NCBI GenBank assembly: GCA_026419785.1
Contig: JAODTK010002532.1
Span: 678,501 to 742,500, forward strand
From: Sclerodactyla briareus
Taxonomy: Eukaryota; Echinodermata; Holothuroidea; Dendrochirotida; Sclerodactylidae
DNA: 64,000 bases
Direction: 5' to 3'
Positions 1 to 64,000 of this stretch are shown in pieces. The position numbers and the translations under genes are program-made. Below the pieces are notes generated by a model that was given only the letters and a program-made list of their open reading frames with translations, did no database searches and had not been told where the DNA came from. How positions within the stretch are numbered: position 1 is the stretch's first letter; each line of letters opens with the position of its first letter.

Positions 1-651
1 TATTTCTGATGAACTAACATGACCTAAGCATTCTCACAGCCTACTGTTTAATCTATATTTGCTATCTTACAAGTGAACATTCACCAATGTTGACAATTCG
101 GATAAATATAATGCCAATTATTCATAGAAGCATGTGAGACGTCCAATCTGAAAATCCGATAAAGGATTCCACATTACCCGTGTCTGTCAATATTGAACTT
201 AATAACATAACTTGTATGAACAAATGTTACAAACAGACGGACGGGAATGACAGCATGAGACACACGGTAAATAATTTGAATACACATAACTAAAAGATAC
301 GAAACATACCTGCATACAATAGGTCGCCTCTTTCTTGGACTGCCTATGCCTTTATACAGGATATTTGATGCGCAAAGGATGGTACCTTGGACTCAGTCAA
401 ATTATGAATGAACCAAAAAAGCAAACCGGGGACGATGTAGGTCGTGTGTGGGTCGGGCTGACATCGCTTGTGCATGGGTTATATTGAGACTTTACAAAAA
501 TCTTATAACCAGAGTAGAGAGGATGTGAACTGTTATGCTGATCATCTATTCTGTTCATTAAAAACCAACACGGGTGCAACAAATAGATGAGCGAAGTTTT
601 TTTATGGGAAAAATGACACCCCAATTACTAACACAAACGTAAATCGTTTTG
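1..651. other. No feature seen
   Basis: AT-rich sequence without a conserved frame, tandem repeat or RNA-like fold that I can recognise. The short open frames here look random. Confidence 0.5.
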
Positions 652-930
652 TTAGTGACTTTATTGTGCATGTAGGGTGATTCGGTAAATTAAGTTACCA
701 GTAGCCTGTGACATGGTAGTTTTAGTTTTACTAATTAAATTCACTAATTGGCTGGTGGTCATAATTTCCAGTATTTATTCTGTATTCACGAGGATTCATC
801 GAAGTCATTCTCATAGTTTTCTGAAAGGCATATTAATTCCCAAGGTCGCTCGTTTCATTGAGAGGGCATACATGCGTCGATTTCGATTTATTAAATTACA
901 CTCATGCCACATTTATGTGGAATAGTAAAA
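652..930 (+). repeat. Dispersed repeat H, copy 1
   Basis: The block beginning at TTTATTGTGCATGTAGGGTG and ending near GATTTATTAAATTA is repeated, with many substitutions and indels, at 16,921-17,160. Shared landmarks in order are TTTCCAGTATT, a TCATCG segment, GCAAATTAAT/GCATATTAAT and GATTTATTAAATTA. No coding potential is conserved between the copies, so it is an interspersed repeat of unknown class. The second copy is followed directly by family B and this one is not, so H and B are separate units. Confidence 0.6.
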
Positions 931-1835
931 ACGGCATTATGATGCCCTCTTGCGAGGGCCACATAGGGGTTGGGGGTAGACACGCAACAAATGTCATTAC
1001 TGATTTCGGACACCCCAGGCTTGCTTCACCCCCAACTTGCAGCGAGTGGTTGCGTTCTGCCCTCACTACAAAATTCCCAGTTGAGTGCTACATATTGCTT
1101 CGATGAGAATATTTGTCGGTTCCTGCGCTCCCGCCCAGTAATATAAGGAGACGTAAAATTAAAAATCTTTGCAATATTTTCGAATTTTCTATGGAGGAAC
1201 AGATCAGCAAACATGCATGTTGAAAACTCATACTAAGGTATTCCAACCGGCATTGGCATTAAAATAAAGCTTGTGGTGTATAAGCGTGTTCACGGTGCCT
1301 TATTTATGTGATGGGTACGATCGTCGTACGGTCGTTTTTGCAATGACATTACTTCATGGCGGCAACATCGGATAAATCTGATGTTTGCGGCTCCCATAAC
1401 GTCTAAATAAAAAATATGAAAAGTCGTCATATTTACATGACATATAGTTCAAATAAAAAACGACAAATTCCAAATATGAATCTCATTTTATGGTCCACAA
1501 CGGAAAAATGTGACCGATGTGTTCGATCCTCTATAGGCGAGTATCGCCATCGCCCATGGGAATTGAACTCGTTTGCAGTTTCTGATGTCAACCAACACTT
1601 GTTGATGAACCCGACCTACGGTTGTTGATATTTGAGGGTATACTCTAAGTCGCGCCCGCACCCCACATAATATACCCTGATCCATACGAAACGAAATGGA
1701 ACGTTATCTGTATGTAACAGCATTTACCAACCTAGTTTCGCACTGCCCCTAGTGTTTTCCTCTTCGATTGCCTGATCGGAAGCAAGCGTCACACACTTAC
1801 GTACAACATTTTATTTTCCTTTGTTTGTATACACT
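931..1835. other. No clear feature; weak tRNA-like stretch
   Basis: No conserved gene is visible. On the minus strand, about 1,640 to 1,550, the sequence GAGTTCAATTCCC resembles a pol III B box and lies downstream of a GC-rich stretch. This may be an old tRNA-derived SINE head, but no convincing A box could be placed. Confidence 0.25.
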
Positions 1836-1956
1836 ACATACATACATCCATACATACATACATACATAAATACATACCTACATTACATACATACTACATA
1901 CATACATACATTACATCATACAATACAACATACATACATACATACATACTACATAC
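1836..1956. repeat. CATA tetranucleotide microsatellite
   Basis: An imperfect run of CATA units broken by ATTA and CCTA variants. It directly precedes repeat I. Other CATA/TATG runs in this window (14.66, 16.32, 34.80 kb) also touch a dispersed repeat. Confidence 0.9.
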
Positions 1957-2830
1957 ATGTGAAAAATTTTCATTTACGACCCCCTATATTGCAGAAACGG
2001 CACTTCCCGTGCCTTAAGGGACAGTAGGCAGCATTCATAAAATTGATAACAAATTTTCATTTAGGGATCAGATTTTGCCGAGTGAAGCAATTGGTACAAT
2101 CCTGAAGTGCTTGGGTCAATTTAAAACTTTCGGGACAAAAGTAGACCATTACCATTAGGCTTCATAAAACCTACATAATCGAACAACCTTGCATTTGGAT
2201 AAACTATTCAAATAGACAAACTGAATGACCTCTAGTCCTATCTTAAAAATGTTGGAGATAAAGGTAAGCCATACTCACCAATTATCACATGAAAATCCGG
2301 CAAACTTGGGAAAGTCATGCAAATTATTCAAATTATACCCTTGACTGACCTCCATGACCCTGAATCCATGATAACAATTCGGACTAAACGGAAAATATAG
2401 CCACCGTTTCATGAAAATCCACCAACTACAAGTTTCGCATAAATGATGCGACACATTCAATGACCTCCATTGACCCCCCGAAACTTCGTTATAAATAAAG
2501 TTTTGGGACTGACATAATTCACCACGTTTCGTGAAAATCCAACGAACTTTGAAATTTCGCAACGAATTAAATGCAAATTATACGATTCAAATAGCAATAT
2601 TTTAAGATGCATCTAATCAGTTAACTTACCTTAAGAATCCTGCCCTATGTGCCGAACCAGTACCGTAGCACTACAGTTCACCGAATCTTAAAAACCACTA
2701 AACCCGGTGCTTGTGACATACTAAATACGATGCAAGAAGGTCATGGTCATGAATGGAGCAATGGAAATGGCCTGACCAACCACTACGTTCGCGCGAAGCG
2801 CTTGATTTTGCAGGATCGTGCTTGACCAAC
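1957..2830 (+). repeat. Dispersed repeat I, copy 1, split by an insertion
   Basis: 1,975-2,080 and 2,705-2,780 together match 24,330-24,560. The left part shares CCCCCTA.ATTGCAG, the inverted motif GGCACTT..GTGCCTTA and TTAGGGATCA. The right part shares GGTGC..GTGACAT, AATACGATGCAAG and GGT.ATGGTCATGAAT. In the 24 kb copy the two parts are separated by only about 17 bp; here about 620 bp intervene. Class unknown. Confidence 0.6.
2081..2704. mobile_element. Family E element inserted in repeat I
   Basis: The insert contains at least two diverged sub-units, each with CGTTTCATGAAAATCC or similar, then CAAACTT..GCAAATTA and TGACCTCCATGACC. Similar text occurs at 50,180-50,600, at 31,120-31,260 and, in the other orientation, at 63,600-64,000. 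It encodes nothing recognisable, so it is probably non-autonomous. The boundaries come from comparison with the uninterrupted copy of repeat I at 24.4 kb. I could not identify target-site duplications. Confidence 0.5.
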
Positions 2831-2946
2831 GCCATTGCACTCCTCTCTGATGGGTCTGAGTTTGTTACGCTCAAAGATTCGGGCGGCCCCCGTTTTTTGA
2901 TTCCTATTCCTGGCACGCCAAAAGGACATCTATGATGCAGTCACGG

Positions 2947-3020
2947 AGCGGGGGTGTGCGTGTGGTGGGTATGTGTGTGTTGTGTTGTGTGTGTTGTGTA
3001 TGTGTGTGTGTGTGTGTGTG
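2947..3020. repeat. TG dinucleotide microsatellite
   Basis: Interrupted TG/TGTTG tract at the left edge of family B. Confidence 0.9.
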
Positions 3021-4060
3021 ACACTCGTTTCCTCCACTCGATATCTACAAACGCAAGCATGCATTATTTCACTCAGTAGGTAGGTGTCACCCATTGAGGG
3101 ATGACCCCTATTGTTTTTTGGTACCAATCGATGGTCGTTCAAGGTCATGAGAGGTCAAACTTTTTAAAAGAGTGTTTTCGCACGATATCTAATGATCGCA
3201 AGCAGCAGGTATGAAATTCATATTTGATAGTAGGTGTAACCCATGGCGGGGATTGCCCCTATTGTTTTTTGGTGTTAGGTCAAGGTCATTTAGGGACATC
3301 ATATGGCAATCTTATATATCTTGGCACCAAACTTTAAGTGTGTCGTAAATGGAAAGTTTTGTTCGTCAGGTTGAAATACATATGGTGACCGACCTTGACC
3401 TGTCAATTGACCTTTTTGACCTTTCGACCTCATTTGACCCTGACCTCGTGCTTTTGCCTGTTTTTTTTTGTATTGGCGGGAACGTCTTGTTAAGACATAC
3501 AAAAAAGTCAATGACCACTACCATACTAACGATACAATTATCACAAGCTATCTCTACGAATGTGGAAGGTCAAGACGACTAAAAAAATCGTCATGTGTCT
3601 CGGCAACGAAACATTTTGAGGACTGTCATAATGAAAAGTTTCGTTCGTTCTGGGTGAAATACATCTGGGTGACTACAACTTGACCTCATTTGACCTATTG
3701 CCCTTTTGACCACTCATTTGGCCTTTTTTTTGACCTGGTGATTTTGCATGCTTTTTATGTTTGGCCGGAAGCGCTTGTTAAGACAAACGCGAAAAAGTCA
3801 TGACACTACCATACTACTATCACTCTTATCACAAGCTATCTCACTGATTGTGGAAGGTCACGAAGACGCTAAAACACCCTCTGGAAATGTGGATAAATTT
3901 GGCATTTGACGTCTGGCTCCTCAGCAAATGATATCTAACGAATGCAGGTATCTATCAAGTTCAATTAAGTGTGTGGATTGTACACCTTTACACCCTATTG
4001 TTTTTGGTATCAGGTCAAGGTCAAGGTCACATATGCGACATCCTTATTCGTCTTTCACGA
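3021..4060 (+). repeat. Family B repeat with internal tandem duplication
   Basis: Two diverged tandem copies of about 290-300 bp (about 3,300-3,580 and 3,595-3,880). Each contains an AAAGTTTTGTTCGT-like segment, a run of TTGACCT motifs, TTTTGCCTG/TTTTGCATG, CGTCTTGTTAAGACA or GCGCTTGTTAAGACA, and TTATCACAAGCTATCTC followed by TGTGGAAGGTCA. Flanking sub-units contain CCTATTGTTTTTTGG and AGGTCAAGGTCA. A third, partial copy lies at 17,161-17,400. The long plus-strand frames here are not conserved between copies. The density of AGGTCA half-sites is high. Confidence 0.6.
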
Positions 4061-4099
4061 TTCATTGTAGAGGAGAACAAGCATATAGATAGCCACCAA

Positions 4100-4930
4100 A
4101 CAAATATTTCCCCCATATTGTTATTCCTGATATTGTTGAGTATTGGAATAGCACACAAATATTCCCCTAGACAGACAGTAAGCAAATTCCTTGAATTGTC
4201 ATTTTATTATTAGCCCCAGTGACCAGCCTCTATGTACCACCACTCCTGACCAGTATTTGTGTTGCTATGGGTGGGGGGTGGCCATTTTTGGTTCTGCAAC
4301 GGGTCCCCCCCCCCCCTCAGGTTTCATAGGCAGCTTTTATGAAATTTAAAATGTTATCCGTAGCCCTGTTTGAAGCCTGCAACATCACATCACTGCTTCA
4401 TTGACGAAATTCCCTATTGCAAAGCAGAAAAGCCCCTTTTTTCGTATACTTCCTCTCATTATGTTTACATTTTCGACCACACCAAAGTGTTGTTTTGCCC
4501 CTCTTCATAAAATCTGGGTGCTTCCATTCCCTTCTCCCCCTCCCCTCTCCCCTTCCCCAATACAAGTATCCCAGTGAAGACAGTAACAAATTCTTTTCTT
4601 CATTGTCAGTCATTTTATTATATTCCTGATATGTCTGAATATTGGACTAACACCAGTGACCACCCTAGGTATGCTGTATGTACCTTCCTGATCAGTATGG
4701 TCAAGTGTTGCTTGGGTGGCTGGGTAATTACGAGGCAGAAACGCCTCTTTCTTAATGCACCACCCCCCCCCACCCCCCCCCCCCCCACCTCCCTCCCCCA
4801 GTTTCATAGGCAGCCTATGAAAAAAATTGAAAATGTGCCCTATTTGCAGAATCCTGCATCACTGCATTCATTGACAAATTCCTAATTGCAGATAACTTCT
4901 TCTCTTGCGTATACTTCTATAAGATTTATG
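4100..4930. repeat. Tandem duplication of about 400 bp with poly-C core
   Basis: 4,165-4,470 and 4,575-4,930 are diverged copies. Shared landmarks are AGACAGTAA.CAAATTC, CATTTTATTAT, CCAGTGACCA, a C homopolymer, GTTTCATAGGCAGC, GCATCACTGC/ACATCACTGC and CGTATACTTC. The poly-C core differs in length (about 13 and about 37 nt with breaks), as expected of homopolymer slippage or sequencing error. Confidence 0.6.
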
Positions 4931-7085
4931 GATATCGAATGGGAGGGTAGACAAACTGGCAATTTTCCATAGGCTTATATTATATTTACGCGAGGTGAGG
5001 AAACGCCAAGTTGTGTTGTTTAACATTAATTGAAAACGGTGTATTGATCTTCAAATTGTCCCATTTAACTATTTATTACAACAGAATGCCCACCAGGAAA
5101 ATGTCCCTGCTGAATTCATTTTTGAACACCCTTATGCCCCCATTACCTCTTCAAAACCACTGGGTCTGCATTGGTGTATGTATACTATAATAGCCTTAGT
5201 TGACTGGTCAACATTCCAAATCCCAAAAGGTTTAATCTCTCAAGCTGTGTTGTGAGACTGCAAAGAAGTGAGAAAGTAAACAAACAATATAACCTTTAGA
5301 CTGCCTGTCAGACATTCAGTGTGGAAATGGTACTTGGCACTGGCAATGCTCATAGGACTGAGAGGGGGTAATCCAATTATTCTCTGTGTGCACTCAGTCT
5401 ACTTGATTATCTGATTGTTTACACTTCCCCTCTGGAAATGCGGAACAGCACAACCTCTTCCAGGTTGTGAATGATTGACAGGCAGGACCTAGACCATTGG
5501 TATTATTACCTGTGTTCATAGACAAGCCTAATGAGGGGATAACTGTGGTGTGTGTAAGAAGCAGTGATTGGAGGAAGAAGAAAGCAAGGGTCAAGGAAAC
5601 TTCTGAAAGTAAGGAAGCGCACACAACATTTGTGGCATTTTTTGCTTATTGAGCAAAAAGTGAGGATTCCTTGTACCCATGAGCAAAAAGTGAGAGGGCA
5701 TTACCTGTACCCCGCAAAATGGTCAGGGGTTTAAGTCTATAAAGATCTTCTCTTTCTTCCCCAGTTGCCTCTCTAATCTGGTTTGACTTTCACTTATGTG
5801 ACATTTTTTTTTTTTTTTGGGAAGTTATGCAGGATAATAACATGTTAACAATGCCAAAGTCATACTGGCTCAACATTAACTGCGCCCCAAAAACATAATT
5901 CAGAAATGGTCTCAACATGGGTCTATAATCTCTAGAAATTACAAAGATCTGCTGTTCTATTATCTCTATTTGTATTATTATCGTGTCAGCCATAGATATT
6001 GTTATGGGAGGTGGCTGCATGGGTTGGTCATATAGAGAGAAGTCCTCACCCACCAATGTAGGAGAGAATAGTGATTTGAAAGCCTTGTGAAAATTTGACC
6101 CTAAAATAGCAATAAGACATTAGATAGACTGGTAAAATGGCTCTTGATACATATTGCTGAACAGTTATGCACTTGTCAATTGCATACCCCACACCTTGTA
6201 CCCAGACAAGGTGAGTCATTGCCTTCACAAAATGTGCACCCCTCAGTCACGTGTGCCTGAAAAATAATGAAATTGATACACCCACAGTCCACTGTTGAAA
6301 GACCACAGACTACTCTGCCGTATAAATTGAACATTTGACTGGCAATTTGACTTACCCCTCAGTCACATTACTGTTAACAACATATGGTACAATGACCAAC
6401 ATGTGATACGGGCCCATGCTATTGACACTGACTGTACCTACAATGACTTCGCCTTGTCCAGGGGAGTGGAGGGATGCAATTGATAATTAATAGGGCCTGT
6501 ATGCACTTCTCTTTCCCCACACATGTACCCCTAAAAAAGATATTTTTTCACATTTGTCGATGATGTTGATGATGTGGTCGTCCGATTCAAAGAACTGCAC
6601 TTCATTCAATCTATCGGCTTTGACCACACCAGTCCTTAGCGTATGAATGTGCTAAAGTGATCTCACATTTTCTCCTTGCCTGCAGTCTGCCGATTCAGCG
6701 TTACGGTCGCTGGGACTCTCCCACACTGAATGGAAAACATTGGACTCGCTGGTTATGACTCGGTGACTTTACCTTCATCACTCTGGTCAAGCTATCGATA
6801 CTTACTTACCAGGTTTATTTTTCAGTATTTCATTTCAATGCCCTCAGATGACTTTTTGGACTGGGTCAAACAACAAGTTCTCATCTCATGCGCTGAGTAA
6901 TATGCAGGGGCCGTTTTGTGTCAAGTTTTGGTTTGAGTTGGTCAACACCCATCTTGCAGGGTTTGATATAGCTGAGTAAGGGGGAACATGTGCCAGGAAA
7001 AAAGGCAAGGAATCACTACGCATAGTTGCGTTCTTGTTATCTTCGTTCGGCGCGGACCACAACGCATGGGAGGGAACATTCCATT
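4931..7085. other. No gene recognised
   Basis: Mostly AT-rich non-repetitive sequence. A small direct repeat, TGAGCAAAAAGTGAG, occurs at about 5,652 and 5,681. A T run lies at 5,806-5,818. No conserved protein, RNA gene or mobile element was recognised. Confidence 0.4.
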
Positions 7086-7089
7086 AGAG

Positions 7090-8280
7090 CCAACAGATGG
7101 CCATGATTAGAACACAGAAATAAAACTGCAACTGCGGCGGTGCGAGAGGCGATCGCGAAAATTTTTTACACTTTTTGGACATTCCATCGAAAGTCGGGGG
7201 CAATCTGGATATAACTATCTTCACTGAATTTTTTTTAATCATGTCTTTGCACAATTTGTGGCGTTCCATGTCCAGAATCTTCGATGGATATTTTGATGAG
7301 GGGTTTCTACCGCACGTGTGCCGCCCCTTAGCATGCATCGTGCACGCACCCAACTTTCAACAGTGGTCGCACCAATAAATTGAATTGCTGACTACGCTAT
7401 TTTCAATTTGCAAATGGACATATATGCAAACATTCACAGTCTCGCCACGTGGTAGACTACCCCGTAGCCTCACAACCTCATTCCCTTGCAAAAACAACAA
7501 AGTTTAAAACTTTCGGGCATTCCATCGGGAAAATCAGCCATATTGGACTTAGCCTTTCTGTCACTTGATTCGAATCCCCACTGTCGTTTTGACAACGCAA
7601 TTCTGTGGCGCTTCCCTGGCCCGCATTTTCAGATTTGCCGCATTTTCGTGCCCTCTAGTGATTAGTATCGTGCACCGTGCCTCCAACTTTCAAACAAGTG
7701 GTCGCAGCCATAAAATAGAAAAATCACAGATCCTGCCGCAGGTGGTCACCTACCCCCGTTCGCCTCAACCCTTCACCTCAAGATGCGATTCGATGGTAGG
7801 TTGCTGTTTATTTAACTAATGGTCCCCTAGCAGGAAAATCGACCCCATCCAAAATAAGGAGCAACACACCAAGCGGTAAAGCCCGTTTATGCAAACGATA
7901 GGGATTGAAGGAGAACTTCTTTGGTGATATTAAGAACAACCCAGAGTAAAATTTCAGGCATTCTTGTTTTTTTGGTAAGAAACATTGTATGTCTGCACAA
8001 GGCCCATCAATTCCTGAACACACCGGTACTGAAATACCCGCTGGCGCGTAACGCGCAATTTTCGTAAATGGAGCAGCAGAATTCCTTGATCATTTAGGTC
8101 TTTACCATTCCTTTTAAACACGGGTGCCGCTGGATATTTCGGATACAGTGTCAGCGAAAAAGCGTTGGGCCCCCCCAAATATGGCGGGGGGGGGGGACAA
8201 AATGCATTGCGTCCCCCCCCCAACAAATATTGGGGGAACGCTGTCCCTCTCCCCGCCCACCCATGATCGCCGCTCCCTGT
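7090..8280 (+). repeat. Dispersed repeat G, copy 1
   Basis: 7,130-7,380 and 7,770-8,280 match 28,130-28,400 and 28,430-28,795 in the same order. Shared segments include TTCCATCGAAAGTCGG, a GGATATAA..TTATCTTCA block, ATGCAAACGATAGGGAT, GAAGGAGAAC, AAGAACAA and a final CGCCC...ATG.ATCGCCG. This copy has an extra internal segment at about 7,500-7,740 that is itself a diverged repeat of the first part. No open frame is shared, so this looks like a non-autonomous element. Both copies end in C-rich runs, and this one abuts a CATA microsatellite. Confidence 0.65.
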
Positions 8281-8362
8281 ACATACATAACTACATACAT
8301 ACATCCATACCTACATACATCCCATACAATACATACATACATACATACATACATACATACTA
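8281..8362. repeat. CATA tetranucleotide microsatellite
   Basis: Imperfect CATA array immediately after the 3' boundary of repeat G copy 1. Copy 2 at 28.8 kb lacks it. Confidence 0.9.
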
Positions 8363-9670
8363 CGTCATCACTTTTCTTTGACTTTCGGCAAACAACCACC
8401 TACGGATTAGTCTGATAAATAGTTTTCATGTACAACACGTACGCATAGTGTCGCGTGCAAACTATGAATCTGCCTTTCCTGTTTTGTCCAGTCTCTCTCC
8501 TCTCGTCTCCTTACTTACTCCTATGTTCCGAACATACTGGTTCTCATGTGACTGTATCAGTCAGTCTACTAACATGCTAATAGGATGAAAAAAGCAGGCT
8601 TGTATGGCATTATGGCAACAGAATTGAGGAAACGATGCAATTTCGTGTCGGGTTCACTAGCGATGTATGCCCACATGATTCGCTTCCAAGAACCTTGTAT
8701 TTTCACCATGGCATCAAAATTGTATAGAACTAGGCACTTCAGGTGGGAGAGTCGCTTGAGTGGAATTATTTTTTCTTTTCCACTTCTATTCATGTGTAAG
8801 GTTGGACACCATTACATAATGGTTTTGAAATGTATTAAAATCGTGTTTCATCTCCTACATTCGCTCAGCATAGCTTACTTAAGAGCCCATGAAAGATACT
8901 GAACGTAGAGGCTGAGATCTTCGACAATTTCCAGCCTATAACTCAACAATCCCTATCTGTCACCATCAAACGTCGTCACATGGGGCATTTTTTAGTTGGC
9001 ATTTGAAACGCTTCTACGACCACTCTCGGCCGAGAAAATTCCGCACCCGAGAGGTCTTGACAACCTAATAAGGCTTCATTATTGTAACTTTTCATGGAAT
9101 GTAAGTGGCGTGCTAGCAAGAGCAATGCAGTTGAAGAAAAACAGAACTCTCTGATTCAACTCACATGTGAGAGGTTTTCCCACGTATTTTGTAAACTGAG
9201 ATTGACGCGCTGGTTACTTCTTCCAATGGTTTTCACATAACCCACTCACGCAAATTACGCGACCCGAATTTGATGAAGCAATCGTCTAACTTATGGCAAG
9301 ACTGAAGATTTCGCTTCTTAAGGACCCAGATCTGCGCTTGGTACTTGTATGTCAGGGCTTGTCGCCTCACGGTGTTTAGAAATTTGAAGGATGGTTGTAC
9401 CGACCACACTAAAGCACTAGAGGAACTGACTGTGAATGTTCTCACCCCGCCGACGCGTACCTAAATATTCTAGGCAGGACCTGCCTATTCCATTGATGCT
9501 AGATGTAGTGTGTTTGTATGTGAACGTAAGCCAGGAAGCCAAAAATGCTGTTTACCTTGACTCATTCCTGTATAACCTACGACCCACGCAGATACAAAAC
9601 AACTAGGACGACCCCAAATGCGAATGATCTGAGGAGCACAAACTTGGTAAACTCGATTAAGACCCCAGTG
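8363..9670. other. No gene recognised
   Basis: Several frames of 60-105 codons occur on both strands (for example 8,585-8,902 plus and 9,233-9,445 minus). None shows recognisable domains, and frames on the two strands overlap, so I treat them as chance. Confidence 0.4.
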
Positions 9671-9674
9671 TTCC

Positions 9675-10430
9675 ACAAAGGTTTTTCAGACTTTGACCTC
9701 TACTGACTGTTCAAATGGCTTTTGACCCCCCCCCCCCCCGCCACTAGAGTGGATGTTCTCATAGTGTGATTCCCATAATACAACCATTCAGCTCATTCCA
9801 CCCAGGTGTGGTTTTGTGTCCACCAGCCAGATTGCAAAAATGTCGTTTTTTACAATTTAAAAAAATGTTTACAGGAATACCCTGCTCCACACAAAAAACA
9901 ACAGGCAGGGTTCTGGATACTCCTAATCAGAAAGCAAATCTCCTTTTTTTCACAAATTCCAATGTTACCAACATTGACCCCGCTCTAATCCAACCTTGGG
10001 GTTCTGTACTCCCCATGACGGAACCGTATTCCAAATGTCAGATGTACTGAACCAGCGTTCTGCACTAATCGTGTCCACAGGTTTCTATACCTTGACCTCT
10101 GTGTCCCCGATGACCTTTGACCTGAATCAAAAACAATAGGGATCATTAATGGGAACCCCGTACAACTATGTGCTCTATCCACTCAGGTGGGGTCAAGTTA
10201 TTTGTCACAGCGCTAATGGCCTGGGGAAAAGGACGGAATACCATTTTCACTGAGAAATTTCATTACTCACCATGGAAAACCTACATGAGTATGAGCTCAA
10301 GCCATCCAGGTAGGTCGAAGTTCTCGTATCCACAACAACGCCGGCGTCACATATATACCTGCACACACTCTCACACACATACACACGCTCGCACACGCAC
10401 GCACACACACACACAATCACCCCACTTTCA
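9675..10430 (+). repeat. Family A repeat, solitary copy
   Basis: Diverged copy of the unit that forms the 34.5-40.9 kb block. It has TTTCAGACTTTGACCTCT near the start, a poly-C tract at 9,727-9,740, a perfect TGACCTTTGACCT at 10,111-10,123, AAAACAATAGGGATCAT, then CA-rich sequence at 10,358-10,415. The order (TGACC motifs, ACAATAGGG, the ATCCA/CAGGTGGGGTCAAGTTA block, CA tract) is the family signature. Confidence 0.65.
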
Positions 10431-11284
10431 ATGATTAGTCAGCTTGTCCGTGTTCATGTTTAACCAAAAGTTACAGATATTGGGAACTTATTCTCATGAA
10501 ATCTGTTGTGGAACAATGGTGGCGTATGTTTTATAGTGAAATGAGAGTATTGCTGTTCAATTACTCAGATGGGAAAGGATTTTCGAAGATTCTGAATGTT
10601 TATAAGCACCGGCCTATCGCGGATTAGCATGTTGTATGGCAACGCACATATAATATAAGCCTGACATTTCCAATCGATATCGGATAATCTGCCATCACAA
10701 CAGTCAGCTCTCTCGACCCCAGTTGGTTCCAATTAGTGGTGACAGGATTGTATGTGTGTCGTATTCAATCATGTACCTTATAGGGTCCCGTAACATGCAG
10801 CTGACGTTCACTGGTGGTTCCCCCCTCGCATAATAGCCTTCAAGTTTCTAATGACTGCATTTGATAACTACGGACCTATCGGAGTCCGCGAAATTGCATA
10901 TGATTCATTTTGACGGAATATTTCATTCATCATTTTTCACGAGATCGATCTCTCCCGTGAAGGAGATGTGTCGTAAAGTGGGGTGTCTTCGAGAACAGAA
11001 GGTCCAAGCCGAGTAAAGTACGTTTTTTTTCAATTCAGCTAGAACAGGAAGAATCGCGTTCGTGAGACTGATTAAATCAATTGTCGAGGAAAGGAGCGAG
11101 TACTGCGGATGACATGGTTTTAAACTTGGTGAGTTGTTTTAAACGAAACGGTGTAACTCCAGCTGAGTTTTGAGTAGCCAGGCTAATACACTCTTCTTGG
11201 GAATATATAGCGCATCGCTGATCTCGTTTATACTGAGGAGATGCATCGACCGTATCCTTTCTTGGTGTGTTTCTGTCCTATACT
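10431..11284. other. No feature seen
   Basis: No conserved frame or repeat recognised. Confidence 0.4.
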
Positions 11285-11545
11285 TCTACCATATTTCAGC
11301 ATTCGGATGTCGGATGTCGGAATTCCTCTATTTATTCTATATATCATCTATTGTTGGTAATGTTGGTGTGTAGGTTTTCCACACAGGGGTTAACGGAAAC
11401 CGAGACTTCCTACCAACCATATTTTTGTCAGCTGGTCGGATGTCGGATGTCGGGGATATCTCTAATTTAGTCTCAATATCACTATTGTTGATAACGTTTG
11501 GTACGTAGGTTTTCCACACAGGGGTTAACGAAACTTCCCCTCTTC
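11285..11545. repeat. 137-bp tandem duplication
   Basis: Two copies, each starting with GGATGTCGGATGTCGG and ending GTAGGTTTTCCACACAGGGG followed by TTAACG. The end motif recurs 137 bp apart (about 11,371 and 11,508). Between them AT-rich sequence differs by about a quarter. Not coding. Confidence 0.75.
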
Positions 11546-12454
11546 CTTCATTTTTCCTGTGGTAAACACGCCCAAATGGCTAGTTCTGTGGGCCTCGTTC
11601 AACTATGTACCCCATATTTAAGCTGTAACTCAGCTGGGGATCCAATTGATCGCAGTCTTTAGCCTCAGCCTAGGCAATTAAAGTACTGTTAGAAATATGC
11701 TGTATGAACAGGTAGCATGTACTTTTGATGACACCCCGTAATGCGTTACAAAACTGTGAAAGAATGGTTGTAATTCACCAGTGAAGAACTGTCAAATCTG
11801 CCGCCAGTAATTTACCTTGAATTTTTGCAGTGAACTTCAATCTTTGTTGTAAATTATACTGTAGTTTGCTGTAAAAATAATAGTAATCACTAGGAGCAGA
11901 GTTGCATGATATTACTGTGATTCTACATAACTTGTTACGTATGGGCGTGATTTAAGATCTACTGCAAAGAAATATTGGAATCCGATTAGTTCCTGGAGTC
12001 CAGTGCATCTGGTTAGAGGTTATGAGAGTAAGCAGTTGTGTCACTAGTGGGAGGGAACATTAGAGCGGTACGGATGAACCCATGCATGCATCGAATAAGT
12101 GCCACCGATCAGTCCTGGTCTCCTAATGTGGGCTTTCATATTTATTTCACCTGTTGTAAGATATGCCGGTTTGCACATGCCATTCAATCTAGTTACATAT
12201 TGTCTTCGTCATATCGTTTTCCCAGGATTTTCCTGTCGAAGAGTTTTCAACAGAACCCAAAGGCTTAGAGTGATTTCCTTGACTCATTTCTCTTATTCCA
12301 GATACGAAGAAACAAAATCGGATAATGGTTGATGGACACTAAACTCCAGCACCATAGAGTAGAATTCTGGCTTAGCGTGTCTTGCGAAGATTTCGGACTT
12401 TCACCTCTGCTGACATCAAATACCTGTGACCGGGTCTTAAGACAATAGAGTTAT
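11546..12454. other. No gene recognised
   Basis: AT-rich sequence without recognised genes or repeats. Confidence 0.4.
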
Positions 12455-12990
12455 ATTGTCCTCGTGGGAAACCCACATACCAAGCATATAGGAGTCCCCC
12501 CATTGTGGGGTCTCAGTTTGTGCCACCAGCTGAAATGGCCAAAAGTATCAGTTCTTCTCAATTTCCCAATTTTCACTAGACATGACCTGCGCGCTATATT
12601 GTAAAGTCATGAGTCCCCTACTCCCACCGAGAAAGCAGTAAGTAGGTAGAAACCAAATTTCACCTTGATCGGACCAAGATTTCAGGACTTATCGTGTCCA
12701 CAAGGTTCTTCATTCGTTGACCTCTCGTTGGCCCTCAAAGTACCTTTGACCTGACCCGAAAAACAATAGGCGATCTTAACTATCATGGGAACCCACAGTT
12801 CTACGAAGTATGAGCTCAATCCATCCAAGTGGGGTGCGTTATCGTGCCCACAGACCATGCGTCACACACACACACCACACACACGGACACACACACGCAC
12901 ACGCACGCACACATACATATACACACACACACACACACACTGTCATGACTGCCAATATTCCTGGAATGTTGTCAAGGAAATAAAAGTAGA
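12455..12990 (+). repeat. Family A repeat, solitary copy with CA tract
   Basis: Contains CCTTTGACCTGACCCGAAAA, ACAATAGG, CCATCCAAGTGGGGTGCGTT and TTATCGTG, a CA microsatellite at 12,863-12,940 and then TGTCATGACTGC, the terminal module seen at the end of most family A units. Confidence 0.7.
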
Positions 12991-13029
12991 TCAAAAAGTA
13001 AATCAATCTTTAGTAAAGTGTATGATGCT

Positions 13030-13570
13030 ATTGGTCTTCAGAGTGAAACCTAATTTGTAGAAGCACTGATCGAAGCTTCTTCACAATTGGTTTATCGGCC
13101 CTCCTAGATAACTTTGATCTTTAGAAATCCTAGGTAACCAGGGTATATCTATGCATTACAGGAATCCTAATTTGTAGAATCAGCATCGTGCAGTTCTTCA
13201 AAGAATGGACTATTATGAATCGCCAGTCCGAGTATGTTTCATGATGCTCTGTGGCGCGTAGCGCTGACGTCACCATGCACAGCGTCATCAGGTTAATCAA
13301 CCCGTTCAGAGTGTTATTTCTGGGAAAGACAGAGTTTGTTCACTCGTGCATGCCGTAAAGCAGGGAGTTGTTCACTGCAGGGCATGCCGCTACAAGGCAG
13401 AGTTGTTCACTGCCGTGCCTGCCGCTATAGCAGAGTTGTTCACTGCAGTGCCTGCCGCTAAAGCAGAGTTGTTCACTGCAGTGCCTGCCGCTAAAGCAGA
13501 GTTGTTCACGCAGCGCCTGCCGCTAAAGCGACATTCCGTCGCAAGGGGTTAATCACGATACGGTATTAGA
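13030..13570 (+). mobile_element. Element J, copy 1, with 33-bp minisatellite
   Basis: The left part (about 13,120-13,320) is homologous to 20,150-20,345: it shares CTAATTTG.AGAA, GTGCAGTT..TCA, TGACGTCACC and CA.GTTAAT.AACCC.TTCAGA. The last 45 bp (AAGGGGTTAATCACGATACG then GTATTAGAATGTCT) match the 63-bp unit of the 20 kb array. Between these conserved ends sits a 33-bp minisatellite. The two loci are therefore copies of one element with different internal expansions. No protein is encoded. Confidence 0.6.
13345..13545 (+). repeat. 33-bp minisatellite, about 6 units
   Basis: Unit begins GCAGAGTTGTTCACTGCAGT and continues GCCTGCCGCTAAA. Copies differ by single changes and small indels. The segment GTGCCTGCCGCTAAA resembles part of the 63-bp unit at 20 kb (GTGTCTGCC..GGCCTAAA), suggesting the two arrays expanded overlapping parts of one ancestral sequence. 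Confidence 0.9.
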
Positions 13571-14656
13571 ATGTCTTCACACACGCCCTTCCTCGTTCAC
13601 GGGCTACTGCGGATTGTATTCCGCTTAGCGACATGCCTCATGCCACTCTGTCTCGAAAACGGTTCTACACAGAACTCAGTATATATCTATGCTGAGTCTC
13701 TCAGAACACTGACATGCCGTGTAGAGGGGAAAACCATTCGACAAGGGGAGCTCGGCGTAGTAGCGCGCTAGCTAATAGGCTCAATAGGCCTGGGAATGTG
13801 GATTCAGGTGTGATATGGACTTCCCAGTAATTTTCGAGGTCAGTAGGTTCTTCAGTATTTTCCTACAGTGTCGAATCGAAAATATAATATACATAAGAGA
13901 TGCAAACAACTACTACGAGATGAACAACTCCTTAGAAATCCGCGTATTGTCATCACGTCGGTACATAACAACATGGACGCCTTCACCACGTTACGCCAAC
14001 TACCGTTAGATCTCCAATTGGTAAGGGCCACGCTTGCAACTCCTAATCCATACAGGTGAGCTAGGGCCTGTATATTTCGTTTCTTCCTCTTGTGGCTTCG
14101 TCGCAGTTTTCTTCCGATGGCGACAGTAAGCTCTATCATCATTGGATTCTTTGATAGCCCTGGCCATAATACTGAATCTAGTCGCAGGTGTAATTTCACG
14201 ACTGAAGGAGGAAATGCAGCTTGCAAATATGTCATTGATAGCAAGTTGTCCATGGGGCGCGATGTGCCGTGAAGCCCCTGTCACACTAGGATGCCGATCC
14301 CACGACGTCGCACTGCAGACCAGGAAATCATCGAAGCGCTGAGCAGAAGCGCCGTGATGGTTCGACGTATAGGTCACCTAAGCGCACGGGAGTCGCAATA
14401 GGACGCGCTCTTTATCTCTGTGGAGCGCCATGGTCGGCTGAACCATGGCGACTGCTTTGTGCATGTACAATGAGCGCCGTGCGATCGCCGAGGTCGGCGC
14501 TCTGATCAGATCCGCCGTAAGACGTTGCATTGCTAGGGACCTCTAATAGTGAGCCAACAAATTTACATATAAGCGGTAAACTAAGTATTCAAACAAGGGA
14601 ATCCTGTCTGCCGAGGAATAAGAGAAATCTATGCGTCATGTCAGTGTGTAGGATGT
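13571..14656. other. Unassigned frames; possible degraded transposase remnant
   Basis: Frames overlap on both strands. On plus, a segment from about 13,868 is preceded by TTTTCCTACAG (acceptor-like) and followed at 14,057 by CAG|GTGAGC (donor-like), so it could be an exon. On minus, 14,160-14,060 reads a basic stretch (RKLRRSHKRKKR), followed one frame away by VWIRSCKRGPYQ. That layout recalls the basic N-terminus then W-[IV]-R motif of HARBI1/ALP1-like transposases. Neither reading is convincing, and no catalytic residues are present. Confidence 0.15.
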
Positions 14657-14716
14657 AGGTATGTATGTAGTTATTGTCAGTATTTATGTATGTATGATTG
14701 TATGTATGTATGTATG
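14657..14716. repeat. TATG microsatellite
   Basis: Imperfect TATG array. On the minus strand it lies directly 3' of a SINE-like body and fits the role of its tail. Confidence 0.85.
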
Positions 14717-14990
14717 CACTCTGAACCACTACCTAAAAGTCGAACTACGTCTCTGTTAGGCACACCCTCGGTGCTCGCAGCACCCGAAGGTCGAATCTTA
14801 GCAGTAGCTTACTTACTGACAAGCCTAGTGGTATGCTCACCCGAAGGCCAGTAGGCTTCCTGAAACACGTTTATATCGAGGTGGATGTCACGCCGAGTGC
14901 GCGCCTGCCTGAGGAGCCAGTGGGAGCGCGCCCGGGGCCCCACGTGATCGCCTGAAGGGAAGAGGGCACCTCCATAGGCTAGAGTCGGCC
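14717..14990 (-). mobile_element. SINE-like copy, diverged, minus strand
   Basis: Read on minus, CCTACTGGCCTTCGGGTGAG, then GCATACCACTAGGC and CTACTGCTAAG match the 3' half of the repeat at 16,408-16,690 and the SINE-like copy at 33,745-34,140 (ACCTTC.GGT.GAAGCAT, CTACTGCTAAG). It ends in the CATA/TATG run at 14,657-14,716. The tRNA-like head cannot be made out here. Confidence 0.4.
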
Positions 14991-15029
14991 GTTGCCCTAA
15001 CTTGTATTTCCAAGTACGCGTTTAAGGAA

Positions 15030-15540
15030 TCCGTTATGTGTGGGCGTGTACGTATGCCTCGGGGCGTGTGTATGTATGTGAGGCCTGTTCCCCATGGGCA
15101 CGTGGTACCTTATTGTTTTCAATGGTCAGGTCATGGGTCATTTGATGTCAACAGAGGTCAAAGTTCTGAATATCCTTGTAAACACGGTAGTCCAGAATGG
15201 TTCGGTCTAATCAGTTGAGTTTTGTGTGTTTGCCTTCTAGCGTGAGATACAGGAACCCTTTTTTTGGGTTAGATCGCGTGTTTTAGGTCGAAAATTTGTA
15301 CCATATTCGATATGTTTGGGCCACGTTTGGCTTTAAACCCACGATAACTCGCCCCCCTAAATGATGAGGCTCATAGTTGGTATGTGAGTTCCCCATGATG
15401 GATACAGGAAGCTTCGTTTTGGTCCAGAATGGTTGGGTGGTTGATAAGGTCGAAATTTGGTGTTGTGTAGCATTTTTTATGGGACTATAGGCACCCTTTT
15501 TTTCTGGTGTAGGCCAGGGTCATCTTGTTTAATTAAAAAA
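15030..15540 (-). repeat. Family A repeat, antisense copy
   Basis: On plus it reads CCTTATTGTTTTCAATGGTC, AGGTCATGGGTCATTTGATG, ACAGAGGTCAAAGTTC, then CTTGTAAACACGGTAG and CCAGAATGGTT. These are reverse complements of the family A landmarks. Strongly diverged, with AGGTCAAAG nuclear-receptor-like half-sites. Confidence 0.55.
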
Positions 15541-16316
15541 GATAAAAAGATCAGCACGCTTGTAAGTACGAGAACTTGATCTCGTCATGATCAGGGTAAT
15601 ATTTTTGAAGCGCTTCGAGAAGTCTTCGACAAGGAAAAGCGCTATGCAAGAACGAATATTAATATTATTAGGTTGTCAACAAAGGGATCGCAATGGTGAA
15701 CCTCTCAACCTCGATAGAAATTAGGTGTTATGGTATGGTCAAAACAGTGTTTGTTTCAAAATGACCCTAACATTATTTGCAACTAGTCTAAAAAAAAAAA
15801 CGTGTATACCTAACTGTGTAGGACTTCGCTAATGGGAAGTAGTGTCATCTTGAATATGTGGATTTGTGGCCTCTAACTGACTCTTAGCGACCCTTATGGG
15901 CACCAAAAATAGTAGGGCACACCTTCTAAGCATCCATCTAAGCATTTTGGTCGATGGTCCCAGACAGGCACACAATACATATATACACCAAACATAAATA
16001 CTCAAACCTGTCTACATAGGTTCTTCTGACAAGGAGCAAGCCATTTGTTCCAGTGAAAAGTATTTTCCTTTGGATCAAATTCTAGAGCATTCACACCATT
16101 TAGCAACGAAAACATTCATATGAGAAAGAACCGAAGGAATGCAGAATAATTACCATACTGATCCAATTCGCTGCATGGATAGTCAATTATGGCATTGAGG
16201 GGACAAATGTAGTTGCAATCAATATTCCATGTAATTAGATGGGTTAGGGTATTGACAATAATGCTTCCCTCTCTCGCAATTATCAGTAAAGTGATACGAG
16301 TATGGATGTATGGATG
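15541..16316. other. No feature seen
   Basis: AT-rich sequence, no conserved frame or repeat recognised. Confidence 0.4.
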
Positions 16317-16690
16317 TATCGTATGTATGTATGTATGTATGTATGTCTGTATGTATGTATGTATGTCTGTATGTATGTATGTATGTATGTATGTATGTAT
16401 GTATGTACTCGTGTAAGCGGCTGCGTGGAACTACCCTTATCGAGTAAGTGAGAGGACACCCAATTCCTCTAATGGCTGCACGTGAACATCGAAAAACTTA
16501 GCAGTAGGCTGTTTGTATTGCTTATTACTACGCCTCATGTTATGCTTCCACCAGAAGGTGGTTCAGCTGATTAAGGAGACTCTTAGTCGGAAATGGTAGA
16601 GGTTCCACGTTTTGGGTGCGGAAGACCACCGGCAAATCTCGCCTTCACTTTTCGAAGAGTGCCTTTGGTTGATTCCGACAACCTAATTTT
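16317..16690 (-). mobile_element. SINE-like copy with GTAT tail, minus strand
   Basis: 16,530-16,690 is the reverse complement of the plus-strand copy at 33,960-34,110. Shared blocks read on minus are GGCACTCTTCGAAAAG, GAACCTCTACCATTTCCGAC, CAGCTGAA.CACCTTC and GGTGGAAGCAT. The body continues to 16,408 and then runs into a (GTAT)n array at 16,317-16,407, read as (ATAC)n on minus, where the 3' tail should be. The tRNA-related head is missing, so this copy is 5'-truncated. Confidence 0.55.
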
Positions 16691-16920
16691 GGGAGAAAAT
16701 GGAAAAAAACTGTAGGTCGGGCTTGACATGCTTGATGCAGTGTATGCTATTATAATTCATCTGAAAAAAATCACATGGCCATATGTATAGAGTATCGTGA
16801 ACTATAATAGTATTGAGCCAGCTAACTTTCACTAAAAAACAATCACGCGTGCAGCCAAAATTTAGGAGAGGGGTTTAAAGGAGGAAAAGAAAATAACAAA
16901 AAGGTAACACAAAAGTATAT

Positions 16921-17160
16921 TGCGAGTGGCTTTATTGTGCATGTAGGGTGATCAGTTGTAAATTAAGTATCGGTTTAGCTGTGGACATGGTTAGTTTTAC
17001 CGCTAAATCATGCTTTGTGAGTCATAAATTTCCAGTATTCTGTACATACTAGGATCATCGGAAATGAGGGAGTCGTTCTCAAGGTTCTCTGAATCGCAAA
17101 TTAATCTTCAGAGTTGTCACGGTTTCATGAAAGGGAAATATGTACGATTTATTAAATTAT
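16921..17160 (+). repeat. Dispersed repeat H, copy 2
   Basis: Matches 652-930 from TTTATTGTGCATGTAGGGTG to GATTTATTAAATTA, with frequent indels. Confidence 0.6.
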
Positions 17161-17400
17161 ACTGGTACACGGTATGGTGAGGAATGAACCCTATGTTTTT
17201 TTTCGGTTTCAGTTCAAGGTCATCGTAGGGCAATCCTTCTACAGCCTTAGCAACGAACATGTCACAGAGCAATGTAGTAATGAAGGTTTTGTTCGTCTAT
17301 AGTTGAACTCCGATGCTGTGAGCAAACTTTGACTTTCCTTTTGACGCTTTTCGACCCATTTGCTTACTGACCCTGTATCATTCAGAGTCAATTATTCTTT
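17161..17400 (+). repeat. Family B repeat, partial copy
   Basis: CCCTATGTTTTTTTTCGGTT, TTCAAGGTCATCGTAGGGCA, AAGGTTTTGTTCGTC and TTTTGACGCTTTTCGACC match the order of motifs at 3,230-3,440. Directly adjacent to repeat H. Confidence 0.55.
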
Positions 17401-17705
17401 GTGACGACGAACTCGTTTTGTAGCAACAAACCAATAGTCAATTTCCTGACGTACTAACACACTTCTGTCACGCACTCTTTCCAGTATGATGTCCCTGTGA
17501 AAGGGTGAACGGCTTGAAAACACTGATGACGTCCCTGTTTGACGTTGACTTCTCGGCACTCGGAGGGATAGCATGAAGGCACATTCTGTTCATCTGTTTC
17601 AGTCTGAACCCACCCTAATGTACATACAATTGCCCCTCCAAAAGTCTATCAAACCGTTTCGACATCAATTCTCACTGAGAGTATCCTTATAGCCAGGCTA
17701 CTGTG
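17401..17705. other. No feature seen
   Basis: No recognisable frame or repeat. Confidence 0.4.
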
Positions 17706-17815
17706 AGGTTTTTTATCCTTGACGAAGTCAGAGGAATCTATGCAGTCATGTCGTTGTGTGTGTGTGTTGCGTGTGTGTGAATGTGTGTGTGTGTGTGTGT
17801 GTGTTGTGTGTGTGT

Positions 17816-17879
<64 letters not shown>

Positions 17880-18325
17880 AGTGTGTGAAGCCCAGTTGTA
17901 AACACGATAACCAGTTCTATGTAGATCAGGCTCAAACTTGGTATGTTTGGTCCTCATGATGAGTACATGAATCCTATTGTTTCGGGGTCAGGTCAGAGGT
18001 CATCTAAAGCCAACTTTGTAAACACGTCAGAAAAGTCAGAATGGTTGTGTCTGTCAGGTTGAAATTTGGTGTGTGGCTTTCTTATGGGGAGTACAGGAAC
18101 CCCGTTGATTTTGGTATAGATCAGAGGTGAATTTCCAATTTGGGCTTGTAAACACGAGACTCGACCCCACCTGGGTGAATGAAGCTCATACTTGATGTGT
18201 GTGTTCCCCATGATGAGTACATGAACCCTATTGTTGTGGGGTCAGGTGAGAGGTCATCTGAGGTCACTTGAAATTTAGTGTATATCTTTCTTATCAAGAG
18301 TACAGGACCCTATCGGTGGTTGGAA
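17706..18325 (-). repeat. Family A repeat, antisense, with GT microsatellite
   Basis: It starts on plus with ATCCTTGACGAAGTCAGAGG, the reverse complement of the family A terminal module, followed by a GT tract (17,754-17,885). Two units follow, each with TTGTAAACACG, a CTTGGTATGTTTGG or GATGTGTGTGTTCC block, CCTATTGTTTCGGGGTCAGG or similar, and GTCAGAGGTCAT. The (CA)n/terminal-module arrangement is the same as in the main array. Confidence 0.7.
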
Positions 18326-20085
18326 AAATGGGAAATCTGTCAGACGTGATGTTGCCTCTAATGAGCTGGTACACTCTCCCATATGTCCTTCGTCCTATAG
18401 GTTATCAGAAAAAGTCCAGGAATCACGAAGCTTTTTGCTTTCTGTTTAATCACGTGTCCAGTCGAGGACCCACAAACCCTTCCAAAGTTTACTGATTTAT
18501 TAGGCTCTCAGTATGAGCACACTCACTCCTCTTAATCTATGGTAGTCTTGTGAACAAAACTGCTCATGTGTTTAACAGAAGCAACCTTCGGGCACAGCTT
18601 CCTGTTGCTAAGCGGAGAAGGGTGGCATGAGCCTAGACTGAGGAGGGAGAGTCAATGAAGCCTACCCCCCCCCCCCCCCCACACACACTCCTTCACCAAA
18701 TCCCGCGTGCTCCAACACCGAAAATTTATTTGTCTGATTTTTCTAAAATCGAATAGCCCGATCGGGTGTGCTTATATGTGAATATGTGAGGAATTAATCA
18801 AATATTGTTTTTGAAAGGTATAAAATGAGAATGGGGGAGGTCTGTTGGTCGGCGACCTTGCCCACCCCCTCCTACCTCAGGCAAATCATGGTGCCCCCTG
18901 TTAGGTGTTTGATCCTCTCATACTTCATTGATAAATTGTAGCCTGTCGGTGGCAAAATGTACCAATATTACTCCAGTTTTTTAATGGTCTTGATGGTTTG
19001 CTTTGGTGGTCAGGGATCTCTGAAATATCCGGCTAATACCATTGGAACCACTTAATAATATTCGCTATCAATTACAGACAAATATGATATCTTTCTACAT
19101 CTGGTTAATGTCCATTTAATGAATCTCATTGTTGATCTCAAACTTCCCAATTCCGCAGTTTTCTGGCAGGTGCATAATCACGTTGGTGTTGTTTTTTTAC
19201 ACTCCCTTTCATCTATTTTCAGTGTATAAAACTTTGCGCATACTAAAACTGTAATTATGATTACCAGTGCCACAATTTTGTGAATTCTGTGGTGGGGGTT
19301 GTAAAATTTGCCCATGGTATTACCCAGCTGTCATTAAGGTGACTAAAGGGGAGGACAGCAGGGCTAAATCATCATGTGAGTCGAGCGAAACTATTAAATA
19401 CACAAGGTTGATGTTTGTCAACCTTCCCCTCTGCCACAGTCTATTGTTCAATGTACTATTGTTCTATTCGAGTTATTCTGTCAGATATTCGGGGTTACTA
19501 AAAAATAATCTACAGAAATCTGTTGCCTCGATTTTTTGTTCAAATATTGGATGAGAGTCATTCATTAGCAGTTAACAGAGTATACATGAGTACAACTGGA
19601 GGTATTCAGCACTATGCTGGCATTGTACAAAAAAAGTTATAAACTAACTATCAGGGAACGATTGATGGAAATCAATCAATTTTGGATGAATGGCATTAGG
19701 GATGTATTAATTATTAACTGCATATAATTGCTTAGTTGGGCGAGAAAACCTTGCCCCCAAATGTTGGTGTGGGCGCTCGGACGACCGTAAACATTGAGTC
19801 TTGTTGCCATAGGATTACAATAAGAAGAGAAGAAGCACCCTCAACCTAAGAGGTGGTTTTGGACATTGCATGACATCATTAACTTTTGTCAATATTGTTT
19901 ACAATCCTTAAGCGAACCAAGATTTTGAATGATACAGATACTATCCAACAGTATACTGTGTATGTTCATTACTGGCATAAGCAAATAGTAACCCCTATCA
20001 TATCGGGAAAGGATAGGGATGATAGGCACATCTGCTTGGGAGTATTTTTTTCGGCACACGAACCCCATGATCACTAATGGAGAAT
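18326..20085. other. No gene recognised
   Basis: A poly-C then CA stretch lies at 18,665-18,688. The rest is AT-rich. The 95-codon plus frame at 19,267-19,554 has no recognisable motif. Confidence 0.4.
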
Positions 20086-20089
20086 AATG

Positions 20090-21346
20090 CCCGCTCGAGC
20101 AACATGGTTCATTGTGCCCCTCTAAATAACTTTGACTCCTTTGAATTCCTTAACACCCCATATCAAAGTATCACGAGAATCCGAACTAATTTGCAGAAGC
20201 AGCACTGTGCAGTTTCTCACATAATGACCTATCATGCTCTTTCAGTCCCGGGTTGGAGTTATTTATATTCTCCGCAGTGCGTGACGTGACGTCACCACTG
20301 CGAGTGTGCCGTGAGAGCCATCAAGTTAATGAACCCCTTTCAGAATGTAAGTGCCATAGCGCTGACCGGCCTAAAGGGTTATAACCACCTAGCCACGACA
20401 CGGTAGCATAGTGTCTGTTATTGCGATGTCCGGCCTAAAGGGGTTAACCACCTAGCCACGATACGGTATCATAGTGTCTGCCATAGCGCTGTCCGGCCTA
20501 AAGGGGTTAACCACCTAGCTGGGATGCGGTATCAGAGTGTCTGCCATAGCTCTGTCCGGCCTAAAGGGGTTAGCCACCTAGCCACGATACGGTATCAGAA
20601 TGGCTGCCATTGCGCTGTCCGGCCTAAAGGGGTTAACCACCTAGCCACGATACGGTATCAGAATGGCTGCCATTGCGCTGTCCGGGCAATGGCAGAATTG
20701 CCATTGCGCTGTCCGGCCTAAGTGGGTTAACCACCTACCTAGCCAAGATACAGTATCATAGTGTCTGCCATCGCGCTGTCCGGCCTAAAGGGGTTAACCT
20801 CCTAGCCACGATACGGTATCAGAGTGTCTGCCATTGCGCTGTCCGGGCAATGGCAGACATCTGCCATTGCGCTGTCCGGCCTAAGTGGGTTAACCACCTA
20901 CCTAGCCAAGATACAGTATCATAGTGTCTGCCATCGCGCTGTCCGGCCTAAAGGGGTTAACCACCTAGACATAATACGGTATCGAAGTGTCTGCCATTGC
21001 GCTGTCCGGCCTAAAGGGTTTAACCACATAGCCACGATACGGTATCCGAGTGTCTGCCATGGCGCTGTCCGGCCTAAAGGGGTTACCACCTAGCCACGAT
21101 ACGGTATCAGAGTGTCTGCCTAAAGGGTTTAACCACATAGCCACGATACGGTATTAAAGTGTCTGCCTAAAGGGGTTAACCACATAGCCACGATACGGTA
21201 TCAGAGTGTCTGCCTAAAGGGGTTAACCACTAGCCACGATACGGTATCAGAGTGTCTGCCATAGCGCTGTCCGGCCTAAAGGGGCTAACCACCTAGCCAC
21301 GATTCGGTATCATAGTGTCTGCCATTGCGCTGTACGACAATTCAAG
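20090..21346 (+). mobile_element. Element J, copy 2, with 63-bp minisatellite
   Basis: The left flank (20,090-20,345) matches the left flank of copy 1 at 13.1-13.3 kb, including AATTTGCAGAAGCAGCA, TGACGTCACC and a GTTAATGAACCCC.TTCAGA block. The remainder is a 63-bp array. A conserved flank plus an internal minisatellite of different unit in two copies suggests a non-autonomous transposon family that carries variable tandem repeats (some Helitron-like and other elements do this). No transposase or clear termini are visible. Confidence 0.6.
20341..21338 (+). repeat. 63-bp minisatellite, about 16 units
   Basis: Unit runs GGCCTAAAGGGGTTAACCAC, CTAGCCACGATACGGTATCA, GAGTGTCTGCCATTGCGCTG, TCC. 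Near 20,680 and 20,845 a unit carries an extra inverted segment (GGGCAATGGCAGA...TGCCATTGC). Near 21,120-21,230 three units are shortened by deletion of the CATTGCGCTGTCCGG part. This mixture of full, extended and shortened units shows unequal exchange inside the array. Confidence 0.93.
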
Positions 21347-21458
21347 GAACGAGTTAGACAAGACCATCATGTTACAATCCACGTTGAAAATACCCCACCC
21401 CCCTTCAATTAGGGGATAAATACGAGGGTGCGAGGTCGTTTGTTGCATTTAAGACCGA

Positions 21459-21526
21459 TGATGACGTCATGTGGAGGCTTAAAACCCCGAGCCGAAGGCG
21501 AGGGGTTTGCCTCTACGATGACGTCT
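21459..21526. mobile_element. Palindromic element bounded by TGACGTCA, copy 1
   Basis: The left arm GATGACGTCATGTGGAGGCT pairs with the right arm AGGGGTTTGCCTCTACGATG then ACGTC. Inside, AAAACCCC/GGGGTTT and GCC/GGC pair around a small GAA loop. The same plan occurs at 58,957-59,086 (TGACGTCAT, GGGAGGTT, CCGAGGCG, GGGATTTTGCCTCC, ATGACGTCA). Each end carries, or nearly carries, the full cAMP-response palindrome TGACGTCA. It looks like a miniature inverted-repeat (foldback) element. Adjacent to element J, though no link is proven. Confidence 0.55.
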
Positions 21527-22126
21527 TCAGAGGAATAGTTACACAACATAAAGCGAAATCCAATGCATGCAGTTTCTGAACTGTTTATGCTTGCGCTACA
21601 CTTAGAACTGAACTACGTACTGGACTCTCCGAAAAAAAACTTTGAACCCGACGTGCAGCTTTATCAAAATTTAGAAGACACCGCTCAATGTTACACCAAA
21701 ATGTTGTTGGACAATCTCTCAGGTGGATATCCAAGACATAACAGGTAACTCTGATGGATAAAGGGGATGGATTTTTCATGATTTTTCAAAGTTTACTCAC
21801 TTCGAAACCGACGAGCTGTGTACTTGTGTAGCATAACTGTTTGTAACGTTGAGAGCAACTGTGATCATGAATGGGAGTTTGTTTAGTGGCGGGGAAATAC
21901 GGGATGTGCTCACGGGAGGAGGAATCAATGAATGCTGTCACTCATATGGCGTTTGGCTTTGTGTGAGTATGTATGTGGAGAGGGACCACCCAACCCTCAC
22001 ATTCTGATTAACATACTCCGTTGGTGTGCATGGATCATTTTTGTTTCTAGTTTTATTCCAACACGAGCAGGCACTTCGTTTTCAACCGATAGTGCGAGTA
22101 TTGACGGGAGGTGTCATAAACCCCAA
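21527..22126. other. No gene recognised
   Basis: The 61-codon plus frame ending at 21,748 overlaps a donor-like ACAG|GTAACT at about 21,742, but no acceptor or conserved domain supports an exon. Confidence 0.3.
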
Positions 22127-23400
22127 ATTTAAAAATGATAATGAGGACTTGATAGAGCGCAAAAAGACTTAGCGCCAGCACGCCTCAGCAGACCCGAGAA
22201 GGAAACATAGGGCAGAAAAGAAAGAATAAGCAGAGGACAAAAAAAGGAGAGGGACACACAACAAAGATACAACAGGAGAATAAGTAAGACAGAAATGGCT
22301 GAGTGAAGAAAAACGTTTTAGGACGAGACTTGAGAGTAGCTACAGTCGCAGCCAGACGGACGAGTCAGGAAGGGAATCCAACAAAGGGATGAGCAGCAGA
22401 GGCGAATGAACAGTCACCGTAGAACTTGGTGGAGCGAAACCGTGACTTTAAGCTGTTGCTTGGAAGCTGACCTTAGGGATCTGGAAGGACATGCCGCTGA
22501 ACAAGCTCTGAGATGAAACTTGGAGCCATGCAGTTGATTGCTTATATGAGTAGAAGGATCTTAAAAGCCAATTCTCTGCCTTACTGGGAGCCAGAGCCTG
22601 TGCAGCAGTGGAGTGAAATGCTCATGACGAGGAAAACAGAGAATAACACGAGCAGCAATGTTATGAAGCTTGTTAGTAAGATAGTCAGGGAGACCAATAA
22701 CAAGGAATTACAAGCATCCAGCCTGGATGTGGAAAAAGCATGGATTAGCATGGTGGTGGTCTTCTGATCGAAGTACAGGCGAATGTCCCCAATCATTCTA
22801 ATTGCATGCAGTGCGGCTTTACAAATGGTTAGCACATGACTAGACATTCTAAAGGAAGAAGAGTCCATTATAATCCTAAATTGCGAGCAGTGAGCATACA
22901 GGTTCAACAACGGAATACCGACTTTGATAATAGGGCCAAGAGAATTACTTAAAGTGTGACGAGAAGTAGATAAACTCTGTCTTCTCATATTAAGTACAAC
23001 ATATTGGAATGGCACCATGATCTAATATCGGTGAACATGCTCCATTTTACCTCAAGCAGCGCCCGATAAGAGGGTCAAAGTACGATAGCGATGGGTGGGT
23101 CATCAGCATAGTAGACAGACTGGATACCGTGGGCCAGCAAGAATATCGTGAAGAGGGGCACTGAACAGTATAAATGCAATGAGCCCGATGACAGATCCCT
23201 GAGGACACCACAATCAAGAATGGTAGGGCGAGACATAGGATCATCAATATAACAGACTGTGTTCGACCACACAAGTAGCTAGCAAACCACTCAAGTGCGA
23301 TTACCAGTAATATGTAATCATCGTGATGCGATCCAATAGATGAGAGTGGTCTTCTATAGTGTCGAACGCTGCACTGAAATCAAGTAAGCTTCATAGCTCC
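22127..23400 (-). pseudogene. Truncated L2/CR1-type non-LTR retrotransposon (reverse transcriptase)
   Basis: Minus-strand remnant of a reverse transcriptase from a non-LTR (LINE) element, probably of the L2/CR1/Jockey group. With frame changes it reads, from about 23,390 downwards: LDFSAAFDTI (RT motif A), ALEWFASYLCGRTQSV, a PQGSV-like block (GVL.GSVIG), then VYYADD at 23,099-23,116 (the catalytic Y-x-D-D). Further down comes a C-terminal stretch resembling LIHAF.TSRLD..NSLL and AARVIL. The 3' end near 22,127 reads GCGCTCTATCAAGTCC and AT-rich sequence, like the GCGCTATAT tail of this group. It is 5'-truncated (no endonuclease) and carries many frameshifts and stops, so it is a dead copy. 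The LxxAFDT and YADD motifs make the family secure; the clade is inferred. Confidence 0.8.
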
Positions 23401-24309
23401 CAAAGTTTCATATTTGGATGCCACTATCCGTATCCGGACACGGTCATGTGACATACAGGCATGCTGCATCAGAAGTGTATAGTACTGTTCATACACGTGA
23501 CTAATGATAGACAGTACGAGAATCATGTGGCCGAGCTTACGTATAAAGCCTTTTCCCACGTTGCTCTCTGCAGTACTCTCATAACCCCCTGTATATCAAC
23601 ATCATACTGGGTATTGCATGGTGACCTCCGTACCTACCTGCCTGCCTGCCTGCATACCCACCTACCAACCTACCAACCTCCCACCACCATACCTAATCAA
23701 ACAAACCATCCAACCTTTTAACTATACTACCCACCTTCCTGCCTACAGCCTGGGTTATTATAAATACAGGTTTGGATTCGGAGCGATCAAGATAAGACGT
23801 GGAGGTAAGTGGATATGAAAATGTACGAAACAACTTCTATTCAACATTTGTTATGAACGACGAATATCTAAGCTATTACTGTAATAACTTTCTAACAGTA
23901 TTTTCGCATCCCACTCATGTCTAACGGAGTAGTTACTTTTTTGGCACGCTCTCCATACTGAAGTTGTTAATCTGATTACATCCATTCGCAAAGAAAGGAA
24001 GCGGAGACTGCAAGTCTAAGGCATGTAATGACACTTGCGATTAGCGATGTTCTGGATGAGTCACGGACGAAGTCGTTTCAATGAAGTTCGTTATCGATAA
24101 CGGTATATGGTCACAATAAATATGGTTAATGTTGATTATGTCCTATATTCCGCCATACTTTTTTGCGTGACTATGGTGAACTCACAATCGTGGCATATAA
24201 GAGTCTGCACATATTCATGATGGACGGCACGGGCGGCGATTTGTGTTGGCCGGTTGGGGGCGGACAAGTGAATACATGTAAGCGGAACGCCACCACAGGC
24301 TGGCGGTAG
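23401..24309. other. No gene recognised; CTAC/CTGC microsatellite
   Basis: 23,630-23,690 is an imperfect CCTG/CTAC repeat. The rest shows no recognisable feature. Confidence 0.5.
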
Positions 24310-24560
24310 CGTTCAAGCAAATTTTCCGTTTTACAGACCCCCTAGATTGCAGGAAAACGGCACTTCGTGCCTTATGGGACATAAGCAGCATTCCTAAAAT
24401 TGTAAACAATTTTCTTTGAACGGTTCACCAAAACCTTATCGCCTTAGGGATCAATTCACGGTTTGCGTTTGGTGCTGTGACATTCTAAAATACGATGCAA
24501 GCAGGTTATGGTCATGAATAGGAGCAATAAATGAAAAAGGGCAATGGCAACCAGTGGAGG
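24310..24560 (+). repeat. Dispersed repeat I, copy 2 (uninterrupted)
   Basis: Matches 1,975-2,080 joined to 2,705-2,780, without the family E insert. Landmarks: CCCCCTAGATTGCAGGAAAA, CGGCACTTCGTGCCTTATGG, TTAGGGATCA, GGTGCTGTGACATTC, AATACGATGCAAGCAGG. Confidence 0.6.
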
Positions 24561-27305
24561 GAATACGAGGGGGGGGGGGCAACTAGGGCAGTCCCCCACC
24601 CCCTCACGATTTTGGGTGGGATTTGCGCCCCTCCCATCCAGGAAAATGCGCCCCTGGCCCCTCGGAAGTGGAATCAAAGTGTAACTCTATTGTAATGATA
24701 ATTACATGTATCAAAGTCTGTGTCCGGCAATCCGAGGGCACGATGTAGTGGGCCTACAGTCTGACAGCGCGGCGCCCGTGAAATGTCGTTGCTGAAAACC
24801 GCAGCATAACATTTTTTTTTAGCTTAGCCGAATGTCTAGTGGCTACTTCTGGTCCAGCGGTATATACCATGACAAACTACGGAGCACACATACCAGGATT
24901 ACCCTGCCCCATAGACTAGAGCTGACAGGTAAACATGTCACTACACTAATACAACACCAGGCGACGATTCAGGGGGCGCACCCGGCGCGCGCCCAACCAC
25001 CTAAAAAAATATAGAGAGGATTTTTTTTTAAGTTTCATTTTGTTTGTAAAAACAATTTTGAACGGCTTGAGGACGTGTTCGAAGCTGGAACAGGGCAGCC
25101 GCTTAACGCAATGGAAGGGTTCATTTCCGGCCATCTGGGGCGCTAGTAAACCCAAAATTTTCAGGTACGCTCCATGCCAACCAAACCGATGGTGGCGTCT
25201 TCCGCCGTAGATGATAATTTCGGTGCCCCCCCCCGGCAAATGTCTGTTGCCCCCCCTGTGCCCCCAGTATGAAAAGCTGGTGATAACACTGCCCAAGGCA
25301 CCTCTGCAACTCAATTTATTGAGAGGAGAAGGGACAAAGACTGGTGGTGCAACGATGACCTTGGCTGCATGGGGAGTATGGATGGTATGTCGATGAACTT
25401 GTCATTCATAACGATACCGATCATAGAGGCCTGGCATGAATAATTGTGAATTTTGTTGCTATGCTTCTAAGCCACGTACAGACTCCAGAGAGACAGAAAT
25501 TTTCCTCAGACACCTCAAAGACACATCTGGGGTTAATGTCACTTAGCACACCAGGAAGTGTCGTTTCCGGCCATTTGGAGGGTTATGTGAAGGCCACAAA
25601 TTTTATTGTTACGCCATTGGCAACGTTTCGCTCCGATATGTTTTTGTGGGGGGGGGGGGGGGGGGGGGACAGCCACTTTTCCAAAAAAAAATAGTGTGTG
25701 GACAAAACACAAAGTCAATGGGAGAAGTCTCGAATATTGGTGGGAGGACATGCCCCCCCCCCCTTCCAAGGTGTCGGCCCATGTTGTACGCTCGTACCAA
25801 CCTGGTGTGGCGCTCCGCTTAGATAGTGCGAAGGGTATCCTGAACCCCCTCCTTTGTAAAATATTTTGCGCCCCTCTAACCGAAATTCCTAGATCCGCCT
25901 CGGAAGACTGTCCGTCACCTATGTTCAGTTAGTTTCCGTATATAGTATAGCAGACAAGCCGATTCGAGGGATCGAAAAGCTAGTCAGCCTCAAACTAGAT
26001 TGATATTCAGTTATGCATCTACGATAAGTAGTCTATAAGGAACTATTCCCAATACGAAACCGCGATTTCTGTATATGTCACTTGCAATGTTTTCATTTCG
26101 AACTGGTGTCTTCCACTGGCCGGGTTATATACTGTTACCTCATAGGGGCCTACCTAACCACTTGATCGTCTACCCTACATTACCCTGTAACTGTCAGATT
26201 TCAGCACCTGATGATGACCCGACAGGACCCTACATATATAGCTTTTGAATGTGTGTTTATTCGAATTAGTCCGGTTCTGGCCTTGGGATAAGTATACTGT
26301 TTCATTTTTTACTCCATCTACGGAATCTCGGGGGGGAGGGGGAGGGGCTAGGGGGCGTTACCTCCCAAAAAATAACCCCCCCAGAGAGAAAAAAGAAAAA
26401 TAAATAATAATATAAATTAATAGAATAATAGTATTGTGTAATAGTATTGGAATATAATAAAAAGACGGATTATCCAAGGCCCTTCGCAGCCGTGGAAGGC
26501 CTTTTCGATATTGATCTGAGAGGCTCAATTTTTCAAAATTTCTCACACCTCCGGCGCCAACCGAGGTGCGCTCCGCTCAGATAGTCACAGAGATTGGCCT
26601 AGAAAATTCTGGAGCCCCCTGATCGAGGCCCGCCCCTTCAGTGTTGGGCAGATCCCCTTGATAGAAAAACACCAACGTTCGCGCGAAGCGCGAGGAAAAT
26701 TTCGCAGGTTCTAATTCGACCCCCCAACGACATTGCACTGACCCCTCTCTTTTGCGCTTTCCCAATTTTTTCCCCGCGACCTTCGTGGACACGTAAGAAA
26801 CGGGCACTAGGCAGAAAGACCGGTGATTTTTACTTTGGAAATTCCTATTGCACAAATTTCCCAAATTCTCTGTTGAATGTCATTGTATCCGTCCGATTGG
26901 GCAACCACAATTTGAGAAGGGGGGGGTGGGTGCCCTGTTAGAATTGTGTGTCCACTGTCAAGTTAGCGGTTGCCGAATATTTGTGAGTCAATGAGGGGGC
27001 GGGACAGAAGGAAGCTAACCGCCGTGATTACAGCACACAGACGGTTTAGATGCCTCCAACCATAAGAGAAAACTATATAGCGCGAAGCGTAGAAAAATTG
27101 ACAAAAAAATGTAGTCCTTAAAACAGCAATTAAAGCCGCTGAGTACAGGGAAATTGTTTTGGATATATTAGTTCGTCGCACCAAATGTTTGTAATTGAGA
27201 AATATGCTGGCAGAAGTAAGTCGGAAGTTATTTAGGCCTATTCCTAGGGCACCATCTATAAGCGAAGCGCTTCCATGGCGCGAAGACTAAGAAACTTTGC
27301 AAAAA
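24561..27305. repeat. Old, G/C-run-rich interspersed repeats
   Basis: A mosaic of short blocks with G or C homopolymers (24,567-24,580; 25,227-25,235; 25,648-25,668; 25,752-25,760; 26,330-26,350) and motifs that recur at low identity: TTTCCGGCCATCTGGGGCG and TTTCCGGCCATTTGGAGGG (25,119 and 25,564), GCGCTCCGCT.AGATAGT (25,811 and 26,569), and GCGCGAAGCGC-like palindromes (26,680, 27,078, 27,260). Phrases such as GCGCCCCTC..CC recur as in degenerate DNA transposons of invertebrates. No open transposase frame is visible. Confidence 0.4.
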
Positions 27306-28099
27306 AATATTGGTGCGAAAACAGCAACTTAGCGCCCCTAAGTGTATGAAACTCCATATGGAATCTTATCTGAAGGGGGGTAGACCGACTAACGTTTTAT
27401 CTGTGTACGCCTATAACTGGATTGAAGATTTTATGAATTCTTCTGTGGGAGAGTGTCCCCTCTATTGGTGCCCCTGTTGCCCACATTGTATATTTTTATG
27501 GTCAAAAGGCTTATCATTCTGATTAGGCTGATTGGTAAACTTGCCAAAAGTTATTCGGAGTTTCCAGCGTTAAGTGAATTTCCAACTACGTTTGGAATAA
27601 CTGCGGCACGTCCACAGTCCGAACCCAAAATCGAACAGTCCTGCGCGGAGCCGAAAATCAAAAAGATGCCAGAATACCCAAGTTTAGATAATTTCTTTCC
27701 GTGTTTCGAGGTTAGGCCCCAGTGAGTGGAAGTTCCCGAGCAACTGATTTACATGTACAGGCCTGGCTTGCCACAAGTCGTAATTCTTGGGGCCAGCTCA
27801 GGGCGCGGAGCACAAATTTTGCAAAAAAAGGCCATATTCTGATGCTAATTGATACTAAAATTGAATAATCTTCTTGCAGTTGAAGTTGTTGTGGTTTAGT
27901 TGGATTTCTCACGGAAATAAACGATTGTGTGAGTTCGAATAATCTTGTGTGTCCCAGTGGGAATATACCTCTAAGCTACGGTACCATCGAAAAATTCCGA
28001 CTCTGGTCACAGGATTTTCAAACTATTTCGTATTTTGACAATGTTTTTTTTTCTTTTGGGGGGGGGGGGGTGAGACACCCTTCTCTAGCTATTCTGCCC
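27306..28099. other. No gene recognised
   Basis: Frames of 66-99 codons occur on both strands without recognisable motifs. A G run lies at 28,058-28,070. Confidence 0.35.
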
Positions 28100-28795
28100 G
28101 GTCAAATGGTATACACAGAAGCAGAGGGACCCGCAAATGCGCCGAAATGTTCGCGGAAAAGCTTTACATGTTTGGTAATTCCATGGAAAAAGTCGGCAAT
28201 CTTGGGATATAAACTTATCTTCATGTGAATTTTGAATCGGGTATTTTGCATGAATTTGTAGCGTTCCCTGGCTTGAACTTTGATGGCTATTTTATGGGGT
28301 GCCCACCCGCACCGTGTGCCTTCCCCATTAGTTGTGCCAGTTGCACGCCACCCAACTTTACAAGTGATCGCACCCATCAATTGATTTATGAATACTGTAT
28401 GTAACTCAATTACCTCAATTTGTGGCATTCCTCACCGTATTTACCTACCACCGTCTCTTAACCCCTTCACAGCAAGTAGCGATTGGTATGTTCGTATGTT
28501 TGTGATTATACTAAGGGCCAAATAGCAGGAGGAAAACGACAACGTCCAATGAAGGAGCAACAAACAGATGGTAAAGCCGGGTCTATGCAAACGATAGGGA
28601 TGGAAGGAGAACCTTCTTCCATGATAATTAAGAACAAACCCCGGGAATAAATAAATTCGGGCATTTTTGTACGGACACCATATGTCTGACCACAAGGCAC
28701 ATTCATATGTCTGAACACTAGCGGTACAAACGCCCCTCCCACCTACACCCACCCCCCTCCCGCCCATGGATCGCCGCCCTTGCATGAAACTATTA
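28100..28795 (+). repeat. Dispersed repeat G, copy 2
   Basis: Matches 7,130-7,380 and 7,770-8,280 (see copy 1). This copy lacks the internal duplicated part of copy 1 and ends CCCGCCCATGGATCGCCGCC. Confidence 0.65.
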
Positions 28796-29849
28796 GTGTC
28801 AACTTCATGATTTACAAAATCCACTTCAGTGACTTTGAGAATTTCAACTGACGGTCTAATGTGTCAACAGGAAAAGCGCTCTGGAATTCAGTTAACAGCT
28901 AGCTGCATGAACAAGCATGTCAAATGCAATATATAACGAGTATTTTCATGACTCATAAACGAATCAAAAGGACTTTTAGTGTTTAGATTTTTGCCGGCAA
29001 TACGGCAAATAATCGGACAATGGTGCAAACTTCAATTCCAGCTATTTTCTATTGAAACATTCCCTATACAAATATCTGTCATACAATTACATAGGATACA
29101 AAAGAAAACAAACCAATCGAAATGGATAATGACACTGCGGAAGAAAGAACCTGATGTCGATTTGTCATTCTGTGAGATCGGTGACTCATTCTGTGGTGCA
29201 GGCTTGGTGAAAAAATGGCTTTTTCGGTAGATTGCAAATATTGATACACTTCGCTATTATTATACCCGACACACTTTGCCATTCTATTTTAGTATTAATA
29301 TGGAAGCTATCTTCAACCAATCAGGTTCTTGACTATACTTGGGTATATGTGTGAGTGGTGATCCCGGGAGACGCCTAATCTAAGCCGTCTCACGTTCATT
29401 CCATTGACGCAAAATAGATATAAAAAGGCGAGAATCAAAAATCAATTGATCGTAAAACCGATCACAATTAGGGCCAGATTTGGGCAGAAATATGGTGAAA
29501 GTATGCCAAAGTGATATGAGTATTGAGTACTGACTGGTAAAAATTCTTCCATTGCGCGAGAAATGCGCCACTTAAACAATTTCTACGTGGTACAGGCGCG
29601 TACAAGTGAACAGTAGACGCAATTTGGTTTTTGATTTGAAGAGGTGTTGTATGTCTCGTCTGAATAAGTTCAGGAAGAGGCCCAACGATCATTTTGCTGT
29701 GTCTGCGTACGTGTGAGTCACGCTTGCCCGTTAGCAGGATTTTCCCCGAAACGTTAAAAACTGATTCTGAATAGGGAACCAATGGTTCAGTAGCTCAAAC
29801 CGGACAAATTTTCAATATGTAGTGAAATGGTATGATGTGTTCATGGAGG
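28796..29849. other. No gene recognised
   Basis: AT-rich sequence with overlapping frames on both strands, none recognisable. Confidence 0.35.
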
Positions 29850-30780
29850 TGTGCATTTATACTGACCGTTGATGGCACTGATCGAGCATCATGAAAATAC
29901 AACTTCATTTGTGAGAGCAGATACATAGTTTTTCACACAACACAATGCCTATAGGCCCTTTCAATGAGCTTTGACCTTGACCTTTGGGGTGGTCAAATGT
30001 CACCCAGCAGTCAATGAATATTATGTCCAATCTGGTCAATGTCCATCAAAGCATGAGAATTAAGAGTAAAAAACATGCAGTTTGAATCGTATATTTACAA
30101 TTTGAACATAATTGCATACTAGCCCCTTAATGCCCTTTCCCTGGTCAAGATAGGTACTACTAATCAGTGATTACACTGGGCATGTATCATGGCAATCCGA
30201 TCCAATCTGCAAAGTAGCATTTGCAAGTTTTTCAACATCATGACACATCGGTCAATAAACATGGTGAAACCAAGTTGGTCAAGATCCATTGAAGCACGAA
30301 CATTTGGTGGCAAAAAAAAGCAAAAGTAAAATACAGACGAACGGCCGGACCTAGCCCCTGGACCAAAAATTCCCGAACAACCCCATGGACATATAACCAG
30401 GACCAATACAGGTAACTTGAAGAAAATTGAAGCTTGGGAGATGAGCATTCAGGACTATATGTGAAATTCCATAAAATGGGCCCCCGGGCCCAAGTGCGAA
30501 ATGGATCAAAATTACTAACACCCCGAAAGAAACAGCTGGTTGACCATCACTATGATTGAACATCAGCAACGTGCACCAAAATTGTAGGAGGAGAAGTTAG
30601 CGTTTTTGCAGCCTAGTGGTTTTACATATGGCCCATTGTGTCCATTTAATACCATTTGACTTGACCTTCAGGTGGTCACGATGACCCATTAGTCAATCAA
30701 CATTGTGAACAAGATAGGTTGAGATTCATCAAAACATGAACATTTGGCCAAAAATCGAAGTTACAGATGGCTGGAAGGAT
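29850..30780 (+). repeat. Family C repeat, about three diverged units
   Basis: Units at about 29,880-30,070, 30,120-30,310 and 30,610-30,770 share the order: a GCCC.TT block, TTGACCTT(GACC), GGTGGTCA..TGAC.CA, AGTCAAT.AA.ATT.TG, a GGTCAA/GGTTGA segment, CATCAAA.CATGA, then ACATTTGG..AAAA. 29,980-29,992 contains TGACCTTGACCT, two half-sites without a spacer. No coding capacity. Confidence 0.55.
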
Positions 30781-30781
30781 G

Positions 30782-30826
30782 GGGTGGTGGGTGGGTGGGT
30801 GGGTGGGCGGGCGGGTGCATGGATGG
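30782..30826. repeat. GGGT/GGAT microsatellite
   Basis: GGTGGGTGGGTGGGTGGGC then GGGCGGGTGC and GGATGGATAG. It sits at the end of family C. Confidence 0.85.
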
Positions 30827-32039
30827 ATAGATAAATAGAATGACATGGGCATAGTGGTTTGAGCTAAAAAATCGTATGAGGTATGGGGTCTGGATGAACA
30901 CGACTGGATGAGATTTCGGGAACAGAACAGGAGGCAACAGATGAAGTAGGGTAATTATAGCTAGTTTGTGTGGTATATTGTCTGAGATGGTTGCCAGCAT
31001 TAGTAGAATACCGACAAACAAGAACTGTGGCGAAGTGGTTGGCACATATGTATAGAATAGATGCTTGATTAGAGTTTCAGCGTGATCTATGCTAATTCCG
31101 TAGGATTTTTACGAGACCTGGTTGATCCCGGATATGGTCTAAAAGTCCCGAAATATTTGGCAGATTCTATGTCACAGGAGGTCATTCAAACCTTTTAGTT
31201 TGTTTAATTCATGCAACTTTTGAAGTTTGTTGGATTTCCATGAAAAGTATTAAGTGCTGTCCACCATTGGTCCTGGAATATTTAAAATGAGAAATTATGG
31301 CATGGTAAAGGAATGGGGACTTATTCGTACAATTCAGTCAAAACTCTAATCAGTCACCAATTTCCACCAAACTCGGTTGGGTAGTCAACATCAGTCCCAG
31401 GAATTGAGATTGGAACTGTTCACAATCTGGTCAGTGTCATTTATGTGTGGAGCATTTAGGGCCGGAGAATCGACGCCACCACTGCTGTTATCTGCTAGCT
31501 GACAATTTGTTCTCCTTCAGGTAAGGTTATTCGAAACATACCAAATGCCTAAACAGGGTTTCATCTCCCTCGCCGTACCCAGGGACGTAACTTGTGAAGA
31601 AGGGGCAAGTGCTGGGATGTCCCACTCCCATACCGCAATAATAATGACATGAATGCGGGCCGATTTCGTGGAGCAAAAACATATAATGCCGTATGAATAT
31701 GTGGATGATTCTAACTGACTGGTACTAATTCCACAGGGCAAAAGTTGCAGATATGGTAATGGTTACATGACTTTCAGTTGCGCTACTACTCCAACTGCGC
31801 CCACTCTTCTCGCCCCTCATCACGGTGACATCCACTCGCGGCATAAAAAAAAATGTTTTGCATAATTCAAAGATCCGACACGAAAATGTTTGCAGGCATG
31901 GCAAGGTGAAAGCCTTCTCACCTCAATAATTCACAGTGATTTACGCTCCTGGCAGATAAATCACAGCTTGTAAGGTTCGCAAGATTGTTTGAGGTCATGT
32001 TGACATTGACCCCCGCTATATTTCAAGCGAGGGAGGAAC
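30827..32039. other. Family E fragment, otherwise nothing seen
   Basis: 31,120-31,270 contains TTTAATTCATGCAACTTTTG, GTTTGTTGGATTTCCATGAA and neighbouring sequence resembling family E. No genes recognised. Confidence 0.35.
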
Positions 32040-32640
32040 ATTCTTATTGATGGGCGGTGGCAATTTGGAGTACGCAGTCTTCATTGTTTTGGGGTATATG
32101 GTGCAAGGTTACCCCAGGTCAATGGAAGTTAAGGTCCGAAACCCTTCACCCATATCAGCTATGGAACACAAAGGGAGACCTATGCAATAGGCTCACACTT
32201 GCACGGTGTATAATTGGAAATATACAGTACATGGTTCAATAGATTTGAAGTCGGGATTAACGGTAATTTGAGGTCAACAAAAGTCTATACGTCTGATAAC
32301 CTTGCAAACACAATACTGTAAAATGACCACAACGACGTAGACGTGCTATGGCTATGTAGTATGGCTAAATATTAATGGAATCATATGGCTTGGTTGCTTT
32401 TGGATCAGGGCAAAACATACCACGGGGTCAACAAATTGGATACAAATTTTGAACACCTTGTAAACATGATGACTGTTAAACGCAAATTGGAGGTTCCATG
32501 TTGAGTCGTCAATACGTACATGACATTTCCATGGTTGTTCAGTTTGAAGTTAGTTAAGGTCATTTTGAGGCAACTAAGATAAAACCATAATTTACGGGTA
32601 AAAAAGTGAAGTAAACGAGGGGTTCTGAGGCCAGTCATGC
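32040..32640 (-). repeat. Diverged antisense family A-like repeat
   Basis: Contains TTCATTGTTTTGGGGTATAT, ACCCCAGGTCAATGG, AATTTGAGGTCAACAAAAG, CCTTGCAAACAC and CCTTGTAAACATGATGACTG. The order and orientation match the antisense copies at 15.0 and 17.7 kb. Confidence 0.4.
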
Positions 32641-33744
32641 GACACGAATCGTGTGCGCTGTAAGCAGCGGAATACCGTAATCCATTCTAGTATGCCGTGT
32701 AGGGATATACCATATTATTATCGTCGCCCCTCTCACACTTAGTGTTAAGGCTTGCCAGTCAAACTCATTGGTTTTTAAAATGAATACATGTTTATTTTTC
32801 ATTATACCGTTCTCTCATATTAGTTGTCGACTAGGTAAAACAAGTATTTCCTTTAATTAGCTTATCAGTTGAAATAATTGTCCCCATAGTTGACATTGAC
32901 GTCAGACATCCGTTTCTTTAATAGCAATAACCAGCCAGAGTTTCTTTCGGGATATTATTCCAGGCACAGTGCACTCTTGCAAGTTGATCCATGGTCATGC
33001 AAGATTGAACTTCAACCACATCTGGTGGTCCTTTCAAGAGGGACTGACAATCTCTCTGTTTCCCCTCCATTGTTCAGGCTCCTTGCAAGCCTCCTACTTC
33101 CCGGTGCTCTTCCTCTTCCCTTTGTTGATGTCCACGTCCGCCATGCTCAGTGCAAAACGAGGTTGCAGTTGCCAACACAACTGAAACAATTAGTGAAATC
33201 AATGTAGCTCTGATGTATCCCTCTAACGGTTGTCAACCGTGATACAGCTACATGAAGCTAGCAATGAAGCTAGCAATGGGAGCGACATGTGACCCGTTTG
33301 GATCAAAGTACCTTCTCAATTGAGTGTACGCCATCTATTTTGCAGCCTTCCAATGAGGAGGGTATGCTCTCTAACCAATCCTGACAGAGCCCTAGACTGG
33401 GGCGGACTTTGGGTAAGGGCCAGCCAATCCGAGGTCAGACGGCATTGCCGGATGGCGCCAAGATGGGGTGGGGGGCTGGGGACCTATGCAGACAATCGGG
33501 ACGAGCATTAGAAATCATTTGAGCCAGATAACTTTCATGGAGCAGTGTGGTTGGACCATCGGAAGGCAGGCAGCTAGTGGGCGTGACTGGACCGGGCTCA
33601 TCGGGCTAGTGTGCAGCTTTATATTGTGCCTTCTACACTAGATAGTCAGTGGGGAGGGGGGACCCTCTATGTGTTCACCAATCAAGAGCTTAGGTAAAAT
33701 TTGTGGGGGTAAAACAGCATTGCATCGGCGACCTGGCGCGGGCG
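32641..33744. other. Unassigned sequence; possible minus-strand start codon exon
   Basis: On minus, ATG at 33,144-33,142 opens MADVDINKGKRKSTGK, followed by AAG|TAGGAGG, which would be a normal donor if one G were missing. Codon choice is plausible and the start context (GAGCATGG) fits an animal first exon, but I recognise no protein and found no second exon. The 105-codon plus frame at 32,890-33,207 overlaps it and has no known motif. Confidence 0.2.
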
Positions 33745-34140
33745 GTGAGGTGACAGGGACGGTAGAGTGTGCGCCTGCAATGCCTGAGGTCCCTGGTTCA
33801 AACCCCCGTGTCGTCACTGACACCAACGTCAACACGTTTCTTTCTCGTGTGAGGGAAATGGCCTGCACGAGTGAGCGACACTCTAGTCTGTCAGTCGGAT
33901 GGGGACGTTAAATGGCGATCCCGGGAGCAGGAATTCTCATCCCCTGCCTCGTTACTCAGGGCACTCTTCGAAAAGAGTAGGAGAGATTCGCTGGTGTCCT
34001 TCCACACCTGAAAACTGGAACCTCTACAATTTCCGACTAATGATTTCATCAGTCAGCTGAAGCACCTTCAGGTAGAAGCATTACACGAGGCGTATGGAGT
34101 AAGCCGATAAGGTCAGTGGTTTAGAGATTGAAGTTAGGAG
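33745..34140 (+). mobile_element. tRNA-derived SINE-like element, plus strand
   Basis: The head resembles a tRNA. GGTAGAGTGTGCGCCTGCAA (D-arm/A-box side) gives an anticodon-loop-like CTGCAAT (TGC, alanine in a true tRNA). It continues TGAGGTCCCTGGTTCAAACC, with a perfect-looking B box GGTTCAAACCC at 33,795-33,805. The body contains GGGGACGTTAAATGGCGATC, GGCACTCTTCGAAAAG, GAACCTCTACAATTTCCGAC and CTTCAGGTAGAAGCAT, shared in reverse complement with 16,530-16,690. Expected transcription is by RNA polymerase III from the internal boxes, with mobility borrowed from a LINE. The 3' end has no clear microsatellite tail here. Confidence 0.6.
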
Positions 34141-34489
34141 TACAATGAAGTCGGATACAGAGTTCAGTTAGATCTTAGTAAGAAAAACCAGTTAGAGACA
34201 GAAAATTATTTAATATGTGGGGGACATATTCCCTATACGAACCGCCAGTATTTTCATTCAGAAGAGATGAATTTTCGTGAAGCCAAGCATTTTTGAGAAG
34301 ATCACTAAACGTTACGAGTTCACGAGACTCCTTTTGCGTCTCATCGTGTTATTCTTTATGCGACAGGAACAATTTTATGGACGAAGCGGACGATTTAATT
34401 TAATGTCCCTTCAGGAGGACTTGCGTGGCTCACTGCGACGACCGGTGCTGAATCTCGGCACTCTCCAAAAGAAAGGTTAGATACTACAC
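34141..34489. other. No feature seen
   Basis: No recognisable gene or repeat. Confidence 0.4.
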
Positions 34490-34796
34490 TTCAAATTCCG
34501 ACCGATCACAACCACCCATTAATAGACTTATCGTGTTAGCAATAGGGTTTTCGGTGAACTCCCCATAAACACGATATACACCAAATTTCAACTTCATCGG
34601 ACCAACCATTCTGCGACTTATTTTGTTACAGAGTTTTCAGACTTGACCTCTGTTACACTCCCAGATGACCTCTAAACCTGACCTCAAAACAATTGGGATC
34701 ATGATACTAATCACGGGGAAACACACATACCAAGGTATGGCGCCATTCCATCCAGGCAGAGTCGAGTGATCGTGTTAAAGACAGGCGTCACATACT

Positions 34797-34866
34797 AACA
34801 TACATACAGACATACAGACCTACATACATACATTACATAATACATACATACATACATACATACATT
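34797..34866. repeat. CATA microsatellite within family A
   Basis: It takes the place of the CA tract found at the same point of other family A units, immediately before CATAACTGCATAGATTC. Confidence 0.85.
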
Positions 34867-36756
34867 AGATACATAACTGACATAACTGCATAGATTCTCT
34901 GACTTAGTCAAGGATCAAAAATAAACCAGAAAGCCCAAAAGGCTTAGCTGATTCTGGAATCTTTCTGACAACCTCAGCTAGAACGAGGACAAATGGGAGA
35001 TTGCACAAGCTCATTATGGGCAACATAACATTTGGCAAATTTCCCGTTTATCCCAACCAACCAGTACGGTTCATAGACGCTTGATATGAAAGAGACAACT
35101 GACATCAAGCATTTTCCACTGTGACCTATGGTGACCAGATGACATCGACCTGACCCCAAAACAATAGGGTACATGTACTGATTGTGGGGGAAACAACACA
35201 TACCAAGTATGGGCATCACCAATCCAAGTAAAGTGGAACTATCATATTAACAAGCCAAAATTGGGCAAAATATCGAATAATTTTCAATTTTTGCTCAAAT
35301 TCACCCCGACCTAAACCAAAAACAATAGGGTCCTTGTACTCCCCTTGAGAAAGCTTTACACCAAAATTCAACCTGATCGACCCGAACCAACCATTTGGAC
35401 TTATCATCTATACAAGGATTTCACACTTTGACCTCTGGTGACCTCTACCCTGACCCAAAACAATTGGATTCATGCAAATCATCATAGGGAACAACATACC
35501 AAGTGTGAACAGGGTGATTCATCCAAGTGGGGTCAAGTTAACGTGTTACGAGCTAAAAGTGGCCAAATTATCAATTTTTCCACAGTTTCCTTTTTCACAA
35601 ATCTGACCCCTGATTAACACTAAAAAAACAACAATAGGGTTCGGCTACTCCTATAAGAAAACGCAACCAAATTTCAATTGATCGGACCAAGGTTATTGGA
35701 CCTTATTGTGTTAACAGATTTGAGACTTGACCTCTATGACCTCTGACATGACACAAAACAAGTATGTATCATGTAATCCATTATGGGGATCTCATATACA
35801 AAGTATGAACTTGATCATCCAAGCTGAGGTTTTGAGTTATCGTGTTAACGAACCTGGATAAAATTGGCCAAGTTATAATGTTTCACAATATCCCATTTTT
35901 CCCCCAAACCTGATCTCCAAATTACACCATAAACATTAGGGTCCGTATCCTCATAGAAGCTGCATACAAGTTTCAACCATGATCGGACCAGGTATTCTGG
36001 ACTTATTGTGTTAACAAGATTTTCAGACTTTGACCTCTCTCGACCTCAGATGCCTTTGACCTGACCCCAAAACAATAGGGACATGTACTCATTATGGGGA
36101 AACCAATAAACAAGTATGAACTTGATCCATCTTAAGGGGGACGAGTTATGGGTCAACGAGCTAAAAATTGGCCACAAGTTATCAATTTTCCACAATTCCC
36201 AATTTCTTCCACGAACCTGACCTACGAATTACACCATAAACAATAGGGTTCCTGTACTCCTCATAAGAAGAGCATACCGCGTTTCAAAACTGGATCGGAC
36301 AGCATATGGGACGTATCGTTTAACAAGATTTTTCAGACTTGGACTCTTCTGACCTAAGATGACCTTTGAATACCACAAAAACATAGGGATCATATACTCG
36401 TTAGGGGAAACCCATATACCAAGTATGAAAGGGATTACCATATAAGTAGGGTCGAGTTATCGTATAACGAGCTAAAAATTGGCCAAATTAGCAATTTTTC
36501 ACAATTATCTTTCTTCCCAAAATCTGACCACAAATTTACACCAAAAAACAATAGGGTTCATGTTCTCCTCATAAGAAAAGCTGCATACTGAATTTCAATC
36601 TGATCGGACCTGGCATTGCGAAGTATCAGTGTTAACAAGATTTTAAATTTTGACCTCTATTTGCCTCTGAACGACCCCAAAACAATAGAGATCAGTATCA
36701 TTATGGGGAACCATATACAAAGTAGGAGACTGATCAATCAAAGAAGGTTGAGATCG

Positions 36757-36800
36757 ACCCCCCCCCCCCCCCACCGAACCCAACCTCCCCCCCCCCCCCC

Positions 36801-36841
<41 letters not shown>
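36757..36841. repeat. Poly-C tract, about 85 bp with few breaks
   Basis: Almost pure C, interrupted by ACCGAACCCAACCT and a single A. It replaces part of a family A unit just upstream of its CA/terminal module. The length is probably inaccurate in a long-read assembly. Confidence 0.8.
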
Positions 36842-36843
<2 letters not shown>

Positions 36844-39800
36844 ATACAAGGATAGTGCGTCACACACACACACACCACAATGTCAGACTGCATAGATTCC
36901 TCTGACTTCGTCGGACCAGCGCATTATGACTATTGTGTTAACAAGATTTTCCAGACTTGACCTCTCTCGACCTCAGCAGACCTTTTTGACTGACCCCAAA
37001 ACAATAGGGACACGTACTCATTATGGGCGAACCAGTATACCAAGTATGAACTGATCCATCTAAGGGGTCCGAGTTATCGTATTAACGAGCTAAAAATTGG
37101 CCAAATTAGACCAATTTTTCACAATTCTCCTTTTCTCCAAATCTACCACAGATTTACACCAAAAACAATAGGGTTGTTTTCTCCTCATAAGAAAGAGGCA
37201 TACCGAAGTTTCAAATGGATCGGACAAGGGCATTCTGGACTTATCGTGTAACAAGATTTTTCGACTTGACCTCTCTTGACCTCAGATGACCTTTGACCGA
37301 CCCCAAAACAATAGGGATCATGCTTGTACTCAGTATGGGAACCATAACCAAGTCTGAACTATGATCATCTGAAGTGCGTCGGGGTATCGTAATTAACGAG
37401 AGATAAAAATTGTGCCAACTTAGCAATTTTTCACAATTTCTCCTTTTCTTCCCAATATACCAAGATTTACCAAAAACAATAGGTTCGGTTCGCCTCATAG
37501 AGAAAGCGGAACCATACGTGAATTCAGCCTGATCGGACCTGCCATGCCTGCGACTCCTATCGTGTTACCAAGATTTTTTTCAAACTTTGACCTCTCTTGA
37601 CCTTCGACCTGACCAAAAACAATAAAGATCATGCTACTCATTATGAGGGAACCCATATACAAAGTATGAACTTGATCCGCAAGCGAGGTTGAGTTATCGG
37701 GGTAACAGGCCAGGCTGTTCGACAAAAACACACCACACACACTGTGCATGACTGCATAGATTCCTCCTGACTTCGTCGGACCATGTATTCGGATCTTATG
37801 TGTTAACAGATTTTTTCAGACTTTGACCTCGCGACGACCTCATGACTACGTGACCTGACCCCAAAAAAGTAGGGAGAATGTACCTCATTATGCGGGAACC
37901 CATATACCAAGTAGGAAACTTGATCCATCTAAGTTGGGCGTCGAGTTATAGTTAATTAACGAGCTTAAAAATGGACAAATTAGCAATTTTTCACATTTCT
38001 CCTTTTCTTCCCAAATCTACCACAGATTTACACCAAAACACAATAGGGTCCTGTACCTATAAGACAGCGGAATAATGAATTTCAACCTGGTCGGACAGGC
38101 ATTCTGGACATTCTGGACTTATCGTGTTAAACAGATTTCTCAAACTGCGACATATTTGACCTTAGACCTCGACCCAAAAAAATAGAGTCATGTACTCAAT
38201 ATCGGGAACCCATATACAAAGTATGAACTTGATCCATCCAAGCGAGGTTGAGTTTAGTGGTAACAAGGCGGATAGGCGTCACACACACACACACACACTG
38301 TCATGACTGCATAGATTCCTCTGACTTCGTTGGACCAGCATCTGGAATTTTGTGTTAACAAGATTTTTTCAGATGTGACCCTTCCTCGACCTCAGATGAC
38401 CGGTGAACTGACCCCAAAACATAGGGGATCACGTACTCATTATGGGGAACCATATACCAAGTATGAACTGACCATCTAATGGGGTCGAGTTATCGGATAA
38501 CGAAGCTATAAATGGCCAAATTAGCAATTTGGCAAATTTCTCCTTTTCTTCCCAAATCTACCAAAGATTTACACCAAAAACAATAGGTTGCTGTTCTCTC
38601 ACCATAAGAAAGATGCATACCGAGTTTCAACCTGATCGGATCAGATATTCTGGACTTATCGTGTAACAAGATTTTTTCAGAACTTTGACCTCTTCTTGAC
38701 CTCAGAGGACCTGTGACCTTGACACCAAAAACAATAGGGATCATGTACTCATATGGGGCACCCATTACCAAGTATGAATTGACCATATAAGGCGGTTAGA
38801 GTTATCGTATTAACGAGCTAAAATGGCCAAATTAGCAATTTTTTTCCCAATTTCCTCCTTTTCTTCCCAAAATCTACACAGGATTTCCACACAAAAACAA
38901 TAGGGTTCTGGTCTCCTCATAGGAAAGCTGCATACGGAATTCAGCTGATGCGGACCTGGCATTGGACTATCGTGTAACAAGGATTTTCAAACTTGACTCT
39001 CTTGACCTTGACCTGACACAAAACAATAGAGATCATGTACTCATAAGGGGAACCCATATAAAAGTATGAACTTGATCCATCCAAGCGAGGTTGAGTATCG
39101 TGGTAACAAGGGCTAGGCGTCACACACACAATGTCATGACTGCATAGATTCCTCTGACTTCGTAGGAACAGGATTCTGGACTTCTGGTGTACAAGATTTT
39201 AAGACTTTGACCTCGCCGAACTCAGATAACCTTTGACATGACCCCAAAACAAAGGGATTCATGTAATCATTATGGGGAACCATCCATATACAGTATGAAA
39301 ACTTGATCCATCTAAGTGGGAGTCAAGTTACGTGAACGAGCTAAGTTGCCCAATTATCAAATTTCCACAATTTCCCCTTTTTCCCGAAAACCTGACCCCC
39401 CGAATCACCATAAACAATAGGGTTCTTACTCTCATAACAAAGATGGCATACCGAGTTCAAAATGGATCGGGACCAGATTCTGGACTTATCGTGTTTGTTA
39501 AACAAGAGTGTTCAGACTTGGACCTCTCTGGACCGCAGATGAACTTGACCTGACCCCAAAACAATAGGGATCCTGTAATTCTTATGGGGAACACATATAC
39601 AAAGTATGAACTTGATCCATCTAAGTGGGAGTCAAGTAATCGTTTATTAACGAGCTAATGGACAAATAGAATTTTTTCCACTTTCTCCTTTCTTCCCAAA
39701 TCTACCACAAATTTACACCAAAAACAAAGGGTTCGTTCTCCTCATAGGGAAAACTGCTACTGAACTGGAATTCAACCCTGATCGGACCAGGCGTTCTGGA

Positions 39801-41045
39801 CTCATCGTGTACCAAGATTTTCAAAAACTTTGACCTCTTTGACCTTCGACCTGACCCCAAAACAATACGAGTCATGTACTCATTATGGGGAACCCATATA
39901 CCAAAGTGTGAACTGATCATCAAGCGGGTTGAGTTATCGTGGTAACAAGGCTAGGAGTCACACACACACACACACACGAACACACACTGTCATGATGCAT
40001 AGATTCCTCTGACTTAGTCGGACCAGGTATTCTGGACTTATTGTGTTAACAAGATTTTTACAGACTTTGACCTCTCTTGACCTGACCCAAAACAATAGGA
40101 TAGGTACTCCTTATGTGGACCCATATACCAAGTATGAACTTGATCCATCTAAGTGGGTCGAAGTTATCGTGTCAAGAGCTAAAATTGGCCCATTATCAAT
40201 TTCCCAAATTCCCATTTATCCCGAAACCTGACCTCCGATATTACACAATAAAACAATAAGGGAGTTCCTGTACTCCTCATAAGAAAGATGGCATACCGAG
40301 TTTCAACTGCGATCGGACCAGGCATGCGGGACTTATCGTGTTAACAAGATTTTCAGACTTTGAACTCTCTTGACCTGACCCAAAACAATAGGGATCATGT
40401 ACTCATTAGGGCGGAAACCCATATACCAAGTATGAACTTGTCATTCTAAGTGGGGTCGGGGTATCGTATTAACGAGCTAAAAGTGGCCAATTAGCAATTT
40501 TTCACACTTTCTCCTGTCTTCCCAAATCTACCACAGATTTACACCAAAAAAAATAGGGTCTGTTCGTCCTCATAAGAAAGCTGCATACCGAATTTCAACA
40601 TGATCGGGACCTGGCATCTGGGATTATCGTGTTAACAAGATTTTCAAAAAACTTTGACCTCTCTTGAACCTTGACCTGACCTGCAAAACAATAGAGGATC
40701 ATGTACTCATTAGGGGGAAGGAACCCATATACAAAGTATTAACTTGATCCATCCAAGCGAGGTTGAGTTATCGTGGTAACGAGCTAGGCGCACACACACC
40801 ACACTGTATGACTGCATAGATTCCTCCGAACTCCGTCAAGAATCAAACACAATATCATTGTAATGGTCAATTGAAACCAGTGCATGTGAGCTACAAAGGT
40901 ATTGAGGTTGATAATTGTGTTGTAGTACGGTTTTGAAATGCAGCACCAACATATTAATGATACTTCCTACTTGTACACCCCGTCTCCTCATCTGTTGATT
41001 CTCTTCATTGGAATGTCTGGATAATTAATACACATCATGGAATTT

Positions 41046-42395
41046 ATCCCCACTTCAGGGGATATTATGGTTTCTGACTTCGTGGTGTCCGCCGCCGCCG
41101 GAAGATTTCGCGTTAGCGCGATAACTCGCTAACGTTACGATTTAGATGAACTTGGTACACCAGGTTGAACCGCAGAGATCTCGGATGCTTTCGAAAATGG
41201 GATTACCGGAAGCCTGATGCCTCTGCTTTCCGGGATTTTACAAAAACCAAAACAAATACTACACGGACAAGAAGGTATCAGGGTGACCATTGGTCCGAAA
41301 AACAACATGGTGGCATTTGAGGTAATCGGAGGTCACATTTGTGTAATTTTTGCGATTTTTTCCAACATGTCGGATTTTGGCGAAACTTGGGTATTAGGGG
41401 TAACAGTTGGTCCCAGAAAAAAAATGGCGGCATTTTCAAGGTTAATGCCGTTGTCAAATTTGCGATATTTTGCTGTAAAGGTCATTAAGGGGTCACTTAG
41501 GGGTCAAAAACGGATTGGTACTTTCTTCGGCAAAGCACTGGGCGTGTCATCAGAATGCAAAAGGCTTCATAAGGAGTGGATGATCACATGGAGAGTTACA
41601 ATTTTCAAGCAACTGTCATGTCATGAAGGTCATTCAAGGTCACTAAGGGGTAATAAACTGTTTTTTGGCCATAATCGGAGAATTGAATATCTGTGAGGCT
41701 GGAAGGTCACCATTGTGATATAATTGTTGGCCTGCATGGGTGGACCTTGCCTCATTGCCTCTGTCGGGGGGTCATGTGGTAAAGGTTGAGTCTTTAATAA
41801 ATGGCTTATTTAAGGAGTTACGGGCAAAAAATAGAAACTGGTACTTTTTTGAGTATGTGGATAAGACCTTTGTGTGCTTTATGGAGGAGAACCAGCACTC
41901 CCGCTTCGATCAGACACTTACTTGGTAGTTTACAAGGGGTCAAGTTTAATTTAATGAGCTTTTTCGCAATGACATCGGACATGTTCATTGGAATTCAATA
42001 TGCTTCTAGGAGTGGATGTCCATCAACATGGGATAACCATTTTTCTAAAAACCGCCATGTCTTGAAGGTCATCAAAGGTCCTTAGGGGGTCAAAACTGAA
42101 TTTAATCTTTTTGGCCAAGCACTGGGTATGTTATCAGAATGCCAAAATGCTCTTAGGAGTGGAGGTATCACATGGAGAGCTACACTTTTCATAAAAACTG
42201 CATGTCTAAGGTCCTTTAAGGCACATACTCACCATTGTGTGATAATGAATGTTGACGCTGCATGTGTGGTGCCCTCGACCTCGAATTGACCTCTGTCGGG
42301 TTGGTCATGTGGTTAAGGTTGAGTCTTGAATAAATGTGCTTTATTAGGAGTTAATGGGCAAAAAATAGAAACTTGTTTATTGGCAATGTTGGGAT
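41046..42395 (+). repeat. Family D repeat, copy 1
   Basis: It opens with CCGCCGCCGCCGGAAG, GCGTTAGCGCGATAACTCGC and TTGGTACACCAGG, then CTCGGATGCTTTCGAAAATG. Diverged sub-units follow with CATGGTGGCATTTGAGG / AATGGCGGCATTTTCAAGG and AAGGTCATTAAGGGGTCACT-like text, and a duplicated GAGTTA.GGGCAAAAAATAGA segment (41,815 and 42,351). The opening matches 63,230-63,400. The 159-codon frame at 41,217-41,696 falls inside these repeats and shows no domain, so I do not call a gene. Confidence 0.6.
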
Positions 42396-43779
42396 AATAC
42401 AAGTTGGCGGTCTATATACCGCAAGCGGTGTCTAGGTTTCATCATAAAGACTCATTCTCAACAATCTGAATAAATTCCCAGGCTCATCAGCTACTAACAT
42501 TGATCTAATCTATGAACCCATTCATGTTTCAATTTTCTTTTTCTTCTCTGGCCCAAGGGCTCAGTCCTCCGAAATATTCTTTGTGCTACATACAGGGGAA
42601 CACAACTTCACCTGTAGCCTTCTTATCTTAGAGGCCATTAATCTGGATAAGTGGTCAACATTCAACAAGCACCTGTGGGAAATATCCTATACTAATTGGC
42701 TACATTTTTATAGCCCTCAATATCCTTTTTGATTGGTTCTGTGACACTCAAGCTGGCTTCCTGCACACGCAACCTGACCTATAAGGCAACATGATGCTTA
42801 GTTTCTTTAATAGATCAAACCACTCGTTTTTAGTGGAACTATTCTATATAACAATGACTTCAATTAGTCTCCTCTCTTTTTTACAACAGATTATACAATC
42901 GGTTGGACTGAGTATTTGTTCCAGCAATGCTGCAATGCAAGTCTGAAGATCATTAAAAGCATACTTTTAACACAGCATAGGTGGACGTGAGGAACATATC
43001 AAAACCCGCACGCTAGATATTGAGAGATTTTACAATCAACTTTCTTTCAAGAAATTGTTCCCCAGGGTGGAAGGGGGGGGGGGGGGGGGGCGATTAGCAA
43101 AGGCCACCCATAGACTACCACAATATATACTGCAATTGTGGAATGGATAACAGGAAGAAGACAGAAAGCAATATTTGCATAGCAATAATGAATAACTCTT
43201 TAGTATCTGGTGGAGATTTTTTTTTTTAGGTTTCCATTAAGATCCCATCTACAGTTTTTTCCTCCATTCCACGTTCGGACAGGAACTTGGTTCCACACGA
43301 ATTTGTATTAAATTCCCCTTTTACATCACAAGGTGGATTTTGCAACAAGCGGATTTTGGGATTTGCACACTACATTGACTGATATTAGACCTGAGAGTAT
43401 GGCTTCCATAATGTTATTAATCGAAAGTCAAGACAAGTTAACAAACTTACATGACCATTGTACTTTAACGATGTAACAACACGGTGTTTACATGTCATTG
43501 AGTCACATTTACCTGATTATTAGACTTATGATGTAACAACACATGTGTTATAGCATGTATTGATCAGTCAAGCACAAATCCCATAAACCGATATTGTACT
43601 TTGGTGATTTTAAACACACATTCGTTTATAGCATGTCATGAGCAGTCAATGATCCATCTCAGTTCTTGATTCTTTTAAAGTGATTCAACCAGTTCAAGTC
43701 TTACTTGAAATGCCTTCAAGCCAGGGTCTGAAAATTTCCCAGACCAGAAAGCCAAAGTCCCACCCGCTAGCTTCCAGTC
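42396..43779. other. No gene; poly-G tract and a weak tandem repeat
   Basis: A G tract lies at 43,073-43,091. 43,450-43,650 contains about three diverged units of about 70-80 bp with GATGTAACAACAC, TGTT.ATAGCATGT and GATCAGTCAA. Nothing coding recognised. Confidence 0.45.
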
Positions 43780-44600
43780 TACAACTAACACAACAAATTC
43801 ATGTACTCTCCATAATAAAATTTCATACCAAATTTGATCAGATCAAGCATTCTGGGATTCAACAGTTTAACATGTTCTCAGACTTTCCATCTCTCTTGAC
43901 CGTATAGAACCTTTGACATGACCCCAAAGCATATGGATCATGTACTCAATCACAGGGAGCCTCCAATACCATGTATGAGTTTAATTCATCCATGTTGGGG
44001 TCTAGTTATTGTGCTAAAGCCAAAATTGGCCATAAGTATCGTTTATCCAAAAGAAAATTCCCCCGAACATGAAACCCCTTCTCCCACCAAAAACAATAAG
44101 TTTTTTTATACGTTCATAAAAATCTGCATACTAAAGTCAAACCTGATGGGTCATGCATTCTAACTTTCATGTGCGCGTAAGATTGTCCAGACTTTGAACC
44201 TCTCTCTGACCTCATCAGACAAGATTTAATGAAAGATCATGTACTCATTACGCAGAGCTCACATACTAAGTAAGTGCTTTCCTCCTCTTTCCAGTGGGCT
44301 TGAATTACCATGTTAACATCTAAATTTGCCAAAAAGTACATTTTTAACAAACAATTTTTCAACTGATCTTAGAACTGACTCCAGTCTAATACACCAAAAA
44401 TGATAGTGGTCCTGTCCTTCCTCCCTCCCCCCCCCCCCCCATAAAAAAGCGGCATCCTACTTATTATGGGGAACCCATATACAAATGAACGTATCCATCC
44501 AGGTGGGGTCGGTTATCATATTCCACACGCTAACTATCACATCCACACACTTCAACAATCCCACACACTGCCATGACTGCATAGATTCTTTCGACTTTGT
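43780..44600 (+). repeat. Family A repeat, two diverged units
   Basis: Contains CCTTTGACATGACCCCAAAG, ATGGATCATGTACTCAATCA, GTTGGGGTCTAGTTATTGTG, GCCAAAATTGGCC, ACCAAAAACAATAAG and, at the end, CATGACTGCATAGATTCTTT followed by CGACTTTGTCAGAATC, the terminal module. A C tract lies at 44,427-44,440. Confidence 0.65.
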
Positions 44601-45379
44601 CAGAATCGAAAAGTTGTTTCCCGATGAGTGGCTTAAAGCTGGCGAATTGCTGAATTCCTTAAAGAACGTGGAATTTGCTGTTCTTCCAAGGGTCAGACAG
44701 AAGACAATTCAGCTAATAATTCAAGTTTAACTGTAGCCAATACGACTTTTCAGCATCCTGACTTACAGGGAACTGTAGTCCTATAAGAAAAACCTGTATA
44801 ATTTCTTGTAAGTGGAGGTGTGAAGCATAAACTATCGAACATCATTTGCAGGACTGAAGAAGCCGCCATTTTTACTGAATTAATATGGTGATTGCCACCG
44901 GCACTCCACTAGGGCAACAGGGTAATCAAGCAATTGAAACCATGCTTCTCTAGTGGTTGATATACGGGTATAATGACACCAACATAGTTGTCCACGATGG
45001 TGACACTATTCAGCATGGCCTTCCGTTTGCCCTGCTGGGCCCCTCACTCTGTCCAGTGCAGGAAGCCTGGTCAACAACACCCCTGAGGCCATATCCTCAG
45101 CATTCACACTCAATCGTAATTCTCTCAGGATGGCAAATCAACTAAAATTGTGGATTACTGGATTGTTCAGTCAGCTTGACACATCGTACCGTCCGAACCT
45201 TTGTGTCCATTCTGCCCCTCACATCGTTTGACTAGCTCTGCTATACACAGCACCATGCAGGCACACTCAAGTGTCACGAAGCCTCTCCTAGGTTTGCAGG
45301 AACCTCTGCATCAAGTTGTTTTCATGTTGTAGGATGACATGAGCTCTTCCTCTAACTAAGATAATGGTTTTACATCATC
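44601..45379. other. CHEK1 3' flank, probably 3' UTR in part
   Basis: Lies downstream of the CHEK1 stop on the minus strand. I saw no AATAAA signal close to the stop, so the 3' end of the transcript is not placed. The plus frame covering 44,590-44,730 (read FPDEWLKAGELLN) has a coding look but no donor or acceptor. Confidence 0.3.
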
Positions 45380-45531
45380 TCAGCTCTCTGTCACTGCTGA
45401 GCTGTCGTTCTCAGAAGGCTCAAGACTGGAGGGGGCAGGAATACCAGGGAAGAGACTTGGCCCTTGATGATAATGCCGCTGAGCTCTTTCTTGATCTTGA
45501 TGAAGTGTCGCTTGAACTCCAAGCCATCCCC
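45380..45531 (-). CDS. CHEK1: CHEK1 last coding exon
   Basis: Acceptor TTGGTTCTCTTCAG, then GDGLEFKRHFIKIKKELSG, nearly identical to the human KA1 end. After KG the frame must shift by one base to read SLFPGIPAPSSLEPSE and a TGA at 45,382-45,380. Without the shift, another frame ends ten codons earlier. The tail beyond KELSG differs from the human one, so its sequence is an inference. Confidence 0.88.
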
Positions 45532-48500
45532 CTGAAGAGAACCAAAAGAGACAGATTGCATCAGATAGGATGTTAGATCAAACACAACACAATATTATGT
45601 ATGTGCTGTACAGAGTAAATTGGACTGTTGAACTTTGAACTGACAACATCGGGTCATCAATTTCGCTCTAACTTCGGTGAAACTAGAAGTGAGGGCCAGG
45701 CCAAATGATGCGATACAGAATGTATCTGGTAAGGGTTATGGGAAATAAGGAGCATATGCTCTGAACAGCACCAAGCTGCTTAGGGCTAATGATCCCAACA
45801 CCACAGCCCAAGCCTATTTGCTGTACATGTCAGATGACAGTGCCATTGCTGCCTGAACAACAGTTTCTTTCCCTGCCCAAGTCTCTTGTGCTGAGCTCCC
45901 ATGGAGAAAGGCAACAGGTACCACAGGTACCAGGTGGAAGGCTGACGCTCCACCAACTGTGCCAACCACTCAATGAGGGTTATCTCCCTTGAAAAGATAT
46001 GTGTACTATTATACTATACTATATCAATATGTAAAGGGTACTAAGCATTGATTACATTTGAGTCACAAGAACATGGATGCTAACTCGAACTGTATGCATT
46101 ACATGGCATGGGTTAGTGCAACCTCTAAATTTTTCATTGGAATTTGGTGTCGAGAGCATCCTTGTCCAGCAGTGTGCAATGAGAGCCTGTCCATACCAAA
46201 CACTGCACAGTAATCTCAGGACAATCCTGGTAATGACCAATATTCCAATAGAACTCGATACATTAAATTCTGGTATTATTTTCATGGGAGTTTCCCACAC
46301 AGACCCTCTAAACACGCTTTCATGTTTTGAAGATTGAGGTTACTGTAATCGTCAGGCGCAAAAGTTTTAATATTGCAGCATGGTGCTGCAAGCCGTGTGA
46401 ACGGCCCTCTGTTTTTTCGTGGAGTCCAGTTTTTTCCCAGGCCGTGGTATGGTGTGACAATCTTGTGGATGCCCCTACAGAGCACCTTTCACTGGCAACA
46501 TATGTTGCCAACAGCATGATAAGCATTTCACAACAGGCCTAAACTCAATCAGGCATTGAACCAGGTCCTCCGATTCGAGGTCAAACGCTAAAACCATCTG
46601 GCTATACAGGTGCACCGATGGACACCCTTCCCTTTGACTAAACTGTCTGGATGATGTGGGATGTGATTTTAGCATGATGAAAATTTTGGCAGATAGGGAT
46701 GCATAACTCACCTTTGACAGTCTGAAATCAACAAGGATATTACTATCCATCTCCAGGAGATTGACCTTGAAGGTGAGGTTTCTTCAATCCTCTTGTCGTA
46801 AGGGTAACAGTGACCTAGGAATGAAGGGTCAACGAGAAGATTTGATTGTCATCAGTTAGCTGGTAAGAATCACTACTATATACAAAGTGCCACTTGCAAA
46901 GACTTGATGATGATGAGTTTATTGTCTGCTTTCAACAGAAATTAATTTCACACTGGATGTCACGATAACATACAATTGAACATTGGCAATACAAGAACAA
47001 GAAGGAAAAAATAATAGTACGGTAATGGTTCACACTGACATAACAACTAAAGCTACCATGACCTGGAAAATCATATAACACAACCAACACCCCAACTCAC
47101 TATTACCAATGGCATAACCAACCTGGCATTGAATTAGGTCCGTCTGCTCTGTGTTGTAAGTTACAATCCTTCTATATTCAGGAGTTGAATTAGCTACCTC
47201 TGCTCTCAGTTGTTAGTCACAACCCTTCTCCATCCGGGAGTTGAATTAGGTACCCTCGACTGTACAGTAAGTTACAATGCTTTGCTATTCTGGCATTGGA
47301 TAAGGTACCTCTGCTCTGTAAGTTACGATGTTTTGGCACTCTGGCATTGAATTAGGTACCTCTGCTCTGTGTTGTAAGTTACAATGCTCCACTATTCTGG
47401 CACTAACTTAGAAGTCTCTGCTCTAAGTTTCCAATGCTCAACTATTCTGGCATTGAATTAGGTATTTTCGCTGGGTGTTGTTGTTGCAATGCTCAGCTAT
47501 ATTCTAGCATTGTACTCGGTGACCAGCTAGGAGGACTGAGGATATCCAGTGATGGTGTAACAATGTACATGAAAGGGTAGTAGCACAACTGTAAAACCTT
47601 TAATAATAATAATAGACATTTAGAACGCTGTTCACAGAAGCATCCCAGCGTGTGTGCATACGATACTTAGCAGCCAAATCACATGAATGAGCACAGTGAA
47701 GTTTGAAGTTGGTACTGTAGGTGGACCACAATCATAATTGAAACTTTGTCCACTAGATATAAGCTGAATACATTAGACTGTCATTACTTAGCACACATAC
47801 AGCCGGTAAACTACAAAACTGTATAGTGGAACTAACCAGAAAGACAATAGACTTGGTGATTCCATGATGATCAATTGTCAAGGTTTACAGACTTTTGACC
47901 TGACCCCAAAACAAAAGGGTACATGTATGTACTCATTATGGCACCAGTCATATATCAGGTATAAGCCTAATCCATCCAGTGGGATCGAGTTACTGTCACA
48001 AGCCAAAATTGACTAAAATTTTTGTTGACCTCCCCATCAGAAGGCTGCATACAAAATTCCAGCTTGATTGGACCAAGCATTCTTGAATGACCGTATTCAC
48101 AATTTTCCCAGACTTTTACCTCTGTTAGACTTTCAAAAATGCCCTCGACTTACCATGAAGCTATAGGGTTCATGTACTCATTATGAGGAACTCACATACC
48201 AAGAATGAGCTCAATCCATCTAGGTGAATTTGTATAATCGTTTTCACAAACCAAATTGGCTGAAAAATTGATTTCCCACAATCTTTCCATTTCTCAATGA
48301 ATTGAACCCCACATGTATCATTGGCAAATGATAATACTGACCAGCATTCATGATTGATCACCCAATCTATTCTGTAAGAATAGAAGCCAGAAGAGTAGCT
48401 TTGACCCCTATATTACCTTTGACCTCAACGTCCTGAACACCTGATAATTACCATTCGTCAATGGTAATGATCCAACTTTCATGATCATCCAATTTAAACT

Positions 48501-51500
48501 ATGAGAAGCATTTTGCATATTCTCACAAAATGAACAAAATTAACCTCTAGGTGACCTTTCACCCCATCTTTTAGTCATGCTAGAGGACCCCTCATTGGTC
48601 ATCAATGTGACCAAGTTTCATAGTAGGAAGAGTGACGAATGGAATTGATTGTGGAAAGACAGACAGACAATAGCCACATGGCTGAAATGAGCTGCTAACC
48701 TCCCCAGCGTAGCATAACCTTAGTCAATGTAGACAACAGATAGACAATAGCCACATGGCTGAAATGAGCTGCTAACCTCCCCAGCGTAGCATAACCTTAG
48801 TCAATGTAACAACAGATAGACAATAGCCACATGCTGAAATGAGCTGCTAACCTCCCCAGCGTAGGCATAACCTTAGTCAATGTAGACAACAGATAGACAA
48901 TAGCCACATGGCTGAAATGAGCTGCTAACCTCCCCAGCGTAGGCATAACCTTAGTCAATGTAGACAACATATAGACAATAGCCACATGGCTGAAATGAGC
49001 TGCTAACCTCCCCAGCGTAGGCATAACCTTAGTCAATGTAGACAACAGAAAGACAATAGCCACATGGCTGAAATGAGCTGCTAACCTCCCCAGCGTAGCA
49101 TAACCTTAGTCAATGTAGACAACAGATAGACAATAGCCACATGGCTGAAATGAGCTGCTAACCTCCCCATCGTAGGCATAACCTTAGTCAATGTAGACAA
49201 CAGATAGACAATAGCCACATGGCTGAAATGAGCTGCTAACCTCCCCAGCGTAGCTAACCTTAGTCAATGCAGAATTCCTTCTAACAGGGCAAACTGCGTC
49301 ATTTAACCAATTACAGGTGGGACAAGGATGCAGGCCTGGATAATGTCATTTTCGTCAGCTGGGAATTCTTCAATAAGTACACTGAATATAGCACTGTCTC
49401 TAGGTGGTAACTTGTGTGGGGGTGGGGTTATCACACGAGACGCCCCATTCGAATTGCCTACCTCTCGTTTCGTTGCTTGCTTCAATCCCTCGTGCTGTGG
49501 TGCCAAGCGAGAGGCCACAGGTCCCACTGTCTGTGTAATTTTGCTAGTTCAAAGTATATTGTCATCACATATTCTTAAGCTAATGTTGGGTATCAAATAG
49601 TTCAGGATAACTGTTTCTCACCAATTTCAATGTCGCTACACATCAACCCCAGGAATAGCCCTAAGCTATGCCTTTTGTCAGCATTAGTTGCTTTAAGTTC
49701 TTGACTGTGTAATGTCTCACCGTATAGAACTCCACTACAAAATTATTTTAAAGAGGGTTAGCATCTTAACGATGACCATTTCATTACCAGTTTTCTGTTA
49801 GTGAGGTTCTCATACCATGGTTTCATTGGTATGTTCATACAAGGCTTTATCACTCATAGTGCATATGACTGTTTTCCCCAGGTAACCCTCCCAATTTTTC
49901 CAGCATGGTGAAAATTTCTGGAAGAAATGATTCCTAGTTTACCTGGTTGGTTGATGTGCATCCTTCCATGTATACCCCTTAGTATCCAGGACATCAGTTA
50001 GCGTCTTTTTTTGTTGCTGTTGCAGTCTCTGAATAAGCGAGTCATCCTCTTGACGAGCCGTTGTAAGGGGGTCTGTGGACAATGATGAATGCCTAATTCA
50101 TTACTACAAGTAGGTTCTCAAACCGCTAGTCTCGCCTATTTCGCAATCAGAGATTTTTTTTTATCGCCCAGTAAGTCATTTATTAAGTTTTCCATCACCT
50201 TGATCTGATGGGTTGACTATCAGGGGATTTTGTTGTGTTACATGCTATCAATTTAATTCCACAAAAATATGATAAATTATGCAATTAGACACCTTAAATG
50301 ACCTTCTGTGACCTTTACCCTACCTTCAATTCTTGTTGGACCAAACTGGTAGCACATCCACAAAATTTCATGAAAAATTATGCAAATTATAGACACCTCA
50401 AATGACCTGTGATGACCTTGACTCTTGTCATAAATTTATCGAGACTGAAGGTAGACCATGTCCACCAAGTATCGTGGAAATCCGGCAAACTTTGCAATTT
50501 TGCATAAATTATGCGAATTAGGTACTCAATTAGCATAATTTTGGGCTGGAAATCTAATCAGTTCATCTACTGGGCTAATCCTGTTACTATTTGCCAAGCT
50601 ACATCCCTGTAGGTCCTACTCAAAAATAAAATACATAATATGGGCTAATTAACATACATAATTACTGAGTATCGTTCCCAAATACTAATCAGATCGAGTA
50701 CAGCCAACCCCGATGCTACTCTGGGAATTCTGTCGCAATTGCACTTACTGTTCGAAAGATATCCTGCTAACGAGAAAGTGTGACGCACACACACATAATA
50801 CACATGCACACACACACATACTCATGCCATAGTGATAACTAAGTCCCCTTCTGAATTTCATTCAGGTGAGACAAAAAAGCAGGGTACGGTAGTGCAGCAC
50901 CTGAGGAAAAGCTGAATTTATTCGATAAAGATAGTCTTTTATTGCCAATGTGCTCAAGTTTTGTCCATGTTGTACTTGTACTGCCTCAAAAGGCTACACA
51001 CAATTGGCTGGACTTGTACTAGTTCAAAACGTTGTTACGAACAGCCAGACTTGTACTGCTCCAAAACCATCTATGAACGGCTGGACTTGTACTGCCCCCG
51101 AAACGCCATCTATGAACGGCTGGACTTGTACTACCCCCGAAACGCCATTTACAAATGACTCGACTTGTACTTCCTGAAAATGCCATTTATAAACAGTTCT
51201 ACATGTACTGAAAACAGCTGGGGCTTGTACTGTCCTCCACGGCCATTCACAAACGACGGGACTTGTACTGCCCCCTAAACGCCATCTATAAATGGCTGGA
51301 CTTATACTGCCCAAAATGCCATTTACAAATGGCTGGACTTGATCGCACTGCTGTACATAGTGGGAGAAGCTAATCACACTGATAATACCATACTATTCAT
51401 GCACTTCACCTGTATTGAGCGGTGTGTATTTGATCTCATTTTTACAGGTTCAGGAAGCAGTTATAAGGCTAATCAAGGTACCCTGGCCATATTAATCATG

Positions 51501-54500
51501 GATGAGCACCGGCGATAACTCGCCTTCTCTTCTCAACTATTGCTAGGGTGATATGGAGGCAGGGTTTGTTGTAACTATTCCAAACCTGCTCCCAAGACCA
51601 CCGATTTACATCCCACTCTGCAGGCGATCAGTGAACCCCAGGATCTGACCTCCTGGAGGAATGGAAAGATTAATGTGTTCCAGACGACGGACAGGACCTC
51701 CTATGTAAATATCCCAAAACAAACTCCAGAAACCCATGCAACAAATCAATGCCTACAGCAGAAATAGCAGTGAAGACCAAACCTTGCACATTGGAACTAG
51801 AGGTGCAGCCACAAAATTCGAACATGGAATACTTGCAGAGTGTGATGGTACCACTATGCCATTGATCAGTGTATAGATGAACAGTAGTAGCATGCTGATG
51901 ATGCCATACTGGTCCTGGGAAAAATGTTATTGAGCTTCGTGCATCATCTGTGTTCATGTGCTGTAGCATGCGGTCAAATGTGTACATAACATATAAGGTG
52001 CCGAGCGCTGAATGTAGGGTTAGTCTGACCTTGCTGACCTTGATCAGAAGTTGTATACATTCTGTGTACTAACCGTCTAACATACTAACAATAGTATGCC
52101 TACCTGTGTCGAGCCCTGCGTACTATCGATCTGTGTGCTGAGCAACATGTGACCAATATTCACAGGCTGAGAAAAGCTAAATGTGCTGTTAGTTGTAAGG
52201 TGTTTCACCGACTGGTCTGAGACACTTGGTGTGACTGGAGATTCTGGCAACTCGGTGGCTCTGGGCTTATAGGCGAAAATATGGTCCGCTCTGGAAAACA
52301 TAAACAAAATGTAATGAGTCAATTGGTCATGTTATGAAAGAATTGACTTTCGGTATTTCTATGATAATACTGATCGAGTATCATATCCAACTGATCTGTA
52401 GGAGAAATTTGCAGTTTTCCACATAATAGCTCATTATGCTCCTTGATTTTTTTTCCCTAAGTCTGAGTACCCATAGCTACCACTAGTCCATGATAACACT
52501 GGATGAGCATGATGGTAAATCAAAACACAAATCTGTAGCAGGAGCATTTTGAAGATTTTTTTTACATAGTTCATTATGCCCCTATAATGACCTGTATACC
52601 CTATAGCTACTACTATGATAACACCGTGGTGAGTATGATGGTAATCCAACCCAATCTGTAGCAGGAGCATTTTGAAGATTTTTCTTACATAGTTCATTAT
52701 GCCCCTATAATGACCTGTATACCCTATAGCTACTACTATGATAACCACCGTGTGAGTATGATGGTAATCCAACCCAATCCGTAGGAGCAGCATTTTGAAG
52801 ATTTTTCTTACATAGTTCATTATGCCCCCATAATAACCTGTACCCCCCAGAAACATGGGTTCGCTTTTATCAATCAGAAAGAATATGGTATAGCAATGGA
52901 GGAAAACGAAACCAGCCACACACTACTGTAACTAATGCAATCAGCTGCAAGTTAAACAGGGAAGGTAAGATACTCAAAACCTCTGACCTGTGAAGGAGGT
53001 GAAGCAGGTGAAAGGTCATGGTTTGAACAGAGTCTCTTGATTGGTCCCTGGCCGGAGGGTGAGCTGGAAGGAATCTTGCTTGAGTGACCTAGAAAAAAAA
53101 CAGTGGGAGCATTGATGATTCCTTGCATGCAAGATCCTAATCTATTATCTGAAGCATGGAGACTGACAACTTTTGAGGCCCCCAGTTATACCTGTGCTGT
53201 GCCATCAACAGGGTCCAGGGATTTTTGTTGAACCAAGGTAAGAGCGAAAATGACCCAGGGATCTCTCCCATACGAGACTTCAGTCTGCCATCCTAAGGTA
53301 CCTGAGATCTATCCCAAGTGAGGCCTCAATCTTGACCATTATACCACACCACCACCCTAGCAGTAACCATGTGAGACTTCAATCTTGACCATGACACCAG
53401 CCTACCACTCTAGCAGTAACCATGTGAGACTTCAATCTTGACCATGACGCCACACTACCACCCTAGCAGTACCATGTGAAACCTCAATCTTAACCATGAC
53501 ACCACACTACCACCCTAGCAGTAACCATGTGAAACTCAATCTCAACTATGACACCACACTACCACCCTAGCAGTACCATGTGAAACCTCAATCTTGGACC
53601 ATGACACCACACTACCACCCTAGCAGTAACCATGTGAACCTCATCTTGACCATGACACCAGCCTACCACTCTAGCAGTAACCATGTGAGACTTCAATTTT
53701 GACCATGACACCAGCCTACCACTCTAGCAGTAACCATGCGAAACCTCAATCTTGACCATGACGCCACAGTACCACCCTAGCAGTAACCATGTGAGACTTC
53801 AATCTTGACCATGACGCCACAGTACCACCCTAGCAGTAACAATGTGAAACCTCAATCTTGACCATGACACCAGCCTACCACTCTAGCAGTAACCATGTGA
53901 AACCTCAATCTTGACCATGGCACCACACTACCACCCTAGCAGTAACCATGTGAAACCTCAATCTTGACCATGATGCCACAGTACCACCCTAGCAGTAACC
54001 ATGTGAGACTTCAATCTTGACCATGACACCACACTACCACCTAGCAGTACCATGTGAAACCTCAATCTTAACCATGACACCACACTACCACCATAGCAGT
54101 AACCATGTGAGACTTCAATCTTGACCATGACACCACACTACCACCTAGCAGTAACCATGTGAAACCTCAATCTTGACCATGGCGCCACAGTACCACCCTA
54201 GCAGTAACCATGTGAGACTTCAATCTTGACCATTACACCAGCCTACCACTCTAGCAGTAACCATGTGACACCTCAATCTTGACCATGATGCCACAGTACA
54301 ACCCTAGCAGTAACCATGTGAGACTTCAATCTTGACCATTACACCACACCTCCCTAGCATAACCATGTGAAACCTTCATCTTGACCATGACACCACACTA
54401 CCTCCCTAGCAGTAACATGTGAAACCTTCATCTTGACCATGACACCACACTAACCACCCTAGCAGTAACCATGTGAGACTTCAATCTTGACCATTATACC

Positions 54501-56020
54501 ACACCACCACCCTAGCAGTACCATGTGAAACCTCAATCTTGACCATGACACCACGCTACCACCCTAGCAGTAACAATGTGAAACCTCAATCTTGACCATG
54601 GCACCACACTACCACCCTAGCAGTAACCATGCGAAACCTCAATCTTGACCATGGCACCACACTACCCCCCTAGCAGTAACCATGTGAAACCTTAATCTTG
54701 ACCATGACACCAGCCTACCACTCTAGCAGTAACCATGTGAAACCTCAATCTTGGACCATGACACCACACTACCACCCTAGCAGAACCATGTGAAACCTCA
54801 ATCTTGACCATGATGCCACAGTACCACCCTAGCAGTAACCATGTGAGACTTCAATTTTGACCATGACACCACAGTACAACCCTAGCAGTAACCATGTGAA
54901 ACTCAATCTTGACCATGACGCCACACTACCACCCTAGCAGTAACCATGTGAAACCTCAATCTTGACCATGATGCCACAGTACCACCCTAGCAGTAACCAT
55001 GTGAGACTTCAATCTTGACCATTACACCAGCCTACCACTCTAGCAGTAACCATGTGAAACCTCAATCTTGACCATGACACCAGCCTACCACTCTATAATC
55101 CAATCATCCTTGGCATACTAGGACCTATGTACTTCTGTCCTATGAACCATTTACATTGGCATACTGAGACCTATGTACTTTTTGTACTAAGCCATCCATC
55201 TCATGGCACACTACAACCTATGAACCTCTTGTCCTATAACTATTTTTTGTTAGCATACTGGGACTTGCGTACCTTTTGTCCTATAAACTATTTTTATCAG
55301 CATAATAAGACCTATGTACCTTCTTCCTATAAACACTCTTATTAGCATACTAGGACCTTGGTACCAGGGTCAGTTTAAAACCATTTTTGGTTAGCATACT
55401 ATACCTTCTGTCCTATAATCAATTTATCATTAACATACTAAGTCCTCTGTACCTTTGCCCTGAAAATCATTCATCATCACACCCCATAGAGACTGCTGAA
55501 TCTCTCGCCATGTTTAAGACACTTTTGAAAACACATCTTTTCAGTTTCTCAAAATTATTTCATTTCTTTTGCCTGTTTCGTGTCAGCCTATGTCATTTAC
55601 TTACTTTTATACATCACTTCCTTATAATAGCTTCGCCATAATGATTTTTAACTTTTTTTCAAAAACACATTTTGTTCGCATTCATAGTGTAATTTGATAA
55701 TTTCTAATCTATTCTTATGTATATATATATATATTAACCTTTGTCTTTTGTAAATACCGTTTTCATTTTCGTTGTTTTACGTGTATTCTAACGTCGTGAG
55801 AACACCTAGAGGGGCCCCTTGGTTTGCGCTATATCCAGAACTTAATTTATTTATCATTATTATTATTGACATACCAGGACCTACATACCTTTTTTCCTGA
55901 AACCACCTGTCTTCTTGATATGGTATCGGTGTATTCGTTCCGCGTGGTTCGTGCCAAAGAATTTTCCTCAGGAGAGCTAGAGAAGGGGAAAAAAGGCTTT
56001 CCACAATATTGTATTGAATA
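45380..56020 (-). CDS. CHEK1: CHEK1 (checkpoint kinase 1), C-terminal half, six exons
   Basis: Serine/threonine kinase CHK1, the nuclear effector of ATR in the replication and DNA-damage checkpoint (CDC25 is its best-known target). Exons on minus, 5' to 3': 55,889-56,020; 52,988-53,088; 52,104-52,290; 49,943-50,072; 46,712-46,814; 45,380-45,531. They read, in order, the last kinase helices (LALLRKIL, DRWF), a Ser/Pro-rich linker, the SQ/TQ cluster with FSQP (equivalent of human Ser345, an ATR site) and the KA1-like autoinhibitory region (RLVKRMTRLF, FKVNLLEMD, ILVDFRLSK, GDGLEFKRHF). Together they cover roughly human residues 225 to the end. The ATP-binding and catalytic loops are not found between 56,020 and 64,000, so the gene is partial in this window. 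Junctions are canonical GT/AG, but several exons need one-base frame corrections. These look like sequencing errors, not gene decay, because splice sites and codon choice are intact. Orthology rests on the recalled human protein. Confidence 0.9.
45905..45985 (-). mobile_element. tRNA-like SINE head in CHEK1 intron
   Basis: Minus strand reads GTTGGCACAGTTGGTGGAGC (A-box-like), then GTCAGCCTTCCACCTGG (anticodon-arm-like) and a weak B box. Sequence down to about 45,780 may be its body. Same strand as CHEK1. Confidence 0.4.
46545..46625 (-). mobile_element. tRNA-like SINE head in CHEK1 intron
   Basis: Minus strand reads GTATAGCCAGATGGTTTTAG (A-box-like), CGTTTGACCTCGAATCGG and GGACCTGGTTCAATGCC, with B box GGTTCAATGCC. 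A tRNA-derived head is likely. The body towards 46,350 is of unknown family. It lies just 3' of the 46.7 kb exon. Confidence 0.45.
46712..46814 (-). CDS. CHEK1: CHEK1 exon, KA1 region
   Basis: Acceptor TTCATTCCTAG, donor TCAAAG|GTGAGT. It reads VTVTLTTR, then after one missing base FKVNLLEMDS and NILVDFRLSK, matching human VTISTTDRR, FKVNLLEMDD and KILVDFRLSK. Confidence 0.93.
47123..47525 (-). repeat. 50-58-bp tandem array with tRNA-like monomer, 8 units
   Basis: Units start at about 47,123, 47,179, 47,235, 47,290, 47,341, 47,398, 47,448 and 47,504. The minus-strand consensus includes GAGCATTGTAACTTACAACA, CAGAG and GGTACCTAATTCAATGCC. The last resembles a B box (compare GGTTCAATGCC at 46.55 kb), and the first resembles the D/anticodon arms. 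The array may thus be an amplified piece of a SINE head. Lies in a CHEK1 intron. Confidence 0.75.
47880..48350 (+). repeat. Family A repeat, diverged, in CHEK1 intron
   Basis: TTTTGACCTGACCCCAAAAC, AAAAGGGTACATG, TACTCATTATGG, AGTGGGATCGAGTTACTG, then a second unit with CATGTACTCATTATGAGGAA. Antisense to CHEK1. Confidence 0.6.
48665..49275 (-). repeat. 78-bp minisatellite, about 8 near-identical units
   Basis: Unit on plus: GACAATAGCCACATGGCTGA, AATGAGCTGCTAACCTCCCC, AGCGTAGGCATAACCTTAGT, CAATGTAGACAACAGATA. Units are almost identical apart from 1-base deletions, so the array is young or homogenised. 78 is a multiple of three and the minus strand stays open (26-residue repeats containing LSTLTKVMPTLGRLAAHF). 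I regard this frame as a by-product. Confidence 0.95.
49276..49942. other. CHEK1 intron, no further feature
   Basis: A 74-codon minus frame (49,303-49,527) containing IEEFPADENDIIQACI has a coding look, but I found no family and no matching splice sites. It does not correspond to any part of CHK1. Confidence 0.3.
49943..50072 (-). CDS. CHEK1: CHEK1 exon, start of KA1 region
   Basis: Acceptor ATTGTCCACAG, donor CCAACCAG|GTAAAC. After one frame correction it reads RLVKRMTRLFRDCNSN. After an A-homopolymer (AACAAAAAAAGACG), where the frame shifts again, it reads TLTDVLDTKGYTWKDA. Human has RLVKRMTRFF and KLGYQWKK at these points. Confidence 0.9.
50180..50620. repeat. Family E repeat in CHEK1 intron
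   Basis: Contains AATGACCTTCTGTGACCTTT, ATTTCATGAAAAATTATGCA, CAAATGACCTGTGATGACCT, GTGGAAATCCGGCAAACTTT and TTGCATAAATTATGCGAATT, the same motif order as 2,230-2,580. Confidence 0.6.
50965..51350. repeat. 39-bp minisatellite, about 9 diverged units
   Basis: Unit: CTGGACTTGTACTGCCCCCG, AAACGCCATCTATGAACGG. Preceded by a CA-rich stretch (50,785-50,820). Lies in the CHEK1 intron between the 49.9 and 52.1 kb exons. The unit length is divisible by three, so long frames appear on both strands. Confidence 0.88.
51351..52103. other. CHEK1 intron, no further feature
   Basis: The 105-codon minus frame at 51,670-51,987 is on the CHEK1 strand but matches no part of CHK1 and lacks matching splice sites. 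Confidence 0.4.
52104..52290 (-). CDS. CHEK1: CHEK1 exon, SQ/TQ cluster
   Basis: Acceptor TTATGTTTTCCAG, donor GACACAG|GTAGGC. It reads KPRATELPESPVTP, then FSFSQPVNIGHMLLSTQ and IDSTQGSTQ. Human CHK1 has ISFSQP, HMLLNSQ and GSSQ here. FSQP carries the residue equivalent to Ser345, phosphorylated by ATR; three further TQ sites follow. The first codons need a one-base correction to join the previous exon in frame. Confidence 0.92.
52400..52845. repeat. 123-bp tandem repeat, about 3.5 units
   Basis: TAATGACCTGTATACCCTAT recurs at 52,585 and 52,708, with a diverged copy at 52,831. Each unit contains GAGTATGATGGTAATCCAAC, GTAG.AG.AGCATTTTGAAG and ACATAGTTCATTATGCCCC. Similar single text (GATCGAGCATCATGAAAAT, TTTTTCACACAA) lies at 29,880-29,960, so the array grew from a dispersed repeat. 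Lies in a CHEK1 intron. Confidence 0.9.
52988..53088 (-). CDS. CHEK1: CHEK1 exon, linker
   Basis: Acceptor GTTTTTTTTCTAG, donor CTTCACAG|GTCAGA. It reads HSSKIPSSSPSGQ and KRLCSNHDLSPASPPSQ without interruption. Human has SESPSG and QSNLDFSP in the same order. The terminal SQ may correspond to the human Ser317 region. The LKKG-type basic residues that should follow DRWF of the previous exon are not seen, so a small exon may be missing between 53.1 and 55.9 kb. Confidence 0.88.
53200..53350 (-). mobile_element. Possible tRNA-derived SINE head next to the 53-bp array
   Basis: Minus strand reads GTGTGGTATAATGGTCAAGA, resembling a tRNA D-arm/A box. GATTGAGGCCTCACTTGGGA and further downstream GGGAGAGATCCCTGGGTCA follow. 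Its first part is homologous to the 53-bp unit of the adjacent array. Confidence 0.35.
53350..55090 (-). repeat. 53-bp minisatellite, about 33 units
   Basis: Plus-strand unit: ACCATGTGAAACCTCAATCT, TGACCATGACACCACACTAC, CACCCTAGCAGTA. Recurring variants (GAGACTTCAATC versus GAAACCTCAATC; GACGCCACAGTACCACC versus GACACCAGCCTACCACT) alternate in blocks, evidence of multi-unit duplications. On minus the unit reads CTAGGGTGGTAGTGTGGTGT then CATGGTCAAGATTGAGG, resembling the tRNA-like head at 53,200-53,350. Lies in a CHEK1 intron. Confidence 0.95.
55112..55473 (-). repeat. 47-bp array made of copies of a CHEK1 exon-intron junction, 8 units
   Basis: Units begin at about 55,112 and recur every 39-49 bp. 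A plus-strand example: AACATACTAAGTCCTCTGTA, CCTTTGCCCTGAAAATCATT. The donor end of the CHEK1 exon at 55,869-55,905 reads GACATACCAGGACCTACATA, CCTTTTTTCCTGAAACCACC. The two align along about 40 bp, so each unit contains about 20 exon bases, the GT and about 20 intron bases. On minus, all eight units keep a GT at the junction position (for example GCAAAG|GTACAG, GAAG|GTATAG, AAAAG|GTACGC). Confidence 0.8.
55474..55867 (+). mobile_element. 3' end of an L2/CR1-like non-LTR retrotransposon
   Basis: It reads PIETAESLAMFKTLLKTHLF on plus. The ending ESLxxFKxxLKTHLF is the usual C-terminus of L2/CR1-type ORF2. About 300 bp of 3' UTR follows, with TTTGCGCTATATCCAGAACT and TTATTTATCATTATTATTAT as tail. 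Extremely 5'-truncated, antisense to CHEK1. It lies between the 47-bp array and the parental exon donor, about 20 bp from the splice site. Confidence 0.75.
55889..56020 (-). CDS. CHEK1: CHEK1 exon, end of kinase domain
   Basis: It reads SPSLALLRKILWHEPRG then TPIPYQEDRWFQEK on minus. Human has APLALLHKIL and ITIPDIKKDRWYNK here, the last helices of the kinase domain. Donor GAAAAAAG|GTATGT. The acceptor CCCACAG at 56,021-56,027 has a poor pyrimidine tract, and the first 12 or so codons need a frame change, so this boundary is less certain. Confidence 0.85.
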
Positions 56021-56334
56021 CTGTGGGCCTATGGACAGCATTTAAAATGAGCAGTGTTCACCTGCTCGCCGAATCAGGGTATATCGCAAAACAAGTGTTT
56101 CAGCCTGATGTTGAAGATTCAGCCAATAGCATTTTGCTAAACATAGTGGTCACATGACTTTAAACAGCAAAGAAATTTTCTTGTAGTGTGAGTAGTGCTT
56201 ATTGTATTTATCCTAATAGAAGCTCATGTGCCCTAATAGAAACACATGTGTATTTGGGAAATCCATGGAGTTTCTGTCACTCTAATAATAAATATACTTG
56301 CATTTGGCTTATTAAGCCCCGCTTTTTGTTTTTG
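56021..56334. other. CHEK1 intron or upstream region, nothing seen
   Basis: AT-rich; no kinase motifs on minus. Confidence 0.4.
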
Positions 56335-56705
56335 TTTTTTCCACGCTCAAGCGCTTCACAGATATTACCCTCTGTTCATTAGTGCCTTTCTCACCCGTAG
56401 CAGATAGCTGCTTTGGCTTGTTCGCTCCCGGCGCACCATTTCAGTACTTCACTGTTCTCTGTCCCCCGGGGGACTTCCCAAGAAGGCAGCCACATCAGTG
56501 CGCCCTCCTCTTCACATTTCACCTCACCAAGGTACCCACTTTTACATTTGGGTGCGTGTAACAGTTCAGTAGACATGCATCCTTTGTCCCACAAGCAGCA
56601 CTGATGAAAAGACCTCTGGCTTCCAATGGGCTCCGAACTCGCAATCCTTGGTTTTACAGTCTGGAGCACTACCGCTAAGCGAATCAGCCTCTCTATACGT
56701 GATTC
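56335..56705 (-). mobile_element. tRNA-derived SINE-like element, minus strand
   Basis: The head at 56,690-56,615 (minus) reads GATTCGCTTAGCGGTAGTGC (A-box-like), then TCCAGACTGTAAAACCAAGG with an anticodon-like GTA (tyrosine in a true tRNA) and GCGAGTTCGGAGCCC as a B box. The body runs through GGTACCTTGGTGAGGTG and CTGTGAAGCGCTTGAGCGTG to about 56,340, where an A-rich stretch (AAAAAACAAAAACAAAAAGC) forms the tail. A frame of 92 codons across it is fortuitous. Confidence 0.65.
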
Positions 56706-57559
56706 CCACCATTTTCATCCCATTACCCCCTCGCTACTGGCCTAACTAGCCTCACCCCTCAACAAAATGCATTATGGGATATGTGCGGGAATTGAAGTCA
56801 ACTGGGAACAGTTCTGGAAGTCTAGTCATAGGGAGTTGGGAGAGTGGATACCACTGATTTGAAACCGGAATGAGAGGCGCAAAGCGCGCCAACAAATTTC
56901 AAGCTCCATGCAATCGGGATGATATATAACATTTTCGTCGCTATTCAACGCCTCTCTGCCTAATTGGATCCGGAAATGGAAATAGTCCACCCCCTGAAAT
57001 TCAAAATCATCTCCCCCCAGTTGGGAACCAACTGCTCTAAGAGAAAAAACACTGTCAAAATTGGTGAAACACTTTTAAAGCTTCATCCAGCCTTTGGAAT
57101 ATTTGAGAAAATGAGCACTCAATTATTGAAAATGCTATCTTTCGAACTCATTACAGAAGAACTTCAGTCAAAATCAAGCATTAAAACGTCATTTCCATTT
57201 TGGAGAAAATGGTGGAAGTCTGGGAACTTCGGTTTTTTTCTTTTTTTGAAAAACACGCTGGTGGCCGTAACAAAATATATCTGACACATTGCGCGAGGCC
57301 ACAAAATGGGCCATTGCAAATGACAACTTGAAGCTGCAAGCTCTTACAAGTCATATTACTCAGTGAGATTGTCCTGTCTGCCACAAGTATGAGGGCCGTT
57401 TATTTATATTAGATATACCCCACGTCTGATTGTGGAGTTGTAACTTTCAGACATTCGGTCGAATGCCTGAATAAAGGAAACAACTGCCGGACATAGGTGG
57501 TCCTGACCACGATGTTCGGCATTTTTCCTCTTGTAAGTTAATGCTCCTTGCTCGATCCA
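56706..57559. other. No gene; short inverted repeat at 57,475-57,529
   Basis: AAAATGCATTATGGGATATG at 56,764 resembles the GCATTATGGGA core known from ZNF143-type sites, but nothing else supports a promoter. GAGGCGCAAAGCGCGCC occurs at 56,874. The inverted repeat AGGAAACAACTGCCGGACAT / ATGTTCGGCATTTTTCCT has arms of about 27 bp and almost no loop. Confidence 0.4.
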
Positions 57560-58580
57560 TGGTTTACTGTGTTTCTGGAGATTACAGTGTCTGTGAGGAC
57601 CTGAACACCAGATTTAAGGGAATTTCTGCCGAGACAAGAGATTATGAAGCATTACAATGTCCCCGCAGAGACTGTAATACCAGGATTTTAATAACAACAG
57701 GCTGGAATTGAAAATCCTCCTGTTTTCACAGTGCAGGAGGATTCGAGGGGGTCTTGCAACATACTTGCCCCTTTTCCTCAGTATTGAAACTTTTATCAGG
57801 GTTATAAACCATGCAAGATTGCCAATTCTCATCTAGAATTGACAGTTTAAAAAAAAAATTGCGGTTGGTTCGCTCGATCCAAAGGGCCAGAAAGACAGCT
57901 CGAGGTCCAAATAATAAAGAAGTAGAAGCTACTCGGTCGGAACCTAGAGGGAGTGGGACATGGGGCGTGGAGGTGTCGGCTCGGAACCACCATCCACAGG
58001 GATTCCACACCCAATTCAACGAGCCCAACAACACTGCCGGACGACCACAACCCCAACCCAACGACAGCTGATCGTTCGACAAATGTTTATCTATTTTCCC
58101 CACATTCCGGGAGGATGAGATCCTGCTTCAACCTATGGTGTTCTCAATATTCTGAAGATCACAATTGTCCAGGGAGGACCTGTAACCCAGAACACTTAAG
58201 TGACTCATGACTCATTAGGTGGCATGAAATCCTCCTGTTTGCAGTTTGGAGCACCAAACTTGCTCCACTTTCTAAAAAAAAGGGGCCAAATTATAGTTCA
58301 AGGCTAATTTGAGGCTTAATCATGCCTGTCAATTCGTTCTAGAATTGACAGTTTCAAATAGTTAAGGTTTAGTTTTCTTGACTGGGAAAACTACAAAACC
58401 AGAACGACAGCTGCTGAAAGCCAATACAATACAAACCAGTGAAGCTAGTCTGGGACCTTGAGAAGTGGGACGTGCTTGTAAAATGTGGCTGATACGATTG
58501 ACCACTCTACACATCAGGGATTCACTGCCAAATTCCAAGAATACCCAACCTGCAGCCAACAAACGACAATGGTGGTATAT
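57560..58580 (+). repeat. Tandem duplication of about 530 bp
   Basis: Copy 1 about 57,540-58,080, copy 2 about 58,120-58,570. Shared landmarks: GAGGACCTG.A.CC.AGA, AAATCCTCCTGTTT, CTAGAATTGACAGTTT, a CAGAA.GACAGCT block, GTGGGAC.TG, CA.CAGGGATTC, and CCAACAA/CCCAACAAC near the end. About 70 percent similar, with indels. No gene recognised. Confidence 0.6.
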
Positions 58581-58956
58581 ACAGACAGACCTGGATAACC
58601 GAGTAGATCAGAACTCGGGATACACAAGGAACTTGCATCAGCTTGTTCAATGCATGGTTTACTTTCCTAGCTCTCATCCTCATTCTGTCTCCTCACCGCT
58701 GGCTTATTCTAAAAGCCCCCAACCCACAGGGGTGAATGGCAAGTCGACTCGGCAAGTAACACGTCAGCTAACATTTCTCACGTTCAAGCAGCCCCCAATC
58801 ATTCTCGATCGTGATCTGTACTCCCAGGATTGCTCACGATTTTCCTAACAATTTCCAGCGAACATGCTGATATCTATAGGACAGTTCATCACTGATCAGG
58901 CCACATATGAGTTAGGGAATAATGAACAGATACGAGGGCTTTGCTGCAGAATTATT

Positions 58957-59086
58957 AAAACCGGGATGACGTCATAATATTTTATTTTTATATTGTTTAT
59001 TTTTATTATTTTAAAATATGGGAGGTTAGAAAATACCGAGGCGCAGACGAGGGATTTTGCCTCCTATTATGACGTCAAAACCGGTT
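58957..59086. mobile_element. Palindromic element bounded by TGACGTCA, copy 2
   Basis: Outer arms AAAACCGGGATGACGTCATA / TATGACGTCAAAACCGGTT, inner arms GGGAGGTT..AAAAT / GGGATTTTGCCTCC around CCGAGGCGCAGACGAGG. It has the same plan as 21,459-21,526, plus an AT-rich insert of about 40 bp between outer and inner left arm. Confidence 0.55.
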
Positions 59087-59426
59087 GTAATTTGGAAAAC
59101 AAGAGGCCCGAGGTATCTGTTTATTATTCCATTCATGAATATTTTGAAGACCTCCTTTATATGGTCATATTTAATTCTCCCAAAACTGGAAAAGCGATGT
59201 CAAAACTCAGAATTTAAACACAGCAGCATGGCGTGTTGCCAACATTGCGCACTGAACAAAAGCTATAGAAAACGTTAACTTGCAGGCTACCGTTACATGT
59301 ACGAAGGCCAGGCCGAGCGAATCAGTTCTATTTTAGCACTCGGAAAACATGCACGTACAGTAGCTTGTTCACGAACACAGCCAATAGCCCAATACTAGTA
59401 TACTAGCCTTGATTGAGTCGATCAAA

Positions 59427-59709
59427 TGAGTGCATGGGGATTCTGTTACGGACCCGATGTTGTGGTCGGGATTAATACAGGAATTTCGAGTTATTTTGGC
59501 GCAATGGAAAGGACACATTTACGGAACATCGACATAATCACAAATTCGTTGAAATACATCCCTCGTGTGATCGATTCGGAACAAATGGTCATGCATTGTG
59601 AATGTTGTTGACTGATAGTGTTGCTGGCCCCGGCGTATATGGCCTCCTGGCAAATCCAACTGCTGGTTATTTTCCCGTTTATCGACCGAGTGCATTCATT
59701 CGACTGGTG
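59427..59709 (+). other. Open frames of unknown meaning
   Basis: A 61-codon frame opens MSAWGFCYGPDVVVGINTG (59,427-59,611, one base before the listed ATG may differ). A second frame overlaps its end, reads VAGPGVYGLLANPTAGYFP and runs into CGACTG|GTGAGT at about 59,708. CAGCCAATAG, a CCAAT-box-like motif, lies about 45 bp upstream. It could be a first exon on plus with a frame error, but no homologue was recognised. Confidence 0.2.
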
Positions 59710-59837
59710 AGTGAGACTTGCTTTTTCAAATTCCTGTCAAAGAGAGATTAGGAACATCTAGAAGCATGTTTTCCAAGCGGGACTGTTTGGGCGGAGATAT
59801 ATTAAACTCTCCTTCATATTTCAAAATTCATGCCTGT

Positions 59838-59890
59838 GATCATCCAGGGAAATGCTACTCTAAGTTAGAGTAGCTTTTCCCTGAATCATC
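59838..59890. repeat. Perfect-looking short hairpin
   Basis: Left arm GATCATCCAGGGAAATGCTA then CTCTAA pairs with right arm GTTAGAGTAGCTTTTCCCTG then AATCATC: about 26-bp arms with three or four mismatches and almost no loop. Not an rRNA or tRNA part. It may be a foldback element or a structured RNA. Confidence 0.6.
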
Positions 59891-61338
59891 GCAGATAAAT
59901 CAGACCCGCTCAGTTTCACACCCATCCAGGACCAGGCTTCCTCATCATCCACCCCCGTGTTTCTTTCGACTGAATGTACCATAATTAGTATCTAGGGTCG
60001 TGAATTGAAAAGGACGAGAGAGAATTCCGGGTTAGGGAAAAGTTCTACTGTGGGCCCATTAATCCTCTGCTCAAATGAAAAGTGATAAAATCTCTGAGAA
60101 GTTTTGTGAAATATGGGCCTAGTACTATATGTGTTAATGACGTAACAATTCGGGCACGATCGAGAATACGTACAAACGCGATATAGACCCTACCGTAGTA
60201 ATCGTGTGCAACTTGAAGTTCTTGAACACATTGAAACTTTTCACAAGTTCTGTTGATCGCCTCTTGAAGTTCTCCAGAGAACTTGTGTCGCCTCTAGCCG
60301 GTGTTTAGTACTGGAATTATAACCGTCATAATTCACTTTCACACACTAAACGTACACACATAGGTCACATTGGTATATGTTGAATCTCAGTTAAAGGTTC
60401 GAAGGAGTTCAGTAGATCAAAGCTATTATACAGTACAACGTGTTGCAAGCACTCACTTACCAATACAACACCAGCCTCAAATTAAATGGCCCAGAGGAAA
60501 GCACTTGCTGTGAGGAAAATAAAAATTGCTGGAATTTTCGTTTGGGCAGGCAATTTAGTAACACAGGCGCATGAATAGTTTTGAGGATGCGCACGCAATA
60601 AAACTGATACAACAGATACAGTACAAACCGCATGTTCATCCCGCATGGCAGTGGAAGTAAGGAGGTAGTGGATTGTATAAGAATACAGTTCACTCCTAGA
60701 TATGAAGTGATGTCACCAATATGACATGCGTTCAGCCTGCATATAGGCTTGAATCAGTAGGTACTATCACAGCCTATCTGCTTGTAACTACATGCTGCTA
60801 TATAGACAGTACCATCTTCCCTATGAAGTTCACTACAGCAGGTATGGGCAGTTTTTCTTTTTCAGTCTAGCAGCCAGATGCACAGTTAATGACATTCTCA
60901 TAGATTGATTATTGATATAACAGTAGGCTCTCACTCATCATGCATTCCATTGGCTAGGGTATTGGTCCCCGCAAGCTGATTAGGCTCATAGGTTTACTAT
61001 GCCTAAGCTACTGTAACAAATTAATGATGTGAGTGGACAGGTTGCTCTCTCCCTCTCTGAGCATGCTCAGTAGAAACCTTATTCTCATGCTGTCACATGT
61101 AGTCCTTAAAGTCCTTAAAAGGGTGGGGAATATTCGAAGAAGAACATTGCCTGTCCTCACATCGCACAGAGCCTGTCATTAAAAACCTGTGGCTCTTCAT
61201 ACAACACCTTTGTGCATAGCTCCATGTTTCAAACCAGCAAGTGTGACACCTAAGATGGCAGACAAGAGGAATGAGTGTTCCATGCTGAAATGGTCATGTG
61301 GCCTGAAACTAGTATTTATGAAGTCTCATTATTTCCAG
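59891..61338. other. No feature seen
   Basis: No recognisable gene on either strand; specifically no kinase motif on minus. Confidence 0.4.
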
Positions 61339-61567
61339 TCTTGAGTCTAAGCCTAAGGTGCGAAGGGGGACATGTACTGACATGGAGATGCTGGAACAGC
61401 ACCCTATGGTAGCCCAAGAAAGTCCAGATCTAGTATGCTCAACATTTCAACGGAATCTGGAACCTGCTGCTACAAGGAAACATACCAAGTGGAGGAGATC
61501 AGGAAACCAGGGTCTCGGCAGTTTTTGCAGTGACTTTTCTAGGTTTTCATGGACTGCAGGAACCCTG
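61339..61567 (+). CDS. Possible internal exon, unknown protein
   Basis: Preceded by CTCATTATTTCCAG (acceptor) and ending ACCCTG|GTGAAA (donor-like). The frame stays open for 76 codons after one leading base: ESKPKVRRGTCTDMEMLEQ, then HPMVAQESPDLVC and RKHTKWRRSGNQGLGSF. Low repeat content and a balanced codon set favour coding. I recognise no family. If CHEK1 extends past the window, this would be a gene within its intron on the other strand. Confidence 0.3.
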
Positions 61568-61673
61568 GTGAAAGCTGTTGAAAGCTGTCATGAACCATTT
61601 TACCCACTGATGTGGAACAGGATAATGTTACATGTGGTTCTTACCTAAAGCCACAGTGTCTATTTTTTTCCAG

Positions 61674-61844
61674 GTGAGACCAGTATCTTTCTCTCTAGCC
61701 AGTCTTTATACTCCTTACAAGCTGGTGTTGGTTCATCCCATGGTAGTTCTACGAGAAGGGCATACAAAGAAACATTTAAATATGGTTATATGCCACAGTT
61801 TCTACACCTCTTGTTTACCTAGGCTAGTATCCAAAAACTTCTAG
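61674..61844 (+). CDS. Possible terminal exon, unknown protein
   Basis: Acceptor TGTCTATTTTTTTCCAG. Joined in phase to the exon ending at 61,567 it reads VRPVSFSLASLYTPYK and closes at TAG 61,842-61,844. In another frame it reads SSQSLYSLQAGVGSSHGSS and closes at about 61,818. Which frame is used depends on the upstream donor. No family recognised. Confidence 0.22.
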   Translation: MRPVSFSLASLYTPYKLVLVHPMVVLREGHTKKHLNMVICHSFYTSCLPRLVSKNF

Positions 61845-63184
61845 TTCTGGGTCAATGGAGCTGTCTTCACAGTCAATCCTGTTTCCATCATGCTTCTTTG
61901 AGTGAACGTGAAAATGCTGAGAGATATTTTGTTGGATAAAATGATCAGGAAATACAAGTTTACAGGAGGATTCAACACTCATTCACAAGTTCAAACCTTA
62001 GAGAATGCCTTCAGTCAGTGTTCAAATTCCTACCTTTCCCAGATTTTTCACTAATTTTTCCATGTTTCCCCCTATATGTGCGGTGAATATAAAAGTCATT
62101 TGTAGGTTTCTTAAAGAACGAACGGGTAATAAAAAGGAAGGAAATGACAGCATTAGATTACAAACAATGTTGGCTTTTGGTGGATTGATGACGAGAATAA
62201 ATCTTGCCATGAACATCAATTCACATCCAGAATAATCTGTGAAAACTACTATTCAATTAATCCCTGCGAGGTCCACACACATTTTAGATAGTACTGTTAC
62301 ACAAATAGGCAGTTACCACAGGCTAATGTTCATATGTCAGTTGCCATTGGAGCATAGAAACATCATTGAGGATTGACACACACAGCCTGTTGTCGACATA
62401 CACTCCTCAAGTACGAGGTGCCTGAGCTGCTCTCATGATAAATCCTGATGGTGCTATGTTGGAACAGAGATGACAACATAGGCAGCAACACCAACACAAC
62501 TTACAGAACTACCTCCAGGGAGGGGGGGGGGGGGGGATGGGGGAGTGGTGCAATAAGAGCTGGAATAAAATCTAATTTCTCTCAGAATACAATAGGCTTC
62601 TTCAAGGGTTTTTTTCAGGGCCAGTCACACTACAACAATGTCGGTTGTTGCACTCTTAATTCAGGAGCTGAACAAAGAAGAAGGGGGTCTGCATGGTAAC
62701 AAAGGATGGATGCTATTTTGAACATGAGAATACTGGCAGAATTTGAAACAACTTCATGGATGCTTATTTTAACATGATAATACTGGAGAGTTTGAATGAA
62801 ACAAACTACACCCTGAGTGATGTTATATTAGAAGAAAATAAAATTGACCAATTAGGTCAGCCTCAACAAAATTAGAGGATAAGTGTTTTCAAAATGTAGG
62901 GAGGCTATTTCCACATAAGGTGGCTTAGAAAAGAGTGATTCAGGTCCTTTATCTTGTGACAGGGTGCTTCAGCTGTGATGATAGTTTTTTTTATTAGAGA
63001 GTACCAGGTATTGTTCAGGGACCGTAGCAGACGTATATAGTGTTTGTGTGAACCAGGCATACAAATAATGGGTGCGTTTTTGTCGACTGTTAGCGATAGA
63101 TCATTTTGCCGACGACTCAAACGCCAATGATCACTGATCAGCAACCAGCCGGGTTGTCAAGGAAGTTGTAATTTGTAATATATC
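61845..63184. other. No gene; poly-G at 62,521-62,537
   Basis: No recognisable gene or repeat apart from the G run. Confidence 0.4.
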
Positions 63185-63540
63185 CGCAAACACTGCAAGT
63201 GTTCGGGATATAGGTTTGGGACGTGTGCCCGCGTCTCCGCCGCCGCCGGCCCGCCGCCGCCGCCGCCGGAACCTTTAGGCGTTAGCGCTCTCATTCTTTA
63301 ACAAACTTTTGTATCCGATTGACCCAAAAAACATGGTACACATGTCCGTATGAGTAAATCTCGGATTAAGTTCGAAAATGGGCTATCGTATATTTGTTGC
63401 CTCTATTTGCAGGTTTTCGCAAAAATTTTCAAGTTGTTGCGATTTACACGAAACGTGTGGTTGTGGGTAGTGGGGGCGAAAAACATGGCGAATTTCAAGG
63501 TCATCCGAGGTCAAGTTTGCATTTCTTGGCCAGTAGCCTA
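63185..63540 (+). repeat. Family D repeat, copy 2, with CCG microsatellite
   Basis: CCGCCGCCGGCCCGCCGCCG at 63,238, GGCGTTAGCGCTCTC, CATGGTACACATG, CTCGGATTAAGTTCGAAAAT, AACATGGCGAATTTCAAGGT. Same order as 41,085-41,330. Confidence 0.6.
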
Positions 63541-63599
63541 TTATTAGCCTAATGTATGTGATATTTCAAACTCATGGATTTTCAATGATGAAAACATTG

Positions 63600-64000
63600 G
63601 TGAATAGGGGCCACACTATCAGTGCAGATGAATTTCCCAATGTGGCAGAGGTCACTTGGAGGTCATCTTGCATGACGAATTTGCTAATGAGTTGGCCCAA
63701 TTAGCAATTAGCCAAATTTATAAACTTTGTTGGATCTCACGAAAACTTGGTGGTAGGGCCTTCTAACAGTCCCGATGAATTTATTCAATTGCGTTGTGAA
63801 TCACTGAAGGTCAGATAGTGTGTTTAATTTACATATTCGTAGCATAATAGAATAATTCAGGCAATTATTTTATCACTTTAGGGATTTGACAAACTTTGTG
63901 AATAGGACCTACTACAGTCCTGATAAATTTATTCATAGAATCAAGATCACTGAGGGTAAATTTGTGGGACTATTGCATATTAGTTGTCCTGATCAGTCAA
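63600..64000. repeat. Family E repeat, runs off the window
   Basis: GGAGGTCATCTTGCATGACG, GGCCCAATTAGCAATTAGCC, AACTTTGTTGGATCTCACGA and two units with CAGTCC.GAT.AATTTATTCA. Reverse orientation relative to 2.2 and 50.2 kb. Confidence 0.55.

Follow-up and report, generated by a model that had tools for sequence, protein, structure and literature searches.

An intron of CHEK1 carries an eight-unit, 47-bp tandem array that is, in our judgement, most probably an old and degenerate "mirage", seeded by duplication of an exon end together with its donor. By its sequence the array belongs to a kind already described from amphioxus, where the globin genes BflGb6 and BflGb9 are reported to contain minisatellite-like tandem duplications of an intron/exon boundary (PMC3087553). 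We propose that a segment of approximately 47 bp, running from the last bases of a CHEK1 exon across the 5' splice site and ~30 bases into the intron, was duplicated in tandem; within the intron the copies would follow the true donor, which would itself be the first unit. A LINE-like fragment would later have landed between unit one and the remaining units, and the copies would have diverged until they were 63-75% identical to the junction. We infer that the exon was the source of the array and that growth occurred by slippage or unequal exchange. All positions refer to the window, i.e. the whole 64-kb stretch of DNA analysed (64,000 nucleotides).

The host gene of the array is CHEK1, encoded on the minus strand, as judged from its predicted exons: stitched together, they retrieved Chk1 chains from the PDB, the kinase part with E = 2.2e-15. 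A PDB search with the peptide of exon B alone gave no match, and a Pfam search with the stitched piece returned nothing above cut-off. Exon B (55889..55976, minus strand, 88 bp) was located by tblastn with a human CHK1 sequence, and its splice sites were read from the sequence. It encodes the end of the kinase domain (...QEDRWFQEK) and terminates at 55,889, followed by the donor GT at 55,888 (gene strand AAAAAAG/GTATGTAGG). The intron between exon B and the next exon, B2 (52988..53088, minus strand), lies directly after the kinase domain and spans 2,800 bp (55,888-53,089), approximately 90% of which consists of repeats and insert. The exon B region was found at one place in the assembly; an apparent duplicate of exon B upstream was discarded, the match lying in L006, which is the same locus.

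TRF called the array at 55,113-55,365 (period 47, 5.4 copies, 67% matches), and manual splitting gave eight units extending to about 55,475-55,479. Based on TRF, the unit split by hand and alignment, the array was placed at 55113..55477 on the minus strand. As the sequence-only reading had stated, every unit carries a GT at the junction position (55,452, 55,404, 55,364, 55,319, 55,272, 55,225, 55,178 and 55,132), with a GT-to-GT spacing of 40-48 bp. This GT is preceded by AG in five of the eight units and by AAG in four, which bears out the statement that several units keep AAG/GT, and a G at +5 is present in one of the eight. The units are 62-91% identical among themselves overall, and the junction is about as similar to them as distant units are to one another. 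The motif TTTCAGG is common to the exon end and the unit nearest the exon. A FastTree phylogeny of the junction and the units had weak support. Searching the 319-Mb assembly with a 76-base consensus of the array revealed no match beyond the CHEK1 array itself (one candidate scored), and Rfam and tRNA scans found nothing. Directly after the 47-bp array lies a second minisatellite (53324..55095, minus strand; TRF, 53-bp unit, 33.7 copies). Kinship of the two arrays, plausible at their boundary, was rejected, as 975 of 2,000 shuffles aligned equally well; the 47-bp HMM detected nothing in the 212 bases searched at the boundary of the 53-bp array.

The claim that the array consists of copies of the gene's own 5' splice site was borne out by a profile HMM built from the eight units. 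Once the array was masked, the best match in the 64 kb on both strands was 55,905-55,870, i.e. exon end, donor GT (55,888) and first intron bases (putative founder or first unit, 55870..55905, minus strand). At 17.5 bits (E = 2.9e-4; runner-up 5.2 bits), it was the sole significant match of the array-only HMM in the window. None of 540 random Markov-1 windows of 64 kb reached this score (0/40, maximum 16.1 bits; 0/500, maximum 14.7 bits). The match comprises 36 ungapped bp (17 exonic and 19 intronic); the homology reported previously thus holds, but over about 36 bp rather than 40 bp. An HMM built from four copies, by contrast, reaches only some 10 bases past the exon edge (55,866-55,898), which speaks against an exonic part of full length. 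Single units had been expected to align with the junction better than random sequence, which proved true of their profile but not of single pairs: the best pairwise blastn match of a unit to the junction had E = 0.036, not significant, and the best local pairwise score was equalled at 7.5% of 400 random positions, likewise not significant. Detection of the signal therefore needs a profile.

The two halves of the match differ in strength. The intron half, which we regard as certain, contributes 19.6 of 24.6 bits, and none of 7,826 other GT sites scores equally high. The exonic part corresponds to the last ~17 bases of exon B, and its inclusion in the unit is moderately supported. When the exon half was anchored at the exon end, aligned with gaps and summed over the eight units, its score was equalled by none of 585 AGGT sites, none of 158 AAGGT sites and 6 of 2,000 shuffles that kept the AAG. 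Scored by the best single unit, it was weaker (equalled by 7/585 AGGT sites, 6/158 AAGGT sites and 102/2,000 shuffles). The ungapped exon half was equalled by 8/585 AGGT and 20/7,826 GT sites; most of its score (about 4 of 5 bits) comes from the final AAG, and with the AAG omitted 1,776 of 126,846 positions scored as high.

The span given in the sequence-only reading, 55112..55905, calls for a further correction: between array and exon, 55,478-55,867 is a transposable-element fragment and not repeat. The fragment (55478..55867, plus strand) appears to be the 3' part of a dispersed LINE-like retroelement, with 19 further matches on 19 other contigs. Among 11 loci compared, five copies begin at 55,478; the right edge, 55,867, rests on a single copy, whose second piece ends there. 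The insert carries the motif ...AESLAMFKTLLKTHLF, which resembles a LINE C-terminal motif, and an (ATT)n tail, and we read it as LINE-like from this resemblance. From the GT of the true donor to that of the array the distance without the insert is 436-390 = 46 bp, approximately the array period. This spacing keeps the phase of the array, so that the array probably once ran unbroken to the exon, with the exon junction probably its first unit. TRF run on the sequence minus the insert returned an array call no longer than before.

That a minisatellite grew from the splice junction is thus supported by a profile covering both sides of the junction, a genome search that found no further copy of the repeat (one candidate scored), the in-phase spacing and two younger cases at kinase loci (see below). 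On the other side, copies of other CHEK1 junctions in their flanks were sought at 12 further junctions, none of which exceeded chance. The remaining 11 arrays that were examined in the window also gave no match to a known splice junction among the matches listed (at most six per array), the junctions known in the window being those of CHEK1 only.

An alternative is an origin in intron sequence alone, whereby the array would have spread to the donor and its likeness to the exon end would reflect chance plus the donor consensus (AAG before GT). Stray units are common at array edges in this genome, so that an array merely spreading up to the exon could have put a unit there; an intron-only origin would also accommodate the concentration of score in the intron half, the ungapped exon-half score, unremarkable beyond AAG, and the 102 of 2,000 shuffles that equal the exon half by best single unit. 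It fits poorly, however, with the summed gapped exon half, which beats 585/585 AGGT sites, 158/158 AAGGT sites and 1,994/2,000 AAG-keeping shuffles, with the TTTCAGG of the nearest unit and the exon, and with coding sequence lying clearly inside two other arrays of the genome. We consider an intron-only origin unlikely. The reverse order of events, in which the minisatellite came first and one of its units was adopted as exon end and donor, would explain why the junction falls within the range of unit diversity. But the assembly search located the repeat nowhere else (one candidate scored), and the exon half of the match codes for WFQEK, residues that align with DRWYNK, where the kinase domain of human Chk1 ends. 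Exon to array is thus the natural direction, and adoption of a pre-existing unit seems hardly credible.

The further suggestion that the array places a row of effective decoy donors downstream of the true one is not supported by the predicted donor strengths. Using a simple Shapiro-Senapathy-like matrix, the true donor of exon B scored 5.57, and all eight copies scored lower (3.88, 1.82, 0.92, 0.75, -1.52, -2.27, -2.32 and -3.10). Scoring of all GTs in the array placed 2 of 32 above the 95th percentile of the 4,220 gene-strand GTs, which is about the chance level; one copy did stand out, the GT at 55,272 (3.88, 99th percentile), which outscores the inferred real donor of exon B2 (3.04). With weak donor signals in the copies, and a true donor that is both first and strongest, the copies would now be mostly inert; the CHEK1 array is old and probably harmless. 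An exon-seeded array whose copies are functional today, with U1 pairing shielding the intron from premature cleavage or tuning the splicing of a kinase-domain-only Chk1, would fit the GT kept in 8/8 units, the position of the intron directly after the kinase domain and the single copy at the 99th percentile; it is nevertheless very unlikely, given that strong donors are no commoner than chance and that seven of the eight copies are without the +5 G.

For the mirage in Adh3 of amphioxus (Canestro et al. 2002, doi 10.1093/nar/gkf386, as cited in PMC3087553 and PMC3902484), length and somatic instability are reported. At CHEK1, we found a minisatellite-like tandem array beside an exon (47 bp, eight units), a unit spanning the boundary (clear in the intron half, moderate in the exon half), splice signals in many but not all units, and contiguity with the true boundary after allowing for the insert, the array today being interrupted. 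In the globin genes, as described in PMC3087553, many but not all repeats similarly keep the AG/GT signals, and in BflGb9 it is the 3' boundary of the exon that is duplicated, as at CHEK1. In BflGb6, by contrast, the duplicated side is that of the acceptor, and the units are 150-160 bp long and 81-100% identical (PMC3087553), whereas the CHEK1 units are 47 bp long, 62-91% alike and separated from the exon by the LINE-like insert. Lancelet PGBD5 has imperfect tandem repeats of 60 bp and 108 bp whose first copies adjoin 5' splice sites, as at CHEK1; the copies number two and three, or seven and six in a different version of the sequence, and the passages of PMC3902484 that describe them mention no insertion. 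Human segmental duplications also contain internal tandem repeats at exon-intron boundaries, where minisatellite expansion is associated with novel introns and splice patterns, but these are described as recent and variable between human paralogs (PMC2812944). Mirages so named are described in PMC3087553 and PMC3902484 from a handful of amphioxus genes, all in cephalochordate hosts. Splice-junction duplication would seem to be frequent in the present genome, given an old, LINE-interrupted case at CHEK1 and two younger cases in a set of only 30 kinase loci. Such arrays would be a natural means of testing whether the first or the strongest of many similar donors is chosen, how decoys decay, and the model, put forward in PMC3087553, that mirages can seed new introns.

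The two younger cases come from a survey of the 30 kinase loci for further exon-linked arrays, in which two independent arrays (L024 and L037) begin inside an exon and carry its donor; they are unmistakable cases of the same kind as the CHEK1 array. Stray matches at L020 and L022 were not accepted as mirages (L020 has the array of L037), nor was a 16-bp x 2 array at L021 situated two bases from the match. It is conceivable, and we suggest it tentatively, that exon-seeded minisatellites are a standing process and that the three arrays form an age series of three members only, from perfect decoys (L024) to weakened (L037) to nearly inert ones (CHEK1, 67% matches), the decoys weakening with array age because splicing from a copy further down would yield a truncated protein. 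On this view, the splice junctions of a gene would themselves supply the material for intron growth, and the series would give a direct picture of how the spliceosome picks the first of many equal donors. At L024 (82% matches), four downstream copies are at full or near-full donor strength (6.34, 6.34, 4.82 and 6.34; inferred true donor 6.34). At L037 (79% matches), the array HMM extends 31 bp into the kinase exon (E = 2.3e-15); the inferred true donor scores 4.04 and the downstream copies 4.23, 2.13 and, for the rest, below 1, so that one copy still outscores the first donor.

The sequence-only reading had likened the eight units of a 47-bp array in a CHEK1 intron (55,113-55,477) to the end of the adjacent exon and its donor, and this likeness was borne out. 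A profile HMM was built solely from the eight array units and used to search the window with the array masked. The sole significant match was the junction unit at 55,905-55,870 (end of exon B, donor GT and first intron bases), with E = 2.9e-4 and 17.5 bits, the runner-up reaching 5.2 bits. No Markov-1 random 64-kb window was as good (0/540), either in a set of 40 (best 16.1 bits) or in one of 500 (best 14.7 bits). The junction again ranked first with an HMM made from four copies (55,866-55,898, E = 8.3e-4), approximately 10 exon bases being covered. When the match was split, its intron half outscored all 7,826 other GT sites. For the exon half, gapped alignments were anchored at the junction and their scores added across units; 0/585 AGGT sites, 0/158 AAGGT sites and 6/2,000 shuffles reached this sum, and for the best single unit these counts were 7/585, 6/158 and 102/2,000. 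Ungapped, the exon half was equalled by 8/585 AGGT and 20/7,826 GT sites and, without its final AAG, by 1,776 of 126,846 positions. Single pairwise alignments of array units with the junction were not significant. Based on these controls, the intron half of the match is certain and the exon half likely. A splice-junction array in CHEK1 is confirmed.

The assembly searched comprised 319 Mb in 3,171 contigs, with the window on contig C2061 (678,501-742,500). CHEK1 lies on the minus strand; tblastn with human CHK1 as the query placed pieces of its exons from 61.8 to 45.5 kb, and the adjoining 10 kb holds earlier exons (about residues 142-202 and 64-96). In PDB, the stitched window exons matched Chk1 chains with E = 3.1e-23 for the C-terminal part and E = 2.2e-15 for the kinase part, and the exon B peptide by itself matched nothing. 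Exon B (55,976-55,889, minus strand) ends in the peptide DRWFQEK and the donor AAAAAAG/GTATGTAGG, with the GT at 55,888; the next exon, B2, occupies 53,088-52,988 of the same strand. Exons B and B2 enclose an intron of 2,800 bp, made up of the intronic portion of the junction unit, an insert of 390 bp, the 47-bp array, 33.7 copies of a 53-bp unit and approximately 250 bp of other sequence. This 53-bp minisatellite (53324-55095, 88% matches) makes up 63% of the intron, and its source was not found within the window.

A GT stands at the junction position in all eight units, as had been claimed, and is preceded by AAG in four of them. Units are 62-91% identical to each other and the junction 63-75% identical to the units; exon B and the nearest unit have TTTCAGG in common. 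The gap between exon and array (55,478-55,867) is a dispersed element which matched, besides itself, at least 19 places on 19 other contigs. Of 11 of these copies fetched and compared, five begin at 55,478 and six lie 7-28 bases inside that edge, while the right edge is marked by one copy whose second piece ends at 55,867. The copies encode (A/V)ESLAMF(K/E)xLLKTH(V/L)F at two loci and HWLPVEDRIVYELL at a third, motifs which we take to be C-terminal in LINE proteins of the CR1/L2 type. Once 390 bp are taken out, the distance from the junction GT to the first array GT is 46 bp (48 if 388 bp are taken out). Since GTs within the array are 40-48 bp apart, the array was probably once continuous with the exon, before the insert arrived.

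Queried with the 47-bp consensus (as a 76-base sequence) or with the exon B region, the assembly gave no match beyond the array and the exon themselves, respectively (a single candidate scored in each case). Because the array-like exon half encodes amino acids that align with DRWYNK of human Chk1 and no copy of the repeat was found away from CHEK1, we infer that CHEK1 seeded the array rather than the array the gene. CHEK1 (61748-45430) could be read through only with about four shifts of frame, which fall in exons A, D and E and on the passage from B to B2; the upstream exons have further ones, as a decaying gene might display. Those at D and B fall on runs of seven and six A and that in E on CC, and stops also lie inside 11 of the 39 kinase matches of the genome; the assembly looks noisy on both counts. 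Base errors in the assembly are the likelier explanation, and decay of CHEK1 the less likely one.

The scores did not support the proposed row of decoy donors as an effective one. On a simple Shapiro-Senapathy-like donor matrix, exon B's own donor reached 5.57 and the copies, from the exon outward, 0.75, 0.92, -2.27, 1.82, 3.88, -3.10, -1.52 and -2.32; other inferred CHEK1 donors scored 5.68 (A), 3.04 (B2), 4.59 (C) and 8.24 (E). Seven of the eight copies lack the G at +5, and 2 of 32 array GTs exceeded the 95th percentile, about as many as chance predicts. An extra GT within the junction unit, at 55,874, scored 3.49. The reading frame into B2 suggests that exon B is one A shorter than assembled, in which case (frame 2) retention of the intron would bring in a stop within three codons; the frame given by the assembly (frame 1) stays open for about 35 codons and runs into the insert. 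Splicing at an array copy would in either frame most likely truncate Chk1 after the kinase domain. A decoy function at CHEK1 thus appears unlikely, and the copies today would likeliest be inert, carried along downstream of a strong first donor.

Tandemly duplicated exon/intron boundaries are described for amphioxus globins, under the name 'mirages' (PMC3087553), and are related for amphioxus Adh, TnC and PGBD5 (PMC3902484); human repeat cases at exon-intron boundaries are also described (PMC2812944). Among the matches listed in literature on amphioxus, minisatellites or mirages, none concerned a CHEK1 mirage. The CHEK1 array is a new, old and LINE-interrupted example of this kind.

More interesting than the CHEK1 case itself is the recurrence of exon-derived arrays in the genome. 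In a survey of kinase domains (PF00069), 39 of 90 candidates matched. Sequence was retrieved for 30 of the matches (95,091 bp), and TRF detected 20 arrays in it after merging, with periods of 15-200. In two independent cases the array starts within the kinase match and includes a donor. This count is not a rate, as the 30 loci do not represent independent genes, counting was limited to arrays that TRF can see and CHEK1 is absent from the 39 matches. At L037 (C3080, near 39,887-40,126), a 77-bp array of 5.7 copies (1713-2146 of the locus) starts 31 bp inside the kinase exon and repeats exon end and donor. An HMM of its downstream copies reaches 31 bp into the coding exon (EYLDW/GTAAGG, E = 2.3e-15), and one downstream donor scores 4.23, above the inferred true donor (4.04). 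This array, which also appears in locus L020, is unmistakably a younger mirage. At L024 (C144, near 166,877), a 171-bp array of 4.4 copies (1510-2287 of the locus) repeats most of a presumably MAST-like kinase exon with its donor (ELFTQAING/GTAAGTT; one stop inside the match in that frame). Its first donor scores 6.34 and the four downstream 6.34, 6.34, 4.82 and 6.34, three being equal to the first.

Further arrays were observed in the window. A 78-bp array of 8 copies in the intron that separates CHEK1 exons D and E (48659-49273, 96% matches) looks recent and, among the hits listed, matched no splice junction. A tandem family of about 300 bp (35860-40786, 76-79% matches) forms several mutually related blocks, and a complex array at 20352-21333 has nested periods of 47, 63, 98 and 163 bp.
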